Positions 1 to 64,000 of a DNA stretch of 64,000 nucleotides are shown here, in pieces. This DNA comes from an uncultured Muribaculaceae bacterium (lineage in GTDB: Bacteria; Bacteroidota; Bacteroidia; Bacteroidales; Muribaculaceae), in contig CALUMI010000010.1 in the NCBI GenBank assembly GCA_944321725.1, positions 1-64,000 on the forward strand, written 5' to 3'. Numbering within the stretch: position 1 is the stretch's first letter; every line of letters begins with the position of its first letter. Position numbers and translations under genes: made by a program. A model generated the notes under the pieces. It made no database searches, was not told the DNA's origin, and worked only from the letters and a program-made list of their open reading frames with translations.

Positions 1-1868
1 AATGTCCAATCACCCTCTTCGGGAAACTCTCGATACACCGGCATATAGTCTGATTCGGGAATCTCTACTGTGACATTTGCCGACACACTAAAGTCGCCAA
101 GTTGCCCGTATACTTTTGTCGTGCCATTTGTCAATCCTCTAAGAACACCATTTTCCACCGCAACGACAGTTTCATCATCCACTGTCCACACCAAACGCGA
201 TGGATCACACTCAAAGTCATTCATACCCGACTTCGCAATAATCTCTATTTCATAATCACGATCATCGATTAAGATTTCAGAAAGCCTCATTCCTATCTCT
301 GACTCTATGATATTAATGTCCTTAGTCACAGAAACATTTCCATAAGTGGCAGTAATTTTACCGGATAAAATCTTCCCCTCCGCTTTGAATTCAGCACCTG
401 ATGCCGTTCCCATTGCCGGATTGTCGACAGACAAGACAACGCCTTCCACATCTTCATCAATCAACTCTCCATACACATTATAGCCAAGTATAACCGGCTT
501 ATAAGTAGCATAAACAGGGATATTGATTTCCGAATCAAGAAATTCTATCCGAGAGATTACATTGCTTTCTGACGTTTCCGGAGCAGTTGAGTACACCATC
601 CAGCCATTAGCAACAGCGCGAGGAGTGCCTTCTGTTGTCGTATTGACAACATCTCCCTGCACCATTAACTGCGCCGAGCCACCCGCATCAACATTACAGA
701 CAGTCCATGCGCCAAGCTGTTTCATAATCTGGCACATCACCCTTGTATTACATCCCGCCGAATTGCCATAAACAGGATCCAACGATTTGTCTATGACAAG
801 CATATACAACGTTTTTCCGTCCTCGCTCATGCCATAAGCCGAGCGGGAATATATTTGCGTATTATACTGCTCATCGTCATTACGCCCAGTAAGCTCCCCA
901 TTCAACATTACTATGGCATTACCGCCAATAGCATTCTCCAATTCAGGAATCTCATCAGAGGCATACGAATGCCAACCATAATTAATAGTTACGACATCAC
1001 CCGGTTGAAGTTGTTCAAGTACTGATTTATAAGAAGCAGTACCTGCCAAACACAAATCATAATCTCCAAGTGTCCCGGCCTCTGTATTGGTCTTCACCTC
1101 TTTAACCGTAGCCGTAAAATCCTTGCCAACCGACCATTGTTGTCCCTCATTCAAATCAAGATACACTTCGCATGTCTTATTGTCTACTGTAGTCCATGCT
1201 CCATCAACCTCCTCTATTGTTTGGAATTTCTTATCCTTTCCATAAAAAGAATTATATAAAGTCATCTCGCCCGACGCACGGCAATATTTATTCACCTGTA
1301 TAATCTCATGCTTCTGCCCGTCACCCCATTTCGACGAGGAAACATACCCTTTCCACGACATGCTCTCTATCCATAATTTTTTATCACTATCGATTCCGAC
1401 GACACCGGTCCGCGTCGGCCCGCCATCCCACTGATCACTGTAACAATTAGTTTCAGTTATTATTTGGCCGTTTTTCAAATTCGCGTTATAAGTTGCGCCC
1501 ATTGCGAATTGCGAGGGTATTCCCTGACCGCCGACAACCCAAAAATTCCCGTTTTGTCCGCCAAGCGGCTTTTTTCCATCCGCCTGATGACGGGCATAAG
1601 CACCGGCAAGTGTTTCTGTCGAACCAAGCCTCTCGTTCGCCTGCTGAGTTTCTATCCGGTTATATGGATTATTCAAATCCACAACCATATAATTCACATT
1701 CAAAGGAAAATCCGGAATGCGAATACGATGATAAGTGACACCCGGTCCAATCTCTTTTTTTATCAGAAGATTGTACTCATACTCCTTACCATCTATCATA
1801 AAACTCGCGGCATCGGCTATGCACACCGATAAAACGGCACAAAACAAAGAAAATAATCGTTTTTTCAT
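1..1868 (-). CDS. Secreted phosphodiester glycosidase (NAGPA-like) with Ig-like tail, partial
   Basis: This gene runs off the left edge, so only its first 622 codons are visible; it was read by translating the minus strand. It begins with a signal peptide (MKKRLFSLFCAVLSVCIADA). Residues about 60-420 match the phosphodiester glycosidase family (NAGPA, once called DUF2233): an early GGQNGNFW-type segment, a long mixed region, and the loop VDAGGSAQLM with Asp394, which corresponds to the family D-G-G-G-S loop but with Ala in the second position. Residues from about 430 on look like bacterial Ig-like repeats (SRIEFLDSEINIPVYATYKP, then VWTVDDETVVAVENG). Family members hydrolyse sugar phosphodiesters or take part in exopolysaccharide turnover; the substrate here is unknown. 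It is probably surface-exposed or periplasmic. The true C-terminus, and any type IX sorting or anchoring domain, lies outside the window. Confidence 0.8.
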   Translation of the reverse strand, partial: MKKRLFSLFCAVLSVCIADAASFMIDGKEYEYNLLIKKEIGPGVTYHRIRIPDFPLNVNYMVVDLNNPYNRIETQQANERLGSTETLAGAYARHQADGKKPLGGQNGNFWVVGGQGIPSQFAMGATYNANLKNGQIITETNCYSDQWDGGPTRTGVVGIDSDKKLWIESMSWKGYVSSSKWGDGQKHEIIQVNKYCRASGEMTLYNSFYGKDKKFQTIEEVDGAWTTVDNKTCEVYLDLNEGQQWSVGKDFTATVKEVKTNTEAGTLGDYDLCLAGTASYKSVLEQLQPGDVVTINYGWHSYASDEIPELENAIGGNAIVMLNGELTGRNDDEQYNTQIYSRSAYGMSEDGKTLYMLVIDKSLDPVYGNSAGCNTRVMCQIMKQLGAWTVCNVDAGGSAQLMVQGDVVNTTTEGTPRAVANGWMVYSTAPETSESNVISRIEFLDSEINIPVYATYKPVILGYNVYGELIDEDVEGVVLSVDNPAMGTASGAEFKAEGKILSGKITATYGNVSVTKDINIIESEIGMRLSEILIDDRDYEIEIIAKSGMNDFECDPSRLVWTVDDETVVAVENGVLRGLTNGTTKVYGQLGDFSVSANVTVEIPESDYMPVYREFPEEGDWT

Positions 1869-1913
1869 TGTGGTCTGGTCTATATTAGGTCTTAAAATCA
1901 ATAGTTTGCTTTA

Positions 1914-1921
1914 CAAAACTA
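1914..1921 (-). promoter_or_regulatory. Candidate -7 promoter element of the glycosidase gene
   Basis: The minus strand reads TAGTTTTG here, an exact match to the Bacteroidota -7 consensus TAnnTTTG, 45 bases before the start codon. The -33 position holds TTTT rather than TTTG. The rest of the 1869-2057 gap is AT-rich with no other recognisable element. Confidence 0.35.
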
Positions 1922-2057
1922 CAAATTAAAATTTTATAATAAAAAACAAGAACAGCAATATTTTGCATTATATACACTTTTTCAGCATTCTTTACAATTA
2001 AAGCAAAAACAAGTCAATGCACAAAAATCAACTCTCACAAACCCGGGCAATAAACAC

Positions 2058-2097
2058 AAAAAAGAGGCCGGCCTCAAAATGATTTTTGGCCGACCTC
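2058..2097 (-). terminator. Rho-independent terminator of the nuo/atp block
   Basis: On the minus strand, arm GAGGTCGGCC (2088-2097) pairs with GGCCGGCCTC (2064-2073 region) with one mismatch or wobble, and is followed by six T (2058-2063). It lies 20 bases after the nuoN stop codon and is the only strong terminator found after nuoA. Confidence 0.85.
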
Positions 2098-2117
2098 ATA
2101 AACTTTATAAAAATTGA

Positions 2118-3572
2118 CTAAAACATCTGACTTGCGTCAGCGGCATGGTTGAGGAATGTATAGATTACGCTGACAAGACCAACTAATATTATGCCCGCAA
2201 CGCAAACCACCATACCGGCACGCTCGCTCCAGTGCGACTTTATCCGCTCTATCGGATTGTCATTTGGAGTGATAAACATAGCTTTCACGACAAGCAGATA
2301 GTAATAAAGCGACACTATAGTGTTAAGCAACGCTATAAACACCAGCACGTACATTGCGACTGACCCCTGCTCCAAAGCCGCCGAAAAGATGAAGAACTTG
2401 CTGAAGAATCCGGCAAACGGCGGTATACCTCCAAGCGAGAACATGGCAAGCATCATCGTGAACGACAATTTCGGATTTGTCTTGTACAAACCGTTGTAGT
2501 CGCTGATTTCCACCTTGCCGGTCGCATTCTCAACAGCCTGTATCACACCGAAAGCCGCAAGGTTGGAGAAAATATAAACCAACACATAGTACGACAATGC
2601 GGCAGCACCGACAGACGCGTCGGCAACTACGCCAAGCATTATGTAACCGGCCTGTGATATTGAAGAGAACGCAAGGAAGCGTTTCAGATTGTTCTGACGT
2701 ATCGCGAACAAGTTGCCGACTGTAATCGTAAGGACTATCAGAATAAACAGCATCCATTCCCACACTTGACTGTAAACAGAGCCAAACACCTGCGTCAGTA
2801 TTATCAAAGCCGCAAAAGCGCCTGCACCTTTAGAAACTACCGACAAATAAGAAGTGACCGAAGTCGGCGCACCCTGATATACATCTGCAGTCCACAAGTG
2901 GAACGGCACCATTGATATTTTAAATCCAATGCCGGCAATAACAAACGCAAGCGCAACATAAAGCAAGAAACTGCCCTCTGCCCCCACAACTCTTGTTGCT
3001 ATATCGCCAAAATAGAGAGAGCCCGACATCGCATAGACAAACGACAATCCAAGCATATAAATCGCAGATGAGAATACAGCCGTGAAAATATATTTCACAG
3101 CAGCCTCATGAGATTCATACTCTTTCTTGTCAAAAGCCACCAACGCGGCCAAAGGCAGCGAAGCAGTTTCCAAGCCGATGATAAACACAAGGAAATGACG
3201 GGCTGAAACCATGAGGAACATACCGAACAACGTCAAGAGCATCAATTCAATAAATTCGCCACGACGCACAATTTGCGCCGCACTGTTATTCCATTTTACA
3301 GATTGCAGCAAGACGATAAACATACCGACATTGAGAATGTTCTTTATCGACATCACTATAGGCGAGGTTGCATACATACCTGAAAAAGCCTCTCCCGACT
3401 TCAACGGCAAGAAGAAACACGCCAATGTGTATATGCCAAACAGCACACAAGCGGTAACCGACAATTTCGACTGCAAATTCTTAGAGAAGAAAGTATCGAA
3501 CAAAAACACCAACAAGAAAACAACAAGCAATCCAAGCTCGTGGTGCATTATCATAAACTGTGAATAATCCAT
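2118..3572 (-). CDS. nuoN: NADH-quinone oxidoreductase subunit N
   Basis: NuoN is one of the three antiporter-like membrane subunits of complex I and helps translocate protons across the inner membrane. The 484-residue protein has about 14 hydrophobic segments and the conserved antiporter features, including a lysine in the helix ending KISMVPFHLWTADVYQGAP and the GGIPPFAGFFSKF segment. Its length is normal for the family. It is the last gene of the nuo series, 37 bases after nuoM and immediately before the terminator at 2058-2097. Confidence 0.96.
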   Translation of the reverse strand: MDYSQFMIMHHELGLLVVFLLVFLFDTFFSKNLQSKLSVTACVLFGIYTLACFFLPLKSGEAFSGMYATSPIVMSIKNILNVGMFIVLLQSVKWNNSAAQIVRRGEFIELMLLTLFGMFLMVSARHFLVFIIGLETASLPLAALVAFDKKEYESHEAAVKYIFTAVFSSAIYMLGLSFVYAMSGSLYFGDIATRVVGAEGSFLLYVALAFVIAGIGFKISMVPFHLWTADVYQGAPTSVTSYLSVVSKGAGAFAALIILTQVFGSVYSQVWEWMLFILIVLTITVGNLFAIRQNNLKRFLAFSSISQAGYIMLGVVADASVGAAALSYYVLVYIFSNLAAFGVIQAVENATGKVEISDYNGLYKTNPKLSFTMMLAMFSLGGIPPFAGFFSKFFIFSAALEQGSVAMYVLVFIALLNTIVSLYYYLLVVKAMFITPNDNPIERIKSHWSERAGMVVCVAGIILVGLVSVIYTFLNHAADASQMF

Positions 3573-3609
3573 ATTTCCAATTTCAATTTAATAAGTTCGT
3601 TACTTCAAA

Positions 3610-5130
3610 TTACTGCGCATAAGCCATTATATGTTCCACAATAGGCCCGAAACTGTCGCGCAAAATTCCGTTGGCAAGATCCGGGAAACAGCCTATTACC
3701 GCTATCGCAAGCATAAGAGTGATAGTGCTGAATCTTTCGTACCAATGAGCGTCATCAAGTTGACGATGATGCTCATTCTGTACCGGACCAAACAACAATT
3801 TGCCAACAACTCTCAAGATATAAACAGCCGTTATGACTATCGACGCCGTTGTCACTATGGCAAACGCATGGCGGAACAGGTTGCCGTCGCCAAGCACGGC
3901 ATTATAGACCGGTGACGACTCAAATGAACCCAAGAATATGGTCATTTCCGCTACAAATCCGCTCAATCCCGGCAATCCGAGCGAAGCAAGACCGGCTATA
4001 ATATATCCCACAGAAAGGAATGGCATAATCTGCATCAATCCGCCCATTTCACGGACATCGCGCGTATGAGTACGCCCATAAATCATACCAATGAGAGCAA
4101 AGAACAAAGCTGTCATCAATCCGTGCGACAACATCTGAAGAACAGCACCGCTCATGGCAGTCTGGTTAAGCATCAATATCGCAAAAAGCACAAGGCCGCA
4201 ATGGCTTACCGAAGAATAGGCGTTGATGTATTTCAAGTCGGTCTTCACGCAAGCCGCAAAAGCTCCGTAAACAACGCTCACACCTGTCAGTATCATGAAT
4301 ATCCAACCGAGTTCATTCGCGGCTTGAGGCATCAAATAAATTGCCACACGGAAGCATCCGTATCCACCCAGTTTCATCAGCACTCCGGCATGAAGCATCG
4401 ACACAGCCGTAGGAGCCGAAGCATGACCGTCGGGCGACCATGTATGGAACGGGAACATTGCACCAAGCACCCCGAAGCCGACAAATGTCAACACAAATAA
4501 AGCGTTCTGCCAACCCGGGTCTACCCCGTTCTTAACTATTTCAAGGATATTCATGGTTTCACCGGCATGATAATATATTCCGAGAATACCTATCAGCAAT
4601 AATGCCGAGCCACCCATAAGCATCAGTGTAAGTTTCATGGCGGCATAATTCTTGTTTCCGCTGCCCCACACTCCGATGAGCAAATACATCGGAATAAGCG
4701 CCACCTCATAGAACATGAACATTGTAAACAGGTCTATCGAGATGAAGAAACCGAAGACACCCGTCGAAAGCAAGATGAACCACAAGAAATATTCCTTAGT
4801 CAATGGTTGCACCGTCCACGACGCGAATGTGCCCGTAAACACAATGATAGCCGACAACAGAATCATCAGAACCGAGATTCCGTCGACACCCACCGCAAGA
4901 TGAATGTTCAATGGCTCAAACCACATGTATTTGTCAACGAAAAGCATAGCAGCGTCAGGCTCGACAGCGCGCTCTGTCACAAATGCGTAGCACAAATAAA
5001 GAGCCGCTATCAACAGCAACGACGCTCCTGTCGCCGCCACGGCGCGAACCTGCTTAATGTTGCGAGTCAGGAACAACGCCCCCAACGTCAACACAGGAAT
5101 TATTACAAAAAGAAACAGTATATTAAACAT
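3610..5130 (-). CDS. nuoM: NADH-quinone oxidoreductase subunit M
   Basis: Second antiporter-like proton-pumping subunit of complex I, 506 residues with about 14 membrane helices. Diagnostic parts include MFYEVALIPMYLLIGVWG (with the conserved helix glutamate), FHTWSPDGHASAPTAVSM and the LPGLSGFVAEM segment. It follows nuoL by 27 bases and precedes nuoN by 37 bases on the same strand, in the usual L-M-N order. Nothing is truncated or odd. Confidence 0.97.
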   Translation of the reverse strand: MFNILFLFVIIPVLTLGALFLTRNIKQVRAVAATGASLLLIAALYLCYAFVTERAVEPDAAMLFVDKYMWFEPLNIHLAVGVDGISVLMILLSAIIVFTGTFASWTVQPLTKEYFLWFILLSTGVFGFFISIDLFTMFMFYEVALIPMYLLIGVWGSGNKNYAAMKLTLMLMGGSALLLIGILGIYYHAGETMNILEIVKNGVDPGWQNALFVLTFVGFGVLGAMFPFHTWSPDGHASAPTAVSMLHAGVLMKLGGYGCFRVAIYLMPQAANELGWIFMILTGVSVVYGAFAACVKTDLKYINAYSSVSHCGLVLFAILMLNQTAMSGAVLQMLSHGLMTALFFALIGMIYGRTHTRDVREMGGLMQIMPFLSVGYIIAGLASLGLPGLSGFVAEMTIFLGSFESSPVYNAVLGDGNLFRHAFAIVTTASIVITAVYILRVVGKLLFGPVQNEHHRQLDDAHWYERFSTITLMLAIAVIGCFPDLANGILRDSFGPIVEHIMAYAQ

Positions 5131-5157
5131 AACTTTATATTTTTATCCGTCAACTTT

Positions 5158-7077
5158 TCAGATTAACAACAAGCAAGTCACAAGCGCAAGCAACAATGCT
5201 CCGATATAATAAACCCATACATACATCTGAATCTGTCCGGACTGCAATTTACGTATAGAGTAAGCTGCCCCGTTGGTGACACGGGCCAAAAGATTCATAA
5301 ATCCGTCCACGATGTTGTGGTCGAACCAAGAGATGCCACGGCAAATTATTCCGAAAATTATCTTATGCGTGACAAACATATAAATTTCATCGATATAGAA
5401 GCGACGATAAGCAGCGCGATGCAATCCTTTCATAGAAGAAGCGATACGGTCGGGCAACGAGTTCTCCTTGCGATAGAGCACCGTGGCAACGACGATGCCG
5501 ACAACCGCGATAGCGATGCTCGGAGCCGCCACTTCCCACATTATATGTATGTCGTAATTACCTCCATTCCAAGTGACGAAATGGCCGAAAGGAATGAAGC
5601 CGGCGACACAAGAAATCAAGGCAAGTATCACCAACGGCACTGTCATCACCCACTCACAGTCATGCGGTGTGTGATGCGAATAATCCGGCTTGTTCCACCA
5701 GAATATGCGATAATACAACCGGAACATATAGAACGCTGTCAAACCTGCCACCGCCGACATCCATACACCCCAGAACGTGCTCTGCTGATAAACAGCGACA
5801 AGTATCTCATCCTTACTGAAAAATCCCGCGAACGGAGGTATTCCAGCAATGGCAAGACAGGCAATAAGGAATGTGATATGCGTAATGGGCATATATTTCC
5901 GCAAATTACCCATAGCGTCCATCTCGTTGCTGTGAACCATGTGGATGATAGCACCGGCACAGAGGAACAACAAGCCTTTGAACATAGCGTGAGTGAACAA
6001 ATGGAACATTGAAGCCATATATCCTACTCCCTCATGAAGTTCCGGACGGGCAACGCCAAGTGCGGTGAACATGAAAGCTATCTGCGAAATGGTAGAGAAC
6101 GCCAACACACGCTTGATGTCAGTTTGGGCACAAGCCACAACCGCTGCATAAAGCGCCGTGACAGCCCCCGTAACAGTAATCAAGTCGAGCACCTCCGGAG
6201 TAAACAAATACATCGGGAACATACGCGCCACCAAATACACACCGGCAACAACCATCGTCGCGGCATGAATCAAGGCCGACACGGGAGTAGGACCCTCCAT
6301 TGCGTCAGGAAGCCATATATGCAACGGGAACATCGCCGACTTGCCGGCACCGCCGACAAAAATCAAAGCCAACGCCCAAGAGGCAGCCGAGCAGCCAAGG
6401 AACGTCACACCGGCAGCACTATTGACAATGCTGCCCGGGTTGCTCATCAAAGTCTTAAAATCAAATGTCCCACAATAATATGCCAACAGCATTATGCCGA
6501 TAAGAAACCCAAGGTCGGCAAAACGCGTAACAATAAACGCTTTCTTCGAAGCAGAAACAGCAGAATTCTTCTCATAATAAAATCCAATAAGAAGATAAGA
6601 TGACACACCCACCATCTCAAAGAAGATAAACATCTGGAAGATATTGGTTGCCACCACAAGGCCAAGCATCGAGAATGTAAACAAGGCAAGAAACGCATAA
6701 TAGCGTTGAAATCCTTTTTCGCCATGCATATATCCAAGACTGTACAAATGCACCATCATGGAAATCGTCGAAATGACGATGAGCATCATTGCGGCTATAG
6801 GATCGATGAATATACCCATATCCACCTTCAGGCCATGTCCGAGAGTAAGCCATGTCTCATTAAAAACCATTTGTCCCTGACGCACCCCGTCGACCATATA
6901 CTGTGGGTCGAAGAAGTACTTCAAGGCTACTCCGTAAGCAATCACCGTAGTGACAAGCATAGCGCATGTCCCTAAAATTCCCGCCACTTTCTTGGGCATC
7001 TTCATGCCGAAAAGCCCAAGCAGCAAAAACATGAACAACGGGAGAAGTAACGTTATGATCGAATATGACAAATCCAT
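5158..7077 (-). CDS. nuoL: NADH-quinone oxidoreductase subunit L
   Basis: Third and largest antiporter-like subunit of complex I, 639 residues. It shows the NuoL landmarks: FEMVGVSSYLLIGFYY, AGKSAMFPLHIWLPDAMEGP, and GIPPFAGFFSKDEIL, plus a C-terminal amphipathic region (about residues 540-639) that in complex I forms the long lateral helix along the membrane arm. It starts 5 bases after nuoK, so the two are translationally close. Confidence 0.97.
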   Translation of the reverse strand: MDLSYSIITLLLPLFMFLLLGLFGMKMPKKVAGILGTCAMLVTTVIAYGVALKYFFDPQYMVDGVRQGQMVFNETWLTLGHGLKVDMGIFIDPIAAMMLIVISTISMMVHLYSLGYMHGEKGFQRYYAFLALFTFSMLGLVVATNIFQMFIFFEMVGVSSYLLIGFYYEKNSAVSASKKAFIVTRFADLGFLIGIMLLAYYCGTFDFKTLMSNPGSIVNSAAGVTFLGCSAASWALALIFVGGAGKSAMFPLHIWLPDAMEGPTPVSALIHAATMVVAGVYLVARMFPMYLFTPEVLDLITVTGAVTALYAAVVACAQTDIKRVLAFSTISQIAFMFTALGVARPELHEGVGYMASMFHLFTHAMFKGLLFLCAGAIIHMVHSNEMDAMGNLRKYMPITHITFLIACLAIAGIPPFAGFFSKDEILVAVYQQSTFWGVWMSAVAGLTAFYMFRLYYRIFWWNKPDYSHHTPHDCEWVMTVPLVILALISCVAGFIPFGHFVTWNGGNYDIHIMWEVAAPSIAIAVVGIVVATVLYRKENSLPDRIASSMKGLHRAAYRRFYIDEIYMFVTHKIIFGIICRGISWFDHNIVDGFMNLLARVTNGAAYSIRKLQSGQIQMYVWVYYIGALLLALVTCLLLI

Positions 7078-7082
7078 AAGCC

Positions 7083-7400
7083 TTAATATTTCATTTTAGT
7101 AAGATTCTCAACATCAACGTTCTTTACAACACGGAAAATATTGATTATTATCGCTATGGCAAGCGCCGTTTCAGCAGCCGCGATAGCTATCGCAAACAAC
7201 GTGAAGAACATACCTTCCATTTGTCCCGGGAACAAGAACCTGTTGAATACAACAAAATTTATATCCACAGAATTGAGCATCAATTCAAGTGAAATCAAAA
7301 TGGCAATCAGATTTTTACGGGTAATAAATCCGTAGACGCCGCAACCGAACATTATCAGGCTCGGTATGAGATAGTATAATACCGTCAATTCCATAACCAC
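7083..7400 (-). CDS. nuoK: NADH-quinone oxidoreductase subunit K
   Basis: Small membrane subunit of complex I (105 residues, three helices). It carries the family signatures GCGVYGFITRKNLIAILISLELMLNSVDINFV, in which the glutamate of SLELMLN lies in the proton path, and AAAETALAIAIIINIFR with the second conserved glutamate. It starts 2 bases after the nuoJ stop codon. (Segment lengths are given in pieces: the first signature spans residues 21-53, the second 73-90.). Confidence 0.95.
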   Translation of the reverse strand: MVMELTVLYYLIPSLIMFGCGVYGFITRKNLIAILISLELMLNSVDINFVVFNRFLFPGQMEGMFFTLFAIAIAAAETALAIAIIINIFRVVKNVDVENLTKMKY

Positions 7401-7402
7401 GA

Positions 7403-7921
7403 TTATCTTTTACGCGCGACTGTCACGCCACCTATTATACATGCCAATAACAACACACTTATTGCCTCAAACGGGAGCAGATACTCAAATTTCTCCGTCC
7501 CCATCAAAGCCTGCCCGATTCTTTCCATGTCCACATCTATCATTGCAGACGACAGCGAAGCGGCATTCTCCGCAAAAAAAGAAACGAGAGCATAACCGCA
7601 TACCGCCACACCGGCGACAGCCGCAGTCAACCCCAATTTTCTTTTTTTGGAAACTAAACGCTCGGCATTATCTCCCGGTTTTGTGGTAAGCAAAATTGAG
7701 AACACAAACAATACCAATATACCGCCGGCATAGACTGCCAACTGCACAGCTCCAAGAAACTCATACCCTAATTGGAAATATAGGGCGGCAGTGGCAAACA
7801 ATGTAAACAGCAAATAGGTAGCGGCGCGCAAAATTTTGCGGGAAGTAACCGAAAGAACCGAGAATACGATAATTGCGACAGCAATTACGCAATACACGAT
7901 TGAATTACCTATCAGATTCAT
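7403..7921 (-). CDS. nuoJ: NADH-quinone oxidoreductase subunit J
   Basis: Membrane subunit of complex I, 172 residues with five predicted helices. The segment QLGYEFLGAVQLAVYAGGIL contains the conserved third helix with its pi-bulge region and glutamate. It lies 11 bases after nuoI and 2 bases before nuoK, in the standard I-J-K order. A moderately hydrophilic loop of about 20 residues follows the third helix (TTKPGDNAERLVSKKRKLG). Confidence 0.95.
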   Translation of the reverse strand: MNLIGNSIVYCVIAVAIIVFSVLSVTSRKILRAATYLLFTLFATAALYFQLGYEFLGAVQLAVYAGGILVLFVFSILLTTKPGDNAERLVSKKRKLGLTAAVAGVAVCGYALVSFFAENAASLSSAMIDVDMERIGQALMGTEKFEYLLPFEAISVLLLACIIGGVTVARKR

Positions 7922-7932
7922 ATATTATTATT

Positions 7933-8532
7933 TTAATTTTTTTCAGTTTTATTTTCCGGAGCCTTACCGCTCTCCGCAGAGCCGGCCAATGGTTTTTCCT
8001 CAGCGGTTTTCTTTTCCGCCGGTTTGGCCTCCACCTTCGCCTCAACAGGCTTTGCTGCCGGAGCTGCCACCGGCTCTTCTTTTTCAGGCAAATAGTTCAA
8101 TTGTTTTACCAATTTCGAGCGTGTAAACACAGCCTGCTCAAAATCATTGGTGAAACGTATGGCATCGTGAGGACACGAGTCCACACACATTTGGCAGAAA
8201 GTGCAACTGCCAAGGTCATATATGTATTTGTCTAATTTCTTTTTCTTTTTGCCGTCCGGCAATTCTACCATTTTAGATATGATTTGAATGGTTCCGTTCG
8301 GGCAGTTCATCTGACACAAACCGCAAGCTATACATTTATGATTTCCATTCTCATCATAAATGAGCTCCAAACAAGCCCGGAAACGGTCACTGATTTTCAA
8401 TGTAGCCCTGTTGTCGGGATATTCTTCCGTAACTTTAGGTGTCACAAACTCACGTCCTGTGACACTCATGCCCTTCAAAAGGCTTACAAGCCCTTCGCCT
8501 ATTCCGGAGAAGTATTCTTTTACACTACTCAT
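7933..8532 (-). CDS. nuoI: NADH-quinone oxidoreductase subunit I (two 4Fe-4S clusters)
   Basis: Peripheral ferredoxin-like subunit of complex I carrying clusters N6a and N6b. Cysteines 67, 70, 73, 77 and 110, 113, 116, 120 form two CxxCxxCxxxCP motifs. The protein is 199 residues, longer than a minimal NuoI because residues about 152-199 form a low-complexity tail rich in Ala, Pro, Glu and Lys. The gene resumes the nuo series after the inserted ATP synthase genes; 111 bases separate it from atpG, the longest gap in the block, and this gap contains a hairpin (8584-8634). Confidence 0.96.
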   Translation of the reverse strand: MSSVKEYFSGIGEGLVSLLKGMSVTGREFVTPKVTEEYPDNRATLKISDRFRACLELIYDENGNHKCIACGLCQMNCPNGTIQIISKMVELPDGKKKKKLDKYIYDLGSCTFCQMCVDSCPHDAIRFTNDFEQAVFTRSKLVKQLNYLPEKEEPVAAPAAKPVEAKVEAKPAEKKTAEEKPLAGSAESGKAPENKTEKN

Positions 8533-8583
8533 AAAATAAATTTATGTCCAACTAAATGGTAATACCGGCTTATATCATTTTAA

Positions 8584-8634
8584 CAACTCAAAAGGCATCG
8601 GAAAAGGGTCCGGTATGTTAACCCTCTGCCGATG
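8584..8634 (-). terminator. Weak terminator-like hairpin between atpG and nuoI
   Basis: On the minus strand CATCGG (8629-8634) pairs with CCGATG (8596-8601), and inside it AGGGT pairs with ACCCT, closing a loop of about 11 bases. Only a short T-run (CCTTTTGAG) follows. It could be a leaky terminator or an RNA-processing hairpin that sets the dose of ATP synthase relative to the distal nuo genes. No clear promoter was found between it and nuoI. Confidence 0.45.
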
Positions 8635-8643
8635 TCGTATCTA

Positions 8644-9519
8644 TCACTTATCAACTTGCCCGCCAAGTATATCAAGCAATTCCGACGTGATACTCTGTTG
8701 GCGGAGTTTGTTATATTCCAGATTCAAAGAATCCAACAATTTGACAGCATTATCGTTCGCGCTCTGCATTGCCATCACACGGGCAGCCTGCTCCGAAGCG
8801 GCGTTCTGACCGAAAACTTCCTGCATCACCGAAATAATGTACAAAGGTAATATAGTATTGTAAATTTTATTGGCATTCGGCTCAAAAATATACGGACGAT
8901 TGCTTTTTTCGCTGTTTCCAAAAGCCTCCGATGAAACCGGAAGCAACCGTTGCACATTCAGCCGCTGCCTGCCTGAGGAAATGAACTTCATGTAAACAAC
9001 ATCAACCGCGTCATAGCTTTTATCCAAAAAAGCGTCACGCAATTCAGCCGTCATCGCTTTCACCTCATTTATCCCCGACTTCGACGAGATGCCGGAAATA
9101 ACCTTGCAGCCGACTCTGTCAACGGCAAGTTTGGAAACGGCCTTGACCATTTTTTTGCCCACCGGATAAACAACGATATTCACATTGCTGTACTTCTCCC
9201 TCAACCCGTTGATATGGGAAAGCAATCCTTTAAACAAATTAATGTTGTAGGCGCCGCAAAGGCCATCGTCAGAGCCTAATATTACAACCGCTACATTTTT
9301 AACATCACGAACTTCTGTCAACCCGGAAGTGTATTCGGCATCTGTCGAGACTAAATTTGACATTATTGTCTTCAACTGATTCCTGAAAGGCACAATACGG
9401 CTCAAAGCCTGCTCCGCCTTGTGCATTTTAGCGGAAGAAATCATTTTCATCGCTCCCGTGATTTTCTCGGTAGAAGCCACAGAGCCGATTCTTCCTTTTA
9501 ATTCACGCAATGTTGACAT
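8644..9519 (-). CDS. atpG: F-type ATP synthase gamma subunit
   Basis: Central stalk subunit that rotates within the alpha3-beta3 head. The 291-residue protein begins STLRELKGRIGSVASTEKITGAMKMI-like (first 26 residues), matching the long N-terminal coiled-coil helix of gamma, contains the GSDDGLCGAYN motif, and ends with the matching C-terminal helix (AMQSANDNAVKLLDSLNLEYN). It is last in the atp series, 12 bases after atpA. Confidence 0.96.
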   Translation of the reverse strand: MSTLRELKGRIGSVASTEKITGAMKMISSAKMHKAEQALSRIVPFRNQLKTIMSNLVSTDAEYTSGLTEVRDVKNVAVVILGSDDGLCGAYNINLFKGLLSHINGLREKYSNVNIVVYPVGKKMVKAVSKLAVDRVGCKVISGISSKSGINEVKAMTAELRDAFLDKSYDAVDVVYMKFISSGRQRLNVQRLLPVSSEAFGNSEKSNRPYIFEPNANKIYNTILPLYIISVMQEVFGQNAASEQAARVMAMQSANDNAVKLLDSLNLEYNKLRQQSITSELLDILGGQVDK

Positions 9520-9531
9520 AATTCAAATGAT

Positions 9532-11112
9532 TTACTTCTGTACATATTTAGCAGAAACCTCTTTGGCCACTGCCTCCAATTTTTCGGCCGCGTCATCGGT
9601 AAGTTGTCCTCCCCTGATAACATCAAGGACATCCTCCTTATGGCGCACACGCAGCAATTCAAGGAATGACTGCTCAAATTCAGCCACCTCATCGAGCGGC
9701 ACATTCGCGAGCAATCCTTTCGTGCCGCAGAATATCACTGCCACCTGCTCCTCGACAGGCATCGGATGGTATTGCGGCTGTATCAGCAGACGCTCGTTCT
9801 TACGGCCTTTGTCGATTACGCGCGCGGTGACAGGGTCGATATCGCCGCCGAACTTAGTGAACGACTCCAATTCACGGAACTGTGCCTGGTCGATTTTCAA
9901 CGTGCCGGCAATCTTCTTCATCGCCTTAATTTGCGCGTTGCCGCCCACACGTGAAACAGATATGCCCACATTGATAGCCGGGCGTATACCCCGATTGAAC
10001 AATGCCGTTTCAAGGAATATCTGGCCGTCCGTAATAGAAATCACATTAGTAGGTATATAGGCGGAAACATCGCCTGCCTGAGTTTCAATAATAGGAAGAG
10101 CCGTAAGCGACCCGCCGCCTTTCACCAAAGGCTTCATCACCTCCGGAAGATCGTTCATGCCTTTTGCGACCTCATCGTTCTCAATAATCTTCGCGGCGCG
10201 TTCCAACAGACGGGAATGCAGATAGAAAATATCGCCCGGATATGCCTCGCGGCCTGAAGGACGTTTCAATATCAACGATATTTCACGATAGGCCACCGCC
10301 TGCTTCGACAAATCGTCATAAACAATCAGCGCATCACGCCCGCTGTCACGGAAATATTCACCGATGGCAGCGCCGGCAAAAGGAGAATAATAGCGCATCG
10401 CAGCCGAATCCGACGCGGTTGCCGCCACTACCACCGTATAATCCATCGCCCCGTATTTGCGCAGCGTGTTGACAGTGGAAGCCACTGAAGAGGCTTTCTG
10501 CCCTATCGCCACATAAATGCAATATACAGGCTTTCCGTCATCGTAGTTTTTACGCTGATTTATGATAGTGTCTATCGCAATCGCCGTCTTACCGATTTGA
10601 CGGTCGCCGATTATAAGCTCACGCTGTCCGCGTCCGATAGGAATCATCGAGTCGATAGCTTTCAGACCGGTTTGAAGCGGCTGCTTCACCGGCTGACGGA
10701 AGATAACGCCGGGAGCCTTTCTGTCGAGAGGAAGGCGCATCGTCGTGCCCGCAACAGGTCCGTTGCCGTCAATCGGCTCGCCCAGCACGTTAATCACACG
10801 GCCAAGCAAACCCTCTCCAACCGGAATAGACGCAATTTCACCGGAACGGCGCACCGACATATTCTCAGTCACTTCATTCACATGGTCAAGCAAGATCACA
10901 CCGACATTGCTTTCCTCCAAGTTCATGGCAACTCCTGTCGCGCCATTCTCGAAAATTACCAGCTCGTTTGCCTCCACATTCTCCAGTCCGTAAACGTGGG
11001 CGACACCGTCGCCGACGTTAAGAACCGTACCAACTTCCTCAAACGACGCTTTCGCTTTCAAGCCGTCAAGCTGCTGTTTCAATATGTCTGATATCTCACT
11101 TGGATCAATCAT
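9532..11112 (-). CDS. atpA: F-type ATP synthase alpha subunit
   Basis: Regulatory nucleotide-binding subunit of the F1 head, 526 residues. The P-loop GDRQIGKT lies at residues 169-176, and the conserved arginine-bearing segment ([20 protein letters not shown]) is present near residue 365. The C-terminus has the usual helical domain. It starts one base after atpH ends, which implies translational coupling. Confidence 0.97.
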
Positions 11113-11113
11113 T

Positions 11114-11659
11114 TTATTTTCTGCTTAGGAGTTTTAAACGCAAATTTCTTAATTCATTACTTATTGAGGCATCAAGCAAAAGAGAATCGACTTTCACGGT
11201 AAAACCGCCGATAAGCGAGTTGTCGACCGTTTCGTCATATTCCAATTTGCGTCCGCCCAAACAAGATTGTACATATTTCCGGATTTTTTCCAAATCCGAC
11301 TCAGGGAATTTCGTGGCAGTAATAATCTCAACCTGTGAGATTCCGTTTGCCGAGCGGTAAAATTTGCCGTAAGACAAAGCCATTTGCAACAACATAGATT
11401 CCCTGCCATGGTTGAAAACGAGTTTGAAAAATTTATCCAGACTTTTTCCGGCAACAGCACCCGACGCGGCAAGCAAAACTTTCGTTCTGTCGGCAACCGG
11501 CAAGAAGGGATTTTCCACAGCTTTTGCCAATTCCGGCTCCGACATATAGCTTTTCACAAGCGCAGCCGTTTCCGCATATACGCCATCCGCATCGTTCTGC
11601 TCCACAGCAAACTTATACAACGCTTTTGCGTAGCGATTTGGAATAAGTCCGTCGTTCAT
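11114..11659 (-). CDS. atpH: F-type ATP synthase delta subunit
   Basis: Peripheral stalk subunit linking subunit b to the top of the alpha3-beta3 head. The 181-residue protein starts with the family-typical [13 protein letters not shown] and ends with the conserved [20 protein letters not shown] strand-helix region. It lies 12 bases after atpF and 1 base before atpA, in the usual Bacteroidota order. Confidence 0.94.
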
Positions 11660-11671
11660 ATACCTCTAAAT

Positions 11672-12169
11672 TTAATTTTTAGTTTCAATCTCGTCCAACA
11701 ATTTTTCAACAAGTTGAGACTGAGCTTTATTGTCAGCCATACGCTCGCGAAGCAATTTCTCCGCAATCCGGATGGCAAACGAGCTTACCTCGTTGCGGAA
11801 TTGCAACTCGGCCTCTTTGCGCTCCTGCTCAATAGCCACCTTTGCCGCATCCATCACCTTCTGCGCCTCAACAGAAGCCGCCTCTTTGGCCTCTTCTATA
11901 ATTTGCGCTTTCATACGTGCAGCCTCACGCAAAATTTCCGATTGTTGTTTTTTCGCCTCAAGAATAAATTTATCAGCCTCTGACTTCGCATTGTCCAACT
12001 GTTCTTTAGCCTCTTGGGCGTAAAGCACTCCCTTATCAATCAAATCGGCACGGTCGCCCATGCTTTTTATGATATAAGGCCATGCAAATTTGCCCAAGAT
12101 GACGCACATCACCACAACGGTGACAAACATCCAGAACACCAATCCAAAATCGGGCGTGAACAGTTCCAT
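11672..12169 (-). CDS. atpF: F-type ATP synthase subunit b
   Basis: Peripheral stalk subunit: one N-terminal membrane helix (about residues 6-26) followed by a long charged coiled coil, 165 residues in total. The first helix ends in GKFAWPYII, as in the family. It lies between atpE and atpH with gaps of 20 and 12 bases. Only one b gene is present, so the stalk is probably a homodimer. Confidence 0.94.
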   Translation of the reverse strand: MELFTPDFGLVFWMFVTVVVMCVILGKFAWPYIIKSMGDRADLIDKGVLYAQEAKEQLDNAKSEADKFILEAKKQQSEILREAARMKAQIIEEAKEAASVEAQKVMDAAKVAIEQERKEAELQFRNEVSSFAIRIAEKLLRERMADNKAQSQLVEKLLDEIETKN

Positions 12170-12189
12170 CTCAGATGATTCTTAAACTG

Positions 12190-12453
12190 TTAAATAAACA
12201 ATGAAAGGATACAAACGATCACACCAAACAAAGCCACACCCTCGACAAGAGCGGCGATTACAATCATGTTGCTTCGTATGTCGCCTGTCGATTCCGGCTG
12301 ACGTGCGATAGCCTCCATAGCAGCAGCCCCGATTTTACCGATACCAATACCTGCACCAATTGCAGCAATAGCAGCACCCAAACATGCTCCGAGCTTGTCA
12401 AGACCTAAAGACATTACAGCCTCAGTTGCTTGCGCTAAAATCATTCCTAACAT
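12190..12453 (-). CDS. atpE: F-type ATP synthase subunit c (rotor ring)
   Basis: The 87-residue hairpin subunit forms the rotor ring in the membrane. Helix 1 is glycine-rich (AAIAAIGAGIGIGKIGAAA), the polar loop is ARQPE, and helix 2 carries the ion-binding Glu71 (ALVEGVALF). The residues that mark sodium-binding rings are missing: the helix-1 glutamine position is Ile, and Glu71 is followed by Gly instead of Ser. The ring is therefore predicted to use protons. Confidence 0.95.
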   Translation of the reverse strand: MLGMILAQATEAVMSLGLDKLGACLGAAIAAIGAGIGIGKIGAAAMEAIARQPESTGDIRSNMIVIAALVEGVALFGVIVCILSLFI

Positions 12454-12503
12454 AATTATTAAATTTTAATGGTTGTTTTATCTGTTTTGTTTATTTCTCA
12501 ATC

Positions 12504-13583
12504 TTACGCAGTCACTTTCTTTTCTTCCTCTCCGCCACCGCATACCGCAAGCGAGATGAACAGTGTTGAAAGCATAGTAAACACATACGCCTGTATGAAG
12601 CTGATCAAAACATCGAGCAGCAACATGAACAGAGAAAAAGCCATCGACACGACAGTAGTGACTGAAAGCACCGCCGCACCGAATTTCGCGAATATAAAAA
12701 TCAGCAATGTCAGCACTATCACTATCATGTGGCCACCCATCATATTGGCAAACAGACGGATGCACAACGCCGCAGGTTTGGTGAACATGCCGAACACCTC
12801 AATCAGCGGCATGATAGGAAGCGGAAATTTCAGCCACAACGGGACGTCAGGCCAAAAAATGTCTTTCCAATAATGCTTGTTGCCTTTTACATTCGTTATC
12901 ACAAACGTACACACGGCAAGGACAAGTGTAACAGCTATGTTGCCCGTCAGATTGGCTCCGCCCGGGAATATAACTATCAGTCCCAACAAATTCATAAAGA
13001 ATATAAGAAAGAACACGGTAAGCAGATAGCCGGCATATTTCGGGGCTTTTTCCTTCAGACTGTCTTTCAGCACCCCGGTATAGATAAAATCGACTAACAT
13101 TTCTGCCGCGCCCATACCCCGACGGGGAGCTTTCATGCCGTTTTTCTTATAAAACCTTACCAACGCGAAAGCCATCCATGCCACCAACAACGAGGCTATG
13201 AATAAAGCGCACACGTCTTTTGTTATGGAGATGTCACACGGGCGATACTCGCTGCCGTCGGCAAGCACCTGCACCACTTTGCCGCTGTAATCTCCGCCGG
13301 TGGCTATCTTGTATTCCGCGCCCCCGTCCGCAAAAGTTCCGCCTTCCGACAGACGCGCCGAACTGAAGACATGCCATTTTCCGGCATTATCATTCACTAT
13401 GATTGGTAAAGGAATGCGATATTCATGCGAAAAAGGCACTTCCCAACCATAAGCATCACCAAGATGATGGAAAATGATTTCCTGAGGATTAATCTCCTCC
13501 TGATTATCGCCTGAAGCCTTAACAGTGGCAGGCAACACCACTGTGGCGACAACAATCATAAATATGGCAAGCACTCTTTTCAT
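12504..13583 (-). CDS. atpB: F-type ATP synthase subunit a
   Basis: Stator half-channel subunit, 359 residues. An N-terminal signal-like helix and about 110 exported hydrophilic residues precede the canonical membrane domain, an extension usual for Bacteroidota. The essential arginine is in ALCIRLFANMMGGH, and the last helix has the FIQAYVFTMLSTLFI segment. The protein ends in a charged GGGEEEKK tail. It starts 6 bases after atpC; no atpI gene lies between them. Confidence 0.96.
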   Translation of the reverse strand: MKRVLAIFMIVVATVVLPATVKASGDNQEEINPQEIIFHHLGDAYGWEVPFSHEYRIPLPIIVNDNAGKWHVFSSARLSEGGTFADGGAEYKIATGGDYSGKVVQVLADGSEYRPCDISITKDVCALFIASLLVAWMAFALVRFYKKNGMKAPRRGMGAAEMLVDFIYTGVLKDSLKEKAPKYAGYLLTVFFLIFFMNLLGLIVIFPGGANLTGNIAVTLVLAVCTFVITNVKGNKHYWKDIFWPDVPLWLKFPLPIMPLIEVFGMFTKPAALCIRLFANMMGGHMIVIVLTLLIFIFAKFGAAVLSVTTVVSMAFSLFMLLLDVLISFIQAYVFTMLSTLFISLAVCGGGEEEKKVTA

Positions 13584-13589
13584 ATCAAA

Positions 13590-13826
13590 TCAATAAATAC
13601 ATACTGACACTACATTATTATCGACATCCGCGATACCTCCTTCGATTGCCATCGTCTTGCGCCCTCCGTCTTTCTCATCGTAAACGATTTCGCCCGGAAG
13701 CAAGACCGAAACCAAAGAAGCGTGGTTCTCAAGCACGGTAAAAAGGCCTTTCTCGCCCGGCAATGTCACCAATGTAACATCTCCGTCGAACATCACCTTT
13801 TCCGCAGAAATTACCTTTAGTGTCAT
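13590..13826 (-). CDS. atpC: F-type ATP synthase epsilon subunit, short form
   Basis: Only 78 residues long, it consists of the N-terminal beta-sandwich alone (LVTLPGEKGLFTVLENHASL and IEGGIADVDNN). The C-terminal two-helix domain that inhibits ATP hydrolysis in many bacteria is absent. A short epsilon is known in Bacteroidota, so this is probably normal and not a truncation. It lies 11 bases after atpD. Confidence 0.94.
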   Translation of the reverse strand: MTLKVISAEKVMFDGDVTLVTLPGEKGLFTVLENHASLVSVLLPGEIVYDEKDGGRKTMAIEGGIADVDNNVVSVCIY

Positions 13827-13837
13827 TTTTAAAACAT

Positions 13838-15361
<1,524 letters not shown>

Positions 15362-15371
15362 TTAGTTCTTA

Positions 15372-16454
15372 TCAAAAATGCCATCCGAAAGCCACAACAA
15401 TCAGCATCAGCACCAAATTCACCAAATTGAACGGCAAAAGGTATTTCCATTCAAAAGCCAAAAGCTGGTCGATACGCAAACGCGGGAACGTCCACTTGAA
15501 CCATATTATGACAGCAGAAAGTATGATGGCTTTGCCAACAAACCATACCACCGACGGAATGTAGTCCATCACATTGTTGAACCCTTCGCATCCCGGTATG
15601 TGCAGAGGCATCCAACCGCCGAAGAACAGCAATGTGGCCACTCCCGACACAATAAACAGGTTAAGATACTCCGCAAGATAGAAATATCCGAAATGGATAC
15701 CCGAGTATTCCGTATGGTAGCCGGCTGTCAACTCAGACTCAGCCTCCGGCAAGTCGAACGGGCCGCGATTTGTTTCGGCAGTTCCGGCGACTATATAAAT
15801 AAGGAATGCTATTATTGCGGGGATATGTCCCTGAAATATATACCAAAGATGCTCCTGCCCCTCGACAAGCTCAGTGACCGACATCGTGCCGGCAAGCAGC
15901 ACTATAGTCATCACCGACAGTCCTATCGACAACTCATAGCTCACCATCTGCGCGCCGCTTCGCAACGCTCCGATAAGCGTAAACTTATTGTTACTCGACC
16001 AACCGGCAAGCAAAATACCCAACACGCCTATCGACGACACCGCAATCAAGAAGAATACACCAATATTGAAATCGATGATTTGCAAGCCTCTGCCCCACGG
16101 GAGAACCGCGAAAGCGGTGAACGAGGACGCAATCACCAAATAAGGAGCCAAACCGAACAAGAACTTGTCGATATTGTTAATAGGAATCAACTCCTTGATA
16201 AGTATCTTAAACATATCGGCAAAACTTTGGAGCAAACCGAACGGACCGACACGGTTAGGGCCAAGACGGCATTGGAACGCGCCGCAAAGCTTACGCTCAT
16301 AATAAATATAAAACAACGCGAGCAGCGCATACACGAGAATAAGCCCCACACCTATCAAAAGGCACTCTATGACAGTTGTCAACCACAGCGGCATCACACC
16401 GTTAAGCAGGTTGTCGAACCATGTAGTGACTATTGAAAAGTCAAACGTATTCAT
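15372..16454 (-). CDS. nuoH: NADH-quinone oxidoreductase subunit H
   Basis: Membrane subunit of complex I next to the quinone site, 360 residues with about eight or nine helices. It contains the conserved [20 protein letters not shown] and [20 protein letters not shown] segments, the latter with the glutamates linking the quinone cavity to the proton path. It is the last gene of the first nuo segment and leads directly into atpD. Confidence 0.97.
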
Positions 16455-16487
16455 AATTTATCTTTTTCTTTATTTATTCAATTTAAT

Positions 16488-18107
16488 TTATCTGTCAATA
16501 TCAGGCACGACATAATCCATCGACCCTCCGATAGTTATCAAATCGGCAATCTTAGAGCCTCTTGTTATGTGGTCTACCACGCCGGCAAGACGCAAGCATG
16601 TGCCGTTGATTTTTACGCGATAAGGTGTCTTATCTCCTTTGCTGTCGATATACACGCCAAACACGCCGCGGCAAGCCTCGACCTCCTGAAACCAATGTCC
16701 GGCAGGCAATTTGATGATTTTAGGCGCTTTAGCGCAATAATCTCCGTCAGGAATATTATCAACAAGCTGCTCCAATATCCTCAACGACTGCTCTATCTCT
16801 TTCATTCTTACAAGATAACGGTCAAACGAATCGCAACCGTCCATCACGACCTCATCGAAATCCAGCTCGCCATATATGGAATACGGCTTGAGCTTACGCA
16901 CATCGCAAGCCCAGCCGGAAGCCCTTCCCGAAGGACCTGCCACACCGTAGCTTATCGCGTCCTTACGGCTAAGGATTCCAACTCCTTTCAAACGGTTCTT
17001 GAAAATCACATTGCCGGTAACCAAAGTATGATATTCTTTCAAGCGCGACGGCATAATCGCGATGAAATCCTTGACACGCTTAACGAAATTCGGATGAATG
17101 TCTTCCCTCACACCGCCAACAACATTATAGTTGAACGTCATTCTGGCGCCGCAGGTTTCCTCAAGAATGTCGAGTATCGTCTCGCGTTCGCGTATGCCAT
17201 AGAACAAAGCCGTAGTGGCTCCCAAGTCCATACAATAGGTTCCAAAGAACAGCAAGTGCGACGCTATGCGCGAAAGCTCATCCATCATCACGCGGATTAC
17301 CTGCGCCCGGCGAGGCACCTCCAACCCAAGCGCCTTCTCCACACACATGCAGAAACAATGCTCATTCATGAGCGCGGAGAAATAATCCTGACGGTCGAAA
17401 AAATGAATGCACTGCGGATAGGTCAGCTTTTCGCACAATTTCTCTATACCGCGATGTATATAACCGCAAACGAGATCTATCTTTTTAATTTCCTCTCCGT
17501 TAAGCGAGGTGCGGAAACGCAACACTCCGTGAGTCGCGGGATGCTGCGGACCGATATTCACAACAAATTCCTCCGGAGCGAAAACTTGCACTTTTTCTTC
17601 TTTCACGCTTCCGTCCGCCTCTTCTTTATAAGTTACCGACACATCGTCAGGCTGCTCATGGTAGAGTCGCACAGGGTTGATGTCGGGATTCTCGTCGTAA
17701 TCCTTGCGCAACGGATATCCTACCCAATCATTACGGAGGTAGAAACGGCGCATATCGGGATGGTTGATGAACTTTATCCCAAAGAAATCGAACACCTCGC
17801 GTTCTTCAAGGCGCGCGCAATCCCATAAGTCGGAAACACTGTGGAGCATCGGGTTCTCACGGTCGGCAGTAGCCACTTTCACAGACACTTCCGCTCCGTC
17901 AGACGATGACGACATATAATATATGCACCCCATTTCGTCGCCCCAATCCTCACCTACTACGGCGTTGAGCCAGTCGTATCCGGATTGCTTCAATGCTTCC
18001 GCCACCTTGTGCCAATCCCTGTCGGGCACAACTGCAAACGGTTTTTCATTCTCCTCAAAGATTGCGTCAGGGCAAACCTTGCCGATTATTTCTTTTATAT
18101 CTGCCAT
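16488..18107 (-). CDS. nuoCD: Fused NADH-quinone oxidoreductase subunits C and D
   Basis: From the start chosen here (MADIKE, preceded by AAGAAAG) the protein has 539 residues. Residues 1-150 are the NuoC part (EREVFDFFGIKFINHPDMRR at 102-121) and residues 180-539 the NuoD part (VNIGPQHPATHG at 183-194), the 49 kDa subunit forming the quinone pocket. C-D fusions are common in this phylum. Two earlier in-frame starts (18140 and 18155) overlap the end of nuoB and cannot be excluded; 18140 uses an ATG overlapping the last nuoB codons. Confidence 0.93.
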   Translation of the reverse strand: MADIKEIIGKVCPDAIFEENEKPFAVVPDRDWHKVAEALKQSGYDWLNAVVGEDWGDEMGCIYYMSSSSDGAEVSVKVATADRENPMLHSVSDLWDCARLEEREVFDFFGIKFINHPDMRRFYLRNDWVGYPLRKDYDENPDINPVRLYHEQPDDVSVTYKEEADGSVKEEKVQVFAPEEFVVNIGPQHPATHGVLRFRTSLNGEEIKKIDLVCGYIHRGIEKLCEKLTYPQCIHFFDRQDYFSALMNEHCFCMCVEKALGLEVPRRAQVIRVMMDELSRIASHLLFFGTYCMDLGATTALFYGIRERETILDILEETCGARMTFNYNVVGGVREDIHPNFVKRVKDFIAIMPSRLKEYHTLVTGNVIFKNRLKGVGILSRKDAISYGVAGPSGRASGWACDVRKLKPYSIYGELDFDEVVMDGCDSFDRYLVRMKEIEQSLRILEQLVDNIPDGDYCAKAPKIIKLPAGHWFQEVEACRGVFGVYIDSKGDKTPYRVKINGTCLRLAGVVDHITRGSKIADLITIGGSMDYVVPDIDR

Positions 18108-18126
18108 AATTACTTTCTTAATCTGG

Positions 18127-18747
18127 TTATTCTTTGACATGCTCCTCTTCCGCAATCAGCGGGTTTTCCTTGAAGAAATCCTCACGGGTCTTTTTACGGT
18201 TGACACCGCCAAAGAATCTTTCAACTTTCACTTTACGCTGTAATTGCATCATCCCATAGAACATGGCTTCGGGACGCGGAGGACAGCCGGGTATATAGAC
18301 GTCTACCGGGACTACGGTATCGATACCTTTCACAACATGGTAAGATTTGCGGAACGGCCCGCCGGAAACAGCGCAACCGCCTACCGCAATGACATATTTA
18401 GGCTCGGCAAGCTGCTCATACAGACGGCGGAAAACAGGAGCCATGCGATGCACTATCGTGCCGGCAACCATCATAAAATCGGCCTGACGCGGGCTCGAAC
18501 GAGCCACCTCAAATCCAAAACGCGCCATGTCGTAGCGGGCGCAACCAAGACAAATAAACTCGATGCCGCAGCAACTCGTCGCAAAAGTCAAAGGCCACAA
18601 AGAATTTGAACGGCCCCAATTTATAAGCTGGTCAAGTTTGCCTACCACTACATTCTGTCCGGATTGCTTCAATTCGTCAACAAGTTTATCGATATATTCG
18701 TTGTCCTTGAAGTCCTCTTTCTTCATTCCTTTGATCTTTACTTCCAT
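18127..18747 (-). CDS. nuoB: NADH-quinone oxidoreductase subunit B (cluster N2)
   Basis: Carries cluster N2, the last iron-sulfur cluster before quinone. With the ATG at 18747 the protein has 206 residues, and Cys59, Cys60, Cys125 and Cys155 are the four expected ligands (SCCGIEF, GGCAVSGG, PGCPPRPE). This start overlaps the end of nuoA by 10 bases (ATGGAAGTAA), typical of nuoA-nuoB coupling; a longer reading frame begins at 18798 but would add residues unlike the family. Confidence 0.95.
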   Translation of the reverse strand: MEVKIKGMKKEDFKDNEYIDKLVDELKQSGQNVVVGKLDQLINWGRSNSLWPLTFATSCCGIEFICLGCARYDMARFGFEVARSSPRQADFMMVAGTIVHRMAPVFRRLYEQLAEPKYVIAVGGCAVSGGPFRKSYHVVKGIDTVVPVDVYIPGCPPRPEAMFYGMMQLQRKVKVERFFGGVNRKKTREDFFKENPLIAEEEHVKE

Positions 18748-19112
18748 TCCAAAGCTCCTTTCCGCCAAGCATAAGCAAGACCTAAAACTAAAACACACAA
18801 AAATACAGCCACAGCGAGGATGCTCTCAGTGCCCATGCTCTTGGCAATCACTGCCCAAGGAAACAAGAACACAGCCTCAACGTCAAACATGAGGAAAAGA
18901 ATCGCAAACAAGTAGTAACCGACCTTGAATTGCACCATGCTTTTACCTCGCGTAGGGATACCACACTCATAAGCCTCTCCTTTTTGCGGAGCATACGACC
19001 TTGGTCCTATCAGACCTGCCAGCCACAGGCCGAGAAACACCAATGCCAACCCGGAAAGGACGGCAACCAAAGCGGTGGTAGTACTCTGAATTCCAAAAAT
19101 TGATAAATCCAT
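18738..19112 (-). CDS. nuoA: NADH-quinone oxidoreductase subunit A
   Basis: Small membrane subunit of complex I, 124 residues with three helices. It shows AYECGIPTRGKSMVQFKVGYYLFAILFLMFDVEAVFLFPW-type features at residues 47-86, including the YECG loop that lines the quinone site and the FDVE segment. It is the first gene of the 17 kb block, with a 125-base leader behind the promoter at 19238-19245. Confidence 0.95.
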   Translation of the reverse strand: MDLSIFGIQSTTTALVAVLSGLALVFLGLWLAGLIGPRSYAPQKGEAYECGIPTRGKSMVQFKVGYYLFAILFLMFDVEAVFLFPWAVIAKSMGTESILAVAVFLCVLVLGLAYAWRKGALEWK

Positions 19113-19237
19113 TTATTTAATCGATTAAAATTATTCACACCCAAAAACGGAACCGACACACCGCAAATGGTTTATGTATCAACCACCTACCGCAGCATTT
19201 CCATTCCATTTCATTAAAAATCTTAATTTTAACGGTG

Positions 19238-19245
19238 CAAATATA
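19238..19245 (-). promoter_or_regulatory. Candidate -7 element of the nuo/atp promoter
   Basis: The minus strand reads TATATTTG followed by CACC, an exact TAnnTTTG match, about 125 bases before nuoA. TTTC occurs 18 bases upstream in the -33 position. The long leader leaves room for post-transcriptional control, but no obvious riboswitch was recognised. Confidence 0.6.
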
Positions 19246-19381
19246 GCAAAACTTTCCATGAAAGAAACGCTAATTTTTTCAAAAAAAGCAGTATCTTTTT
19301 TTATTTTCTACTCAATCGACCACAAAAAAAGAGAATCGGAAACACAAACGCCGCGCCGACAAAAAATCACTACAAATAGCG

Positions 19382-19413
19382 ATTGCCGGCAGAAATTTTT
19401 CTTAATTACTTTG
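19382..19413 (+). promoter_or_regulatory. Candidate promoter of the TonB receptor
   Basis: ATTG (19382-19385), 20 bases, TTACTTTG (19406-19413): each half has one mismatch to the Bacteroidota consensus. Transcription would start near 19420, leaving a leader of only about a dozen bases before the TTG start. Confidence 0.4.
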
Positions 19414-19432
19414 CACCGTAAAACATTTAAGA

Positions 19433-21643
19433 TTGAAACGCCAGCATCTACATACGGCCATAACATCACTTTTCATTTGTCTGTGCGGCAAAGCGGGGGC
19501 TTACAGCTTCGCGGAATACAGCGACTCCACATTGCACCTTTCCGAAATATCCATTACAGCCGTCAAGACAGTGGCGTCCGAAGAAAAGGGCTCTTGCGCC
19601 GCCACGCAACTGTCAAGAGCCGAGATAGAGCGGCGCAACATTGTCAACAACAAAGACATAAGCATCATTGTGCCAAACTTCTACATTCCCGACTACGGCT
19701 CGCGCATCACATCCTCCATCTATGTGCGCGGCATTGGCGCCAGAATCGACCAGCCGGTAGTAGGGCTGAACATTGACAACATACCTGTTATAAATAAGGA
19801 CAATTATGATTTCGACCTTTTGGACATCGAAAGCATCGAAGTGCTGCGCGGCCCGCAGAGCACTCTGCACGGGCGCAACACAATGGGAGGGCTTATCAGC
19901 GTCAGCACACTGTCGCCGCTGTCGTATCAGGGGACAAGGATAATGGCTGAATACGGAAACCACAATTCCATAAAAGCCGGAGTTTCAAACTATACGGCAT
20001 TTTCAGAACACGCGGGCATCGGAGCCGGCATATATTACACACATACCGACGGATTTTTCACCAACGCCGGCAACGGCGAGAAATGCGATAAGGAAAACGC
20101 GATACGCGCCTCTTTAAAATTCGAATGGATACCGAGAGAGGGACTGACAGTGCTCAATGCGGCAAGCCTATCTGCCGTAAGGCAAGGCGGATATGCCTAT
20201 GAATATATCAAGACAGGCGAAATCAACTACAACGACACTTGTTTCTACCGGAGAAACACAATACTCGACGGGCTGACAATAAAATGGCAACACGAAAAAT
20301 TTCTTCTCACGGGAGTGGCGAGTTATCAATACATCGACGACAACATGACCCTCGACCAAGATTTTCTTCCAAAAGACTATTTCACTCTGACACAAAAGAA
20401 GAAGGAACACGCAACGACCGCCGACATAGTGATGAAGAGCGCCGACAGCAGCAAATTCCGTTGGCTCGGAGGACTGTTCGGATTTTACCGCCATTCCAAC
20501 TCACAAGCTCCCGTCACTTTCAAGGACTATGGCATCAGCCAACTGATTGAAAAGCATTGGTACGACCAAAACCCTATGCATCCCATAACATGGGACGAGC
20601 GTGTGCTGCCACTTAATTCCGAGTTCCACAATCCGGGGTTCGGATTGGCGGCCTACGGTGAAGCCGCCGCCGACATCTCGCAACTCACCCTCACCGCCGG
20701 GCTGCGCTTGGATTTTGAAAGCAGCCGCCTGAGATACGACAACACCTGCCATTCAAGCTACACCATCGATGGCGTGTTCCACCCCGTCGACATTGAAATG
20801 GCCGGAAAGCTAAAAAGCGATTTCATACAGTTGCTCCCCACGTTCTCTGTCACTTACAATCTGCCCGGCGGCAACACTGTCTATGCAAGCGTATCCAAAG
20901 GCTATAAAGCCGGCGGGTTCAACACACAGATGTTTTCCGACGTGCTGCAACAGGAATTGATGGAAAAGCTCATGGGAAGCGGGAAATACGACATCGACGA
21001 CATAGTGAGCTACAAACCTGAAAAAAGCTGGAACTATGAGATAGGAAGCAAAATCTCGATTCTCGACGGCAAACTAACAGCCGAAGCCGCTGCATTCTAC
21101 ATCGACTGCCGCGACCAGCAGCTCACCGTATTTCCGGAGGGAACCACCACCGGCCGGATAATGGCAAATGCCGGAAAGACACGAAGCGCGGGATTCGAGC
21201 TGTCGGTTTCGGCGTCACCCGCAGACCGCCTGCAACTAAAGGCAAGCTACGGCTATACAAACGCAAAATTCGTGGAATTCGACGACGGAAAAAACAATTA
21301 TTCCGGCAAACACATACCTTATGCGCCACAAAACACTATCTTTGCATCCGCAAACTACACATTCAAAATCAACGGTGATTTCTTAAGATACGTCAATGTC
21401 GGGGCTGACATGAAAGGCGCAGGCAAAATTTATTGGAACGAAAGCAACAGCCTGCAACAAAATTTTTATGTGCTGCTCAACGGCAACATAAGGCTGATTG
21501 GAGAAAAATACTCGTTGAATTTATGGGTAAAAAATGCGACAGGCACGCAGTATTCCACGTTCTATTTCGTTTCTTTAGAGCATGAATTTTTACAGCGCGG
21601 AAAACCTGTGCAATTCGGAGCGACTTTAAGAATAAACATTTAA
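19433..21643 (+). CDS. TonB-dependent outer-membrane receptor
   Basis: A 736-residue TonB-dependent receptor. After a short signal peptide comes a plug domain at about residues 40-160 (YVRGIG, VLRGPQSTLHGRNTMGG) and then a beta-barrel ending in an aromatic-rich final strand (LRINI). It lacks the N-terminal carboxypeptidase-like domain of SusC proteins, so it resembles siderophore, haem or cobalamin receptors more than glycan importers; the substrate is unknown. No ATG is available: an in-frame stop at 19403 leaves TTG at 19433 as the only reasonable start that keeps the signal peptide. A lipoprotein gene follows at 23 bases. Confidence 0.85.
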   Translation: MKRQHLHTAITSLFICLCGKAGAYSFAEYSDSTLHLSEISITAVKTVASEEKGSCAATQLSRAEIERRNIVNNKDISIIVPNFYIPDYGSRITSSIYVRGIGARIDQPVVGLNIDNIPVINKDNYDFDLLDIESIEVLRGPQSTLHGRNTMGGLISVSTLSPLSYQGTRIMAEYGNHNSIKAGVSNYTAFSEHAGIGAGIYYTHTDGFFTNAGNGEKCDKENAIRASLKFEWIPREGLTVLNAASLSAVRQGGYAYEYIKTGEINYNDTCFYRRNTILDGLTIKWQHEKFLLTGVASYQYIDDNMTLDQDFLPKDYFTLTQKKKEHATTADIVMKSADSSKFRWLGGLFGFYRHSNSQAPVTFKDYGISQLIEKHWYDQNPMHPITWDERVLPLNSEFHNPGFGLAAYGEAAADISQLTLTAGLRLDFESSRLRYDNTCHSSYTIDGVFHPVDIEMAGKLKSDFIQLLPTFSVTYNLPGGNTVYASVSKGYKAGGFNTQMFSDVLQQELMEKLMGSGKYDIDDIVSYKPEKSWNYEIGSKISILDGKLTAEAAAFYIDCRDQQLTVFPEGTTTGRIMANAGKTRSAGFELSVSASPADRLQLKASYGYTNAKFVEFDDGKNNYSGKHIPYAPQNTIFASANYTFKINGDFLRYVNVGADMKGAGKIYWNESNSLQQNFYVLLNGNIRLIGEKYSLNLWVKNATGTQYSTFYFVSLEHEFLQRGKPVQFGATLRINI

Positions 21644-21666
21644 AAATTAAAACAATAAACACTTCT

Positions 21667-22557
21667 ATGAAAAAATTTTCATTCCTAATCGGTTTGGCAT
21701 GTATCATATCCATGACTTCTTGCCTCAACAGCGACAACGAAGAGCCGGATATGACCATAATCAACAATTACGTATGCTATAACAACATCACAGATCTCAG
21801 CGGGGAGCAGTCAAGAGAACTAAAAGCCGGCACGTATGTGTTTACAATGGATCTTTACTCTCTGAAGCTTAATCTCTCAATAAGAGGAGCATTCGGCGAC
21901 CTCGGCGAAGTCAACCTCAACATCAACGACATGAAGCTGACGCCGTCGACCACCAACTATTCATTTTCCGCCGACGCGGTGACACCGGAAATGGCCGACG
22001 GAGTGCCAAGCACCCACAAAATAACCGGACTCAAAGGCAACATTTATCCTTATGTGGTCAGCAACGAATCGCAAACAAGCCTCACTCAAATGATTGCCTA
22101 CCAGATTTCGTTCATAATCGACGATAAATATAAAGTTACAGCCATCGACAGGCACCCATACATATTTTCACAAAACACGAGAACAACTTCCGCCGATGGC
22201 AGCGCGTTCGACACGTCAGATACCCAATACGAGGTGAAGTTTTCTGACACAAGCAAAGCCGATGTGGTGATTTATCAGGCACAATTCGTGAAAGAGATGC
22301 CTCAGATTTCATTCAAATTGCAAAACATTCCCGTAACATTGACCGAAGCGGGATATGTGCTGTCGACAGAAAGCGTAGTGCCGGTTCTGACAACCAACGA
22401 CACTCCGTTTGAGAAATACACCATAACAAATTTCTCAATGACATTGAGCGGTCCTAACATGTCGATGCAGTTCAACTGCAATCCTGACGGCAACAATATC
22501 TACACCACCACCTCCACAGGCACAATCTATCCGCCCGAACAAGAAAGCCAATACTAA
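21667..22557 (+). CDS. Predicted lipoprotein, partner of the TonB receptor
   Basis: The 296-residue protein begins with a lipoprotein signal (MKKFSFLIGLACIISMTSC, lipidated Cys19) followed by SDNEE, an acidic patch that in this phylum is often linked to surface export. The rest is beta-rich with many Asn and Thr residues and two similar halves (roughly 40-150 and 170-290), each with a run of alternating hydrophobic residues. I do not recognise the family. Its place 23 bases after the receptor gene and before a terminator suggests that it works with the receptor, for example as a surface capture protein. Confidence 0.7.
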   Translation: MKKFSFLIGLACIISMTSCLNSDNEEPDMTIINNYVCYNNITDLSGEQSRELKAGTYVFTMDLYSLKLNLSIRGAFGDLGEVNLNINDMKLTPSTTNYSFSADAVTPEMADGVPSTHKITGLKGNIYPYVVSNESQTSLTQMIAYQISFIIDDKYKVTAIDRHPYIFSQNTRTTSADGSAFDTSDTQYEVKFSDTSKADVVIYQAQFVKEMPQISFKLQNIPVTLTEAGYVLSTESVVPVLTTNDTPFEKYTITNFSMTLSGPNMSMQFNCNPDGNNIYTTTSTGTIYPPEQESQY

Positions 22558-22581
22558 CAGAATTGAAGCTATAATCCGGAA

Positions 22582-22607
22582 AGCCGCTTTTATGGGCGGC
22601 TTTTCTT
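22582..22607 (+). terminator. Terminator after the receptor-lipoprotein pair
   Basis: AAGCCGC (22582-22588) pairs with GCGGCTT (22597-22603) around an eight-base loop and runs into TTTTCTTG. It closes the two-gene receptor unit 24 bases after the stop codon. Confidence 0.75.
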
Positions 22608-22707
22608 GTTCAAAGTGGTTAAAAAAGACTATTTATTATGATTTCAGCTTAATAATCCAAAAGTTTGGGCTAAATTTACCACGCAAAAAATTCTCATACA
22701 AAAAGAT

Positions 22708-23250
22708 ATGCAAAAAGAAGAGGAAGAAAATCTTGTAGAACGCCTGCGCAACCCGCAACAGTGCAGAAAAGCGTTCGGAGAAGTCATTGCCATATACAGC
22801 GAGCCTCTTTATTGGCATATCCGGAAAATGGTAATAAGCCATGACGACGCCAACGACATACTGCAAAACACATTCCTGAAAGCATGGGCCGGCATAGAGA
22901 ACTTTCGCGGAGAGGCGCGTCTTTCGACATGGCTTTACAAAATAGCCATCAATGAGTCAATCACATTCCTCAACAAAGAGCGGCAACGGCTCAACGTATC
23001 GATTGACGACGGCGATACGTTTCTCACCGACAAATTGGAAAGCGACGAATGGTTTGACGGCGATGAGCTGAAAAAAGAATTTCAAAAAGCAATCAGCCAA
23101 TTACCCGAAAAACAACGCATCATATTCAACATGCGTTATTTCGACGAAATGAAATACGAGGACATGTCGGAAATACTCGGAACATCGGTAGGCGCGCTGA
23201 AAGCGTCATTCCACCATGCAGTGAAAAAAATTGAAAAATATTTCACATAA
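22708..23250 (+). CDS. ECF-family RNA polymerase sigma factor
   Basis: A 180-residue sigma-70 family protein with region 2 at about residues 20-90 (SHDDANDILQNTFLKAW) and region 4 at about 125-175 (LPEKQRIIFNMRYF, then SEILGTSVGALKASFHHAVKK). It has no region 1 or 3, as expected for an extracytoplasmic-function sigma factor. The next two genes are a one-helix membrane protein and a Spy-like periplasmic protein, so it probably directs an envelope-stress response. The promoter is unclear; TAAATTTA near 22672 is a weak candidate. Confidence 0.92.
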   Translation: MQKEEEENLVERLRNPQQCRKAFGEVIAIYSEPLYWHIRKMVISHDDANDILQNTFLKAWAGIENFRGEARLSTWLYKIAINESITFLNKERQRLNVSIDDGDTFLTDKLESDEWFDGDELKKEFQKAISQLPEKQRIIFNMRYFDEMKYEDMSEILGTSVGALKASFHHAVKKIEKYFT

Positions 23251-23290
23251 CCATTAAACCATTATCGACAATGAAAGTCAAATATGTGCT

Positions 23291-23692
23291 ATGAAACAAG
23301 ATTCGGAAATATTAGATAAGATAGGCAAAGACCCGGGTTTCAGAGTCCCTGACAACTATTTTGCTGACTTTGCGAAGCAAATGGAGCAATCTCTGCCGGA
23401 AAAAGTGTTCAAGAAAGAGCCTAAGCCCACCCGTTGGATGCGGATACGCCCATGGGTATATATGGCCGCCATGTTTGCAGGGATATGGTGCATGATGCAG
23501 ATATTCTCCGACATGAAAAATGCCGTCAACCGCAATCTTGACTATAATCCCGAAATAGCCGACGCCATGAACGACGAACGATTCGTAAGCGACTACATGA
23601 TGTTCGGAGAAATATCCTACTACGATTTATTGGACGAAATGTATAACGAAGGTGTCGACGCAAGCGTTTTCGACATCGACAGTATCAACTGA
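23291..23692 (+). CDS. One-helix membrane protein, candidate anti-sigma factor
   Basis: The 133-residue protein has a soluble N-terminal part (residues 1-53), one membrane helix (about 54-70, WVYMAAMFAGIWCMMQIF) and an acidic C-terminal part presumably in the periplasm. No classical zinc anti-sigma HxxxCxxC motif is present. The position directly after the ECF sigma gene, and the single-helix topology, match anti-sigma factors of such operons in Bacteroidota. This role is inferred from context only. Confidence 0.65.
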   Translation: MKQDSEILDKIGKDPGFRVPDNYFADFAKQMEQSLPEKVFKKEPKPTRWMRIRPWVYMAAMFAGIWCMMQIFSDMKNAVNRNLDYNPEIADAMNDERFVSDYMMFGEISYYDLLDEMYNEGVDASVFDIDSIN

Positions 23693-23702
23693 AAAAACCG
23701 AT

Positions 23703-24170
23703 ATGACAAAAAAAATCATAATAGCAGCACTTGTCATCTCGCTCGCAATACCCGCCATGCTCTCGGCAGGCAAGCCATCCGACAAAGCGCAGCGCATACA
23801 ATGGATGAAAGAGGTGCGCAACTACAAATACGAGTTTTTCACGAAAGAAATGGAGCTGACCGAAGAGCAGCAAGAAGCATTTTTCCCGGAGTATGAAGAA
23901 ATGGAGAAAGCCATTTTCAGCGTCAACAAAGAAGCCCGCGAGCTTGAGCACAAAATCTCCGCGTCGACCACTCCGGTAAGCGACACAGAATACGAGGCAG
24001 CGGCTACGGCATTGGCGAAAGTCAAGCAAAAAGAGGGAGAAATAGAGATGGAGTATTTCGCCAAATTTGAGAAAATACTGTCAAAGAAACAGCTCTTTAT
24101 GCTCAAACGCGCGGAAAACAAATTCACTCAAAACATATTAAGCCACCACAAAAGAGCCGGAAGACAATAG
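23703..24170 (+). CDS. Spy/CpxP-like periplasmic protein
   Basis: With the ATG at 23703 (10 bases after the previous stop) the protein has 155 residues and a clean signal peptide (MTKKIIIAALVISLAIPAMLSA). The mature part is helical and charged and contains MELTEEQQEAFFPEYEEME, resembling the LTxxQ repeats of Spy/CpxP envelope-stress proteins, which act as chaperones or feedback inhibitors. It probably senses periplasmic stress for the sigma/anti-sigma pair upstream. An upstream start at 23652 overlaps the previous gene and is less likely. Confidence 0.72.
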   Translation: MTKKIIIAALVISLAIPAMLSAGKPSDKAQRIQWMKEVRNYKYEFFTKEMELTEEQQEAFFPEYEEMEKAIFSVNKEARELEHKISASTTPVSDTEYEAAATALAKVKQKEGEIEMEYFAKFEKILSKKQLFMLKRAENKFTQNILSHHKRAGRQ

Positions 24171-24211
24171 CACAAAAACAAGTAATCAATAATAAAACAT
24201 TTTTTAGCAAT

Positions 24212-24265
24212 AAAAAGATACCTGATTTCTGGAACACGATAAATCTGCAATCAGGTATCTTTTTT
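24212..24265. terminator. Hairpin terminator, bidirectional, just before the macroglobulin gene
   Basis: AAAAAGATACCTGATT (24212-24227) pairs almost perfectly with AATCAGGTATCTTTTT (24249-24264) around a 21-base loop, giving T-runs on both strands. It lies 41 bases after the Spy-like gene and only 14 bases before the start of the 5.6 kb gene. Confidence 0.85.
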
Positions 24266-24279
24266 CATATCCGATAATT

Positions 24280-27200
24280 ATGAAGAATACATTGTTATTT
24301 TACTGCTTGACGACACTCTGCCTCACAGTAACCGCAAAAGCGGAAACACCCGACTTCAGTTTCCCGGAAACAGTCATCTCGGAATCTACCAAACAGCTTG
24401 CAAAAGCACAACAGTCCGGCTACAGCCAAGATATGATTGACGCGATAGTGAAAATATCCATCGCAAAGACCCACATATCCGGCGACTTTATGCCGGAAGC
24501 CATCGCAATGGTCGACAGCACGGCAAAAGCGTCGCCCGACCGCGTAGCCAAGTCGCTGCTCTACTCACTCGAAGCCGACATGTACCTCGCCCTCTACAAC
24601 AATAACCGAAGGGTGTTCGCTACGCGCGACGAGCTTGCCGACACCGTTCCCGCCGACGTGATGGAATGGAGCCGCGTCAACTTCATCGACAAGATAATCG
24701 AGCTGTCCGACTCGTCGCTCGCGGCAAAAGAAGTGCTGTCGACAACTCCGGTAAATAACTACAAACGCATCTTAACTTTGCCGAAAGCCGGTAATGAAGC
24801 CGTCCCGACATTGTTCGACATGCTCGCATACCACGCTCTCGACAACGTGGAAAGCATCTACACCTACACTCCGATGCCATTGCGCGCACTCACCGGCAGC
24901 AAAGCGTTCCTCAACTCACGAGCAAAAAACAGCGACCGCGCGTCGGCATTCATCGACCGCACATACCGCACATTGCTCGAAACTAATAAGAGCAACACTC
25001 CGGCGTTCATCTATGCCGAACTGCAACGCCTCAACAACACGTTCAACCGCGTCACCGGCAGCGACTACAACAAGCGCAAAGAAAAATACGCGGAATGCTT
25101 GGACAGCTTGTTCAGTCAGTTCGCAGACAGCCCGTACTCTGTGGAAATACTTGCCCGAAAGGCTGACTACAGATTCAACAAAACCGACTACGAAGAGGCC
25201 AAGAAGTGCGTGGCCCGTTTCGGCAGCTATAAGCGCATAGGGCAACTGAAGAACGCAATCAACCGCTACGAGCAACAATCCGTATCTGTAAAATACAGAG
25301 AATGCGCCACATCCGCCGATTCCATAAAAATAGAAATCACTTCAAGAAACATAAGCGGCATCACCGTAAAGACATACCGCATCCCGGAGTCGGTGGATTT
25401 AACAGGCAACATAATAAAGCTGCTGCCAAAATTCAAACTCGTCAGAAGCGAGAGCTACAAAATTAACTATATAGAAGGAAATAACGATACGACGACCATC
25501 ATAGCATGCCCGCCGCTCGAATATGGCCGGTACGTGATGATACCTGAGTTTAAAGACAGCAAGACCGGAAAAACGGTCACATCCACAAACATATACAGCG
25601 ACATAATGCGGGTGACAGATCTAACTCTGATAATGACCACCGTCAACAATGAGAACCGCATTTATGCCGTCAACTCCGTATATGGCAACCCGTTGGAAAG
25701 AGTGTTGCTGCATTTCTCCGACGGCACCGCACAGAAAACCAACCGCTATGGATATGCCGTCGTAAGCGACTCCAAAAAGAATATCAACGTATACGCCACA
25801 CTCGGCAACGACCGCTCAGCAGACGAGCATTTCTACTCCCGCGACAACACGCCCGACTACGCCAGCCGGAAAGTCGCAAAAATAGTAACCGACTTGGGCG
25901 TTTACCGTCCGGGCGACACAATGCGCTTTGCGGCAATCATATATGAATCAGGAAAAACTGCCGCGCCGATAGCCAACCTTACGGTAAAAGCCGTAGTAAG
26001 CGACGCGAACCGCAAGGAAATAGCGTCGTTGGATCTGCTGACCGACGCTTTCGGGCGTGTGGATTCGCTTGTGACACTTCCTACAGGAGGATTGACAGGC
26101 AGATTTACCATCGACATCAAAGAAGCCGCCAACGGACGCGCTATCGACTCCGGCTCATTCATGGTAAGCGAATACAAGGCACCCACATTCTATGTGGAAT
26201 TGGATGAAAAGCAATCTGATTTCTCCGACACAGATTCACTTACGGCCAAAGGCCGCGTCCTGACATTCTCGCAATTCCCATTGGCAAACGTAAAGATAGA
26301 CTACACTATCACTCCTGAATATTCATATTGGTGGGCAACGCCTGAGGACAACGGCAATGCCGAAGGTACTGTCACAACCGGCAGCGACGGCTGTTGGACT
26401 ATAAGCATACCCTATGACATTTTCGGCAATCCGGATAAAAAGCGCGGAATGTTCCGCCTGTCGATTAACGCCACATCGGAAAACGGAGAAACACAACCGT
26501 ACACCACTCTGATAAAAATAGGAAATGCCCGTATGCTGCAATTCGGCAGCAACCACAAGATTGAAAACGCCATTTTAGCGGAAGCGTCTGGTATGGCCCG
26601 GATTAATTTCACCGTGACCGACTACAACAACAAGCAGCTTGCCATAGATTGCAACTACATGCTTATCGACGAAAACGACAAGCCCATCGCTGAAGGAGTT
26701 GTCAATCCAAGCAACCCGGCATTCGATTTCTCGACTGTCAAATCCGGCAAATACATTTTAAGGCTGTCGATACCCGGAGAAGATGACAGACCACTTGAGC
26801 GCGACATCATCATCTACCGCACAGGCGACACCGAACCGCCCTACCCGACGCTGCTATGGACAACCGTAGAGGAAGTGACGTGCGACCCGGAAGGCAACTT
26901 TTCTTTCAATTTAGGGTCGAGCCACGACACTTTTGTCTATTTAATAGTTTCAAACAGCGACGGCAAGGTAATCAACGAAGGCTGGCAACCGTTTATGAAA
27001 GGAATACGGGCGTTTAAAGGCAAAGCCTTGATTCCGAAAGACGGCGAAGCAAGAATAGAACTTCTCGCAGTCAGAAACCATGAAGTATATAATAAAGAAA
27101 TATCACTAATGCCGGCGACACCTGCCGACACGATGAAAATCGTCACCGAAACGTTCCGCGACAACATCACGCCCGGCAGCCGCGAAACGTGGAAGTTGCG

Positions 27201-29859
27201 CCTGAGCGGGAACAACGGACAAAAATACGTCGGGGCAATGATTGCCGACATGTACGATGCCGCCCTCAACAAGATACAGGGCAACACCTACAACTCATAT
27301 ATCATACGCAGTTTCATCAATTATCCGTTCAGCTACCAGCAACCGTATATTTACAATTCATATTCAGCAGCGTCGACCACATACAAAAGCGTGAACGTGC
27401 CTACGTTTACAATGCCCTATCTGAACATGTACGGACAAAGGTTTTACAACACCATATTCGCACAAGCTGAAGTGATGAGGACAAAAAGCCTCAACTCCGC
27501 ATTCGGCTCTGCCCCGACTTATAGTGGAATAAAGCATGAAAGCATTTCCGACGACGAGGAGGCACTATATGAGGAAGTTGTAGTAACCGATCAGGCATCA
27601 GGGCAACATTCCACCCAAACAGCCGAAGACGGCAACAGCTACCGCGACCCTGACGTGAAGAATGCGTTCTTTATGCCGGCGTTGGTAAGCGACAACGACG
27701 GCGTGGTCACCATTGAGTTCACCGTACCCGACCGCAACACGCAATGGCAATTCACGGCGATAGCCTACACAGCCGACATGAAAGCCGATGCCGTCAACCG
27801 GCTGATAACGGCCAACAAGCCGCTGATGGTGCAACCCAATCTGCCGCGCTTCGTGCGTACCGGCGACAAAGTGGAACTGAAAGCCACTGTGATGAACAAC
27901 AGCGGCAATCCGTCGGCTGCCTCAGTGACAGTAGAAATATTTGATCCGGCAACAGGAAAAATCTCAAGCACTTATAACTATGATTGCAATCTTGCCGCCA
28001 ACAGCTCAGAAACCGTAAGCACCACGCTTGATGCGAAAGGATTAGAAGGAGAAATCGGCTACCGCGTGAAAGCCTCAAACGAAGAATTCAGCGACGGCGA
28101 ACAGTCGCTCATAGCCATATTGCCGGCCACAACAGATGTAGTCGAGGCCGTACCGTTCTTCCTGACGGAAAATCAGAAAGAGGCAAAAATAGATGTGCCT
28201 GATTTTACCAAAAACGGCACAATAACAGTGGAATATTGCGACAACCCCGTGTGGTACGCCGTCACAGCGCTGCCGTCGATAGTATCTGAAAGCCAGACAG
28301 CATCGGCCTTAGTCAACAATTATTACGTTACGGCTATAGGCTCGGCAATCGTAAACGGCAACCGCCAAGTGTCTGAAGCTATCAGGCAATGGAACGCCGC
28401 AAACAGCCAAAAATCCAACCTGCAAAATAACAGCGAGCTGAAAACCGTAGAACTTGAAAGCACCCCGTGGGTCAACGCCGCCGAATCGGAAACAGAGATG
28501 ATGGGCAAACTCATAGAGCTGACAGATTCCGCCACCATACAGTATCGTCTGCAAAAGGCACTCACCTCACTCCGCGACTTGCAGAACGCCGACGGCGGAT
28601 TCACATGGGTCAAAGGCAACGAATCGTCGGAGTTCACGACATGGAATGTGCTCTCCCGTTTCGGATACCTGAAAGAGGCCGGCTATCTCGACGCTTTCAA
28701 CCCATTGCTCAACGACATCGTCGAGCGTGCCACGGAATATGCCGACAGCACAATGATAGAGAACATTAATAAAGCCGAAAAGCCGGAAACCGTCTATCCG
28801 CGCTATTCGGAGTACATCTTCATCCGTTCGATGCTTGTTGGCAACAATCTGCCCAAAAGACAAATATCTGTCGCAAAAGACAGTATCATCGACCGCACGA
28901 AGAAAGATTGGGCAAAATTCTCAATCGAAGGCAAGGCGGAAGCTGCAATACTGCTCTCCAACTACGGAGAGAAGGCTGAAGCTGCCAAAATAGTTGAATC
29001 ATTGCGGCAACATACCCGAAAATCAGCGTCTGGCTACTATTGGGATGTCGACAACTGCGACAAAGTGAAACTCGCTGCAACCGCTTTGAAAGCGTTCTAT
29101 AAAGTCAACCCGGCAGATCCCGACATCGACAACATACGCCGCTGGATATTGCTAAGCAAAGAAACCCTAAATTGGGGAGCGACACCGGCAGCCTGCGACG
29201 CGGTGAACGCCGTGCTTGCCACCGGAAGCGAATGGAAGAACAGCGACCGCCGCAAGCCGGAAATCAAATTCGGAAAGAAAAAAATAGAAACAGGCGATGC
29301 CGACGCATATTTCGGATATGTAAAGCATACCGTGACTAATCAAAGCGGCAAAAACCTCACCGTGAAACGATATGGCGACAACCCGGCATGGGGTGCTGTA
29401 TATTGCCGCTACGAGGCTCCAATGACAGAAGTGGAGAAAGCGTCGTCGCCCGACATACGGATAGAAAAGACATTCTACCGCTACGGAAAGGACGGCAAAT
29501 TGGAAAGCATCCCGGTCACAGACTTCAAAATCGGCGACCGCCTACAAGTGAGAATAGTAATCAAGACCGCCCGCGACCTCGACTATGTCGCGCTTACCGA
29601 CGACCGTGCGGCAATATTTGAGCCGGTAGACCAACTTCCGGTTTATGAATACGCAGAAGGCACGCGCTACCTGCGCGAAACCCGCGACTCGGCTACAAAT
29701 ATATTCTTCAACCGACTGACGAAAGGTACGCGGGTAATCACCTACGACGTGTTTGTCAACAATGCCGGGACGTGCAGCTGCGGAATAGCCACCCTGCAAT
29801 GCCAATACGCTCCACAGCAAGTGGCCCACACTTCAGGCACAACAGTCACCGCCCGATAA
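24280..29859 (+). CDS. Alpha-2-macroglobulin-like envelope protein
   Basis: A 1859-residue exported protein with a signal peptide ending TVTAKA. The order seen is a helical N-terminal region (about 25-360), macroglobulin-type beta domains (about 380-900, including YRPGDTMRFAAIIYESGKT), the A2M core (NAFFMPALVSDNDGVVTIEF near 1130), and a helical toroid domain (DGGFTWVKGNESSEFTTWNV near 1450). Bacterial relatives are thought to trap proteases at the envelope. The thioester motif CxEQ is not present: its position reads ESQT (1337-1340), so covalent trapping is unlikely. A YEEVVVTD segment near 1097-1104 resembles TonB-box-like sequences. No penicillin-binding protein 1C gene lies next to it, unlike many proteobacterial relatives. 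Confidence 0.85.
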   Translation: MKNTLLFYCLTTLCLTVTAKAETPDFSFPETVISESTKQLAKAQQSGYSQDMIDAIVKISIAKTHISGDFMPEAIAMVDSTAKASPDRVAKSLLYSLEADMYLALYNNNRRVFATRDELADTVPADVMEWSRVNFIDKIIELSDSSLAAKEVLSTTPVNNYKRILTLPKAGNEAVPTLFDMLAYHALDNVESIYTYTPMPLRALTGSKAFLNSRAKNSDRASAFIDRTYRTLLETNKSNTPAFIYAELQRLNNTFNRVTGSDYNKRKEKYAECLDSLFSQFADSPYSVEILARKADYRFNKTDYEEAKKCVARFGSYKRIGQLKNAINRYEQQSVSVKYRECATSADSIKIEITSRNISGITVKTYRIPESVDLTGNIIKLLPKFKLVRSESYKINYIEGNNDTTTIIACPPLEYGRYVMIPEFKDSKTGKTVTSTNIYSDIMRVTDLTLIMTTVNNENRIYAVNSVYGNPLERVLLHFSDGTAQKTNRYGYAVVSDSKKNINVYATLGNDRSADEHFYSRDNTPDYASRKVAKIVTDLGVYRPGDTMRFAAIIYESGKTAAPIANLTVKAVVSDANRKEIASLDLLTDAFGRVDSLVTLPTGGLTGRFTIDIKEAANGRAIDSGSFMVSEYKAPTFYVELDEKQSDFSDTDSLTAKGRVLTFSQFPLANVKIDYTITPEYSYWWATPEDNGNAEGTVTTGSDGCWTISIPYDIFGNPDKKRGMFRLSINATSENGETQPYTTLIKIGNARMLQFGSNHKIENAILAEASGMARINFTVTDYNNKQLAIDCNYMLIDENDKPIAEGVVNPSNPAFDFSTVKSGKYILRLSIPGEDDRPLERDIIIYRTGDTEPPYPTLLWTTVEEVTCDPEGNFSFNLGSSHDTFVYLIVSNSDGKVINEGWQPFMKGIRAFKGKALIPKDGEARIELLAVRNHEVYNKEISLMPATPADTMKIVTETFRDNITPGSRETWKLRLSGNNGQKYVGAMIADMYDAALNKIQGNTYNSYIIRSFINYPFSYQQPYIYNSYSAASTTYKSVNVPTFTMPYLNMYGQRFYNTIFAQAEVMRTKSLNSAFGSAPTYSGIKHESISDDEEALYEEVVVTDQASGQHSTQTAEDGNSYRDPDVKNAFFMPALVSDNDGVVTIEFTVPDRNTQWQFTAIAYTADMKADAVNRLITANKPLMVQPNLPRFVRTGDKVELKATVMNNSGNPSAASVTVEIFDPATGKISSTYNYDCNLAANSSETVSTTLDAKGLEGEIGYRVKASNEEFSDGEQSLIAILPATTDVVEAVPFFLTENQKEAKIDVPDFTKNGTITVEYCDNPVWYAVTALPSIVSESQTASALVNNYYVTAIGSAIVNGNRQVSEAIRQWNAANSQKSNLQNNSELKTVELESTPWVNAAESETEMMGKLIELTDSATIQYRLQKALTSLRDLQNADGGFTWVKGNESSEFTTWNVLSRFGYLKEAGYLDAFNPLLNDIVERATEYADSTMIENINKAEKPETVYPRYSEYIFIRSMLVGNNLPKRQISVAKDSIIDRTKKDWAKFSIEGKAEAAILLSNYGEKAEAAKIVESLRQHTRKSASGYYWDVDNCDKVKLAATALKAFYKVNPADPDIDNIRRWILLSKETLNWGATPAACDAVNAVLATGSEWKNSDRRKPEIKFGKKKIETGDADAYFGYVKHTVTNQSGKNLTVKRYGDNPAWGAVYCRYEAPMTEVEKASSPDIRIEKTFYRYGKDGKLESIPVTDFKIGDRLQVRIVIKTARDLDYVALTDDRAAIFEPVDQLPVYEYAEGTRYLRETRDSATNIFFNRLTKGTRVITYDVFVNNAGTCSCGIATLQCQYAPQQVAHTSGTTVTAR

Positions 29860-29883
29860 AAACGACAATACAGCATTACCATT

Positions 29884-29925
29884 GACAAAGGTGCATATCT
29901 TTCCTGCAAAGTATGCACCTTTGTC
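29884..29925. other. Perfect 14-base inverted repeat after the macroglobulin gene
   Basis: Arms GACAAAGGTGCATA (29884-29897) and TATGCACCTTTGTC (29912-29925) are perfectly complementary with a 14-base loop. The T-content after the stem is low, so it is either an unusual terminator or a boundary element between the macroglobulin gene and the restriction-modification cassette. Confidence 0.6.
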
Positions 29926-30010
29926 ATGCCATTATTATACTTAAAATTATTATCCCAAACATAGCGACAAAATAATGCGCCCTGACCAACCTAATATAAA
30001 ATTTAATCCT

Positions 30011-30025
30011 TAACTTTGTCAAAGT
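30011..30025 (+). promoter_or_regulatory. Candidate -7 element with overlapping dyad before the methyltransferase
   Basis: TAACTTTG (30011-30018) matches TAnnTTTG exactly, 28 bases before the start codon. It overlaps the dyad ACTTTG-T-CAAAGT (30013-30025), which is placed like an operator. No TTTG stands at the -33 position. Confidence 0.4.
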
Positions 30026-30046
30026 AAGCCGATACAAAAACTGTTT

Positions 30047-31489
30047 ATGTCCTACCAAAACATACATACGACCATCGATTCCGAACATGCCTGTGCCTTG
30101 ACAAAAGATTATATTGACAAACTTAAGACACAAGACAACGGAGCTCTTGCCGCGTTGGCCGAATCAAATCGCAACAACAGCAAAAACCTGATTTACATAT
30201 TAGAAAATTTGGGCTCGCTGCCTGACAGCTTTAATGCCGATTGGCTCATTAAGCTAACAAACCACCACAACGAGAATGTAAGGTTTTTAGCCGTAAAAAC
30301 CATCGGCAAACTAAAGTCAAAACAATATGTTCCAATTCTCAAACATATCGTAACATCCGACGAAAGCACTATGGTACAACGCGAGGCAGTATCGTCAATC
30401 GGACGGTTGAGAGATAAGGAGTCAATCCCGATAATGACCGAATTATTGTCAAACAAAGACCCGAAAGTTGTTTGTCAGGCAGTAAGAGGTTTACTCGTTT
30501 TCAAGGGTGACCCGTTGGTCGACAAGACATTGCAGGCAATGGCCAATCACGAAAACGAAACAGTAAGGGCAACTGTAAACAAGGCATACTTTGCAAAATC
30601 AAATTCAAAAAACACCGATTTGCCTCACAACGAAACTTATCCGTTTCTAAAAAATGTAGTCGTCAATGGTGATGTGCGTGATATATTGAAATTTGTACCA
30701 GACGAATCGATTCACCTCACTTTTACTTCGCCTCCATACTATAATGCCCGCGATTATTCCATATACCCGAGCTACGATGCATATCTCGGCTTTCTGAAAG
30801 AAGTTTTCGAGGAAGTGTTCCGCATTACAAAAGAGGGACGTTTTCTAATTGTCAACACTTCTCCTGTAATAGTGCCACGCATCAGCAGGGCACACTCAAG
30901 CAAACGCTACCCCATTCCATTTGATTTGCATTATCATTTGACACAAATAGGATGGGAATTTATAGACGATATTGTTTGGGAAAAACCGGAATACAGCGTA
31001 AAAAACCGGATAGGAGGATTTCAGCAGCACCGTAAGCCATTGGCCTATAAGCCTAATTCCGTGACCGAATATTTAATGGTTTATCGAAAAAAAACAGATA
31101 AGCTCATTGATTGGAACATACGGCAATACGATTCAGAAACTGTCGAAAACAGCAAAGTCGCCGACGGATTCGAAACCACCAATGTTTGGAAAATAAGTCC
31201 GAAATCCGATAAAATTCATTCTGCCATATTCCCCGCTGAATTATGCAACCGGGTAATCGAGTACTACTCATTTAAAGGCGATTTGATTTTTGACCCGTTC
31301 GGAGGAAGCGGGACGTTGGGAAGAGCCGCTAAAAATTTAGACCGATTATTCTTTATGACGGAAAAAGAAAAAGAGTATTTCCTTTATATGCAATCGTTCC
31401 AAAACAAAAAGTCATTGTTCGACAACGACACAACAAAATTCCTTACATTAGAACAATTTAAAAACTCAATACATGACACTGAAAGATAA
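30047..31489 (+). CDS. DNA methyltransferase (N4-cytosine type) with N-terminal HEAT repeats
   Basis: The 480-residue protein has two parts. Residues about 25-185 form HEAT-like helical repeats (VRFLAVKTIGKLK, VQREAVSSIGRLRD, VVCQAVRGLLVFK). Residues about 200-470 form a beta-class methyltransferase: catalytic motif IV TSPPYY at 227-232 and the AdoMet-binding DPFGGSGT at 416-423, in the order IV then I. SPPY favours N4-cytosine methylation, though N6-adenine cannot be ruled out. The next gene overlaps by 17 bases and resembles the CfrBI endonuclease (recognition CCWWGG). The pair is therefore a likely type II restriction-modification system. The DNA is richer in AT than its neighbours, which suggests transfer. 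Confidence 0.88.
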   Translation: MSYQNIHTTIDSEHACALTKDYIDKLKTQDNGALAALAESNRNNSKNLIYILENLGSLPDSFNADWLIKLTNHHNENVRFLAVKTIGKLKSKQYVPILKHIVTSDESTMVQREAVSSIGRLRDKESIPIMTELLSNKDPKVVCQAVRGLLVFKGDPLVDKTLQAMANHENETVRATVNKAYFAKSNSKNTDLPHNETYPFLKNVVVNGDVRDILKFVPDESIHLTFTSPPYYNARDYSIYPSYDAYLGFLKEVFEEVFRITKEGRFLIVNTSPVIVPRISRAHSSKRYPIPFDLHYHLTQIGWEFIDDIVWEKPEYSVKNRIGGFQQHRKPLAYKPNSVTEYLMVYRKKTDKLIDWNIRQYDSETVENSKVADGFETTNVWKISPKSDKIHSAIFPAELCNRVIEYYSFKGDLIFDPFGGSGTLGRAAKNLDRLFFMTEKEKEYFLYMQSFQNKKSLFDNDTTKFLTLEQFKNSIHDTER

Positions 31490-32390
31490 CGTCATAAAAA
31501 ACATCGTTATGCGTGTAATCAAATCACAGGATTACCGCACAGAAATAGTGAATCTCATAAATGCAGAGTTCCTGCAATTCGCCATGAGTTTTTTCAGAAA
31601 AATAGTGACAGCCAAGCTAAATTCTGAAAAAATAACAATCGATTGGTATAAAGACACATTCCTCGACAGCAACCTTCCGCCGGATGAAATAGCGATAAAC
31701 TCAGGTCTGAACACAAAAACAATTAGCAACATGTACCGTTCAACAGCAAAGAAGATAGTAATCGAAGCTGCAAACGAACATTTCGAAACGCTTTATGACT
31801 CTATAAAAACTCTAACCGAAAATGAAAACGACACAGACCTGACACTCACTATAAAATTCAACGGAGTAAGCGTAGATTTAAATATCAATGAAAGTCTGAT
31901 AGTCATCAACACATTGGCTGTCAAGCGAGCAGCTTTGCGCGGCGGATTGTGGAGTTCTGCCGGGAAAAGAGCCGAGAAATATCTGATGCTGACTTTATGC
32001 AAACTGTATGGAGTTGACGAGCAATACTACAATGCCGAGCATTTCATTCGCGACAAAGATTTGGACGTGGACAGAGAAATCGATTTTTATCTTAGAAACA
32101 ACGGAAACGAGTACAAATGCGAAGTTAAGCTCATGGGACAGGGAAATCCTGAGAGTGCCGATGCCATAATAGCAAGAGGCAGCCAAGTGTTTGTCGCCGA
32201 CACTCTATCTCAACAGAACAAGAACCAATGCGACCAACTTGGTGTTTGTTGGGTAGCATGCCGCGATGAAAATGGGTTCCGCCGATTCAGATATGTCTTG
32301 GATAAGTTCAACATACCGCATACTGACTACAACGGCAATCTCGACAATGATTTGCCAATCATATTAGAGGAACTGTTCAACAAAAAATAA
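31473..32390 (+). CDS. CfrBI-like type II restriction endonuclease
   Basis: The 305-residue protein recalls the CfrBI endonuclease family (isoschizomers of StyI-like CCWWGG cutters), recognised from the stretch RAALRGGLWSSAGKRAEK (residues 153-170) and the following catalytic region. Asp204, Glu217 and Lys219 (REIDFYL, then CEVKLMG) fit a PD-(D/E)xK nuclease centre. A helical region about residues 60-100 (LPPDEIAINSGLNTKTISNM) looks like a helix-turn-helix and may contribute to DNA recognition or to control. The 17-base overlap with the methyltransferase implies coupled translation. The family call rests on remembered similarity, not on a search. Confidence 0.78.
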   Translation: MTLKDNVIKNIVMRVIKSQDYRTEIVNLINAEFLQFAMSFFRKIVTAKLNSEKITIDWYKDTFLDSNLPPDEIAINSGLNTKTISNMYRSTAKKIVIEAANEHFETLYDSIKTLTENENDTDLTLTIKFNGVSVDLNINESLIVINTLAVKRAALRGGLWSSAGKRAEKYLMLTLCKLYGVDEQYYNAEHFIRDKDLDVDREIDFYLRNNGNEYKCEVKLMGQGNPESADAIIARGSQVFVADTLSQQNKNQCDQLGVCWVACRDENGFRRFRYVLDKFNIPHTDYNGNLDNDLPIILEELFNKK

Positions 32391-32402
32391 TCCGCAAACA
32401 AT

Positions 32403-32813
32403 ATGGGATTTAAAGATGTAAAATTAATAGAGCTGCCAAAAATATGCGATCCGAGAGGCAACTTGTCGGTAATCGAAAACGGAAAATCGTTGCCTTTCAA
32501 GATTGCACGGACTTATTGGATATATGATGTGCCGGGGGGGAAAAAGCGGTTCGGCCATGCTTTCAAAGAGCAACAAGAGCTGATAGTAGCTCTTTCGGGC
32601 AGTTTCGACATTGTGCTCAACGACGGCAAGGAAGAACGGCGCTACCACATGGCCCGCTCATATTACGGGCTGTATGTGCCGGAGATGATGTGGCGTGAGC
32701 TCGATAATTTTTCCACAAATGCCGTTACCCTTGTTTTAGCGTCCACACCGTATAATCCGGATGACTACATAGAAGACTTCGAAATATTCAAAAAGCTGCA
32801 AAAAAATGATTGA
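32403..32813 (+). CDS. dTDP-4-oxo-6-deoxyhexose 3,4-ketoisomerase-like cupin (paralogue 1)
   Basis: A 136-residue single-domain cupin of the FdtA/QdtA (WxcM C-terminal) family, which moves the keto group of dTDP-4-keto-6-deoxyglucose from C4 to C3 on the way to 3-amino-3,6-dideoxy sugars. Visible family features are DPRGNLSVIE and YDVPGG, followed by RFGHAF. In characterised members the last motif reads HxH with two catalytic histidines; here His52 is kept but the second is Phe54. It starts 12 bases after the endonuclease and overlaps paralogue 2 by 8 bases. Confidence 0.83.
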   Translation: MGFKDVKLIELPKICDPRGNLSVIENGKSLPFKIARTYWIYDVPGGKKRFGHAFKEQQELIVALSGSFDIVLNDGKEERRYHMARSYYGLYVPEMMWRELDNFSTNAVTLVLASTPYNPDDYIEDFEIFKKLQKND

Positions 32814-33252
32814 AAACTACAGCCACAAATCATCTGACATAAACGACTGCAAACTCATAACTCTCGACAAGCACCACCACGAGAACGGCAACTTGTCGGT
32901 AGTTGAAAACAGCAGACAACTGCCTTTCGACATCAACAGAGTTTATTATCTGTACGATGTGCCGGGAGGAGTTGAGCGCGGCGGACACTCACACCGCCAA
33001 TGCCACGAGTTCATCATTGCGGTAAGCGGCAGCTTCGACATAGAAATCGATGATGGCAGCAAAAAACGCAAGATAACACTCAACCGCTCAAATTGCGGTC
33101 TGCACGTAATGCCCGGTATATGGCGTGTGCTCGATAATTTCTCATCGGGCTCGGTATGCCTTGTCATCGCATCAGAATGCTATTCAGAGACCGACTATGT
33201 AAGAGATTACTCCGAATTCAAATCACTGACAGCAAATAAAGCAGCAAAATGA
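32806..33252 (+). CDS. dTDP-4-oxo-6-deoxyhexose 3,4-ketoisomerase-like cupin (paralogue 2)
   Basis: A 148-residue paralogue of the preceding cupin, clearly related over its whole length (NGNLSVVEN, YDVPGG, SGSFDIEIDDG, IWRVLDNFSSGS). It keeps both active-site histidines (GGHSH, His61 and His63), so it is the better candidate for the working ketoisomerase. It overlaps paralogue 1 by 8 bases and the aminotransferase by 4 bases, so all three are translationally coupled. Whether the product is the galacto (Fuc3N) or gluco (Qui3N) series cannot be told from sequence. Confidence 0.85.
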   Translation: MIENYSHKSSDINDCKLITLDKHHHENGNLSVVENSRQLPFDINRVYYLYDVPGGVERGGHSHRQCHEFIIAVSGSFDIEIDDGSKKRKITLNRSNCGLHVMPGIWRVLDNFSSGSVCLVIASECYSETDYVRDYSEFKSLTANKAAK

Positions 33253-34367
33253 AGAAATACACTTTTCTATCGCTAAAAACAAATAATCTGCCATATATCG
33301 GAGAAATCAAAGAGGAAATCAACCGGGTATTGGAGTCGGGCTGGTTCTTAAACGGAGAAAACACCGGATGTCTTGAAAAAGAAGTGGCGGAACTATGCCG
33401 GACTCGCCACGCCGTGGCATGCAGCAACGGATTAGACGCGCTACGGCTGATTTTCCGCGCATATATCGAAACCGGAATGATGAATGAGGGCAACGAGGTA
33501 ATCGTCCCGGCAAACACCTACATAGCATCCATACTTGCCGTTACCGACAATCGCCTGAAACCGGTATTCGTAGAGCCGTCGGATCTGACCCTTAATCTCG
33601 ACCCTGACAAGGTCGAGGCCGCAATCACAAAGCGAACAAAAGCCATTATGGTGGTCCACCTTTACGGAGCCGCGTGTTGGTCGCCACTGCTCAACGATTT
33701 ATCGGCAAAATACGGGCTGAAAATCATTGAAGACAACGCGCAGGCCATTGGAGCTACCGCATCCTGCACCGGACTGTCGGCAACAAACGTCACCGGAGGA
33801 TTGGGCGACGCGGCAGGTCTTAGCTTCTATCCCACAAAAAATCTTGGAGCATTGGGCGATGCCGGAATGGTGACAACCAACGACTCAAAAATTGCGGAAA
33901 CAGTAAGGGCGTTGGCCAACTATGGCTCCGACAGGCGTTATCACAATATCTGCAAAGGGCTTAACTGCCGAATGGATGAAATACAAGCGGCAGCTCTACG
34001 GGTGAAACTGCGGCATCTTCCGGAAATCACCGCCGCCCGTCGTGAAAGAGCGGCATCCTACCACACTTTCATAACAAATCCTTTGATACGCAAACCATTG
34101 CCAGACGCAGGGGCAGTGTGGCACCAATACATAGTGCGCACAAACGAACGCGACAGGTTTCGGCTATATCTGAGCGACAACGGTGTTGAGACCGACATAC
34201 ACTATGCAGTGCCTCCGCATCTGCAACCATGCTACAGCGAGTATGCCGCGCTCAATCTGCCGATAACAGAACGTATTGCCAACGAAGTTGTAAGCCTGCC
34301 CATAACTGAAGGCACACCGTTGGCCGACATACAGGAAATATCGCAAATAATCAACAAGTTCAGATAA
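33249..34367 (+). CDS. DegT/DnrJ/EryC1 sugar aminotransferase (FdtB/QdtB-like)
   Basis: A 372-residue PLP-dependent enzyme that would aminate the 3-keto sugar made by the upstream ketoisomerase, giving dTDP-3-amino-3,6-dideoxyhexose. Asp162 (EDNAQAIG) should hold the pyridine nitrogen of PLP and Lys197 (FYPTKNLGALGDAG) is the internal aldimine lysine. The C-terminal NGVETDIHYAVPPHLQPCY segment is typical for the family. The acetyltransferase, nucleotide-sugar synthesis genes and glycosyltransferases that normally accompany these genes are absent here. Confidence 0.9.
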   Translation: MKKYTFLSLKTNNLPYIGEIKEEINRVLESGWFLNGENTGCLEKEVAELCRTRHAVACSNGLDALRLIFRAYIETGMMNEGNEVIVPANTYIASILAVTDNRLKPVFVEPSDLTLNLDPDKVEAAITKRTKAIMVVHLYGAACWSPLLNDLSAKYGLKIIEDNAQAIGATASCTGLSATNVTGGLGDAAGLSFYPTKNLGALGDAGMVTTNDSKIAETVRALANYGSDRRYHNICKGLNCRMDEIQAAALRVKLRHLPEITAARRERAASYHTFITNPLIRKPLPDAGAVWHQYIVRTNERDRFRLYLSDNGVETDIHYAVPPHLQPCYSEYAALNLPITERIANEVVSLPITEGTPLADIQEISQIINKFR

Positions 34368-34405
34368 CATGCTCGCGCCACAGACAAAATATTCAAGCGA
34401 GCTTG

Positions 34406-34436
34406 TTTGTTTTGCACTCTATTTGCTGTATCTTTG
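34406..34436 (+). promoter_or_regulatory. Bacteroidota-type promoter of the YitT gene
   Basis: TTTG (34406-34409), exactly 19 bases, TATCTTTG (34429-34436): a perfect match to the primary sigma consensus. Transcription would start near 34443, twelve bases before the start codon. Confidence 0.8.
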
Positions 34437-34454
34437 CCCAAACAATACGCAATT

Positions 34455-35408
34455 ATGCAAATTCCCAAATTACCGAAAATAAACATTTGGCATCTTGCCA
34501 AAGACTGCACAATGATTTTGTTGGGGCTTATGCTCTATTCCGTAGGCTTCTGCGGATTCATTTTGCCCAAAGAAGTAATCATGGGAGGTGTGGCCGGAGT
34601 GGCATCCCTGATATTCTTCCAGACCCACATACCTGTGGCCATATCAATCTACGCGCTCAACATAACGCTGCTCGCCATAGCATGGCGGGTTGTAGGTTGG
34701 CAATTCGTACTGAAAACGATATTCGGAGCCACATTTCTCAGCGTGTTCATCGGTATAGCACAACCGTTTTTCGAGGCATATCCCGTAGCGTTGCCGGAAA
34801 CATTTCTCGATTGCATAATAGGCGCCGTGCTGTGTGGCATGGGTGTGGGATTGGCATTCACCCACAACGGCAGTACCGGAGGCTCCGATATCGTTGCCGC
34901 CGTTGTTTCAAAATATCGCCAGATTTCAGTCGGAAGAATGATACTGTACGTCGACCTTATAATAATATCGTCATCATATATCATCTATCACGACCTCGAC
35001 CGCGTAATTTACGGTTATGTGGTACTCGTGTTTCAGTCATTCATGACCGATCAGGTAATCAACAACAACCGTCAAGCCGTGCAATTCACCATTTTCTCAA
35101 AAAAATGGGATGAAATCGCCACAACCGTCAACCGCGAGTTGCATCGCGGCTGCACAATAATCGACGGCACAGGCTGGTATACGCGCCGCGAAGTGAAGAT
35201 GCTGATAATTTTCTGCCGCAAAAACGAGGCTCTTTTCATCTATCGCCTCATCAAAGCGCTGGATGTACACGCGTTCATATCACAAGCCAACGTAAATACC
35301 ATTTACGGAGAAGGATTCGACGAAATGAAAGTCAAAGCACGCCGCAAGCTCGACAAAGAACGCCTTCCCGACACTCCACAACAAACACTGCCAACCGACA
35401 GCCACTAA
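34455..35408 (+). CDS. YitT family (DUF161/DUF2179) membrane protein
   Basis: The 317-residue protein starts at the ATG at 34455, just behind a strong promoter; an upstream frame from 34407 would include the promoter and is rejected. It has about five or six membrane helices in the first 200 residues (VGFCGFILPKEVIMGGVAGVA, FTHNGSTGGSDIVAAVVSKY) and a C-terminal soluble DUF2179 domain (TIIDGTGWYTRREVKMLIIFCRKNE at 249-273). The molecular function of the family is not established. The gene converges with tdk, with 26 bases between them and no clear terminator. Confidence 0.88.
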   Translation: MQIPKLPKINIWHLAKDCTMILLGLMLYSVGFCGFILPKEVIMGGVAGVASLIFFQTHIPVAISIYALNITLLAIAWRVVGWQFVLKTIFGATFLSVFIGIAQPFFEAYPVALPETFLDCIIGAVLCGMGVGLAFTHNGSTGGSDIVAAVVSKYRQISVGRMILYVDLIIISSSYIIYHDLDRVIYGYVVLVFQSFMTDQVINNNRQAVQFTIFSKKWDEIATTVNRELHRGCTIIDGTGWYTRREVKMLIIFCRKNEALFIYRLIKALDVHAFISQANVNTIYGEGFDEMKVKARRKLDKERLPDTPQQTLPTDSH

Positions 35409-35434
35409 CCTCACCACCCCCTATGTAATCCAAA

Positions 35435-36082
35435 CTATTTCATCGACTCGCCAAAATCGATGGCACTGCGCATATCGCGCTCACAACGGCGCAGCCTCCA
35501 ACACCGGCGGCACATAGTCATATACTTGTCGTTGCCGCCAATCTCTACTTGATCGCCTTCCGTAACAACATTCCCACTGCGGTCGATACGGGCATTGATT
35601 ATCGTCTTCCTCCCACAACCGCAAGTGGACTTCACCTCGTCTATCGTATCGGCTATCTCAAACAACCGCCGCGAACCATCGAACAGACGGCTCTGAAAAT
35701 CGGTACGCAGGCCATAGCACATCACATTAACACCGTAATCATCGACAATTCTCGCCAACTGATCAACCTGCACGGCAGAAAGAAATTGAGCCTCGTCGAT
35801 AAGCACCCACTCAGTCACCCTTCCCCGCTCTTCGAAAATGGAAGTAAGCAAACGGTACATATCCGATTCCGGATAAATCCAACGGCATTCGCGCTCTATC
35901 CCGATGCGCGAGCGTATCACATTGTCTTTCTCACGATTGTCGACAATGGGTTTCATGCACAAATAATCCATGCCGCGCTCTTCAAAATTATAGGCCGTAG
36001 TTAGCAGCAATGCCGTCTTTGCCGAACCCATCGTGCCGTAACGGAAATATAACTTGCCTCTCCTTATATCGTTGTTATTCAT
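35435..36082 (-). CDS. tdk: Thymidine kinase (type II)
   Basis: Phosphorylates thymidine to dTMP in the salvage pathway, in the cytoplasm. The 215-residue protein has the P-loop YGTMGSAKT at 15-23, LIDEAQFL with the catalytic glutamate, and two cysteine pairs (CGCGRKTIINARID, and CRRC near the C-terminus) for the structural zinc lasso. Length and motif order are normal. It lies 4 bases after tilS on the minus strand, so the two form an operon. Confidence 0.93.
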   Translation of the reverse strand: MNNNDIRRGKLYFRYGTMGSAKTALLLTTAYNFEERGMDYLCMKPIVDNREKDNVIRSRIGIERECRWIYPESDMYRLLTSIFEERGRVTEWVLIDEAQFLSAVQVDQLARIVDDYGVNVMCYGLRTDFQSRLFDGSRRLFEIADTIDEVKSTCGCGRKTIINARIDRSGNVVTEGDQVEIGGNDKYMTMCRRCWRLRRCERDMRSAIDFGESMK

Positions 36083-36086
36083 AATT

Positions 36087-37412
36087 TTATCTAATAGTCA
36101 ATATAACCACCTCTTTTGTAGCCTCAGTCACCGAAAAATCAGACGAGGCACGATGCCCCACTATCCACAATATGCGCTCTCCGCTACACAAAAGCCATAC
36201 CGACCGCTTGTCGGCAAGGCTGAATTTATTGTCATTGAAATAATCACTGAGTTTCTTGCTACCGCGCATTCCATAAGGATGAAAACGGTCGCCCTCGCGC
36301 CAATGCCGCAAAGTCAGAGCCTCATTCAAGATACGTCCGTCGAAATAAGCCATACTGCTATCTCTCCGGAAAACAAATCCGGGATAATAATCCGATTTTT
36401 CCAACTCTATTTTCAACGGCAAACCGGAAAAGTCGGCAAGCCGGAAATCATAAGCCTCGTCCGAGAAGTTGTCGCGAAATAACGTAATCATCCCTCTCCC
36501 AATCTCAGCCACAATATCGCCGGAACGAAAAACCGCGCCTGTTGTAGACACTGACAACATGCTTTTTTCTTGAGCCGCACTAAATCCGTATGGAGAAACT
36601 ATCTCATGCAATACCGTCAATGGGTGGGCGGTTTGCCCTAATTTTCGGCGATCGATAACTGTTTTCCCGCCTTCAAATGTACATATATCCTTTTTTATAC
36701 GCCCTACAGCCTCGCCAAAAACAGCGAAATCGCCCGCGATATTCCCCAATGTGCGCCGCAAACCGGCATCGGCGTCAGGAAAACAGCGGCGAATTGCAGG
36801 AAGCACTATATTACGAATTTTATTGCGCGAGTATTCGGTTTCAAGGTTAGTGCGGTCGACAACAAAATCCTGCCCTATTTCCTTAAGATAGCTTTCAATA
36901 TCTGCTCTGCCCACCGATAAAAACGGGCGCACCACCTTGCCATTGACAGGCTTTATGCCCGACAATCCCGCAATGCCACAGCCCCGCAACATGTTGAGGA
37001 AAAATGTTTCCACACTGTCGTCTGAATGATGAGCTACAGCTATGACCGCACAGCCCGCCTCCACACGCACCTCCTCAAACCATTTATAGCGCAGTTCGCG
37101 ACACGCCATTTCCACAGACACTTTATGCTCCTCCATATATGCCGGCACGTCAAAATCGCGGACAAGGCATCCCACACCCAACTTTGCGCACAACTCACGC
37201 ACAAAACGCTCGTCGCGCATCGAGTCATCTCCACGCAGATGGAAATTGCAATGCGCCGCCACACAATCGTATCCCAAACCGGCTAGCAGACACAACAATG
37301 CCACCGAATCCGCTCCTCCGCTCACCGCGACAAGCAGACGGTCATCCGCATCGAACAGCCGGTTCTCAGATATATAGACAGCGACTTTCTCTTCAAAGCT
37401 CCGATTTTCCAT
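36087..37412 (-). CDS. tilS: tRNA(Ile)-lysidine synthase
   Basis: Essential enzyme that converts C34 of the tRNA(Ile) CAU anticodon to lysidine using ATP and lysine. The 441-residue protein has the N-type ATP pyrophosphatase motif SGGADS at 31-36, the catalytic domain to about residue 200 (AHHSDDSVETFFLNMLRG), a linker and the C-terminal tRNA-binding domain (REGDRFHPYGMRGSKKLSDYF). Its -7 promoter element ends only 5 bases before the ATG (37417-37424), so the transcript may be leaderless. Confidence 0.95.
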   Translation of the reverse strand: MENRSFEEKVAVYISENRLFDADDRLLVAVSGGADSVALLCLLAGLGYDCVAAHCNFHLRGDDSMRDERFVRELCAKLGVGCLVRDFDVPAYMEEHKVSVEMACRELRYKWFEEVRVEAGCAVIAVAHHSDDSVETFFLNMLRGCGIAGLSGIKPVNGKVVRPFLSVGRADIESYLKEIGQDFVVDRTNLETEYSRNKIRNIVLPAIRRCFPDADAGLRRTLGNIAGDFAVFGEAVGRIKKDICTFEGGKTVIDRRKLGQTAHPLTVLHEIVSPYGFSAAQEKSMLSVSTTGAVFRSGDIVAEIGRGMITLFRDNFSDEAYDFRLADFSGLPLKIELEKSDYYPGFVFRRDSSMAYFDGRILNEALTLRHWREGDRFHPYGMRGSKKLSDYFNDNKFSLADKRSVWLLCSGERILWIVGHRASSDFSVTEATKEVVILTIR

Positions 37413-37416
37413 ACCA

Positions 37417-37424
37417 CAAAGATA
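37417..37424 (-). promoter_or_regulatory. Candidate -7 element of tilS
   Basis: The minus strand reads TATCTTTG, an exact TAnnTTTG match, four bases before the annotated tilS ATG. No TTTG is seen at -33. Confidence 0.5.
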
Positions 37425-37573
37425 ACTATAGACAGCCGTTAACCATATCTATTTTTAAAATGTTTTTCAGTTATTTCGAAAACAAGCGACATAATCCGTA
37501 CAATCCGGACACCGGATTATTTTTTCCGGACAAGATAAACTGCATCTCGGCATAACAATTTCAAACGAGTTTG

Positions 37574-37604
37574 ATTGTTCTGCCCTCGATTTGTATTATC
37601 TTTG
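37574..37604 (+). promoter_or_regulatory. Promoter of pheS
   Basis: ATTG (37574-37577), 19 bases, TATCTTTG (37597-37604). The -7 is exact and the -33 has one mismatch. The predicted leader is about 15 bases and ends in AAGAGAG just before the start codon, a possible ribosome-binding site. Confidence 0.65.
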
Positions 37605-37624
37605 CAGTCAAAATAATAAGAGAG

Positions 37625-38644
37625 ATGTTAGATAAAATAAATAGTCTGAAAGCCGCAATCGAGGCTCTTTCAGCGACAAGCAAAGAAGAGGTCGAGGCTC
37701 TTCGCATAAAATATTTAAGCAAAAAAGGAGAAATATCTCTTCTGTTCAACGATTTCCGCACTGTCCCCAACGAGCAGAAAAAAGAAATCGGGCAGAAACT
37801 CAACGAGCTGAAAAATCTTGCCACAGAGAAGATAAACAATCTTCGCGAGGCTGTCGACAATAAGCAAAGCGACAGCAACGACTTGGATCTTACCCGTACA
37901 GCGTCGCCTTTGCGTTTGGGCAAACGCCACCCAATATCATTGGTAAAAGAAGAAATCATCTCAATATTTTCACGTTTGGGATTCACAATAGCCGAAGGTC
38001 CGGAGGTTGAGGACGATTGGCATGTGTTCTCGTCGCTTAACTTTGCCGCCGACCATCCGGCACGCGACATGCAAGACACATTCTTTATCCAACGCAATCC
38101 CGATGTGCTGCTGCGCACACACACCTCATCGGTTCAATCGCGTGTGATGACCACCACCGAGCCGCCCATCAGAATAATCTGTCCGGGCCGCGTATATCGC
38201 AACGAGGCCATCTCAGCCCGCGCACATTGCTTTTTTCATCAGGTAGAGGCTCTCTATATCGACAAAGACGTTTCTTTTGCCGACTTGAAGCAGACACTAC
38301 TGTATTTTGCCCGCGAAATGTTCGGAAAAGACACCCAAATACGCTTACGCCCGTCATATTTCCCGTTCACTGAACCTTCGGCAGAAATGGACATTTCATG
38401 CCATATATGCGGCGGGAAAGGCTGCGCGTTCTGCAAACACACCGGCTGGGTGGAAATTCTCGGCTGTGGAATGGTTGACCCCAACGTGCTCGACGCATGC
38501 GGAATCGACAGCAAAAAATATTCAGGATATGCGCTCGGCATGGGCATCGAACGAATCACCAACCTGAAATACAGAGTGAAAGATCTGCGCATGTTCTCGG
38601 AAAACGATGTGCGCTTTCTTGACGAGTTCGAGGCTGTACACTAA
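37625..38644 (+). CDS. pheS: Phenylalanyl-tRNA synthetase alpha subunit
   Basis: Catalytic subunit of the heterotetrameric enzyme that charges tRNA(Phe). From the ATG at 37625 the protein has 339 residues, the usual length. An N-terminal coiled coil (about 1-90) precedes the class II catalytic core with HPARDMQDTFF, LLRTHTSSVQSRVM, FHQVEALYIDK and GMGIERITNLKY. A frame opening at 37571 would start inside the promoter and is not used. pheT is not adjacent. Confidence 0.96.
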   Translation: MLDKINSLKAAIEALSATSKEEVEALRIKYLSKKGEISLLFNDFRTVPNEQKKEIGQKLNELKNLATEKINNLREAVDNKQSDSNDLDLTRTASPLRLGKRHPISLVKEEIISIFSRLGFTIAEGPEVEDDWHVFSSLNFAADHPARDMQDTFFIQRNPDVLLRTHTSSVQSRVMTTTEPPIRIICPGRVYRNEAISARAHCFFHQVEALYIDKDVSFADLKQTLLYFAREMFGKDTQIRLRPSYFPFTEPSAEMDISCHICGGKGCAFCKHTGWVEILGCGMVDPNVLDACGIDSKKYSGYALGMGIERITNLKYRVKDLRMFSENDVRFLDEFEAVH

Positions 38645-38678
38645 CCGCAGCACACAATAAACGGCAAAATCAACAAAC

Positions 38679-38711
38679 CGGGCAGAGGCCATTTTGGAGC
38701 CAAGCTGCCCG
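38679..38711 (+). other. Hairpin between pheS and nth
   Basis: CGGGCAG (38679-38685) and CTGCCCG (38705-38711) are complementary, with an inner GGC/GCC pair. There is no T-run, so it is more likely an RNA-processing or stabilising hairpin in the 81-base gap than a terminator. Confidence 0.5.
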
Positions 38712-38725
38712 ACAATATTAAATTT

Positions 38726-39379
38726 ATGACTACAAACGAACGCTATAAAGGAATAATAGAATGGTTCTCAACCAACATGCCGATAGCAGAAACCGAATTG
38801 CATTACGGCAATCCGTTTCAGTTGCTCGTAGCCGTAATCTTGTCCGCCCAATGCACCGACAAAAGAGTTAATATTGTCACACCTGCCCTGTTTCAAGCCT
38901 ACCCCACACCTGAAGCAATGGCAGCAAGCAATCCGGAAGCCATATTCGAGTATATCAAAAGCGTCACCTTTCCGAACAACAAATCAAAAGCGTTGATAGG
39001 AGCGGCGAAAATGCTTGTTGAAAAATACGGAGGCAAAGTCCCGTCGACAATGGAGGAATTGGTAAAGCTGCCGGGAGTCGGAAGAAAAACGGCAAACGTA
39101 ATGCTCGCCGTAGTGTTCGACAAACCGGCAATGGCTGTCGACACACATGTGTTCCGCGTGTCAAACCGCATCGGCCTTACCGACAATTCCAAAAACCCAC
39201 TCGAAACAGAAAAGACTCTTGTCAGGAATTTTCCGCCGGAACTGCTGCCCAAAGCTCATCATTGGCTGATACTGCACGGCAGATACACATGCACCGCACG
39301 CAAGCCCAAATGCAACGAATGCGGAATAACAAAATACTGCAAATACTACAACAGTAATCCGTTGAAACCAGTAAAATAA
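38726..39379 (+). CDS. nth: Endonuclease III (base-excision DNA glycosylase)
   Basis: Removes oxidised pyrimidines and nicks the abasic site. The 217-residue protein contains SAQCTDKRVN, the helix-hairpin-helix LPGVGRKTANVML with the catalytic lysine, VDTHVFRVSNRIGL with the catalytic aspartate, and the C-terminal 4Fe-4S ligands spaced C-x6-C-x2-C-x5-C (CTARKPKCNECGITKYC). It starts a run of five closely spaced genes extending to 42487. Confidence 0.95.
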   Translation: MTTNERYKGIIEWFSTNMPIAETELHYGNPFQLLVAVILSAQCTDKRVNIVTPALFQAYPTPEAMAASNPEAIFEYIKSVTFPNNKSKALIGAAKMLVEKYGGKVPSTMEELVKLPGVGRKTANVMLAVVFDKPAMAVDTHVFRVSNRIGLTDNSKNPLETEKTLVRNFPPELLPKAHHWLILHGRYTCTARKPKCNECGITKYCKYYNSNPLKPVK

Positions 39380-39390
39380 AAGCGGCAAGC

Positions 39391-40002
39391 ATGGAGTCCA
39401 CATTGCTGTTAATAATCGAAATAGTAGGAACTATAGCATTCGCCATCAGCGGCATACGTCTTGCCGCCGCCAAAAAGTTCGACTGGTTCGGAGCATATAT
39501 AGTGGGATTGGTCACGGCAATAGGAGGAGGGACATTACGCGACATTTTATTGGACACCACTCCTTTTTGGATGGAAAACGGCTGGTATCTCGCCGTCACA
39601 GGAATATCATTAATCTATGTCATACTATTCCGCAAGCAGCTTGTAAGGCTCAACAGCACATTCTTCTTCTTCGACACTATCGGTTTAGCCCTGTTCGTAG
39701 TGATAGGCATACAAAAAACCATAACGTTCGGCTATCCTATGTGGATTGCTGTAATAATGGGCACCATTACGGGGGCATTCGGAGGCGTGGTCAGAGATAT
39801 CCTCATCAATGAGGTCCCTCTGATTTTCCGCAAAGACGTATATGGTACAGCCTGTATTGCCGGAGGACTGATATACTGGATAATGATAATCACCGGAGCG
39901 TCGCCAGCCGCGCAGCAACTGTCGTGTGCCGCGACTGTAATACTCATACGCCTGTTGGCGGTAAAATATAATTGGTCGATACCGGTATTACGAAATAATT
40001 AA
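39391..40002 (+). CDS. TRIC-type cation channel (UPF0126/YicG family)
   Basis: A 203-residue membrane protein with seven predicted helices and an internal duplication. Each half carries the family glycine-rich signature: TAIGGGTLRDILL near residue 45 and GAFGGVVRDILI near residue 127. Prokaryotic TRIC proteins form trimeric potassium or cation channels; the role in this cell is unknown. It lies 11 bases after nth and 6 bases before the GtrA-like gene. Confidence 0.88.
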   Translation: MESTLLLIIEIVGTIAFAISGIRLAAAKKFDWFGAYIVGLVTAIGGGTLRDILLDTTPFWMENGWYLAVTGISLIYVILFRKQLVRLNSTFFFFDTIGLALFVVIGIQKTITFGYPMWIAVIMGTITGAFGGVVRDILINEVPLIFRKDVYGTACIAGGLIYWIMIITGASPAAQQLSCAATVILIRLLAVKYNWSIPVLRNN

Positions 40003-40008
40003 ACAATC

Positions 40009-40449
40009 ATGAGCGGAACCAAAACAACAGTCATACAACTGCTGAAATACGGAGTAATCGGCGCAAGCAACACTCTCATCACACTGATTGCATTCTATCT
40101 GCTGAACACGACAGCCGGATTATCCGAGAATTTCGCCAATGTCACAGGCTATATTCTCGGAGTTGTCAACAGTTTTGTATGGAACCGGAATTGGGTATTC
40201 AAGACAAAAAACAATCTGAAAAAAGAGGCCGCATTGTTTGTTACGGGATTCCTGATATGTTTTGCGTTTCAATTCGCGCTGTTCAATTACATGCTGACCC
40301 ATACCGGCATAAAGGACATAGAAATAGAATGGCTGCCAATGAAAAACTCAGGAGAGAATATAGCAATGTGCATAAGCATGGTGGCATACACTTTGGCAAA
40401 CTACTGCTATAACCGTTTCATCACATTCAAGAAAAAACGGCAGGAATGA
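40009..40449 (+). CDS. GtrA-like small membrane protein
   Basis: A 146-residue protein with four predicted helices and the GtrA motifs LLKYGVIGASNTLITL at the start and SFVWNRNWVF in the middle. GtrA-like proteins are thought to help flip lipid-linked sugars across the inner membrane. It overlaps the following glycosyltransferase gene by 4 bases, which fits that role: GtrA plus a polyprenyl-phosphate-sugar-dependent transferase. Confidence 0.88.
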   Translation: MSGTKTTVIQLLKYGVIGASNTLITLIAFYLLNTTAGLSENFANVTGYILGVVNSFVWNRNWVFKTKNNLKKEAALFVTGFLICFAFQFALFNYMLTHTGIKDIEIEWLPMKNSGENIAMCISMVAYTLANYCYNRFITFKKKRQE

Positions 40450-41774
40450 TAAAACACACGAAAGTAGAAAATTCATTGTCAGTACTGTTGGCCGCTACGG
40501 CCATAATTGTAATATTCCCGGTATTGGGACGGGTGGAGCTGCAACCGGATGAAATACTCATAGCCAATCTTGCGCGGCAATTCTCATCGTCGGGGATAAG
40601 CAGCGTGTTTGACGGGCACGGCAGCGATTTCCCCATCAATTTTTACAGCTATTTGGTGTCGCTGACAATGAATCTGTGGAATCTGCCCGACACTTATTCG
40701 GTAAGACTGCCATCGGCCATAATCATAACACTGCTCACCACAGGAATGTTTCTGTTCAGAGGGCAAGACGAGAAACCCGGCAAGGCGTTTTTGGCGTCAC
40801 TGCTTTTCCTCTCAAGCTACACCATAAGCTCTCTTGCCTACCATGCGAATGTAATATCCTTAATGGCCCTGTTTTTCATATTCTCCCTCTCATCCATTTA
40901 TCATTGGATAAAACAGCCTTCGGCAGAAAAAGCATGGTGGCTTATAGCGGCTACCTCATGCGCGACAATATTCATGGGCATACTCGCTCCGGCTATAGCG
41001 CTCGCCGTAGGAGGAATATTCATCTTACTGCAAAACGACAAGCGCAAAATCATGTTGTCAAAGATGCTGCTGATGACAGCCGCGTCGACAGTTATAGCGT
41101 ATCTTGCCGTCACATTCATCACAAACGACAGGCAATCAGCGGATAATGTACTCGGAATTACCCAAATAACAAGCAAATTCGAAGAATATGGCAAACTCAC
41201 ATCGTTTGCAGGCCATGCTTTCTTCTCTATATTCCCATGGTCAATACCCATAATAGTCGCCCTGTTCTGGATTGCCTCGCATCCGGCATGGCTGCGCAAC
41301 AAATTTCTTGCGCTTTCTCTGCTCAAACAATTCGGTGTGATATTATTTATCATAGCAATCCCGACAATGATTGCCCTCAACCGGCTCTCATTGATAATGC
41401 TGCTCGCTTCCATTTATTTCAACATGCCGATTATAAGCAGTTTCTTATTATCACAAATCCACAACCATTCCGTAACATGGCGCATCACCGGAGGCATATT
41501 TGCCGCACTGACGGCATTGCTTGCGATAATATTCATGGCAATCGCGTCGGGAGCGGAAATCAGTATCGCGGGATACTCCATTGCCGACTTCCACGGTTGG
41601 ACAATTTGGAAAATACTGTTAATAATGGCAATAGCTGTTTCCTTATACACATTATGGCGCAACCAGCGAACAATTCGCTTCAACAACCGTTACCTATATA
41701 ATATTGTAATACTGTATTTACTCGCACAAATACTTTATAAAGCATTTATAAACCCTTATATTGCAACCGCATGA
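40446..41774 (+). CDS. Membrane glycosyltransferase, GT39/ArnT-like
   Basis: A 442-residue protein with about 11 membrane helices. Near the N-terminus it has ELQPDEILIANLARQF (residues 31-46), the Asp-Glu motif in the first periplasmic loop that GT39/ArnT-like enzymes use for catalysis. Such enzymes move sugars from a polyprenyl phosphate carrier to lipid or protein outside the inner membrane. The donor and acceptor are unknown. It is coupled to GtrA upstream and to the DUF4491-VOC gene downstream by 4-base overlaps. Confidence 0.75.
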   Translation: MIKHTKVENSLSVLLAATAIIVIFPVLGRVELQPDEILIANLARQFSSSGISSVFDGHGSDFPINFYSYLVSLTMNLWNLPDTYSVRLPSAIIITLLTTGMFLFRGQDEKPGKAFLASLLFLSSYTISSLAYHANVISLMALFFIFSLSSIYHWIKQPSAEKAWWLIAATSCATIFMGILAPAIALAVGGIFILLQNDKRKIMLSKMLLMTAASTVIAYLAVTFITNDRQSADNVLGITQITSKFEEYGKLTSFAGHAFFSIFPWSIPIIVALFWIASHPAWLRNKFLALSLLKQFGVILFIIAIPTMIALNRLSLIMLLASIYFNMPIISSFLLSQIHNHSVTWRITGGIFAALTALLAIIFMAIASGAEISIAGYSIADFHGWTIWKILLIMAIAVSLYTLWRNQRTIRFNNRYLYNIVILYLLAQILYKAFINPYIATA

Positions 41775-42487
41775 CAGATTTGCTTGAAACCTACAACCTG
41801 CTCGGCATCACCATAGGGCTGTGCACGTTCTTGATTATAGGCATATTTCACCCGCTCGTAATCAAAGGCGAATACTATTTCGGAGTGAAAATATGGAGGC
41901 TGTTCCTTTTATTCGGATTAATTTGCCTTGCCGCCGCATGTCTTGTCGGCGAGATGTTTTGGTCGATAATTCTCGGTGTCGCGGGATTTTCTTCCCTATG
42001 GGGCATAGGTGAAATATTCCAACAGCAGGAACGAGTGCGCAAAGGCTGGTTTCCGCGCAATCCGCGCAGGAAATATCCGTTTGACAACGAGCGGCAGCCA
42101 TCCGCAAAGCTCAACCATACCGCAATGTATGTAACCGACATAGAAGCCGCAAAAACATTCTTCACAAAGTATTTCGGAGCCGTAGCCAATGATTTGTACC
42201 ACAATGCCCACACAGGATTGAAAACATATTTTCTGACGTTTGACAGCGGTTCCAAATTGGAAATAATGTCGCGACCGGATGTAAATATCAGCGATGCGCA
42301 ACAACCGCACACAGGCTACGCGCATATCGCATTAAGCGTAGGAGGGAAACAGCAAGTCGACAAAATGACAAAACAACTGCGAGCAGACGGCTTCAACATA
42401 ATAAGCGAACCCCGCACAACAGGCGACGGATACTATGAAAGTTGCGTCGAAGGCCCGGACGGATGCACGATTGAAATCACAGCGTAA
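41771..42487 (+). CDS. DUF4491 membrane domain fused to a VOC (glyoxalase-like) domain
   Basis: The 238-residue protein joins two families. Residues 1-104 are a DUF4491 domain with three membrane helices and the family ending GFSSLWGIGEIFQQQERVRKGWFPRNPRR (71-100, quoted as the region, not for length). Residues 113-238 are a vicinal-oxygen-chelate domain with all four expected metal ligands: His116 (KLNHTAMYV), Glu164 (SKLEIMS), His185 (YAHIALSV) and Glu235 (CTIEITA). I know both parts as separate proteins in Bacteroidales. The fusion would tether a metal enzyme to the membrane; its substrate is unknown. Confidence 0.82.
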   Translation: MTDLLETYNLLGITIGLCTFLIIGIFHPLVIKGEYYFGVKIWRLFLLFGLICLAAACLVGEMFWSIILGVAGFSSLWGIGEIFQQQERVRKGWFPRNPRRKYPFDNERQPSAKLNHTAMYVTDIEAAKTFFTKYFGAVANDLYHNAHTGLKTYFLTFDSGSKLEIMSRPDVNISDAQQPHTGYAHIALSVGGKQQVDKMTKQLRADGFNIISEPRTTGDGYYESCVEGPDGCTIEITA

Positions 42488-42549
42488 ACAACGCACAATG
42501 CGCCCTACCGCCAAGCAACTATGTATGATCTTTGGCAGTCAATAAATCA

Positions 42550-43056
42550 TCAACGGCGGTAGTCCTGCAACTGCGACTTCAATTTCTGCTTTGCAAAAAA
42601 TATGCGGCTCTTCACCGTGCCGAGCGGAAGATTCATAGCTTCGGCAATCTCCTGATACTTATATCCCTCGACATGCATCATAAACGGACGGCGATATTCT
42701 TCTGTCAATGAGTTTACAACTTCCGACACCTCCGACAACGAGCAATGGTTTTCCGGTGTTTCCGGAGCCTCAACCTGCGGAAGATTAAGCTGATAAAGGT
42801 CGTCGCTCCTGTCGACAACTGTCTGTGTCCTTATGATGCGCCGATAATTATTGATAAAAATATTGCGCATGATAGTGAACATCCAACTCTTGAAATTGGA
42901 ATCGTCAACATATTTGCTCTCGTTGACCAACGCCTTGCATGTGGCATCCTGCAACAGATCGTGGGCATCGTCGTAATTTGCGGTGAGTTTCATGGCAAAC
43001 GACAACAGGTTGTCCTGCATGCCCAACAAACGCTTTTGGAATTTGGATGTACTCAT
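42550..43056 (-). CDS. ECF-family RNA polymerase sigma factor
   Basis: A 168-residue sigma-70 family protein with region 2 (DAHDLLQDATCKALVNESKY, NFKSWMFTIMRNIFINNYRR at residues 29-77) and region 4 (LTEEYRRPFMMHVEGYKYQE, MNLPLGTVKSRIFFAKQKL). No anti-sigma gene lies beside it on either side, unlike the sigma factor at 22708. It is transcribed alone from the promoter at 43079-43110, with a 22-base leader. Confidence 0.92.
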   Translation of the reverse strand: MSTSKFQKRLLGMQDNLLSFAMKLTANYDDAHDLLQDATCKALVNESKYVDDSNFKSWMFTIMRNIFINNYRRIIRTQTVVDRSDDLYQLNLPQVEAPETPENHCSLSEVSEVVNSLTEEYRRPFMMHVEGYKYQEIAEAMNLPLGTVKSRIFFAKQKLKSQLQDYRR

Positions 43057-43078
43057 AACACATAGTTTTTAGATTTAA

Positions 43079-43110
43079 CAAATCTATCCCCTAAATTTAT
43101 CAAATCCAAA
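43079..43110 (-). promoter_or_regulatory. Promoter of the ECF sigma gene
   Basis: On the minus strand TTTG (43107-43110), 20 bases, TAGATTTG (43079-43086): an exact Bacteroidota primary promoter. Confidence 0.7.
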
Positions 43111-43293
43111 TTAAAAGTGAAAATAATTTTACAATTTCACAATAATTAACCTGCCGCCGTTAGTATTGATTTCCAATTAAATATAAATCCAAGAATCATT
43201 AATGAATGTTATAATCAAAATATTGGTGTACGCTAAAATACAGACCTAATTCTACGAATTTATACGAACTCAATCCAATTTTAGAAAAGTACA

Positions 43294-43337
43294 TAGCGGT
43301 CACACTTGCAGCAACTAAGCCACGAGTGCGACCGCTA
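43294..43337 (-). terminator. Terminator hairpin of the phosphate transporter operon
   Basis: TAGCGGTCGCACT and AGTGTGACCGCTA on the minus strand form a 13-pair stem with one G-T wobble. The wobble only pairs in minus-strand RNA, which supports use by the transporter transcript. The tail after the stem is weak (TGTACTTTTC). The stem starts 16 bases after the stop codon. Confidence 0.7.
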
Positions 43338-43352
43338 CGTAACCAACTTATA

Positions 43353-45626
43353 TTAACTCTGCGACACCGCATTCTCAGCTGCCACAGCCGCATTATCCGG
43401 CATATTGTCAACCGACTTTATTTGCGACAGGAAATAGCCTTGCGACTTGATAAGATTGCGGGCCTGCAAAACCATGGTTTTTGTCTCATTCAAAATATTC
43501 AGATACAAAACACTCGCTTTTGTGCTTGTCGGCTCCTCTTTCAATCTCTTTATCTGGTGCTTAATAGCGTCGGCTATTATAACAAAAAGATTATCCCTCA
43601 TGGTAAGCACCTCGTCAAGACCCGAAAAATCCTTGTCGCGAAGCATCTCGTTTATTTTGTTGAATATGTTGTCAACACCGTCATTCACCAATTTCAAATC
43701 ATAAATTTGCTCCTGAGTGAATCCGCGATGATGATTTTCTATATGCTCAAACGCCGGGCGCGTACAGTGCAAAAGTGCCTTTGTCACCTCCGTCAGATAG
43801 TCAACCACCTGAATATAGAAATGGCCTGTTTCGATATTTTCGTCCTGAAAACGCTTCAATGTACGCAATATCTGATATTTGCGGTCATTTGCCTGATGAT
43901 AAAGCTCTTCCGACTGCGACATGGTTTCCTTCAGCAACCTCCGGTTTTCCGTAAAAAGCGCGACAAGCATGTGATTGTAGATTTCTGAAATAGACTCCAT
44001 CGTCACACACACTTCCTGCGTGCATTTGAACAGCACGTCGGAATCGTCCGCGCTCTCGTTGATCAGCGGAGCAGGCTTTTCCTCTTTTTCCTTTTTCTTG
44101 AAAATGAGATTATGGCAAAGTATATATCCGCACAGCACAGAAAGCACAGCCAATGCTATCCAGCCGCCCCAGCACAGGATCAGTCCGACGACAAATGAAA
44201 TTGTCACTCCGGCAATAGCCGTTATAAACCATCCCATTATGACGACCATCACGCCTGTTATACGGTATACGGCGCTGTCACGCCCCCACGCGCGGTCGGC
44301 AAGCGACGAGCCCATCGACACCATAAAAATGACATACGTGGTCGACAACGGAAGTTTCAACGATGTGCCAAGGCAAATAAGGCTTGCCGCAGCCGTCAGG
44401 TTGACAATGGCTCGAATATAGTCGTAAGCAGAATCTTTAGCTGTAGTTTCATCCTGCACAAACCTCATATTGATTTTTTCCTGCAATTTCTTAGGTATTA
44501 CAAAATTGTAGGCCTTATTGAGATTGATTGCCAAGCTGACCAACGCTCTCGAAAACCGGTTTGAGCCGAAACGCTCGTCCTCATCGTTTTGAGAAGAAAG
44601 ATTAAGTTGCGTTTCAGCCACTTTCATCGCGTCTTTGGAAAAAAACAATGTAACCGACATTACGATGCCGCTCAAAATCAAAAACCATATATTCACATGC
44701 GCCGGCTCGGCCAATCTCGACATCATCATTGACATGTCGCCGCTCTCCAACGCAAATTTATAGCTGTCGAATCCAGCAATGGGCACACCTATGAAGTTCA
44801 CAAGGTCATTGCCCGCAAATGCCAATGCCAACGCAAACGTACCCGAAAGAATGGTGAACTTCATAATGTTGAGTTTCAGCTTCTGCATAATCCAAAGCAC
44901 GACAGTGGCAATAACCCAAATCACAAACAGCGAGATATAGATATGGTCATTTATCAAATGGTCAAATTCCGGTGTTATCAAGCCGGAGCTTTTCATCCCC
45001 TTGAATATGGCAAAATACACAATCCCGACAATAGATATACCGCACCATGCCGCGCCATACCGTTTCAGGGATTTGGCATACTTGAATGAGAATATTATGC
45101 GCGATATGTACATTAACACCGCCCCAACCGTAAAAGCAATCACCACCGACGACAAAATTCCGGAAATGATTACCATAGCTTTTCCTGCGTTTATAAACTC
45201 CGCGAGGTCGGCAAACGACATGTCGGGCGAATTCCATATCTTATATGCTGCAACGGCAAGAGAGCTGCCCAAAAGCTCAAACACAAGCGAAACTGTTGTA
45301 GAAGTGGGCAATCCCAACGAGTTAAACGTATTAAGCACAATCACGTCGGTAAGCATTATACCGACAAACAGCACCATGATTTCCGTAAACGTAAACATGC
45401 CGGGATGGAACACCCCGTTGCGGGCCACTTCCATCATGCCGTTGGATGTCACCACACCCAACATAATGCCAACACACGCAACCGTCAGAATAATCCAACG
45501 CTTTGCCACTTTGCACCCGAGTGCCGAGTTAAGGAAATTGACAGCGTCGTTTGACACGCCGACAATCAAATCCAACACCGCCAGCACCGCAAGGATGACT
45601 ACAATCACTGTAAATATAGGATCCAT
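43353..45626 (-). CDS. PiT-family phosphate transporter with C-terminal PhoU-like domain
   Basis: A 757-residue membrane protein. Residues 1-510 form the PiT transporter with its duplicated signature (VSNDAVNFLNSALGCKVAKR near residue 24 and LKLPLSTTYVIFMVSMGSSL near 408). Residues about 540-740 are a soluble helical region like PhoU/DUF47 (FKCTQEVCVTMESISEIYNHM, RKYQILRTLKRFQDENIETG). PiT proteins import phosphate, driven by protons or sodium. It lies 10 bases after a PhoR-like kinase gene, so the transporter and its regulators form one operon. The PhoU-like tail may report transport to the kinase; this is inference. Confidence 0.9.
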   Translation of the reverse strand: MDPIFTVIVVILAVLAVLDLIVGVSNDAVNFLNSALGCKVAKRWIILTVACVGIMLGVVTSNGMMEVARNGVFHPGMFTFTEIMVLFVGIMLTDVIVLNTFNSLGLPTSTTVSLVFELLGSSLAVAAYKIWNSPDMSFADLAEFINAGKAMVIISGILSSVVIAFTVGAVLMYISRIIFSFKYAKSLKRYGAAWCGISIVGIVYFAIFKGMKSSGLITPEFDHLINDHIYISLFVIWVIATVVLWIMQKLKLNIMKFTILSGTFALALAFAGNDLVNFIGVPIAGFDSYKFALESGDMSMMMSRLAEPAHVNIWFLILSGIVMSVTLFFSKDAMKVAETQLNLSSQNDEDERFGSNRFSRALVSLAINLNKAYNFVIPKKLQEKINMRFVQDETTAKDSAYDYIRAIVNLTAAASLICLGTSLKLPLSTTYVIFMVSMGSSLADRAWGRDSAVYRITGVMVVIMGWFITAIAGVTISFVVGLILCWGGWIALAVLSVLCGYILCHNLIFKKKEKEEKPAPLINESADDSDVLFKCTQEVCVTMESISEIYNHMLVALFTENRRLLKETMSQSEELYHQANDRKYQILRTLKRFQDENIETGHFYIQVVDYLTEVTKALLHCTRPAFEHIENHHRGFTQEQIYDLKLVNDGVDNIFNKINEMLRDKDFSGLDEVLTMRDNLFVIIADAIKHQIKRLKEEPTSTKASVLYLNILNETKTMVLQARNLIKSQGYFLSQIKSVDNMPDNAAVAAENAVSQS

Positions 45627-45636
45627 ATCTTATTTT

Positions 45637-47067
45637 TTATTTATGCAACGAAAATATAAATTCAAGCCCCGCCGACTTTCTGTTACAAGCCCTTATTACC
45701 CCATTGTGGAAGAGGACGGCATTGCGTACAATCGACAGTCCCAACCCTGTCCCGCCATTCTTCCGTGAGCGTCCGCTGTCTATACGGTAAAAACGCTCGA
45801 ATATGCGCGACAAATGCTTGTCCTCTACTCCCGTACCGTTATCATACACATCAAACCAATATTCCTTATCTGTTTCTTTGGTCATGCTGATGAATATGTC
45901 CCTCCCTCCGGAATATGCTATGGCATTATTCACCAAATTCCGGAAAATGGCGTCCACAAGCTGCTTGTTGCCTTTTATAATGACATTTTCGGGGACATCC
46001 ACATTGATACGCATTTTCTTCTCTATCGAATACGTGTCAACCTCATCGCAAATATCTTTAATCACCTTGCTTATATCCACATCGTCAACCTCAAGCGTGT
46101 CTTTCGCGTCGGTTATACGTGTTATCAGCGTGACATCCTGCAACAGATTATTCAAGCGCATGGTGTTGTTGTAGCCGGTTTCCAGCAGTTTTTTGCGCAT
46201 TTCCTCGTTCAGGTTGTTGTCGAGCAGCGTTTCAAAACAGCCTCTTATCGCCTGCACAGGCGTTTTCAGCTCATGATTTATATTGCTCGTAAGCTGATGT
46301 TTAATCCTTATTTTCTCCCGCTCCTCATGAAGCGCCTCCTCAAGACTTTTGTCGCGCTCTTCGGCCACCTCTTTCAGCTCTTTGTACATATTTATTATCA
46401 CCGTCGACACATCGCCAAGCTCGTCGTCCGGAAGCTCGGAAGTGTCAAAATTGCGAATGTCGCCATTTTTTGCCTGCCGCGCAAACTCCCTCAGATTACT
46501 GACACCCAAACTAAACCGGTTAATGGCAAAATAGAGTATGATGTTTATTATCACGGTAATGCCCAAAACCACCCATATATAATTCATATCGCCCTGAAGC
46601 ACGCTCCGCAGCTCAAGGTCGTAAGGCAAAGCCGTACGCACTACAATCCCTACACCGGAAGTGGCAGAATAGAAATAATATCTCTTGTCGGTTTCAGAGA
46701 ACCTTCTAATCATATTCCCCCGCCCGTCTTTAAGGGCTTTCTGAAACTCAGGACGGTCTTTGTGGTTTTCAAGATTCTTGTCATAGCTGTCGTACAGCAC
46801 ATTGCCGCTATGGTCTATTATCGTCACCCGCAAATCGTCGTCACGCAATATTTGGTCGATAATAGGGTCAGACAGATTTCTGTCTTCCTGATATTTTTTC
46901 AAGATAATGTCATTATAGACTTGCAGGCGAGTATCGAGCAACGACACTTTATAATCGCGCTCCCTCGTGTATTGAATAGTGATAAAAGCCACCACCAACA
47001 GCCAAAAAAACACATTTACTATAAGAAAAAGTTTTGTGCGGTAATTGAATTTAATCTTTAAAGCCAT
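45637..47067 (-). CDS. Sensor histidine kinase, PhoR-like
   Basis: A 476-residue two-component kinase. One membrane helix (about 13-32), a periplasmic sensor region (33-165), a second helix (about 166-186), a HAMP-like linker, and then the dimerisation/phosphorylation box with NINHELKTP near 275, followed by the ATP-binding domain (NAIAYSGG, GTGVEDKHLSRIF, NGGTGLGLSIV). It overlaps its response regulator by 17 bases. The ligand is unknown; the following PiT transporter suggests phosphate. Confidence 0.92.
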   Translation of the reverse strand: MALKIKFNYRTKLFLIVNVFFWLLVVAFITIQYTRERDYKVSLLDTRLQVYNDIILKKYQEDRNLSDPIIDQILRDDDLRVTIIDHSGNVLYDSYDKNLENHKDRPEFQKALKDGRGNMIRRFSETDKRYYFYSATSGVGIVVRTALPYDLELRSVLQGDMNYIWVVLGITVIINIILYFAINRFSLGVSNLREFARQAKNGDIRNFDTSELPDDELGDVSTVIINMYKELKEVAEERDKSLEEALHEEREKIRIKHQLTSNINHELKTPVQAIRGCFETLLDNNLNEEMRKKLLETGYNNTMRLNNLLQDVTLITRITDAKDTLEVDDVDISKVIKDICDEVDTYSIEKKMRINVDVPENVIIKGNKQLVDAIFRNLVNNAIAYSGGRDIFISMTKETDKEYWFDVYDNGTGVEDKHLSRIFERFYRIDSGRSRKNGGTGLGLSIVRNAVLFHNGVIRACNRKSAGLEFIFSLHK

Positions 47068-47734
47068 AGCCGTATCCTTGTTTTGTTATCAGGTTCGACT
47101 CATATTCTCCAAGTTTCTTCCTCAGGCGATTAATGTTGACGTCTATCGTGCGGTCGACAACATATATGTTTTTCTCCCATATCTGCCTCAAGATTTCATC
47201 TCTCGTGAATATCTTATTGCGATGAGTGAGAAACATGTGCAGCAAGTCAAACTCTTTTTTTGTCAGAGTGACCTCCTCCCCGTTGATGCGGCATGTACGC
47301 GACACCACATCAAGCTCCAAATTCTCAAATCTCACCACATCGAGCGGATTGGAATTCGCCCGCTTCAGCAACCGCTGCACACGCAAAACAAACTCGCGCA
47401 TCGAAAACGGCTTTTTGATATAATCGTCAGCGCCACGGGTAAACCCTTCTATAAGCGGTTTTTCCTCTCCCAAAGCCGTACAAACGATTATCGGCACTTC
47501 CGACGTCCGTTTATTCTCGCGCACGGCGGAAACAAGCTCCAAACCGCTCATCTCCCCCATCATTATGTCAAACACCATCAACGAATATTGCTGCAAATCC
47601 ATTTGCAATGCCGCCTCTGCCGAATAGGCCACATCCACCACATAGCCGGCAAGCTCAAGATTGATTTTCATCAAATCGCAAATAGAGGCCTCGTCGTCGA
47701 CAACTAAAATTTTAACCGGAGTAGTACTGTCCAT
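47051..47734 (-). CDS. Response regulator, OmpR/PhoB family
   Basis: From the start chosen here (MDSTTPVKI) the protein has 227 residues. The receiver domain has the acidic pair (VVDDEA), phosphoacceptor Asp in VFDIMMGEMSGLEL, and the lysine in YIKKPF. The C-terminal winged helix (LTKKEFDLLHMFLTHRNKIF, DRTIDVNINRLRKKLGEY) binds DNA. Two further in-frame starts (47740 and 47752) are possible. It leads the operon with the kinase and phosphate transporter. Confidence 0.92.
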   Translation of the reverse strand: MDSTTPVKILVVDDEASICDLMKINLELAGYVVDVAYSAEAALQMDLQQYSLMVFDIMMGEMSGLELVSAVRENKRTSEVPIIVCTALGEEKPLIEGFTRGADDYIKKPFSMREFVLRVQRLLKRANSNPLDVVRFENLELDVVSRTCRINGEEVTLTKKEFDLLHMFLTHRNKIFTRDEILRQIWEKNIYVVDRTIDVNINRLRKKLGEYESNLITKQGYGYGFKD

Positions 47735-47788
47735 AATCATTAATTTACACACAAGCGCGCGATATACGCCACTTGTAAAACCACACTA

Positions 47789-47820
47789 CAAAGATATGCA
47801 AGCATCAGGTTACAAATATA
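47789..47820 (-). promoter_or_regulatory. Two candidate -7 elements before the two-component operon
   Basis: Both TATCTTTG (47789-47796) and TATATTTG (47813-47820) on the minus strand match TAnnTTTG. They are 24 bases apart, so either may be used, or the upstream one may serve as part of the -33 region of the other. Confidence 0.5.
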
Positions 47821-47847
47821 ACAATTATTTAACAAATCATCCCTAAA

Positions 47848-50415
47848 TCAGAAAGAAAAATGCAAAGCTATCCTGACTCCGTTTTTATCGACTCCGGGAG
47901 TGTCGCGATAAGTCAGACGCCAAACGTAATCAACTCTCAAAATTGAAAAGATATTATCCAACCCCACACTCATCTCCATATACGGCATTTTATCCATTTC
48001 GCGGCATAAGGCGTTTGCCGGAAATCTGAACAGATTATTGTTGAGCGCGGGATTATTTTTGTCGCTCAACGAGCCATAAAGCCCCTTAAACGATACAACC
48101 TCGCGCAATTTCATGTATTTTATCAACGGTATTCGGTTGAAAAGCGCTCCGTTGGCAAAATACGTTATGTCCCACGACAGATATTGGTCGTTGACAAATT
48201 CCATCGCGTTCATCAGCGCATACGACTCCGGCTGTATGGTATACGACAAATTGGCGTTTGGCAAAAGCAAATCGGGATACGACACCTGACTCCATATTTT
48301 CCCCGCCTTCAAAATAATATCCGTGTATCCAAACGCCGAAAACCAAAATCTTTTCTGCACGCTGAATTCTGTTTTATTGACCGTATTGAGGCTGTTGAAA
48401 AGCCCTTTCGGGCTATATGTATGCGACAGCACAAAAATCGGCGCGTCAAGATTAATCGGGATACGCGTGAACCTCGCGTCATAGAATTTCTCTCCGGGAG
48501 CATAGCGCAATGTCAAATTGACAGACGCCTGCTGATAATTGTCATACCAATTCCCGTATCCGTCGTAAAACGGTATCCATCGCGTAGCCTCCTGCACCTG
48601 ATGCTGCAATCCCAATGTAACCGATAATCCGGACACCGTTTCTTTCTTATATTCCAGCTCGCTCAGACGCCGGTAAGTCATTTTATCGTTGGTCTGCCGT
48701 TTCCATGCCATAAACACGTTGTCCATATTAGTGAACATATACTGCTGTCCTAATTGATATACATCGTATTTGTGATGCAGCCTAAGCGAGTGTACAGGAT
48801 ATTCTTTCGCATGGTACTCTTTCTCCGGAAAGGAATATTCCACCTCCGCGTCATATTTCAATTTGCGGTCTTTGGTGCCATAGGCTATATAGCCCTTCGC
48901 AAACCAATGCTTATTAAGATTGGCCGTAGTCATGCCGCCCACCCTGAAACGTGCGCCCTCCACCGTGTTTCCGCTTATAGTGGTGTTCATCGGCCCGAAA
49001 TCAAACTTGCTCGAATCCTTCTCTCCTGTCGGAATATAACCCGATACAAGCACAGATATTATTTTTTCAGCCCAATAGAAAACCGGCACCTCGCGCAGTT
49101 GTGTCAACAGCTTTGAAATCGCGTTTTCATTCTCGCGTATCGGCACCATACGGTTGTCAGCCCAATATTGTTCAGGCATAAATCTGGCGTCGGCAGCCTC
49201 GATTGTCTTGCCTTCCATTCCGAAAATAGAGTCATTCAAAGGCTTCTCGAAACTGAAATTGCGATAAGAGGTATTGCGCCTTACATACAGACCCTGAGTG
49301 GAAGGTATGATTGAAAACTCCACCACCATGTCGTCCTTGACCTTCAGCCGGCTCCCGTCAGGCGCCTTTTCATAATCCTGCTCTATGAACATATTGTCCA
49401 CATAATTGAGATTAATGGCTTTGGGGACATTCAGGCGCACTTTCTTGACGAACAACGACGTGTCGTTTTCCACCACATAAATCCTGCCCAAAAAACCGAA
49501 CGAGCGGTTGTTGAACGGCGAAAAGCTGAGTTCCACACACCTGACTCCGTCAATCGCGACAGTGTCAGTCAGATAATATTTATAGAAACGTGTGCCTATC
49601 CGGGACAGCGGGCTGACAAAGCGGTTTTGCAATATATTCACGTTATTGCCGAAAATATCGACCTCACGGAATACATCGTCGACAAAACGCTGCACGCTCT
49701 CCTCGTCGAATATCTCATCTATGCCGGCACGCTTTATCCCTGTCACATACTCTTTTTCCGCACCGGGCGAATTTCTGAAATATTCTTTCGACAATTTCTC
49801 TTTTACCGACACATTCAATATCGGCTTGCCCGACACTTCCGACGTGTCAAGATAATCGAATATGAACTGAAACTTTTTAAAAATCCATTTTTCTTTCTGG
49901 TCTTCAGAAAAATCATTGAGGGCGAACGTCATTTTCTCATATTTGTCATAACTGTAGTAGTCATGATTCTTCGGATCGTACCGCTCTTTCCTGTCCATTA
50001 TTTTCTCCACGAAAGCCACCGCCGGATTGTTTTTCCTCGAATAATGCTCTTTGCCCGGCTTTACAACCACTTCTTTCAGAGCCACACCCGCCGGAACCAG
50101 CTCCACTGTAATGTCATTGTCCTCACCCTTATTCACAAACACCTCTTTCGTGGCATATCCCATTGTGGAGAACTGCAAATTAATGAAATTCACTTTTGTG
50201 CCGATTTCAAACCGCCCATCCTCATCCGTCTGCAGCCCTTTGTCGGAGCCTTTCAGAAAAACGGCCACATAAGGCAACGGCTCACGCGATAAAGAGTCGA
50301 CGACCATTCCCCTGACATGTGTGGTTCTTACCGGACTTTGAGCTGTTGCGACCGCAAAATGCGACAACATCAATATCAAACCCAAAAACAATCTGCTCAA
50401 AAAAATCTTTTTCAT
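47848..50415 (-). CDS. DUF5686 outer-membrane protein with carboxypeptidase-like domain
   Basis: An 855-residue exported protein. After a signal peptide ending AVATAQ, residues about 34-115 form a CarboxypepD_reg-like beta domain (HVRGMVVDSLSREPLPYVAV, TDEDGRFEI, LKEVVVKPGKEHY). The remainder matches the DUF5686 family, ending with many beta strands and a terminal aromatic residue (IALHFSF), as in outer-membrane barrels. The function of the family is not established. It is transcribed alone on the minus strand. Confidence 0.85.
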   Translation of the reverse strand: MKKIFLSRLFLGLILMLSHFAVATAQSPVRTTHVRGMVVDSLSREPLPYVAVFLKGSDKGLQTDEDGRFEIGTKVNFINLQFSTMGYATKEVFVNKGEDNDITVELVPAGVALKEVVVKPGKEHYSRKNNPAVAFVEKIMDRKERYDPKNHDYYSYDKYEKMTFALNDFSEDQKEKWIFKKFQFIFDYLDTSEVSGKPILNVSVKEKLSKEYFRNSPGAEKEYVTGIKRAGIDEIFDEESVQRFVDDVFREVDIFGNNVNILQNRFVSPLSRIGTRFYKYYLTDTVAIDGVRCVELSFSPFNNRSFGFLGRIYVVENDTSLFVKKVRLNVPKAINLNYVDNMFIEQDYEKAPDGSRLKVKDDMVVEFSIIPSTQGLYVRRNTSYRNFSFEKPLNDSIFGMEGKTIEAADARFMPEQYWADNRMVPIRENENAISKLLTQLREVPVFYWAEKIISVLVSGYIPTGEKDSSKFDFGPMNTTISGNTVEGARFRVGGMTTANLNKHWFAKGYIAYGTKDRKLKYDAEVEYSFPEKEYHAKEYPVHSLRLHHKYDVYQLGQQYMFTNMDNVFMAWKRQTNDKMTYRRLSELEYKKETVSGLSVTLGLQHQVQEATRWIPFYDGYGNWYDNYQQASVNLTLRYAPGEKFYDARFTRIPINLDAPIFVLSHTYSPKGLFNSLNTVNKTEFSVQKRFWFSAFGYTDIILKAGKIWSQVSYPDLLLPNANLSYTIQPESYALMNAMEFVNDQYLSWDITYFANGALFNRIPLIKYMKLREVVSFKGLYGSLSDKNNPALNNNLFRFPANALCREMDKMPYMEMSVGLDNIFSILRVDYVWRLTYRDTPGVDKNGVRIALHFSF

Positions 50416-50474
50416 TCGAAATAATTTTCACATGCTTTATCACAAGCAAGTGCAAATATTTATTAGTTTTGCCG

Positions 50475-50482
50475 CAAAATTA
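50475..50482 (-). promoter_or_regulatory. Candidate -7 element of the DUF5686 gene
   Basis: TAATTTTG on the minus strand, an exact TAnnTTTG match, 60 bases before the start codon. Confidence 0.4.
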
Positions 50483-50513
50483 GGCAATTTAAGCCGCACA
50501 AGCTGTCTTAATC

Positions 50514-50530
50514 AGACTAAATTATAGTCT
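50514..50530. promoter_or_regulatory. Palindromic site before the CYTH gene
   Basis: AGACTA and TAGTCT are perfect inverted arms around AATTA. The site lies between the divergent DUF5686 and CYTH genes and is placed like an operator, but no regulator is known. Confidence 0.35.
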
Positions 50531-50558
50531 ATTTGTATTATTATCACACTTTTTACAA

Positions 50559-51035
50559 ATGAACGTAGAGATAGAACACAAATATCTGCTGAAAAATACC
50601 CTCTATCGTGATATGGCCTACAAAACCACACACATCATACAAGGGTATCTGTCAAGGGACAAGCAACGCACCGTGAGAGTCCGCGTCAAAGACGATAAAG
50701 CCTGCCTGACGGTCAAAACATGCAACAAAGGCGACACCCGTGACGAGTTTGAATACATCATACCTCTTTCCGACGCAAAAGCGTTACTGAAATCCTGCAT
50801 TCCTCCAATCATTGAGAAAACGCGTTTTTTAGTGAATTTCGACGGCTTTGTCTGGGAAATCGATGAATTTACGGGCGAACTTAACGGCATAGCAATCGCC
50901 GAAATAGAATTGCCGTCAAGCGACACTCACTACACACTGCCACCATTTACCGGCAAAAATGTCACAGGCAATCCCCTGTACTACAATTCCAACATCCATT
51001 TGCTCGCCGGCGGAAAGTCAACGCAACTCCAATGA
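50559..51035 (+). CDS. CYTH-domain phosphatase or cyclase-like protein
   Basis: A 158-residue single CYTH domain. The N-terminal ExExK signature is present (NVEIEHKYLL), followed by RVRVKDDKACLTVK and the late acidic strand AIAEIELP that completes the metal and triphosphate tunnel. Stand-alone bacterial members of this size are mostly inorganic triphosphatases rather than adenylate cyclases. The gene converges with rlmD and their ends overlap by 18 bases. Confidence 0.88.
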   Translation: MNVEIEHKYLLKNTLYRDMAYKTTHIIQGYLSRDKQRTVRVRVKDDKACLTVKTCNKGDTRDEFEYIIPLSDAKALLKSCIPPIIEKTRFLVNFDGFVWEIDEFTGELNGIAIAEIELPSSDTHYTLPPFTGKNVTGNPLYYNSNIHLLAGGKSTQLQ

Positions 51036-52427
51036 CACGACGTTCTCCACATGGTGCGTTTGCGGAAACATGTCCACAGGCTGCACTTCCGTAACTTTAT
51101 ACTCAGCGTCGAGCAACGCTATGTCGCGGGCCTGTGTCGCCGGATTACAACTGACATAAACCAATTTTTTTGGAGCTGCCCTAAGAATCACATTCACAAC
51201 ATCCTCATGCATTCCGGCGCGCGGAGGGTCGATAATCATCACATCGGGCTTGCCATGCGCGGCAACAAATTCATCGGTCAGTATATCTTTCATGTCGCCA
51301 GCAAAAAACGACGTGTTGTCTATCCCGTTGACTTTCGAATTGAGTTTGGCGTCCTCAATAGCCTCCGGGACATACTCTATCCCGATAACACGATTGGCGC
51401 GACGGGCCACAAAGTTGGCTATCGTACCCGTGCCTGTATACAAATCATAGACAAGCTCCGACCCGGAAAGATCCGCCATGCGCCGCACTACCTTATACAA
51501 TTCCCATGCCTGTAGCGAATTGGTCTGATAAAACGATTTGGGACCTATCCTGAAACGCAGTCCTTCCATTTCCTCCTCGATATACTCGCGCCCGCTGAAA
51601 AGCACGGTTTCCTGATCGCCTATCGTGTCATTCACCTTAAGATTTACGACATAGAGCAATGATGTGATTTGCGGAAAACGTACAGAAACCGCCCCCATTA
51701 CATCCTCGATTTTATCCTTGTCGTTCTCGCCAAACACAACCACCAACATAACCTCGCCCGTCGATGCTATGCGTATCATCAGCGTCCGCATCAATCCCGT
51801 CTGGGCTTTAAGATCATAAAATGAGTAACCCTTGCCAAGAGCGTATTCTCTGATGAAAAGCCTGATTTCATTCGACAAGTCATCCTGAAGCCAGCATTTC
51901 TTTATATCAAGCACCTTGTCGAAAGCGCCGGGTATATGGAATCCGACGGCATTGCGCTCCGGAAATTCTTTTCCGCTCCGAAGCTCATCAAAAGTCAACC
52001 AACACTTATTGGAAAACGTAAATTCCAATTTATTGCGATAATGATAGATTTCAGATGAGCCTAAAATCGGATTTATTTCCGGTATCTCAACCTTGGCTAT
52101 GCGCTGCAAAGCGTCAAGCACCTGCTCTCTCTTGTATCGCAGCTGATCGTCATACGGTATATGCTGCCATTTGCATCCGCCACACACTCCGAAATGCCCG
52201 CATTTCGGCTCAACCCTGCGCGAGGACGGTTTAATTATTTTAACAATATGAGCCTCCGCATAATTGCGTTTCTTTTTGTCTATCTTAATATCCGCCACAT
52301 CGCCCGGAGCGCCGAACGGGATAAACACCACCAACTCGTTTACCCGCGCGACGCTTTTTCCTTCGGCGGCCACGCCGGTTATATCCACGCCCTCAACTAC
52401 AGGCAATTCTTTTCGCTTACGTGCCAA
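51018..52427 (-). CDS. rlmD: 23S rRNA (uracil-5)-methyltransferase, RlmD-like
   Basis: Methylates a uracil in 23S rRNA, with AdoMet. The 469-residue protein has an N-terminal TRAM domain (about 10-65), 4Fe-4S cysteines (CGHFGVCGGCKW near residues 78-90), the AdoMet motif VYDLYTGTGTIANFV, MIIDPPRAGMH and the catalytic cysteine in YVSCNPATQARD. RlmD (position 1939) is the most usual annotation; RlmC or a tRNA-specific relative is less likely because of the length and TRAM domain. The gene may be called rumA in other schemes. Confidence 0.9.
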   Translation of the reverse strand: MARKRKELPVVEGVDITGVAAEGKSVARVNELVVFIPFGAPGDVADIKIDKKKRNYAEAHIVKIIKPSSRRVEPKCGHFGVCGGCKWQHIPYDDQLRYKREQVLDALQRIAKVEIPEINPILGSSEIYHYRNKLEFTFSNKCWLTFDELRSGKEFPERNAVGFHIPGAFDKVLDIKKCWLQDDLSNEIRLFIREYALGKGYSFYDLKAQTGLMRTLMIRIASTGEVMLVVVFGENDKDKIEDVMGAVSVRFPQITSLLYVVNLKVNDTIGDQETVLFSGREYIEEEMEGLRFRIGPKSFYQTNSLQAWELYKVVRRMADLSGSELVYDLYTGTGTIANFVARRANRVIGIEYVPEAIEDAKLNSKVNGIDNTSFFAGDMKDILTDEFVAAHGKPDVMIIDPPRAGMHEDVVNVILRAAPKKLVYVSCNPATQARDIALLDAEYKVTEVQPVDMFPQTHHVENVVSLELR

Positions 52428-52458
52428 TTCTCTTTGATTTAAAAACTTGATTAATCGT

Positions 52459-52466
52459 GCAAATTT
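52459..52466 (-). promoter_or_regulatory. Candidate -7 element of rlmD
   Basis: The minus strand reads TAAATTTG, an exact TAnnTTTG match, about 32 bases before the start codon. Confidence 0.5.
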
Positions 52467-52562
52467 ACGTATTTCCGCAGCACAATAACAAAATAAAAAA
52501 TAATAATTGTTTACAACACGTTTTTTTCGTCAAACTATTTTCGTATTTCAAGTTTATGTAAT

Positions 52563-52570
52563 TATATTTG
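52563..52570 (+). promoter_or_regulatory. Candidate -7 element of ppdK
   Basis: TATATTTG followed by CATAC, an exact match, 58 bases before the ATG. TTTC/TTCG occupies the -33 position. Confidence 0.6.
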
Positions 52571-52627
52571 CATACTTAACAAAAAATTACAATACCAAAC
52601 AATATAATTTATTAACATTTCATCAAA

Positions 52628-55342
52628 ATGAAAAGAATTTATACTTTCGGCAACGGACAAGCAGAGGGACGTGCCGATATGAAAAATCTTCTTGGCGGAA
52701 AAGGAGCAAATCTGGCCGAGATGAACCTTATTGGAGTTCCTGTACCTCCGGGTTTCACTATCACAACTGAAGTTTGTACGGAATATAATCAACTTGGTAA
52801 AGATGTCGTAACAAAGCAACTCGACGAAGAGGTAAAAAAAGCGGTTGCCCATATCGAGAATCTCACAGGAAATAAATTCGGTGACGCGAAAAATCCGTTG
52901 TTGGTGTCGGTTCGCTCAGGTGCGCGAGTGTCAATGCCGGGCATGATGGACACGGTGCTCAATCTCGGTATAAATGATGCTGTTGTTGAGGCTCTCTCCG
53001 CTAAATCAGGCAATCCGCGTTTCGCGTGGGACAGCTACCGCCGTTTCGTGCAGATGTATGGAGATGTGGTACTTGGCATGAAACCAAGCTCAAAGCAAGA
53101 CATTGACCCGTTTGAAGAAATTCTCGACCAAGTCAAAGAAGAGAAAGGCATAAAACTCGACACCGAGCTCACTGTCGACGACTTGAAAGAACTCGTTGTC
53201 AAATTCAAGGCCGCTGTTAAGCGCGTCACAGGCAAGGACTTTCCGGAATCGGCATGGGAACAGCTTTGGGGAGCAATCTACGCGGTGTTCGACAGTTGGA
53301 TGAACGAGCGCGCCATTCTCTACCGCCGCATGAACCAAATACCGGAAGAATGGGGCACGGCAGTCAACGTGCAGGCCATGGTCTACGGAAACATGGGCAA
53401 CTCATCGGCCACAGGAGTGGCTTTCACCCGTGACGCTGCCACAGGAGAAGACCTGTTCAACGGTGAGTATCTTATCAACGCACAAGGCGAGGATGTGGTT
53501 GCCGGAGTGCGCACACCGCAACAAATCACAACAGAAGGCTCTCGCCGTTGGGCCGCTCTTCAAGGCATATCTGAAGAAGAAAGAGCATCAAAATATCCAT
53601 CTCTTGAAGAGTCGATGCCGGAATGCGCAAAAGAGCTTATCGAAATCCAACAAAAACTCGAAGACTACTTCAAGGACATGCAGGATCTCGAATTCACCAT
53701 ACAAGACGGCAAACTTTGGCTGCTGCAAACACGCAACGGCAAACGCACAGGCGCGGCTATGGTGAAAATCGCAATGGATATGCTCCGCGCAGGAGAAATC
53801 GACGAGAAGACAGTGCTCAAGAGAATGGAGCCGCAAAAACTCGACGAGCTGTTGCACCCTGTATTCGACAAAGACAACCTGAAACGCGCGAAAGTGGTGG
53901 CAAAAGGTCTGCCGGCCTCTCCGGGAGCAGCCACTGGACAAATCGTATTCTTTGCCGACGATGCTGAGGCTTGGGCAGAGTTAAAACGCAAAGTAATCAT
54001 GGTGCGCATCGAAACATCGCCGGAGGATCTTCGCGGAATGACTGTCGCACAAGGCATCCTCACCGCACGCGGCGGTATGACCTCACACGCGGCTGTTGTC
54101 GCACGCGGCATGGGTAAATGTTGCGTATCGGGCGCAGGCGAGATAAAAGTGGACTACAAAGAACGCACCGTTGAAATGGGCGGAAAAGTATATAAAGAAG
54201 GTGACTGGATTTCGCTGAACGGCTCAACAGGCGATGTCTACGACGGACAAGTGCCGACAGTCGACGCAGAGCTCTCCGGAGATTTTGCCGCAATCATGAA
54301 CCTTGCCGACAAATACACCAAAGTAGATGTACGCACCAACGCCGATTCGCCGCGCGACGCTCTCGTGGCTCGCAAATTCGGCGCGAAAGGTATCGGGCTT
54401 TGCCGCACGGAACACATGTTCTTTGAGGGCGACCGCATCAAAGCCATGCGCGAGATGATTCTTGCGAGCACAACCGAAGGCCGCCGCATTGCTCTTGACA
54501 AACTGCTGCCGATGCAACGCGACGACTTCCGCGGCATATTCGAGGCAATGGACGGACTCGGAGTGACAATCCGCCTGCTCGACCCGCCTTTGCACGAGTT
54601 CGTGCCTCATCAGCTTGCCACACAAAAAGAGCTTGCTGAAGAAATCGGCATTTCCGTAGAAAAAGTCAAGAGCATTTGCGACTCTCTCGAAGAGTTCAAT
54701 CCGATGCTCGGACATCGCGGCTGCCGTCTTGGAAACACCTACCCGGAAATCACCGAGATGCAGGCGCGCGCAATCATCGAGGCAGCCATCGACTGCAAAG
54801 AAAAAGGCATCGACGTGCATCCCGAAATAATGGTGCCGTTGGTTGGCGTTGTCAAAGAATTGGAAATGCAGAGCGAAATTATCCGCAAAACAGCCGATAA
54901 AGTGTTCAAAGAAAGAGGTACGACAGTATCATATAAAATCGGTACGATGATTGAGGTGCCGCGCGCGGCTCTTGTTGCCGACAAGATTGCGCAATATGCC
55001 GACTTCTTCTCGTTCGGAACAAACGACTTGACCCAGATGACATTCGGCTACTCGCGCGACGACGCTCCGAAATTCTTGAAATACTACAAGGAAATGGGCA
55101 TCATCAAGACCGACCCGTTCGAAGTGCTCGATCAGGAAGGCGTAGGCCAACTCGTGGAAATGGGTACCAAGAAAGGACGCGCAACAAAACCTGACTTGAA
55201 AGTAGGTATCTGCGGCGAACACGGAGGAGAGCCCTCATCAGTGAAATTCTGCGCGAAACTCGGCATGAACTATGTGTCATGCTCACCGTTCCGCGTGCCT
55301 ATCGCGCGTGTGGCTGCGGCGCAGGCTGCAATTGAAGACTAA
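52628..55342 (+). CDS. ppdK: Pyruvate, phosphate dikinase
   Basis: Interconverts pyruvate, ATP and phosphate with PEP, AMP and pyrophosphate, and serves glycolysis or gluconeogenesis in anaerobes. The 904-residue protein has the N-terminal ATP-grasp domain (LLGGKGANLAEM), the central phosphohistidine domain (GGMTSHAAVVARGMGKCC, catalytic His and Cys-rich end) and the C-terminal PEP/pyruvate barrel (GICGEHGGEPSSVKFCAKLG). Length and order are normal. It is a single-gene unit closed by the terminator at 55366-55400. Confidence 0.97.
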   Translation: MKRIYTFGNGQAEGRADMKNLLGGKGANLAEMNLIGVPVPPGFTITTEVCTEYNQLGKDVVTKQLDEEVKKAVAHIENLTGNKFGDAKNPLLVSVRSGARVSMPGMMDTVLNLGINDAVVEALSAKSGNPRFAWDSYRRFVQMYGDVVLGMKPSSKQDIDPFEEILDQVKEEKGIKLDTELTVDDLKELVVKFKAAVKRVTGKDFPESAWEQLWGAIYAVFDSWMNERAILYRRMNQIPEEWGTAVNVQAMVYGNMGNSSATGVAFTRDAATGEDLFNGEYLINAQGEDVVAGVRTPQQITTEGSRRWAALQGISEEERASKYPSLEESMPECAKELIEIQQKLEDYFKDMQDLEFTIQDGKLWLLQTRNGKRTGAAMVKIAMDMLRAGEIDEKTVLKRMEPQKLDELLHPVFDKDNLKRAKVVAKGLPASPGAATGQIVFFADDAEAWAELKRKVIMVRIETSPEDLRGMTVAQGILTARGGMTSHAAVVARGMGKCCVSGAGEIKVDYKERTVEMGGKVYKEGDWISLNGSTGDVYDGQVPTVDAELSGDFAAIMNLADKYTKVDVRTNADSPRDALVARKFGAKGIGLCRTEHMFFEGDRIKAMREMILASTTEGRRIALDKLLPMQRDDFRGIFEAMDGLGVTIRLLDPPLHEFVPHQLATQKELAEEIGISVEKVKSICDSLEEFNPMLGHRGCRLGNTYPEITEMQARAIIEAAIDCKEKGIDVHPEIMVPLVGVVKELEMQSEIIRKTADKVFKERGTTVSYKIGTMIEVPRAALVADKIAQYADFFSFGTNDLTQMTFGYSRDDAPKFLKYYKEMGIIKTDPFEVLDQEGVGQLVEMGTKKGRATKPDLKVGICGEHGGEPSSVKFCAKLGMNYVSCSPFRVPIARVAAAQAAIED

Positions 55343-55365
55343 TCCCTAATCTCATTCATAAGCGA

Positions 55366-55400
55366 CAGGATGCACTATTCGGTGCATCCTGTTTTGTTTT
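55366..55400 (+). terminator. Terminator of ppdK
   Basis: CAGGATGCAC and GTGCATCCTG form a perfect ten-pair stem with a six-base loop, followed by TTTTGTTTT. It lies 24 bases after the stop codon. Confidence 0.92.
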
Positions 55401-55536
55401 GAACAGAATACTTTCCAACGTTTACAATCCAAATAAAGTTATACCAAGCATAAAATTTATAAAATTCGGAGAACAAGGCAGGAAATCAGTTAAACCGCAG
55501 ATAAAAAACGGTGTCTACTAAGAAAACAGAATAATT

Positions 55537-56337
55537 ATGACACGGCTTATAAGAGTTTTCACGGTTTTGGCAATGGCTTTCGCGCTCATTGCTCCGCTGC
55601 CCGACATTCAGGCAGCAGCAACTCCCGCCACACAATTCAACGGGCATCGCGGAGGGACTTCCGGTAAAAAGAATAACAGCGCGGCGGCAAACCGCCACCG
55701 ACCCGGCAGACATCCGGGACGACCCGGCGGAGGACACCATTCCGGCAGGCCGGCACAACCGCCGAGACCACCGCAACCGCCACGCCCGCCAAGACCGCCA
55801 AGACCGCCAAGACCGCCGAGGCCTCCACGTCCGCCAAGACACCACCATCACCGGCCATACTATCCCATCTATGTCCCGGCAAGGCCTTACGGATACGTGC
55901 CTTACAGCTACGCTCCTGTAATCAACTCTATACTTGGCTTGCAATTCGGGCTGTCGGTGGCAAACAGCATCGCCGCGTTGACAGGCAACGGATATACAAT
56001 CGACTATTACGACAATTCGGAAGTGTGTCTGCTCAATGTCAGCAACATGAACTACCTGTGGGACAATGCCATATTGCAATACAGTACAGCCGGAGGGCTT
56101 AACGGGGCATGCTTCTACTATTCGTCGCCGAGCTACGACATAAGCCGCTACACCGGACTATACAACACCCTTTGCGGACAGTTCGGCAGTCCGGCATCAA
56201 ACAGCAGTGTAAGCGGCGTCATACATACTTCGTGGTTCGACAAAACCGGAAATAATTTCATAACTTTGTCGTTCGGTTCAGGAGGCAGTTCCGGAAGCGG
56301 ATACTACACTACGCTTTCGTTCGGCACCGATAATTGA
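55537..56337 (+). CDS. Exported proline/arginine-rich repeat protein
   Basis: A 266-residue exported protein of unknown function with a signal peptide ending DIQAAA. Residues about 40-105 are a low-complexity tract: basic G/R/H residues, then PPRPPRPP-type repeats and a HHHH run. Residues about 106-150 are rich in Pro and Tyr (PYYPIYVPARPYGY), and the rest is a compact Ser/Gly/Tyr-rich domain ending GYYTTLSFGTDN. The tract could span the periplasm or bind peptidoglycan or an anionic surface. It overlaps neither neighbour; mltG starts 5 bases after its stop. Confidence 0.72.
   Translation: MTRLIRVFTVLAMAFALIAPLPDIQAAATPATQFNGHRGGTSGKKNNSAAANRHRPGRHPGRPGGGHHSGRPAQPPRPPQPPRPPRPPRPPRPPRPPRPPRHHHHRPYYPIYVPARPYGYVPYSYAPVINSILGLQFGLSVANSIAALTGNGYTIDYYDNSEVCLLNVSNMNYLWDNAILQYSTAGGLNGACFYYSSPSYDISRYTGLYNTLCGQFGSPASNSSVSGVIHTSWFDKTGNNFITLSFGSGGSSGSGYYTTLSFGTDN
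55759..55837 (+). repeat. Nine-base tandem repeat coding for PPR
   Basis: Units close to CCGCCAAGA are repeated head to tail inside the coding sequence and give PRP triplets. Copies near the middle (about 55785-55820) are identical and the outer ones are diverged. The length is a multiple of three, so gain or loss of units would keep the frame. Confidence 0.8.
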
Positions 56338-56342
56338 CAAAT

Positions 56343-57362
56343 ATGAAAAAGACAAAAACCAGATTAATAGTAATTATTGCCGTGCTTGCCATAATCGTGG
56401 CAGGCGCGGCTTTTACCGTGCCTTTCTTCTTCTCAGGCGCAGACAAGGGAAAAACAATTTACATCTATCCGGACATGACCGAATCTGCATTCTCCGACTC
56501 GCTTAAAGCCGATTTTGGACAGGCATACGCACTCCGCGTTATGATGCTGTCCAACTACCGCCGGATAGTCACACCGCGCCACATCGGCGCATACCGGGTG
56601 GAAAAAGGAATGTCGCCATTCGCACTGTGGCGCAAACTGTCATCGGGAGCGCAATCTCCGGTGAAATTCACATTCAACAACCTGCGCACAGTCGCCGATT
56701 TCGCAGAAATATGCTCAAGGCAACTTTGCATGAACAAAAACGACATGCTCCGACTGCTGACGGATTCAGCGTCGTGCGCATCACTCGGCTTCACTCCGCA
56801 AACAGTCCCTGCAATGCTTATTCCAGACACATACGAAGTGTATTGGTCGGTAAAGCCCGAAAAGCTGTTGAAAAAAATGCACGACAACTACACCCGATTC
56901 TGGAGCGACAAGCGCAAGGCAAAAGCCAAAGATCTCGGACTTACGCCCAATGAAGTCGTGACACTCGCATCGATTGTGGAAGAAGAAACAGCCTACTCTC
57001 CCGAAAAAGGCAAAGTGGCACGGCTCTACCTCAACCGCCTGCACAAAGGGATGAAACTACAATCTGACCCGACCGTTAAATTCGCAATCGGCGACTTCTC
57101 ATTGAAACGAATACTGCACAAGCATCTCACGGCAAACTCGCCGTACAACACCTACGCCGTAGAAGGATTGCCGCCCGGGCCGATACGCCTTCCGGAAAAA
57201 TCAACGGTCGATGCCGTTCTCAACGCACCACAGCACGACTATATCTACATGTGCGCGAAAGCCGACTTTTCTGGTTCCCACGAGTTTACGGACAGCTATG
57301 CCGAGCATCTGCGCTACGCCAGCCTCTACCAAGCCGCCCTCAACCGCCGCGGCATAAAATAA
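56343..57362 (+). CDS. mltG: Endolytic transglycosylase MltG (YceG family)
   Basis: Cuts nascent peptidoglycan glycan strands at the inner membrane and so sets strand length. The 339-residue protein has a membrane helix at about residues 9-28, a LysM-like region, and the catalytic YceG domain with SIVEEETAYSPEKGKVARLY (catalytic Glu) and LQSDPTVKFAIG. The ATG at 56343 is used; a TTG-type start at 56334 overlaps the preceding stop. It is coupled closely (5 bases) to the proline-rich protein gene. Confidence 0.93.
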   Translation: MKKTKTRLIVIIAVLAIIVAGAAFTVPFFFSGADKGKTIYIYPDMTESAFSDSLKADFGQAYALRVMMLSNYRRIVTPRHIGAYRVEKGMSPFALWRKLSSGAQSPVKFTFNNLRTVADFAEICSRQLCMNKNDMLRLLTDSASCASLGFTPQTVPAMLIPDTYEVYWSVKPEKLLKKMHDNYTRFWSDKRKAKAKDLGLTPNEVVTLASIVEEETAYSPEKGKVARLYLNRLHKGMKLQSDPTVKFAIGDFSLKRILHKHLTANSPYNTYAVEGLPPGPIRLPEKSTVDAVLNAPQHDYIYMCAKADFSGSHEFTDSYAEHLRYASLYQAALNRRGIK

Positions 57363-57436
57363 GACTTAGCAACACTGCTAAAATTAATTTTGCAATATCG
57401 ACAATATTTAATAAATATGCATAACAAGATTCGACT

Positions 57437-58002
57437 ATGAGCTATTTTGCCAAGCAACAGAAAAAAATGAAAGAACTTTCCCAAAAAGAAAGGACAAGGC
57501 GGGAAACTCTCGGCAAATTCTTTTATGATTTGGCAAAACTTGTTTTCGCGTCAATGGCATTAGTTGTGCATCTCACTAACCAAAATCGGTCATTAGACAC
57601 TTGACAGATCGCCATACGTACTGAATGTCCTCCCCTGTCACACAGCGGAGCGTAGTTATAGGGAGGTGTCCCAACGGGACGGAGGGGTTGCCAGATTCAC
57701 CGCTTGCGGTGAAAACAAACAGATAAAAACTGAATTTCACTGCTCCGCAGTGATTGGGCAATCCCCTCGACACTTCGCGCTACTCCCCCTATTTGCTCCG
57801 CATAGCTGCGCAAACAGAGGGAGACATCTGAATGGATTCAGCACACCTGTTCCTCGCTTTCAAACAAATATAGTATAGGCTAATGACCGATTTGGAATTA
57901 ATAATTAATGACCCACAATTCAAACAAGTCATACTATTACTAACAGGACTATGCTTTACAACCCTATTGGCATATATTGGATATAACATATTAAAACGTT
58001 AG
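57437..58002 (+). pseudogene. Two-helix small membrane protein, split by an insertion
   Basis: Two pieces of one gene flank a MITE-like element. The left piece (57437-57604, 55 codons) reads as a charged start, then GKFFYDLAKLVFASMALVV, the first half of a helix-rich small membrane protein of the DUF6722-like kind. The right piece (57883-58002, 39 codons) gives a second helix ending LAYIGYNILKR. Joined, they match the size (about 80 residues) of such proteins in Bacteroidales; the family name is from memory. The left piece now ends in a stop inside the element, so the original protein is lost, although each half could be translated separately. Confidence 0.65.
57580..57895. mobile_element. 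MITE-like element with inverted ends and several hairpins
   Basis: A 316-base element without a gene. The ends CCAAAATCGGTCATTAG (57580-57596) and CTAATGACCGATTTGG (57880-57895) are inverted repeats with one extra A. Inside are at least four hairpins, for example GTCCC-AAC-GGGAC (57669-57681), CACCGC-TT-GCGGTG, CACTGC-TCC-GCAGTG, and TTTGC/GCAAA, and a long-range pairing of GAGGGGTTGCC with GGCAATCCCCTC. Its GC-rich content differs from the AT-rich flanks. It interrupts a small membrane protein gene. Target-site duplication is not clear. Confidence 0.65.
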
Positions 58003-58006
58003 TATT

Positions 58007-58111
58007 ATGGGTTTTATGACTACATTCTTCACCGTAGGAATAATTATCGCTTTAGGCATTGCAATTTGGCTGAGGACCAAATCGGGCAAGAAATGGCTTG
58101 AAAACTTATAA
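58007..58111 (+). CDS. Small one-helix membrane protein (34 residues)
   Basis: A 34-residue reading frame starts 4 bases after the split gene and encodes one membrane helix (FFTVGIIIALGIAIWL) followed by a basic tail (RTKSGKKWLENL). Tiny proteins of this design sit beside DUF6722-like genes in Bacteroidales, as I remember, so it is probably real. Function unknown. Confidence 0.55.
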   Translation: MGFMTTFFTVGIIIALGIAIWLRTKSGKKWLENL

Positions 58112-58116
58112 CCGTT

Positions 58117-58272
58117 TTAACTTTCCCAACGATCATAGCTGAACGTATATTCACTTCCGTCCACCAATTTCAGCACACAATAACTACCACCGGAACTGAC
58201 ATAGGCTATCTGCGTTACAGATACCCTTAAAAGAAAATTGGAATTCGAGATTATCAAATATTCGTCATTCAT
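58117..58272 (-). CDS. Short LytTR-like DNA-binding protein or fragment
   Basis: From the ATG at 58272 the product has 51 residues (MNDEYLIISNSNFLLRVSVT at the start, then IAYVSSGGSYCVLKLVDGSEY). The pattern of strands resembles the first half of a LytTR DNA-binding domain, but the expected second half with FxRxHxS is missing. It could be a short stand-alone regulator, as known in Bacteroidales, or a decayed remnant. It converges with the 34-residue gene, with 5 bases between their ends. An upstream TTG frame (to 58389) exists but adds unconvincing residues. Confidence 0.45.
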   Translation of the reverse strand: MNDEYLIISNSNFLLRVSVTQIAYVSSGGSYCVLKLVDGSEYTFSYDRWES

Positions 58273-58458
58273 ATCAACACCGTTTTCCGAATACAAAATA
58301 AACGGATTATTACCACAAACCAAATACCACGCATCGGCTATTTTGCGAAACAGGCATCCTGTTTTGCGAAAAACCGGTTTTCTATCCAATTTAGATTTAG
58401 TACCCTAATCTTATATCCCCACAAAATTTATTTACAATAATCAGAACCATTTTTATTG

Positions 58459-58851
58459 CTATTCAAACTTACGATATTTCTCTATAAAGTAATCTACTGC
58501 AACAAGTAAATCATCCAAATTGTTTTTAACCACGTCAAAAACAATGTCACCATCAATATCAAAATACCCATGAGCTATATGGTTTCGAATTCCGATAACA
58601 TCCGCCCAAGGTATATCCGGACGTTCTATCAATAATTTTGATTGTGTAATATCATCTATCCGCTTAATTCCCTCGCCAATAGCCTCTATCAACATGCAAC
58701 TCGCAGCAAGAACCTTCATTCCATCAGATGAAACATAATAATCCTCAGAAGAACGTATATTCTTATTCCACTCAATCACTTGAACAATCGCTGCTCTAAT
58801 CTGTTGAAAAATAGAACACACACGACTATTTAATGACATAGATTCCGTCAT
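58459..58851 (-). CDS. hepT: HepT-like toxin (HEPN ribonuclease)
   Basis: A 130-residue helical protein of the DUF86/HepT family. The HEPN active-site motif R-x4-H-x-Y is intact (Arg89, His94, Tyr96, in RNHIAHGYF). It overlaps the antitoxin gene by 26 bases; an alternative start at 58839 would shorten the overlap. HEPN toxins of this type cleave RNA and are neutralised by the paired MntA nucleotidyltransferase, which AMPylates the tyrosine of the motif. The intact motif suggests a working toxin. Confidence 0.88.
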   Translation of the reverse strand: MTESMSLNSRVCSIFQQIRAAIVQVIEWNKNIRSSEDYYVSSDGMKVLAASCMLIEAIGEGIKRIDDITQSKLLIERPDIPWADVIGIRNHIAHGYFDIDGDIVFDVVKNNLDDLLVAVDYFIEKYRKFE

Positions 58852-59122
58852 TTTCTATTTCCTTTAACAAATAAGGATTAATATGCTTATGCAATCTCAC
58901 CACATCAACAGAACATTGAAGCAGTTTTTCCAAAAACCGTTTCAATGCAGATACCAAATATGCCTTGGGCTCCATATCCACACAAATATCAATGTCACTG
59001 TCCTCCCGATGTTCATCACGTGAAACCGATCCAAACAGCCTCAACGACTTAATTCCAAATCCGGATTTCAACTCATCCGTATGAGATGCAATAAGTGATA
59101 TATATTCTTCTTTCGTTCTCAT
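58826..59122 (-). CDS. mntA: MntA-like nucleotidyltransferase antitoxin
   Basis: A 98-residue minimal nucleotidyltransferase. The signature GS-x10-D-x-D is present: Gly31, Ser32 (LFGSVSR), then Asp43 and Asp45 (DSDIDICVD). Such proteins inactivate the partner HepT toxin by transferring AMP to it. It is the first gene of the pair, as is typical, and has its own strong promoter (59148-59179). The pair sits in the small accessory patch next to the MITE-like element and the RhuM remnant. Confidence 0.88.
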   Translation of the reverse strand: MRTKEEYISLIASHTDELKSGFGIKSLRLFGSVSRDEHREDSDIDICVDMEPKAYLVSALKRFLEKLLQCSVDVVRLHKHINPYLLKEIENDGIYVIK

Positions 59123-59147
59123 CTTTGATTTAAATATGAGCTCTACA

Positions 59148-59179
59148 CAAAGATAATTTTTTCACAAGAAACTACCAAA
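59148..59179 (-). promoter_or_regulatory. Promoter of the mntA-hepT pair
   Basis: On the minus strand TTTG (59176-59179), 20 bases, TATCTTTG (59148-59155): an exact Bacteroidota promoter, 26 bases before the mntA start. Confidence 0.72.
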
Positions 59180-59319
59180 ACAAACAAACGAATTTCTTCT
59201 GTCGCCCGTAAAACAAGAGTGTCTAAATCGATTCCATTATCTTATCTCATATATCTTGGGTTCAATATACACACAAAAGGCAAGGCATTAAAACTATTCC
59301 GATAAATTTTAGTAACTTT

Positions 59320-59592
59320 GTGTTTGTAAGAAATACTACAAGAATTTTGGACAGACAATTCGAGATACGAAACAGTACGGCAGAATTCCTTACCTTTATT
59401 TCCGAAGGGAAGGAGGATGGCATACAAGTACTCTATAAAGACGAAAACATTTGTGCCACCCAAAAGGCGATGGCTGAACTGTTCGATGTTGACAGGACTG
59501 TTATTACAAAACATCTGAAAAATATATTTGACAGTCTTGAATTACATCAACATTCAGTATGTGCAAAATTTGCACATACTGCTAATGATTGA
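59320..59592 (+). pseudogene. Remnant of a RhuM-family gene
   Basis: The frame gives about 80 residues matching the start of RhuM/Fic-associated proteins: IRNSTAEFLTFISEGKEDGI, then a winged helix (ATQKAMAELFDVDRTVITKH) and CAKFAHTAND, after which a stop codon follows directly. Family members are over 300 residues, so most of the gene is missing. A -7-like TAACTTTG (59313-59320) precedes it. The first codons are not an ATG; TTG at 59347 is a possible start. RhuM genes are often found in mobile defence regions, which fits the toxin-antitoxin pair nearby. Confidence 0.75.
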
Positions 59593-59684
59593 AAAACGAT
59601 TTTTGAACGCCATCTCTTTGCAAACAAATTTCAATACAGAAGACTTTGATATACAAAATCAGCTAAAATAACTCTATAATCAAT

Positions 59685-60671
59685 ATGATACTCAAAAATT
59701 ACACGGAACAGATTGTAAAACGATATAACATTATCGCCTGCCTGATATTAGCAGTATTGGCAGCAGCCTGCAAAGGGAATGACACCCAAATGGGGCAATA
59801 TATCCCCGATGCACCTGATTACACCGACACCGAGATGTGGTACGTCAGCGAAAACGACAAGACAGGGAATGGAGCCGACGTGCTTTATTTCGTTTCCACT
59901 TGGGAAGTCGACTGGACTACGGAAGACGGACGGATATGCCATTATGCCGATGTATATAACCCACAGCACCGTGCGGATATGGACAAGGAAATAAGCAGAA
60001 TAGCCGGATATATGGGAGAGGACAACAATTTCTACTCGCCATACTACCGCCATACCACAATCGAAGCATGGGAAACGCTGAACGAAGACACCGTGCGCAG
60101 CCGTTTCCGCATTCCGAACGACGACATACAGAACGCTTTCAAGGAGTTCCTGCGCCGCCGCAATCCCCAACGCCCTTTCATATTGGCCGGCTTCAGCCAA
60201 GGGGCGAAAGCGGTGGTGGAAGTGCTGAAAGCGATGCCCGAAGATTTGCATAAATATATGGTGGCGGCATACGTTTTAGGCTATAAGGTGACACCCGGCG
60301 ACGTGTCGGCCACACCCAATATCAAAGCGGCCCAACGCGCCGACGACACAGGGGTGACAATCTGCTACAACTCCGTGTCCGACATACGCTACATCCAACC
60401 GATAGTGGCCGAGCCGTGCGCAATGTGCATCAATCCGGTGAATTGGCGGACGGATGCCACCCCCGCCACACTGAGCGACACTATCACAGTGAGCGTCGAC
60501 ACCAACCATCATGTCCTCATAGTGAAAGGCTTTAGCGGCGACGGATATGCCCCGATACGCGGCTTCCTCAACGTAGGCGACTTTCACGGAGCTGAGCCGT
60601 GGCTCTACGAGGAATGCCTTCGTGAAAACATCCGGACAAGAATAGCGGCCTATTACAGGCAACAAATATAG
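59685..60671 (+). CDS. DUF3089 alpha/beta-hydrolase lipoprotein
   Basis: A 328-residue predicted lipoprotein (lipobox VLAAAC, Cys29). The mature part matches DUF3089, an alpha/beta-hydrolase family: a nucleophile elbow GFSQGAK near residue 168 and a late histidine in the C-terminal region (NHHVLIVKGFSGDGYAPI or VGDFHGAEPWLY). It is probably an esterase or lipase-like enzyme facing the periplasm; its substrate is unknown. Its nearest neighbours are the RhuM remnant upstream and the convergent nfn genes. Confidence 0.82.
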   Translation: MILKNYTEQIVKRYNIIACLILAVLAAACKGNDTQMGQYIPDAPDYTDTEMWYVSENDKTGNGADVLYFVSTWEVDWTTEDGRICHYADVYNPQHRADMDKEISRIAGYMGEDNNFYSPYYRHTTIEAWETLNEDTVRSRFRIPNDDIQNAFKEFLRRRNPQRPFILAGFSQGAKAVVEVLKAMPEDLHKYMVAAYVLGYKVTPGDVSATPNIKAAQRADDTGVTICYNSVSDIRYIQPIVAEPCAMCINPVNWRTDATPATLSDTITVSVDTNHHVLIVKGFSGDGYAPIRGFLNVGDFHGAEPWLYEECLRENIRTRIAAYYRQQI

Positions 60672-60709
60672 GCTCCTATATTATCCCGATATATAAAAAA
60701 AAACAAACA

Positions 60710-60739
60710 AAATAAGGCACTGCAATGAGTGCCTTATTT
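60710..60739. terminator. Bidirectional terminator between convergent genes
   Basis: AAATAAGGCACT (60710-60721) and AGTGCCTTATTT (60728-60739) form a perfect 12-pair stem with a six-base loop, with A/T ends on both sides. It serves the DUF3089 gene and the gltD-like gene, which converge here. Confidence 0.88.
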
Positions 60740-60764
60740 CTTGATTGCCAAATTCATTTATCTC

Positions 60765-62237
60765 TTACTTCGATGACAACGCTTTGTGCATCGCCGCAGC
60801 CGCACGTCGGCCATCGCCCATCGCGAGTATCACCGTAGCTCCACCGCGCACAATGTCGCCGCCGGCATAGATGTCCGGCAATGACGACCGCATCGTAGCC
60901 TCATCGACCACGATTGTGCCGCGTCGGCTCATTTCCAACTGCGGAATGGCATGAGGTATCAAAGGATTGGGCGAAACACCGACACTCACGATAACCATAT
61001 CCACAGGCACGTCGTCCACCGCCCCCTCAACAGGCACAGGCGAGCGTCGTCCGCTTTCGTCGGGTTCCCCAAGCTCCATACGCTGCACACGCATCGTGCG
61101 CACATGTCCTTTCTCATCTCCGATATATTCTATAGGGTTATGCAATGTCATAAAATTAACGCCCTCCTCTTTCGCATGTTTCACCTCTTCGGCGCGCGCC
61201 GGCATCTCCTCTTCCGAACGACGATATACAAGCATCACGTTTGACGCTCCCATACGCCGCGCGGTACGCACCGAATCCATAGCCGTATTGCCGCCGCCGA
61301 TAACGGCGACATTCTTTCCGTGCAGCACAGGAGTATCATCCTCCTTATGGGCCGCTCCCATGAGATTTATGCGCGTAAGATACTCATTGCTCGACATCAC
61401 GCCTATAAGATTCTCGCCGGGAATGTTCATAAACCGGGGCAAACCGGCACCCGACGCCACAAACAGCCCCTTAAATCCCATTGAATGCAAGTCATCGTAG
61501 CTCAAAGTCTTTCCTATAATGCAATTAGGCTCGAATTTCACACCCATGCCGCGCAACCCTTCGATTTCCTCATCCACAATATTGTTGGGCAAACGGAATT
61601 CGGGTATGCCATATTTCAACACACCGCCTATTTCATGCAAAGCCTCGAACACAGTCACATCATAACCATATTTGGCCATATCGCCGGCAAACGCAAGACC
61701 TGCCGGCCCGCTGCCCGCCACAGCTATTTTTATTCCGTTCGACGGTAATTTCTCAGGCACTGCCTGCTGCCCATGCTCACGCTCGTAATCGGCCGCAAAA
61801 CGCTCAAGATAGCCTATAGCCACAGCCTGCTTCTTCAATTTCGCATGATAGATACACTTGCTCTCACACTGTTTTTCCTGCGGACAAACACGCCCACAAA
61901 CAGCCGGCAAAGCACTCGTCGCTTTCAACGTCATGGCAGCCTCATGGAAATTGCGCCGCTCTATGTTTTTGATAAACGTAGGAATTTCTATTCCGACCGG
62001 ACAGCCCGTGACACATTGCGGATCCGGACAGTCCAAGCAACGCGAGGCCTCCACAACCGCCATTTCCACAGTCAGCCCCTGATTAACCTCCTCGTTGCAC
62101 TTCACTCTATAGTCCGGCGACAATTCCGGCATTTGCACTCTTGGCGTTGCCATACGCTCTTTAGCGGTCTTCGACTTTCTCAAACTCTCGCGCCATTCCT
62201 CGTCGCGGTGCAGCTTCCTTATATCTTTCTCATCCAT
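60765..62237 (-). CDS. GltD-like flavoprotein, probable NfnB/SudA subunit
   Basis: A 490-residue protein of the glutamate synthase small-subunit family. An N-terminal double 4Fe-4S region (CLDCPDPQCVTGCPVGIEIP and CGRVCPQEKQCESKC) precedes the FAD-binding motif GSGPAGLAFAGDMAKYGYDV and the NADPH-binding motif GGGNTAMDSVRTARRMGA. The gene 9 bases upstream encodes a DHOD-B-like FAD/2Fe-2S protein, the partner typical of NfnAB (ferredoxin:NADP oxidoreductase) or SudAB. No GOGAT large subunit is near, so the electron-bifurcating Nfn role is more likely than glutamate synthase. Confidence 0.9.
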   Translation of the reverse strand: MDEKDIRKLHRDEEWRESLRKSKTAKERMATPRVQMPELSPDYRVKCNEEVNQGLTVEMAVVEASRCLDCPDPQCVTGCPVGIEIPTFIKNIERRNFHEAAMTLKATSALPAVCGRVCPQEKQCESKCIYHAKLKKQAVAIGYLERFAADYEREHGQQAVPEKLPSNGIKIAVAGSGPAGLAFAGDMAKYGYDVTVFEALHEIGGVLKYGIPEFRLPNNIVDEEIEGLRGMGVKFEPNCIIGKTLSYDDLHSMGFKGLFVASGAGLPRFMNIPGENLIGVMSSNEYLTRINLMGAAHKEDDTPVLHGKNVAVIGGGNTAMDSVRTARRMGASNVMLVYRRSEEEMPARAEEVKHAKEEGVNFMTLHNPIEYIGDEKGHVRTMRVQRMELGEPDESGRRSPVPVEGAVDDVPVDMVIVSVGVSPNPLIPHAIPQLEMSRRGTIVVDEATMRSSLPDIYAGGDIVRGGATVILAMGDGRRAAAAMHKALSSK

Positions 62238-62246
62238 ATCCGCAAG

Positions 62247-63041
62247 CTATTTATTATCGTTATCATAAGAATGAAGCCTCATAATCATCTCATCAAAATC
62301 CACCTCATGCGCGTCAAACTCCGGCCCGTCTATACATACGAATTTTGTTTTTCCTCCGACAGTCACACGGCAAGCCCCGCACATCCCGGTACCATCGACC
62401 ATAATCGTGTTGAGCGAGCACATCGTGGGGATATTGTACTTTTTGGTGAGCAATGCCACAAATTTCATCATAACAGCCGGACCGATTGTGACAACCAAAT
62501 CAACCTTTTCGCGATTAATCACGGCCTCAACACCGTCTGTGACAAGTCCCTTATTTCCATACGAGCCGTCATCAGTCATTATCACGACCTCATCGCTCGC
62601 CTCCCTAACCTGCTCTTCCAGAATTATCAACTCTTTGGTACGGCCGGCAAGCACGCTTACCACCTTATTGCCAGCCGCTTTCATTGCCCTTATTATCGGA
62701 AGCAAAGGAGCGACGCCAACGCCTCCACCACAGCACAAAACAGTGCCGACCCGCTCTATATGAGTGGCCTGGCCAAGCGGCCCCACAACATCATGCAGGC
62801 AATCACCGGGCTCTTTCTCACAAATCTTATGCGTGGATTTTCCCACCGACTGTATGACAAGTGTAATCGTTCCACGCTCCGCATCAGCGTCGGCGATAGT
62901 CAACGGAATGCGCTCGCCATGCTCATCGGCACGGACTATGACGAAATGTCCCGCTCTTCTTGAATGGGCAATAAGAGGAGCCTCCACTATAAGCTCCACC
63001 ACTTTTTCCGAAAAATGTCGTTTATATAATACTTTATTCAT
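62247..63041 (-). CDS. NfnA/SudB-like FAD and 2Fe-2S subunit
   Basis: From the ATG at 63041 the protein has 264 residues. It has the ferredoxin-reductase FAD domain (residues 1-95), an NAD-binding domain (about 96-210, VLCCGGGVGVAPLLPIIRAM) and a C-terminal 2Fe-2S region (CSLNTIMVDGTGMCGACRVTVGG, then KFVCIDGPEFD). It is similar to PyrK and to SudB/NfnA. A TTG-type start at 63059 would add six residues and is less likely. It is transcribed with the following GltD-like gene from the promoter at 63061-63093. Confidence 0.9.
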   Translation of the reverse strand: MNKVLYKRHFSEKVVELIVEAPLIAHSRRAGHFVIVRADEHGERIPLTIADADAERGTITLVIQSVGKSTHKICEKEPGDCLHDVVGPLGQATHIERVGTVLCCGGGVGVAPLLPIIRAMKAAGNKVVSVLAGRTKELIILEEQVREASDEVVIMTDDGSYGNKGLVTDGVEAVINREKVDLVVTIGPAVMMKFVALLTKKYNIPTMCSLNTIMVDGTGMCGACRVTVGGKTKFVCIDGPEFDAHEVDFDEMIMRLHSYDNDNK

Positions 63042-63060
63042 TGTGATTTTTAATAACAAG

Positions 63061-63093
63061 CAAAATTACGAATTATTTCTCAGACACCGCAAA
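63061..63093 (-). promoter_or_regulatory. Promoter of the nfnA/nfnB-like pair
   Basis: On the minus strand TTTG (63090-63093), 21 bases, TAATTTTG (63061-63068). The -7 and -33 elements are exact, with the spacing at the long end of the normal range. The leader is about 13 bases. Confidence 0.65.
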
Positions 63094-63244
63094 ACGCCGT
63101 TCCTCAGTGATATCATGCTGCAATACAGGCTGTTTAAGCTATTTTACGCATCTACAGACATTATTATTCCGATTAAACACACGAAAATTTATGCAAAATT
63201 GCATCCGTCCGGAAATAATTACTATATTTTTTCTTAAAAAAGTT

Positions 63245-63275
63245 TTTGCTATTTCAAAAAATCATCTTATATTTG
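63245..63275 (+). promoter_or_regulatory. Orphan Bacteroidota-type promoter
   Basis: TTTG (63245-63248), exactly 19 bases, TATATTTG (63268-63275), followed by GGCAG. This is a perfect primary-sigma site pointing away from the nfn genes, towards the 3' end of the DUF362 gene, and no plus-strand gene follows within the window. Confidence 0.6.
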
Positions 63276-63384
63276 GGCAGATAATAAAAGGAAACCGCTT
63301 TTTTCGAAATATATGTTTTTATAGATTGTAGATTTATTTATAGTCGCTGTTGTGAAACACCGGCTATTTTTATGCAGCTCACGC

Positions 63385-64000
63385 CTACTTCACACAAATC
63401 AACTCATATTGTCTGTTGCCCAAACCGATTTTCTCGGCATGTTCCAGACATGTCTTATACTCTGCATTAGGATTAGTGTTGTCAAAATGGTCATGATGAT
63501 CGCAGAAACCGGTCTTTCCCATCTCGTCAGTCAGTTGACTGTCAGGCAACGGGGTCTGCCGCAGACAAGCATCAACACACGCCTGATCCAAAGCCAAAGG
63601 GTCAAACGATGCAAACATTCCCACATCGGCAATAATTGGAGCATCGTTGCCTGCATGGCAGTCGCACGTCGGCGACACGTCGCAGACAAGCGAGATATGG
63701 AAATTAGGTCTGCCATCGACCACCGATTTCGCATATTCAGCTATTCTGCAGTTAAGCTCCTTGATAGCGGCGTCTTGCGCAAAGTCGATGGCATCGAAAT
63801 TGCAGGCACCGACACAACGTCCGCAACCCACACAATTATTCTCGTCAACCGTCATTTTCTTACGCAGCTCGTCAAAAACCAGACCATTATTCGCGCATTC
63901 CTTCATACATCTCTTGCATCCGCGGCAAGCCTCCGGGTCGATAATGGCTTTTCCGTTGCAATGCTGCTCCTTCTTCCCGGCACGAGAACCGCATCCCATG
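63385..64000 (-). CDS. DUF362 protein with two 4Fe-4S clusters, partial
   Basis: Only the last 205 codons are visible; the gene runs off the right edge, and the first in-frame ATG (63999) is not the true start because the family is usually 350-400 residues. The visible part has two ferredoxin-type motifs (CRGCKRCMKEC near residue 25, CVGCGRCVGAC near 57), then the DUF362 C-terminal region with a CDCHAGND-type cysteine motif and FASFDPLALDQACVDAC. DUF362 proteins are predicted redox proteins of unknown partner. Confidence 0.85.
   Translation of the reverse strand, partial: MGCGSRAGKKEQHCNGKAIIDPEACRGCKRCMKECANNGLVFDELRKKMTVDENNCVGCGRCVGACNFDAIDFAQDAAIKELNCRIAEYAKSVVDGRPNFHISLVCDVSPTCDCHAGNDAPIIADVGMFASFDPLALDQACVDACLRQTPLPDSQLTDEMGKTGFCDHHDHFDNTNPNAEYKTCLEHAEKIGLGNRQYELICVK

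Follow-up and report, generated by a model that had tools for sequence, protein, structure and literature searches.

A composite MITE carrying the gene-less ends of a DUF559 unit inside a DUF6722 gene of a Muribaculaceae bacterium

A small two-helix membrane-protein gene (DUF6722) of an uncultured Muribaculaceae bacterium is split by a 317-bp element at positions 57580-57896 of the window, the 64,000-nt stretch of DNA that we analysed, which is contig 10 of its own 2.5-Mb genome (G000). We propose, with a probability of roughly 0.8, that this insert is a composite non-autonomous element of two nested modules, an outer MITE and, inside it, the gene-less ends of a DUF559 unit, and that the whole composite moved into the DUF6722 gene. 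Taken alone, the window element is a new composite MITE; the DUF559-unit ends that it carries are more interesting than the MITE itself, and it is the DUF559-repeat system that merits further attention.

The interrupted DUF6722 gene and the inserted element

The two gene halves lie on the + strand at 57437-57574 and 57902-58002. Using the joined halves as a query, we found an uninterrupted homologue (locus L082; G124:C43:5955-6197) in a relative, with 68% identity across all 82 residues. The 3' half was placed by its alignment to L082, and the 5' half, homologous to the same gene, matches Pfam DUF6722 (PF20482) only below the cut-off (E=2.6e-4; 21.6 vs 27 bits). Because the relative has one uninterrupted gene, we conclude that the window gene was split by an insertion. 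A preliminary description of this DNA had claimed that two halves of a small two-helix membrane protein were separated here, and had suggested finding a strain with an intact gene; L082 and the DUF6722 match of the 5' half bear out the claim, and L082 supplies the gene. The further claim of recent movement survives only in part: both halves are still open, but the flanking duplication matches at four of five positions and the rejoined halves are out of frame, so there has been some decay since insertion. The element itself stops the host frame at 57602-57604, and the window copy is not an in-frame insertion.

Directly behind the DUF6722 gene lies a second small membrane ORF (MGFMTTFFTVG...KKWLENL; 58008-58109, + strand). 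The same ORF stands behind the uninterrupted gene in L082 and, because the order is conserved there, we regard the two as a small cassette. A HepT-like/nucleotidyltransferase (MNT) toxin-antitoxin pair is encoded just downstream of the split gene (58459-59122, - strand).

Perfect inverted arms of 14 nt lie at 57583-57596 and 57880-57893, and the family consensus end is 17 nt long, which sets the element at 57580-57896. From left to right, the left copy of the target duplication (ACTAA, 57575-57579) is followed by the left terminal inverted repeat (TIR; CCAAAATCGGTCATTAG, 57580-57596, +), assigned from the inverted arms and the family end consensus, and by a left spacer (57597-57625, +) common to three other copies (L034, L035 and L037). 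Block A (57626-57689, +), the left end of a DUF559 unit, consists of hairpin 1 (57629-57666), hairpin 2 (57668-57680) and a foot, GGAGGGGTT (57681-57689). Two internal hairpins come next, TTCACCGC-TT-GCGGTGAA (57696-57713, +) and TCACTGC-TCC-GCAGTGA (57737-57753, +), and then block B (57760-57826, -), the right end of a DUF559 unit, inverted with respect to block A. The right spacer (57827-57879, +) is common to L034, L045 and L047 and more diverged in L003 and L035; the right TIR, assigned like the left and reading CTAATGACCGATTTGGA on the + strand (57880-57896, -), and the right copy of the duplication (ATTAA, 57897-57901) complete the structure.

The element can be read as at least six stem-loops, and the minimum free energy of the folded strand is -114 kcal/mol, whereas its shuffles average -84 (z = -5.35; none of 100 shuffles as good). 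It contains no transposase ORF. An Rfam search of the element region at E up to 1 returned no match, and neither did a search of plasmid records. The preliminary description had recognised the inverted ends and the lack of a transposase correctly; its sizes, a 316-base element with 16-base ends, become 317 bp and a 17-nt family end, and its count of at least four stem-loops is exceeded.

An outer MITE family and an interior from DUF559-unit ends

The outer module belongs to a MITE family spread across Muribaculaceae, with the TIR CCCAAATCGGTCATTAG and a 5-bp AT-rich target duplication. Dispersed copies of its end sequence, CCAAATCGGTCATTAGA, are found in 29 of the 297 genomes of the family, with up to 74 TIR sites in a single genome, and the reversed sequence, our control, gave 0 or 1 site per genome. 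Complete end pairs fall into size classes of about 43-68, 81, 144-188 and 317-335 bp. Among 34 distinct elements, the flanks match exactly over 5 bp in 16; the mean match over this length is 0.81, compared with 0.65 for permuted flanks (permuted maximum 0.735), and no signal appeared at any other length in these 34 elements. Target sites are AT-rich (TTAAA, ATAAA, TTTAA, TTCAA). Three marks of a MITE are present: TIRs common to the copies, a target duplication of fixed length (5 bp), and multiple copies at unrelated sites without a transposase gene.

The composite as a whole, with ends, spacers and hairpin blocks, recurs in complete or partial form elsewhere in G000 and in its congener G001, in at least five copies or half-copies, and therefore has multiplied as a unit. 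One copy (L034) is 78% identical over element positions 1-316 of 319; further complete or partial copies are L035, L037, L045, L003 and the shared site L002/L047. As a separate observation, elements of 170-188 bp are the most frequent form of the outer MITE (L203, L208, L220, L228, L230 and others), and several of them carry a different interior hairpin, CATAGCCCGCTATG; the interiors of the outer MITE look interchangeable.

The interior of the window element is matched at twenty places in G000. Two inverted blocks flank a DUF559 gene at C35:10201-10830, the sole PF04480 match in this genome, and a second inverted pair, at C23, surrounds a DUF559 gene that is partly deleted. The right block of the window element, with the hairpin inside it, is 90% identical over 91 nt to DNA just downstream of the deleted gene (L004), where the TCACTGC-TCC-GCAGTGA hairpin also has its counterpart; a hairpin similar to TTCACCGC-TT-GCGGTGAA lies just downstream of the intact DUF559 gene in L032. 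Block A precedes block B in all three settings: the window element, the C23 unit and a Barnesiella genome (L095) in which the blocks surround an intact DUF559 gene. The window copy has the blocks but not the gene, and so lacks the arrangement of an intact gene between paired inverted blocks. An intact gene, an internal deletion and an ORF-less doublet in G000 thus form a series within one genome. By homology, the interior of the window element is traced to the left and right ends of a DUF559 unit that has lost its gene.

The preliminary description of a MITE-like, non-autonomous, hairpin-rich element inside a gene is upheld by these copies, by the uninterrupted homologue and by the family-wide 5-bp duplication. 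The searches that it proposed had mixed outcomes. The same ends and interior were found many times elsewhere; a target duplication of 5 bp was found across the family, although in the window itself ACTAA and ATTAA match at only four of five positions; and no transposase-bearing element with the outer ends was found in the 297 incomplete genomes or in viral contigs. Its comparison of the hairpins to dispersed repeat families was right in that copies exist elsewhere, but did not recognise them as the ends of DUF559 units. We also note a dispersed repeat of ~116 nt, present at G000:C35:10857-10972 and G000:C31:26674-26790 (90% identical between the two), which adjoins the DUF559 unit in G000 and occurs in other genomes of the family.

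DUF559 genes and structured repeats beyond the window

To place the DUF559 unit in a wider setting, an alignment of DUF559 was scanned against the GTDB genome collection and the best 80 loci, from several phyla, were taken; 72 of these best 80 loci had both flanks, and 229 windows on the same contigs served as controls. An inverted repeat scoring 30 bits or more linked the two flanks at 29 of the 72 DUF559 loci and in one of the 229 controls, and a direct repeat did so at 29/72 loci and in 6/229 controls. The repeats follow a plan of a CCCCTCC...GGAGGGG hairpin, often a second hairpin, and then a GGGGTGG or GGAGGGG foot. This pattern occurs in 13 of 14 named Bacteroidota genomes, with up to 87 copies in one, and the reversed pattern in none. 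All 13 close block pairs of Hymenobacter siberiensis are oriented +/- (head-to-head), whereas 0.07 close pairs would be expected from random placement; the DUF559 gene lies inside a fourteenth pair, which is wider. Dispersed head-to-head pairs of short palindromes are a mark of REP/REPIN sequences, and the blocks bear it. Helix 2 covaries strongly, with 47 double-change cells against 13 in shuffled data for Hymenobacter and 37 against 11 for Muribaculaceae, establishing that structure is conserved; helix 1 and the foot hardly vary. DUF559 is present in nine of 14 block-bearing genomes and in 30 of the 297 Muribaculaceae-type genomes overall (p about 5e-7, without phylogenetic correction), and the block-bearing genomes of the 297-genome set represent just four genera.

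In the 127-aa DUF559 protein (L032), residues E27, D56, E67, D69 and H73 are invariant. Its structure is predicted with confidence (mean pLDDT 87.5), and comparisons by profile and by fold both match it to 3hrl, a Neisseria protein, and to I-Bth0305I, a homing endonuclease. In catalytic residues and in fold, it qualifies as an EDxHD/Vsr-like nuclease. In a paper on a cyanobacterial genome, a DUF559-containing gene is classed with the EDxHD homing endonucleases (PMC9403480). A DUF559 protein of Caulobacter has been described as Vsr-like, with DUF559 proteins acting as Vsr-like repair enzymes in some relatives (PMC12907096).

DUF559 domains, together with the end repeats, are also found in frame inside conserved genes, including those for valyl-tRNA synthetase (ValRS; L049), a DegT aminotransferase (L052), AroA (L059), a sugar-nucleotide epimerase (L053, L054) and, as judged by eye, an HPPK-like protein (L115), and inside restriction-modification genes (HsdS, L139; others L143, L157, L164); in L060 the unit is in frame at the N-terminal end of RibD. 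Pfam host domains lie on both sides of the unit, with EPSP synthase, DegT and Polysacc_synt_C each in two stretches, and none of these eleven cases has an obvious splicing domain. L054 contains a repeat-only in-frame insert that is absent from L053. In-frame insertion is thus a property of these DUF559-bearing relatives and not of the window copy. In G000, the DUF559 unit lies beside rplU, and the rplU-side flank is present in G001 and G003 without the unit or the blocks; the junction cannot be aligned, so this site does not give the exact unit ends. In Hymenobacter, by contrast, the unit keeps a single site across species (loci L112, L125, L134, L136, L137, L142, L152 and L154), and many RAYTs likewise keep theirs. 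In some Hymenobacter species both unit ends have the same helix-2 sequence, which suggests concerted change of the ends.

Mechanism, rival explanations and known systems

The outer module has 17-bp inverted ends and generates 5-bp AT-rich target duplications upon insertion; its movement presumably depends on a trans-acting transposase that recognises CCCAAATCGGTCATTAG, an enzyme that is inferred and was not found. By homology, the inner module consists of the two hairpin ends of a DUF559 unit, left and right, which remain as an ORF-less inverted doublet after loss of the gene. Most likely, DUF559 binds and then nicks or cuts at such structured ends, although its activity on the repeats is untested, and the break may then receive a copy of the unit, the enzyme acting in cis on the unit that encodes it and in trans on ORF-less pairs. 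The Vsr-like repair role of DUF559 proteins in some relatives (PMC12907096) speaks against this reading. The whole composite would have moved as one MITE into the DUF6722 gene, inactivating it. Recognition of the structured ends by DUF559, and the driving of copying, are inferences for which there is no experiment.

One could also read the segment not as an insertion but as a structured RNA, or a regulatory element, that is part of the gene pair itself; the strong folding of a region between two small ORFs lends this some support. Such an alternative has almost no chance of being correct, since the relative encodes one uninterrupted protein, the same element stands at unrelated places, a target duplication surrounds it and Rfam has no match for it; the uninterrupted homologue and the dispersed copies refute it. 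The hairpin blocks might instead be ordinary REP/REPIN sequences moved by a RAYT (TnpA-REP, Y1 HUH), as in Bacteroidetes subclass 2.6. Atypical structures that also have copies elsewhere flank the RAYTs of Bacteroidetes (PMC6006769), and one RAYT is encoded in G000. Nonetheless, we consider this improbable: the blocks flank DUF559 genes and not RAYT genes, and the repeats that flank RAYT genes in G000, G001 and G002 are others, of GCGACCTCTACGAGG and CCCCAAGC types. RAYT was rejected as owner of the GGGGAGGTG...CGGAGGGG blocks, to which the RAYT flanks of these three genomes have no significant match, and the blocks therefore lack the other mark of REP/REPIN sequences, a place beside the genome's RAYT gene. 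Four RAYT loci (L088, L089, L090 and L091) have flanking repeats of their own, of GCGACCTCTACGAGG and CCCCAAGC...GCTTGGGG types. As the RAYT genes have different repeats from the blocks, two nuclease-repeat systems coexist in the genus.

It is harder to dispose of a passive link, in which another agent moves the repeats and DUF559 genes merely travel as cargo or tend to lie next to them. The main weaknesses of our reading are those on which this alternative draws: no experiment connects enzyme and repeat, and no DUF559 gene was detected in G001, which has many blocks and is only 88% complete; the restriction of block-bearing genomes to four genera points the same way. We nevertheless regard a passive link as possible but doubtful, given that in several phyla, with other repeat sequences, DUF559 genes are again associated with repeats, that a DUF559 gene lies inside the doublet in both Hymenobacter and Muribaculaceae, and that no other gene is consistently seen inside doublets.

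An active role for DUF559 remains our preferred reading. Because flanking repeats exceed controls, doublets are inverted, one helix covaries, the repeats are not those of RAYT and units occur in frame, DUF559 looks like a second REP/RAYT-type system, unrelated to RAYT, in which its part as mover of the repeats is inferred. We lean modestly towards the broader view that a large class of structured repeats, present in several phyla and so far undescribed, has its dedicated mobility enzymes in the DUF559 nucleases, which are of homing/Vsr type instead of Y1 HUH, with in-frame insertion into conserved genes and ORF-less doublets carried as transposon cargo. In the open-access papers searched, which leave out subscription journals and preprints, we found no description of a DUF559-repeat system, no paper with DUF559 in its title or abstract, none joining repetitive extragenic palindromic sequences with Vsr, and none joining MITE, Muribaculaceae and inverted repeats. 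Many REP-like repeats have no known mobilising enzyme, and a 2013 survey of CGTC repeats closed on that question (PMC3733652). A small Vsr/homing-type nuclease between matching repeats across phyla, in frame in ValRS, AroA and DegT, is a concrete and testable candidate for one REP-like class, and would change the annotation of "DUF559 domain-containing protein" genes and the in-frame inserts adjoining them. The window element adds that the ends of DUF559 units can become the cargo of a MITE to which they are unrelated.

Among known systems, REP/REPIN sequences with RAYT resemble DUF559 units in their short dispersed hairpins, head-to-head pairs and one related gene between a pair; in DUF559 units, likewise, one hairpin and the foot are fixed and the second hairpin is conserved in structure alone. 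They differ in that the gene encodes an EDxHD/Vsr-like nuclease, not a Y1 HUH transposase, and in that the repeats are unlike those flanking RAYT in the same genus. The nuclease domain of the EDxHD homing endonuclease I-Bth0305I is homologous to that of DUF559, as judged from both sequence profile and predicted fold, but DUF559 is not in an intron or intein; it lies between hairpin repeats, with many target genes and ORF-less copies. Like DUF559 units, Rickettsia palindromic elements (RPE) form part of the open frame of protein genes that contain them, whereas the window insertion breaks the frame; to our knowledge, RPE have no nuclease gene. Two RPE types have been equated with CGTC-tagged REPs (PMC3733652), which are palindromic repeats found mostly as head-to-head dimers, as our blocks are, and for which no dedicated transposase is known; the blocks are longer, with two hairpins and GGAGGGG/GGGGTGG feet, and membership of the same family is not shown. 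Finally, the Bacteroidales MITEs BrickBuilt and MITE464/PgRS of Porphyromonas gingivalis (PMC4596501) are, like the window element, short, multi-copy and without a transposase, with inverted ends and a target duplication. The window element has another end sequence and a parent transposase that was not found, and its interior is a pair of DUF559-unit ends rather than tandem repeats.
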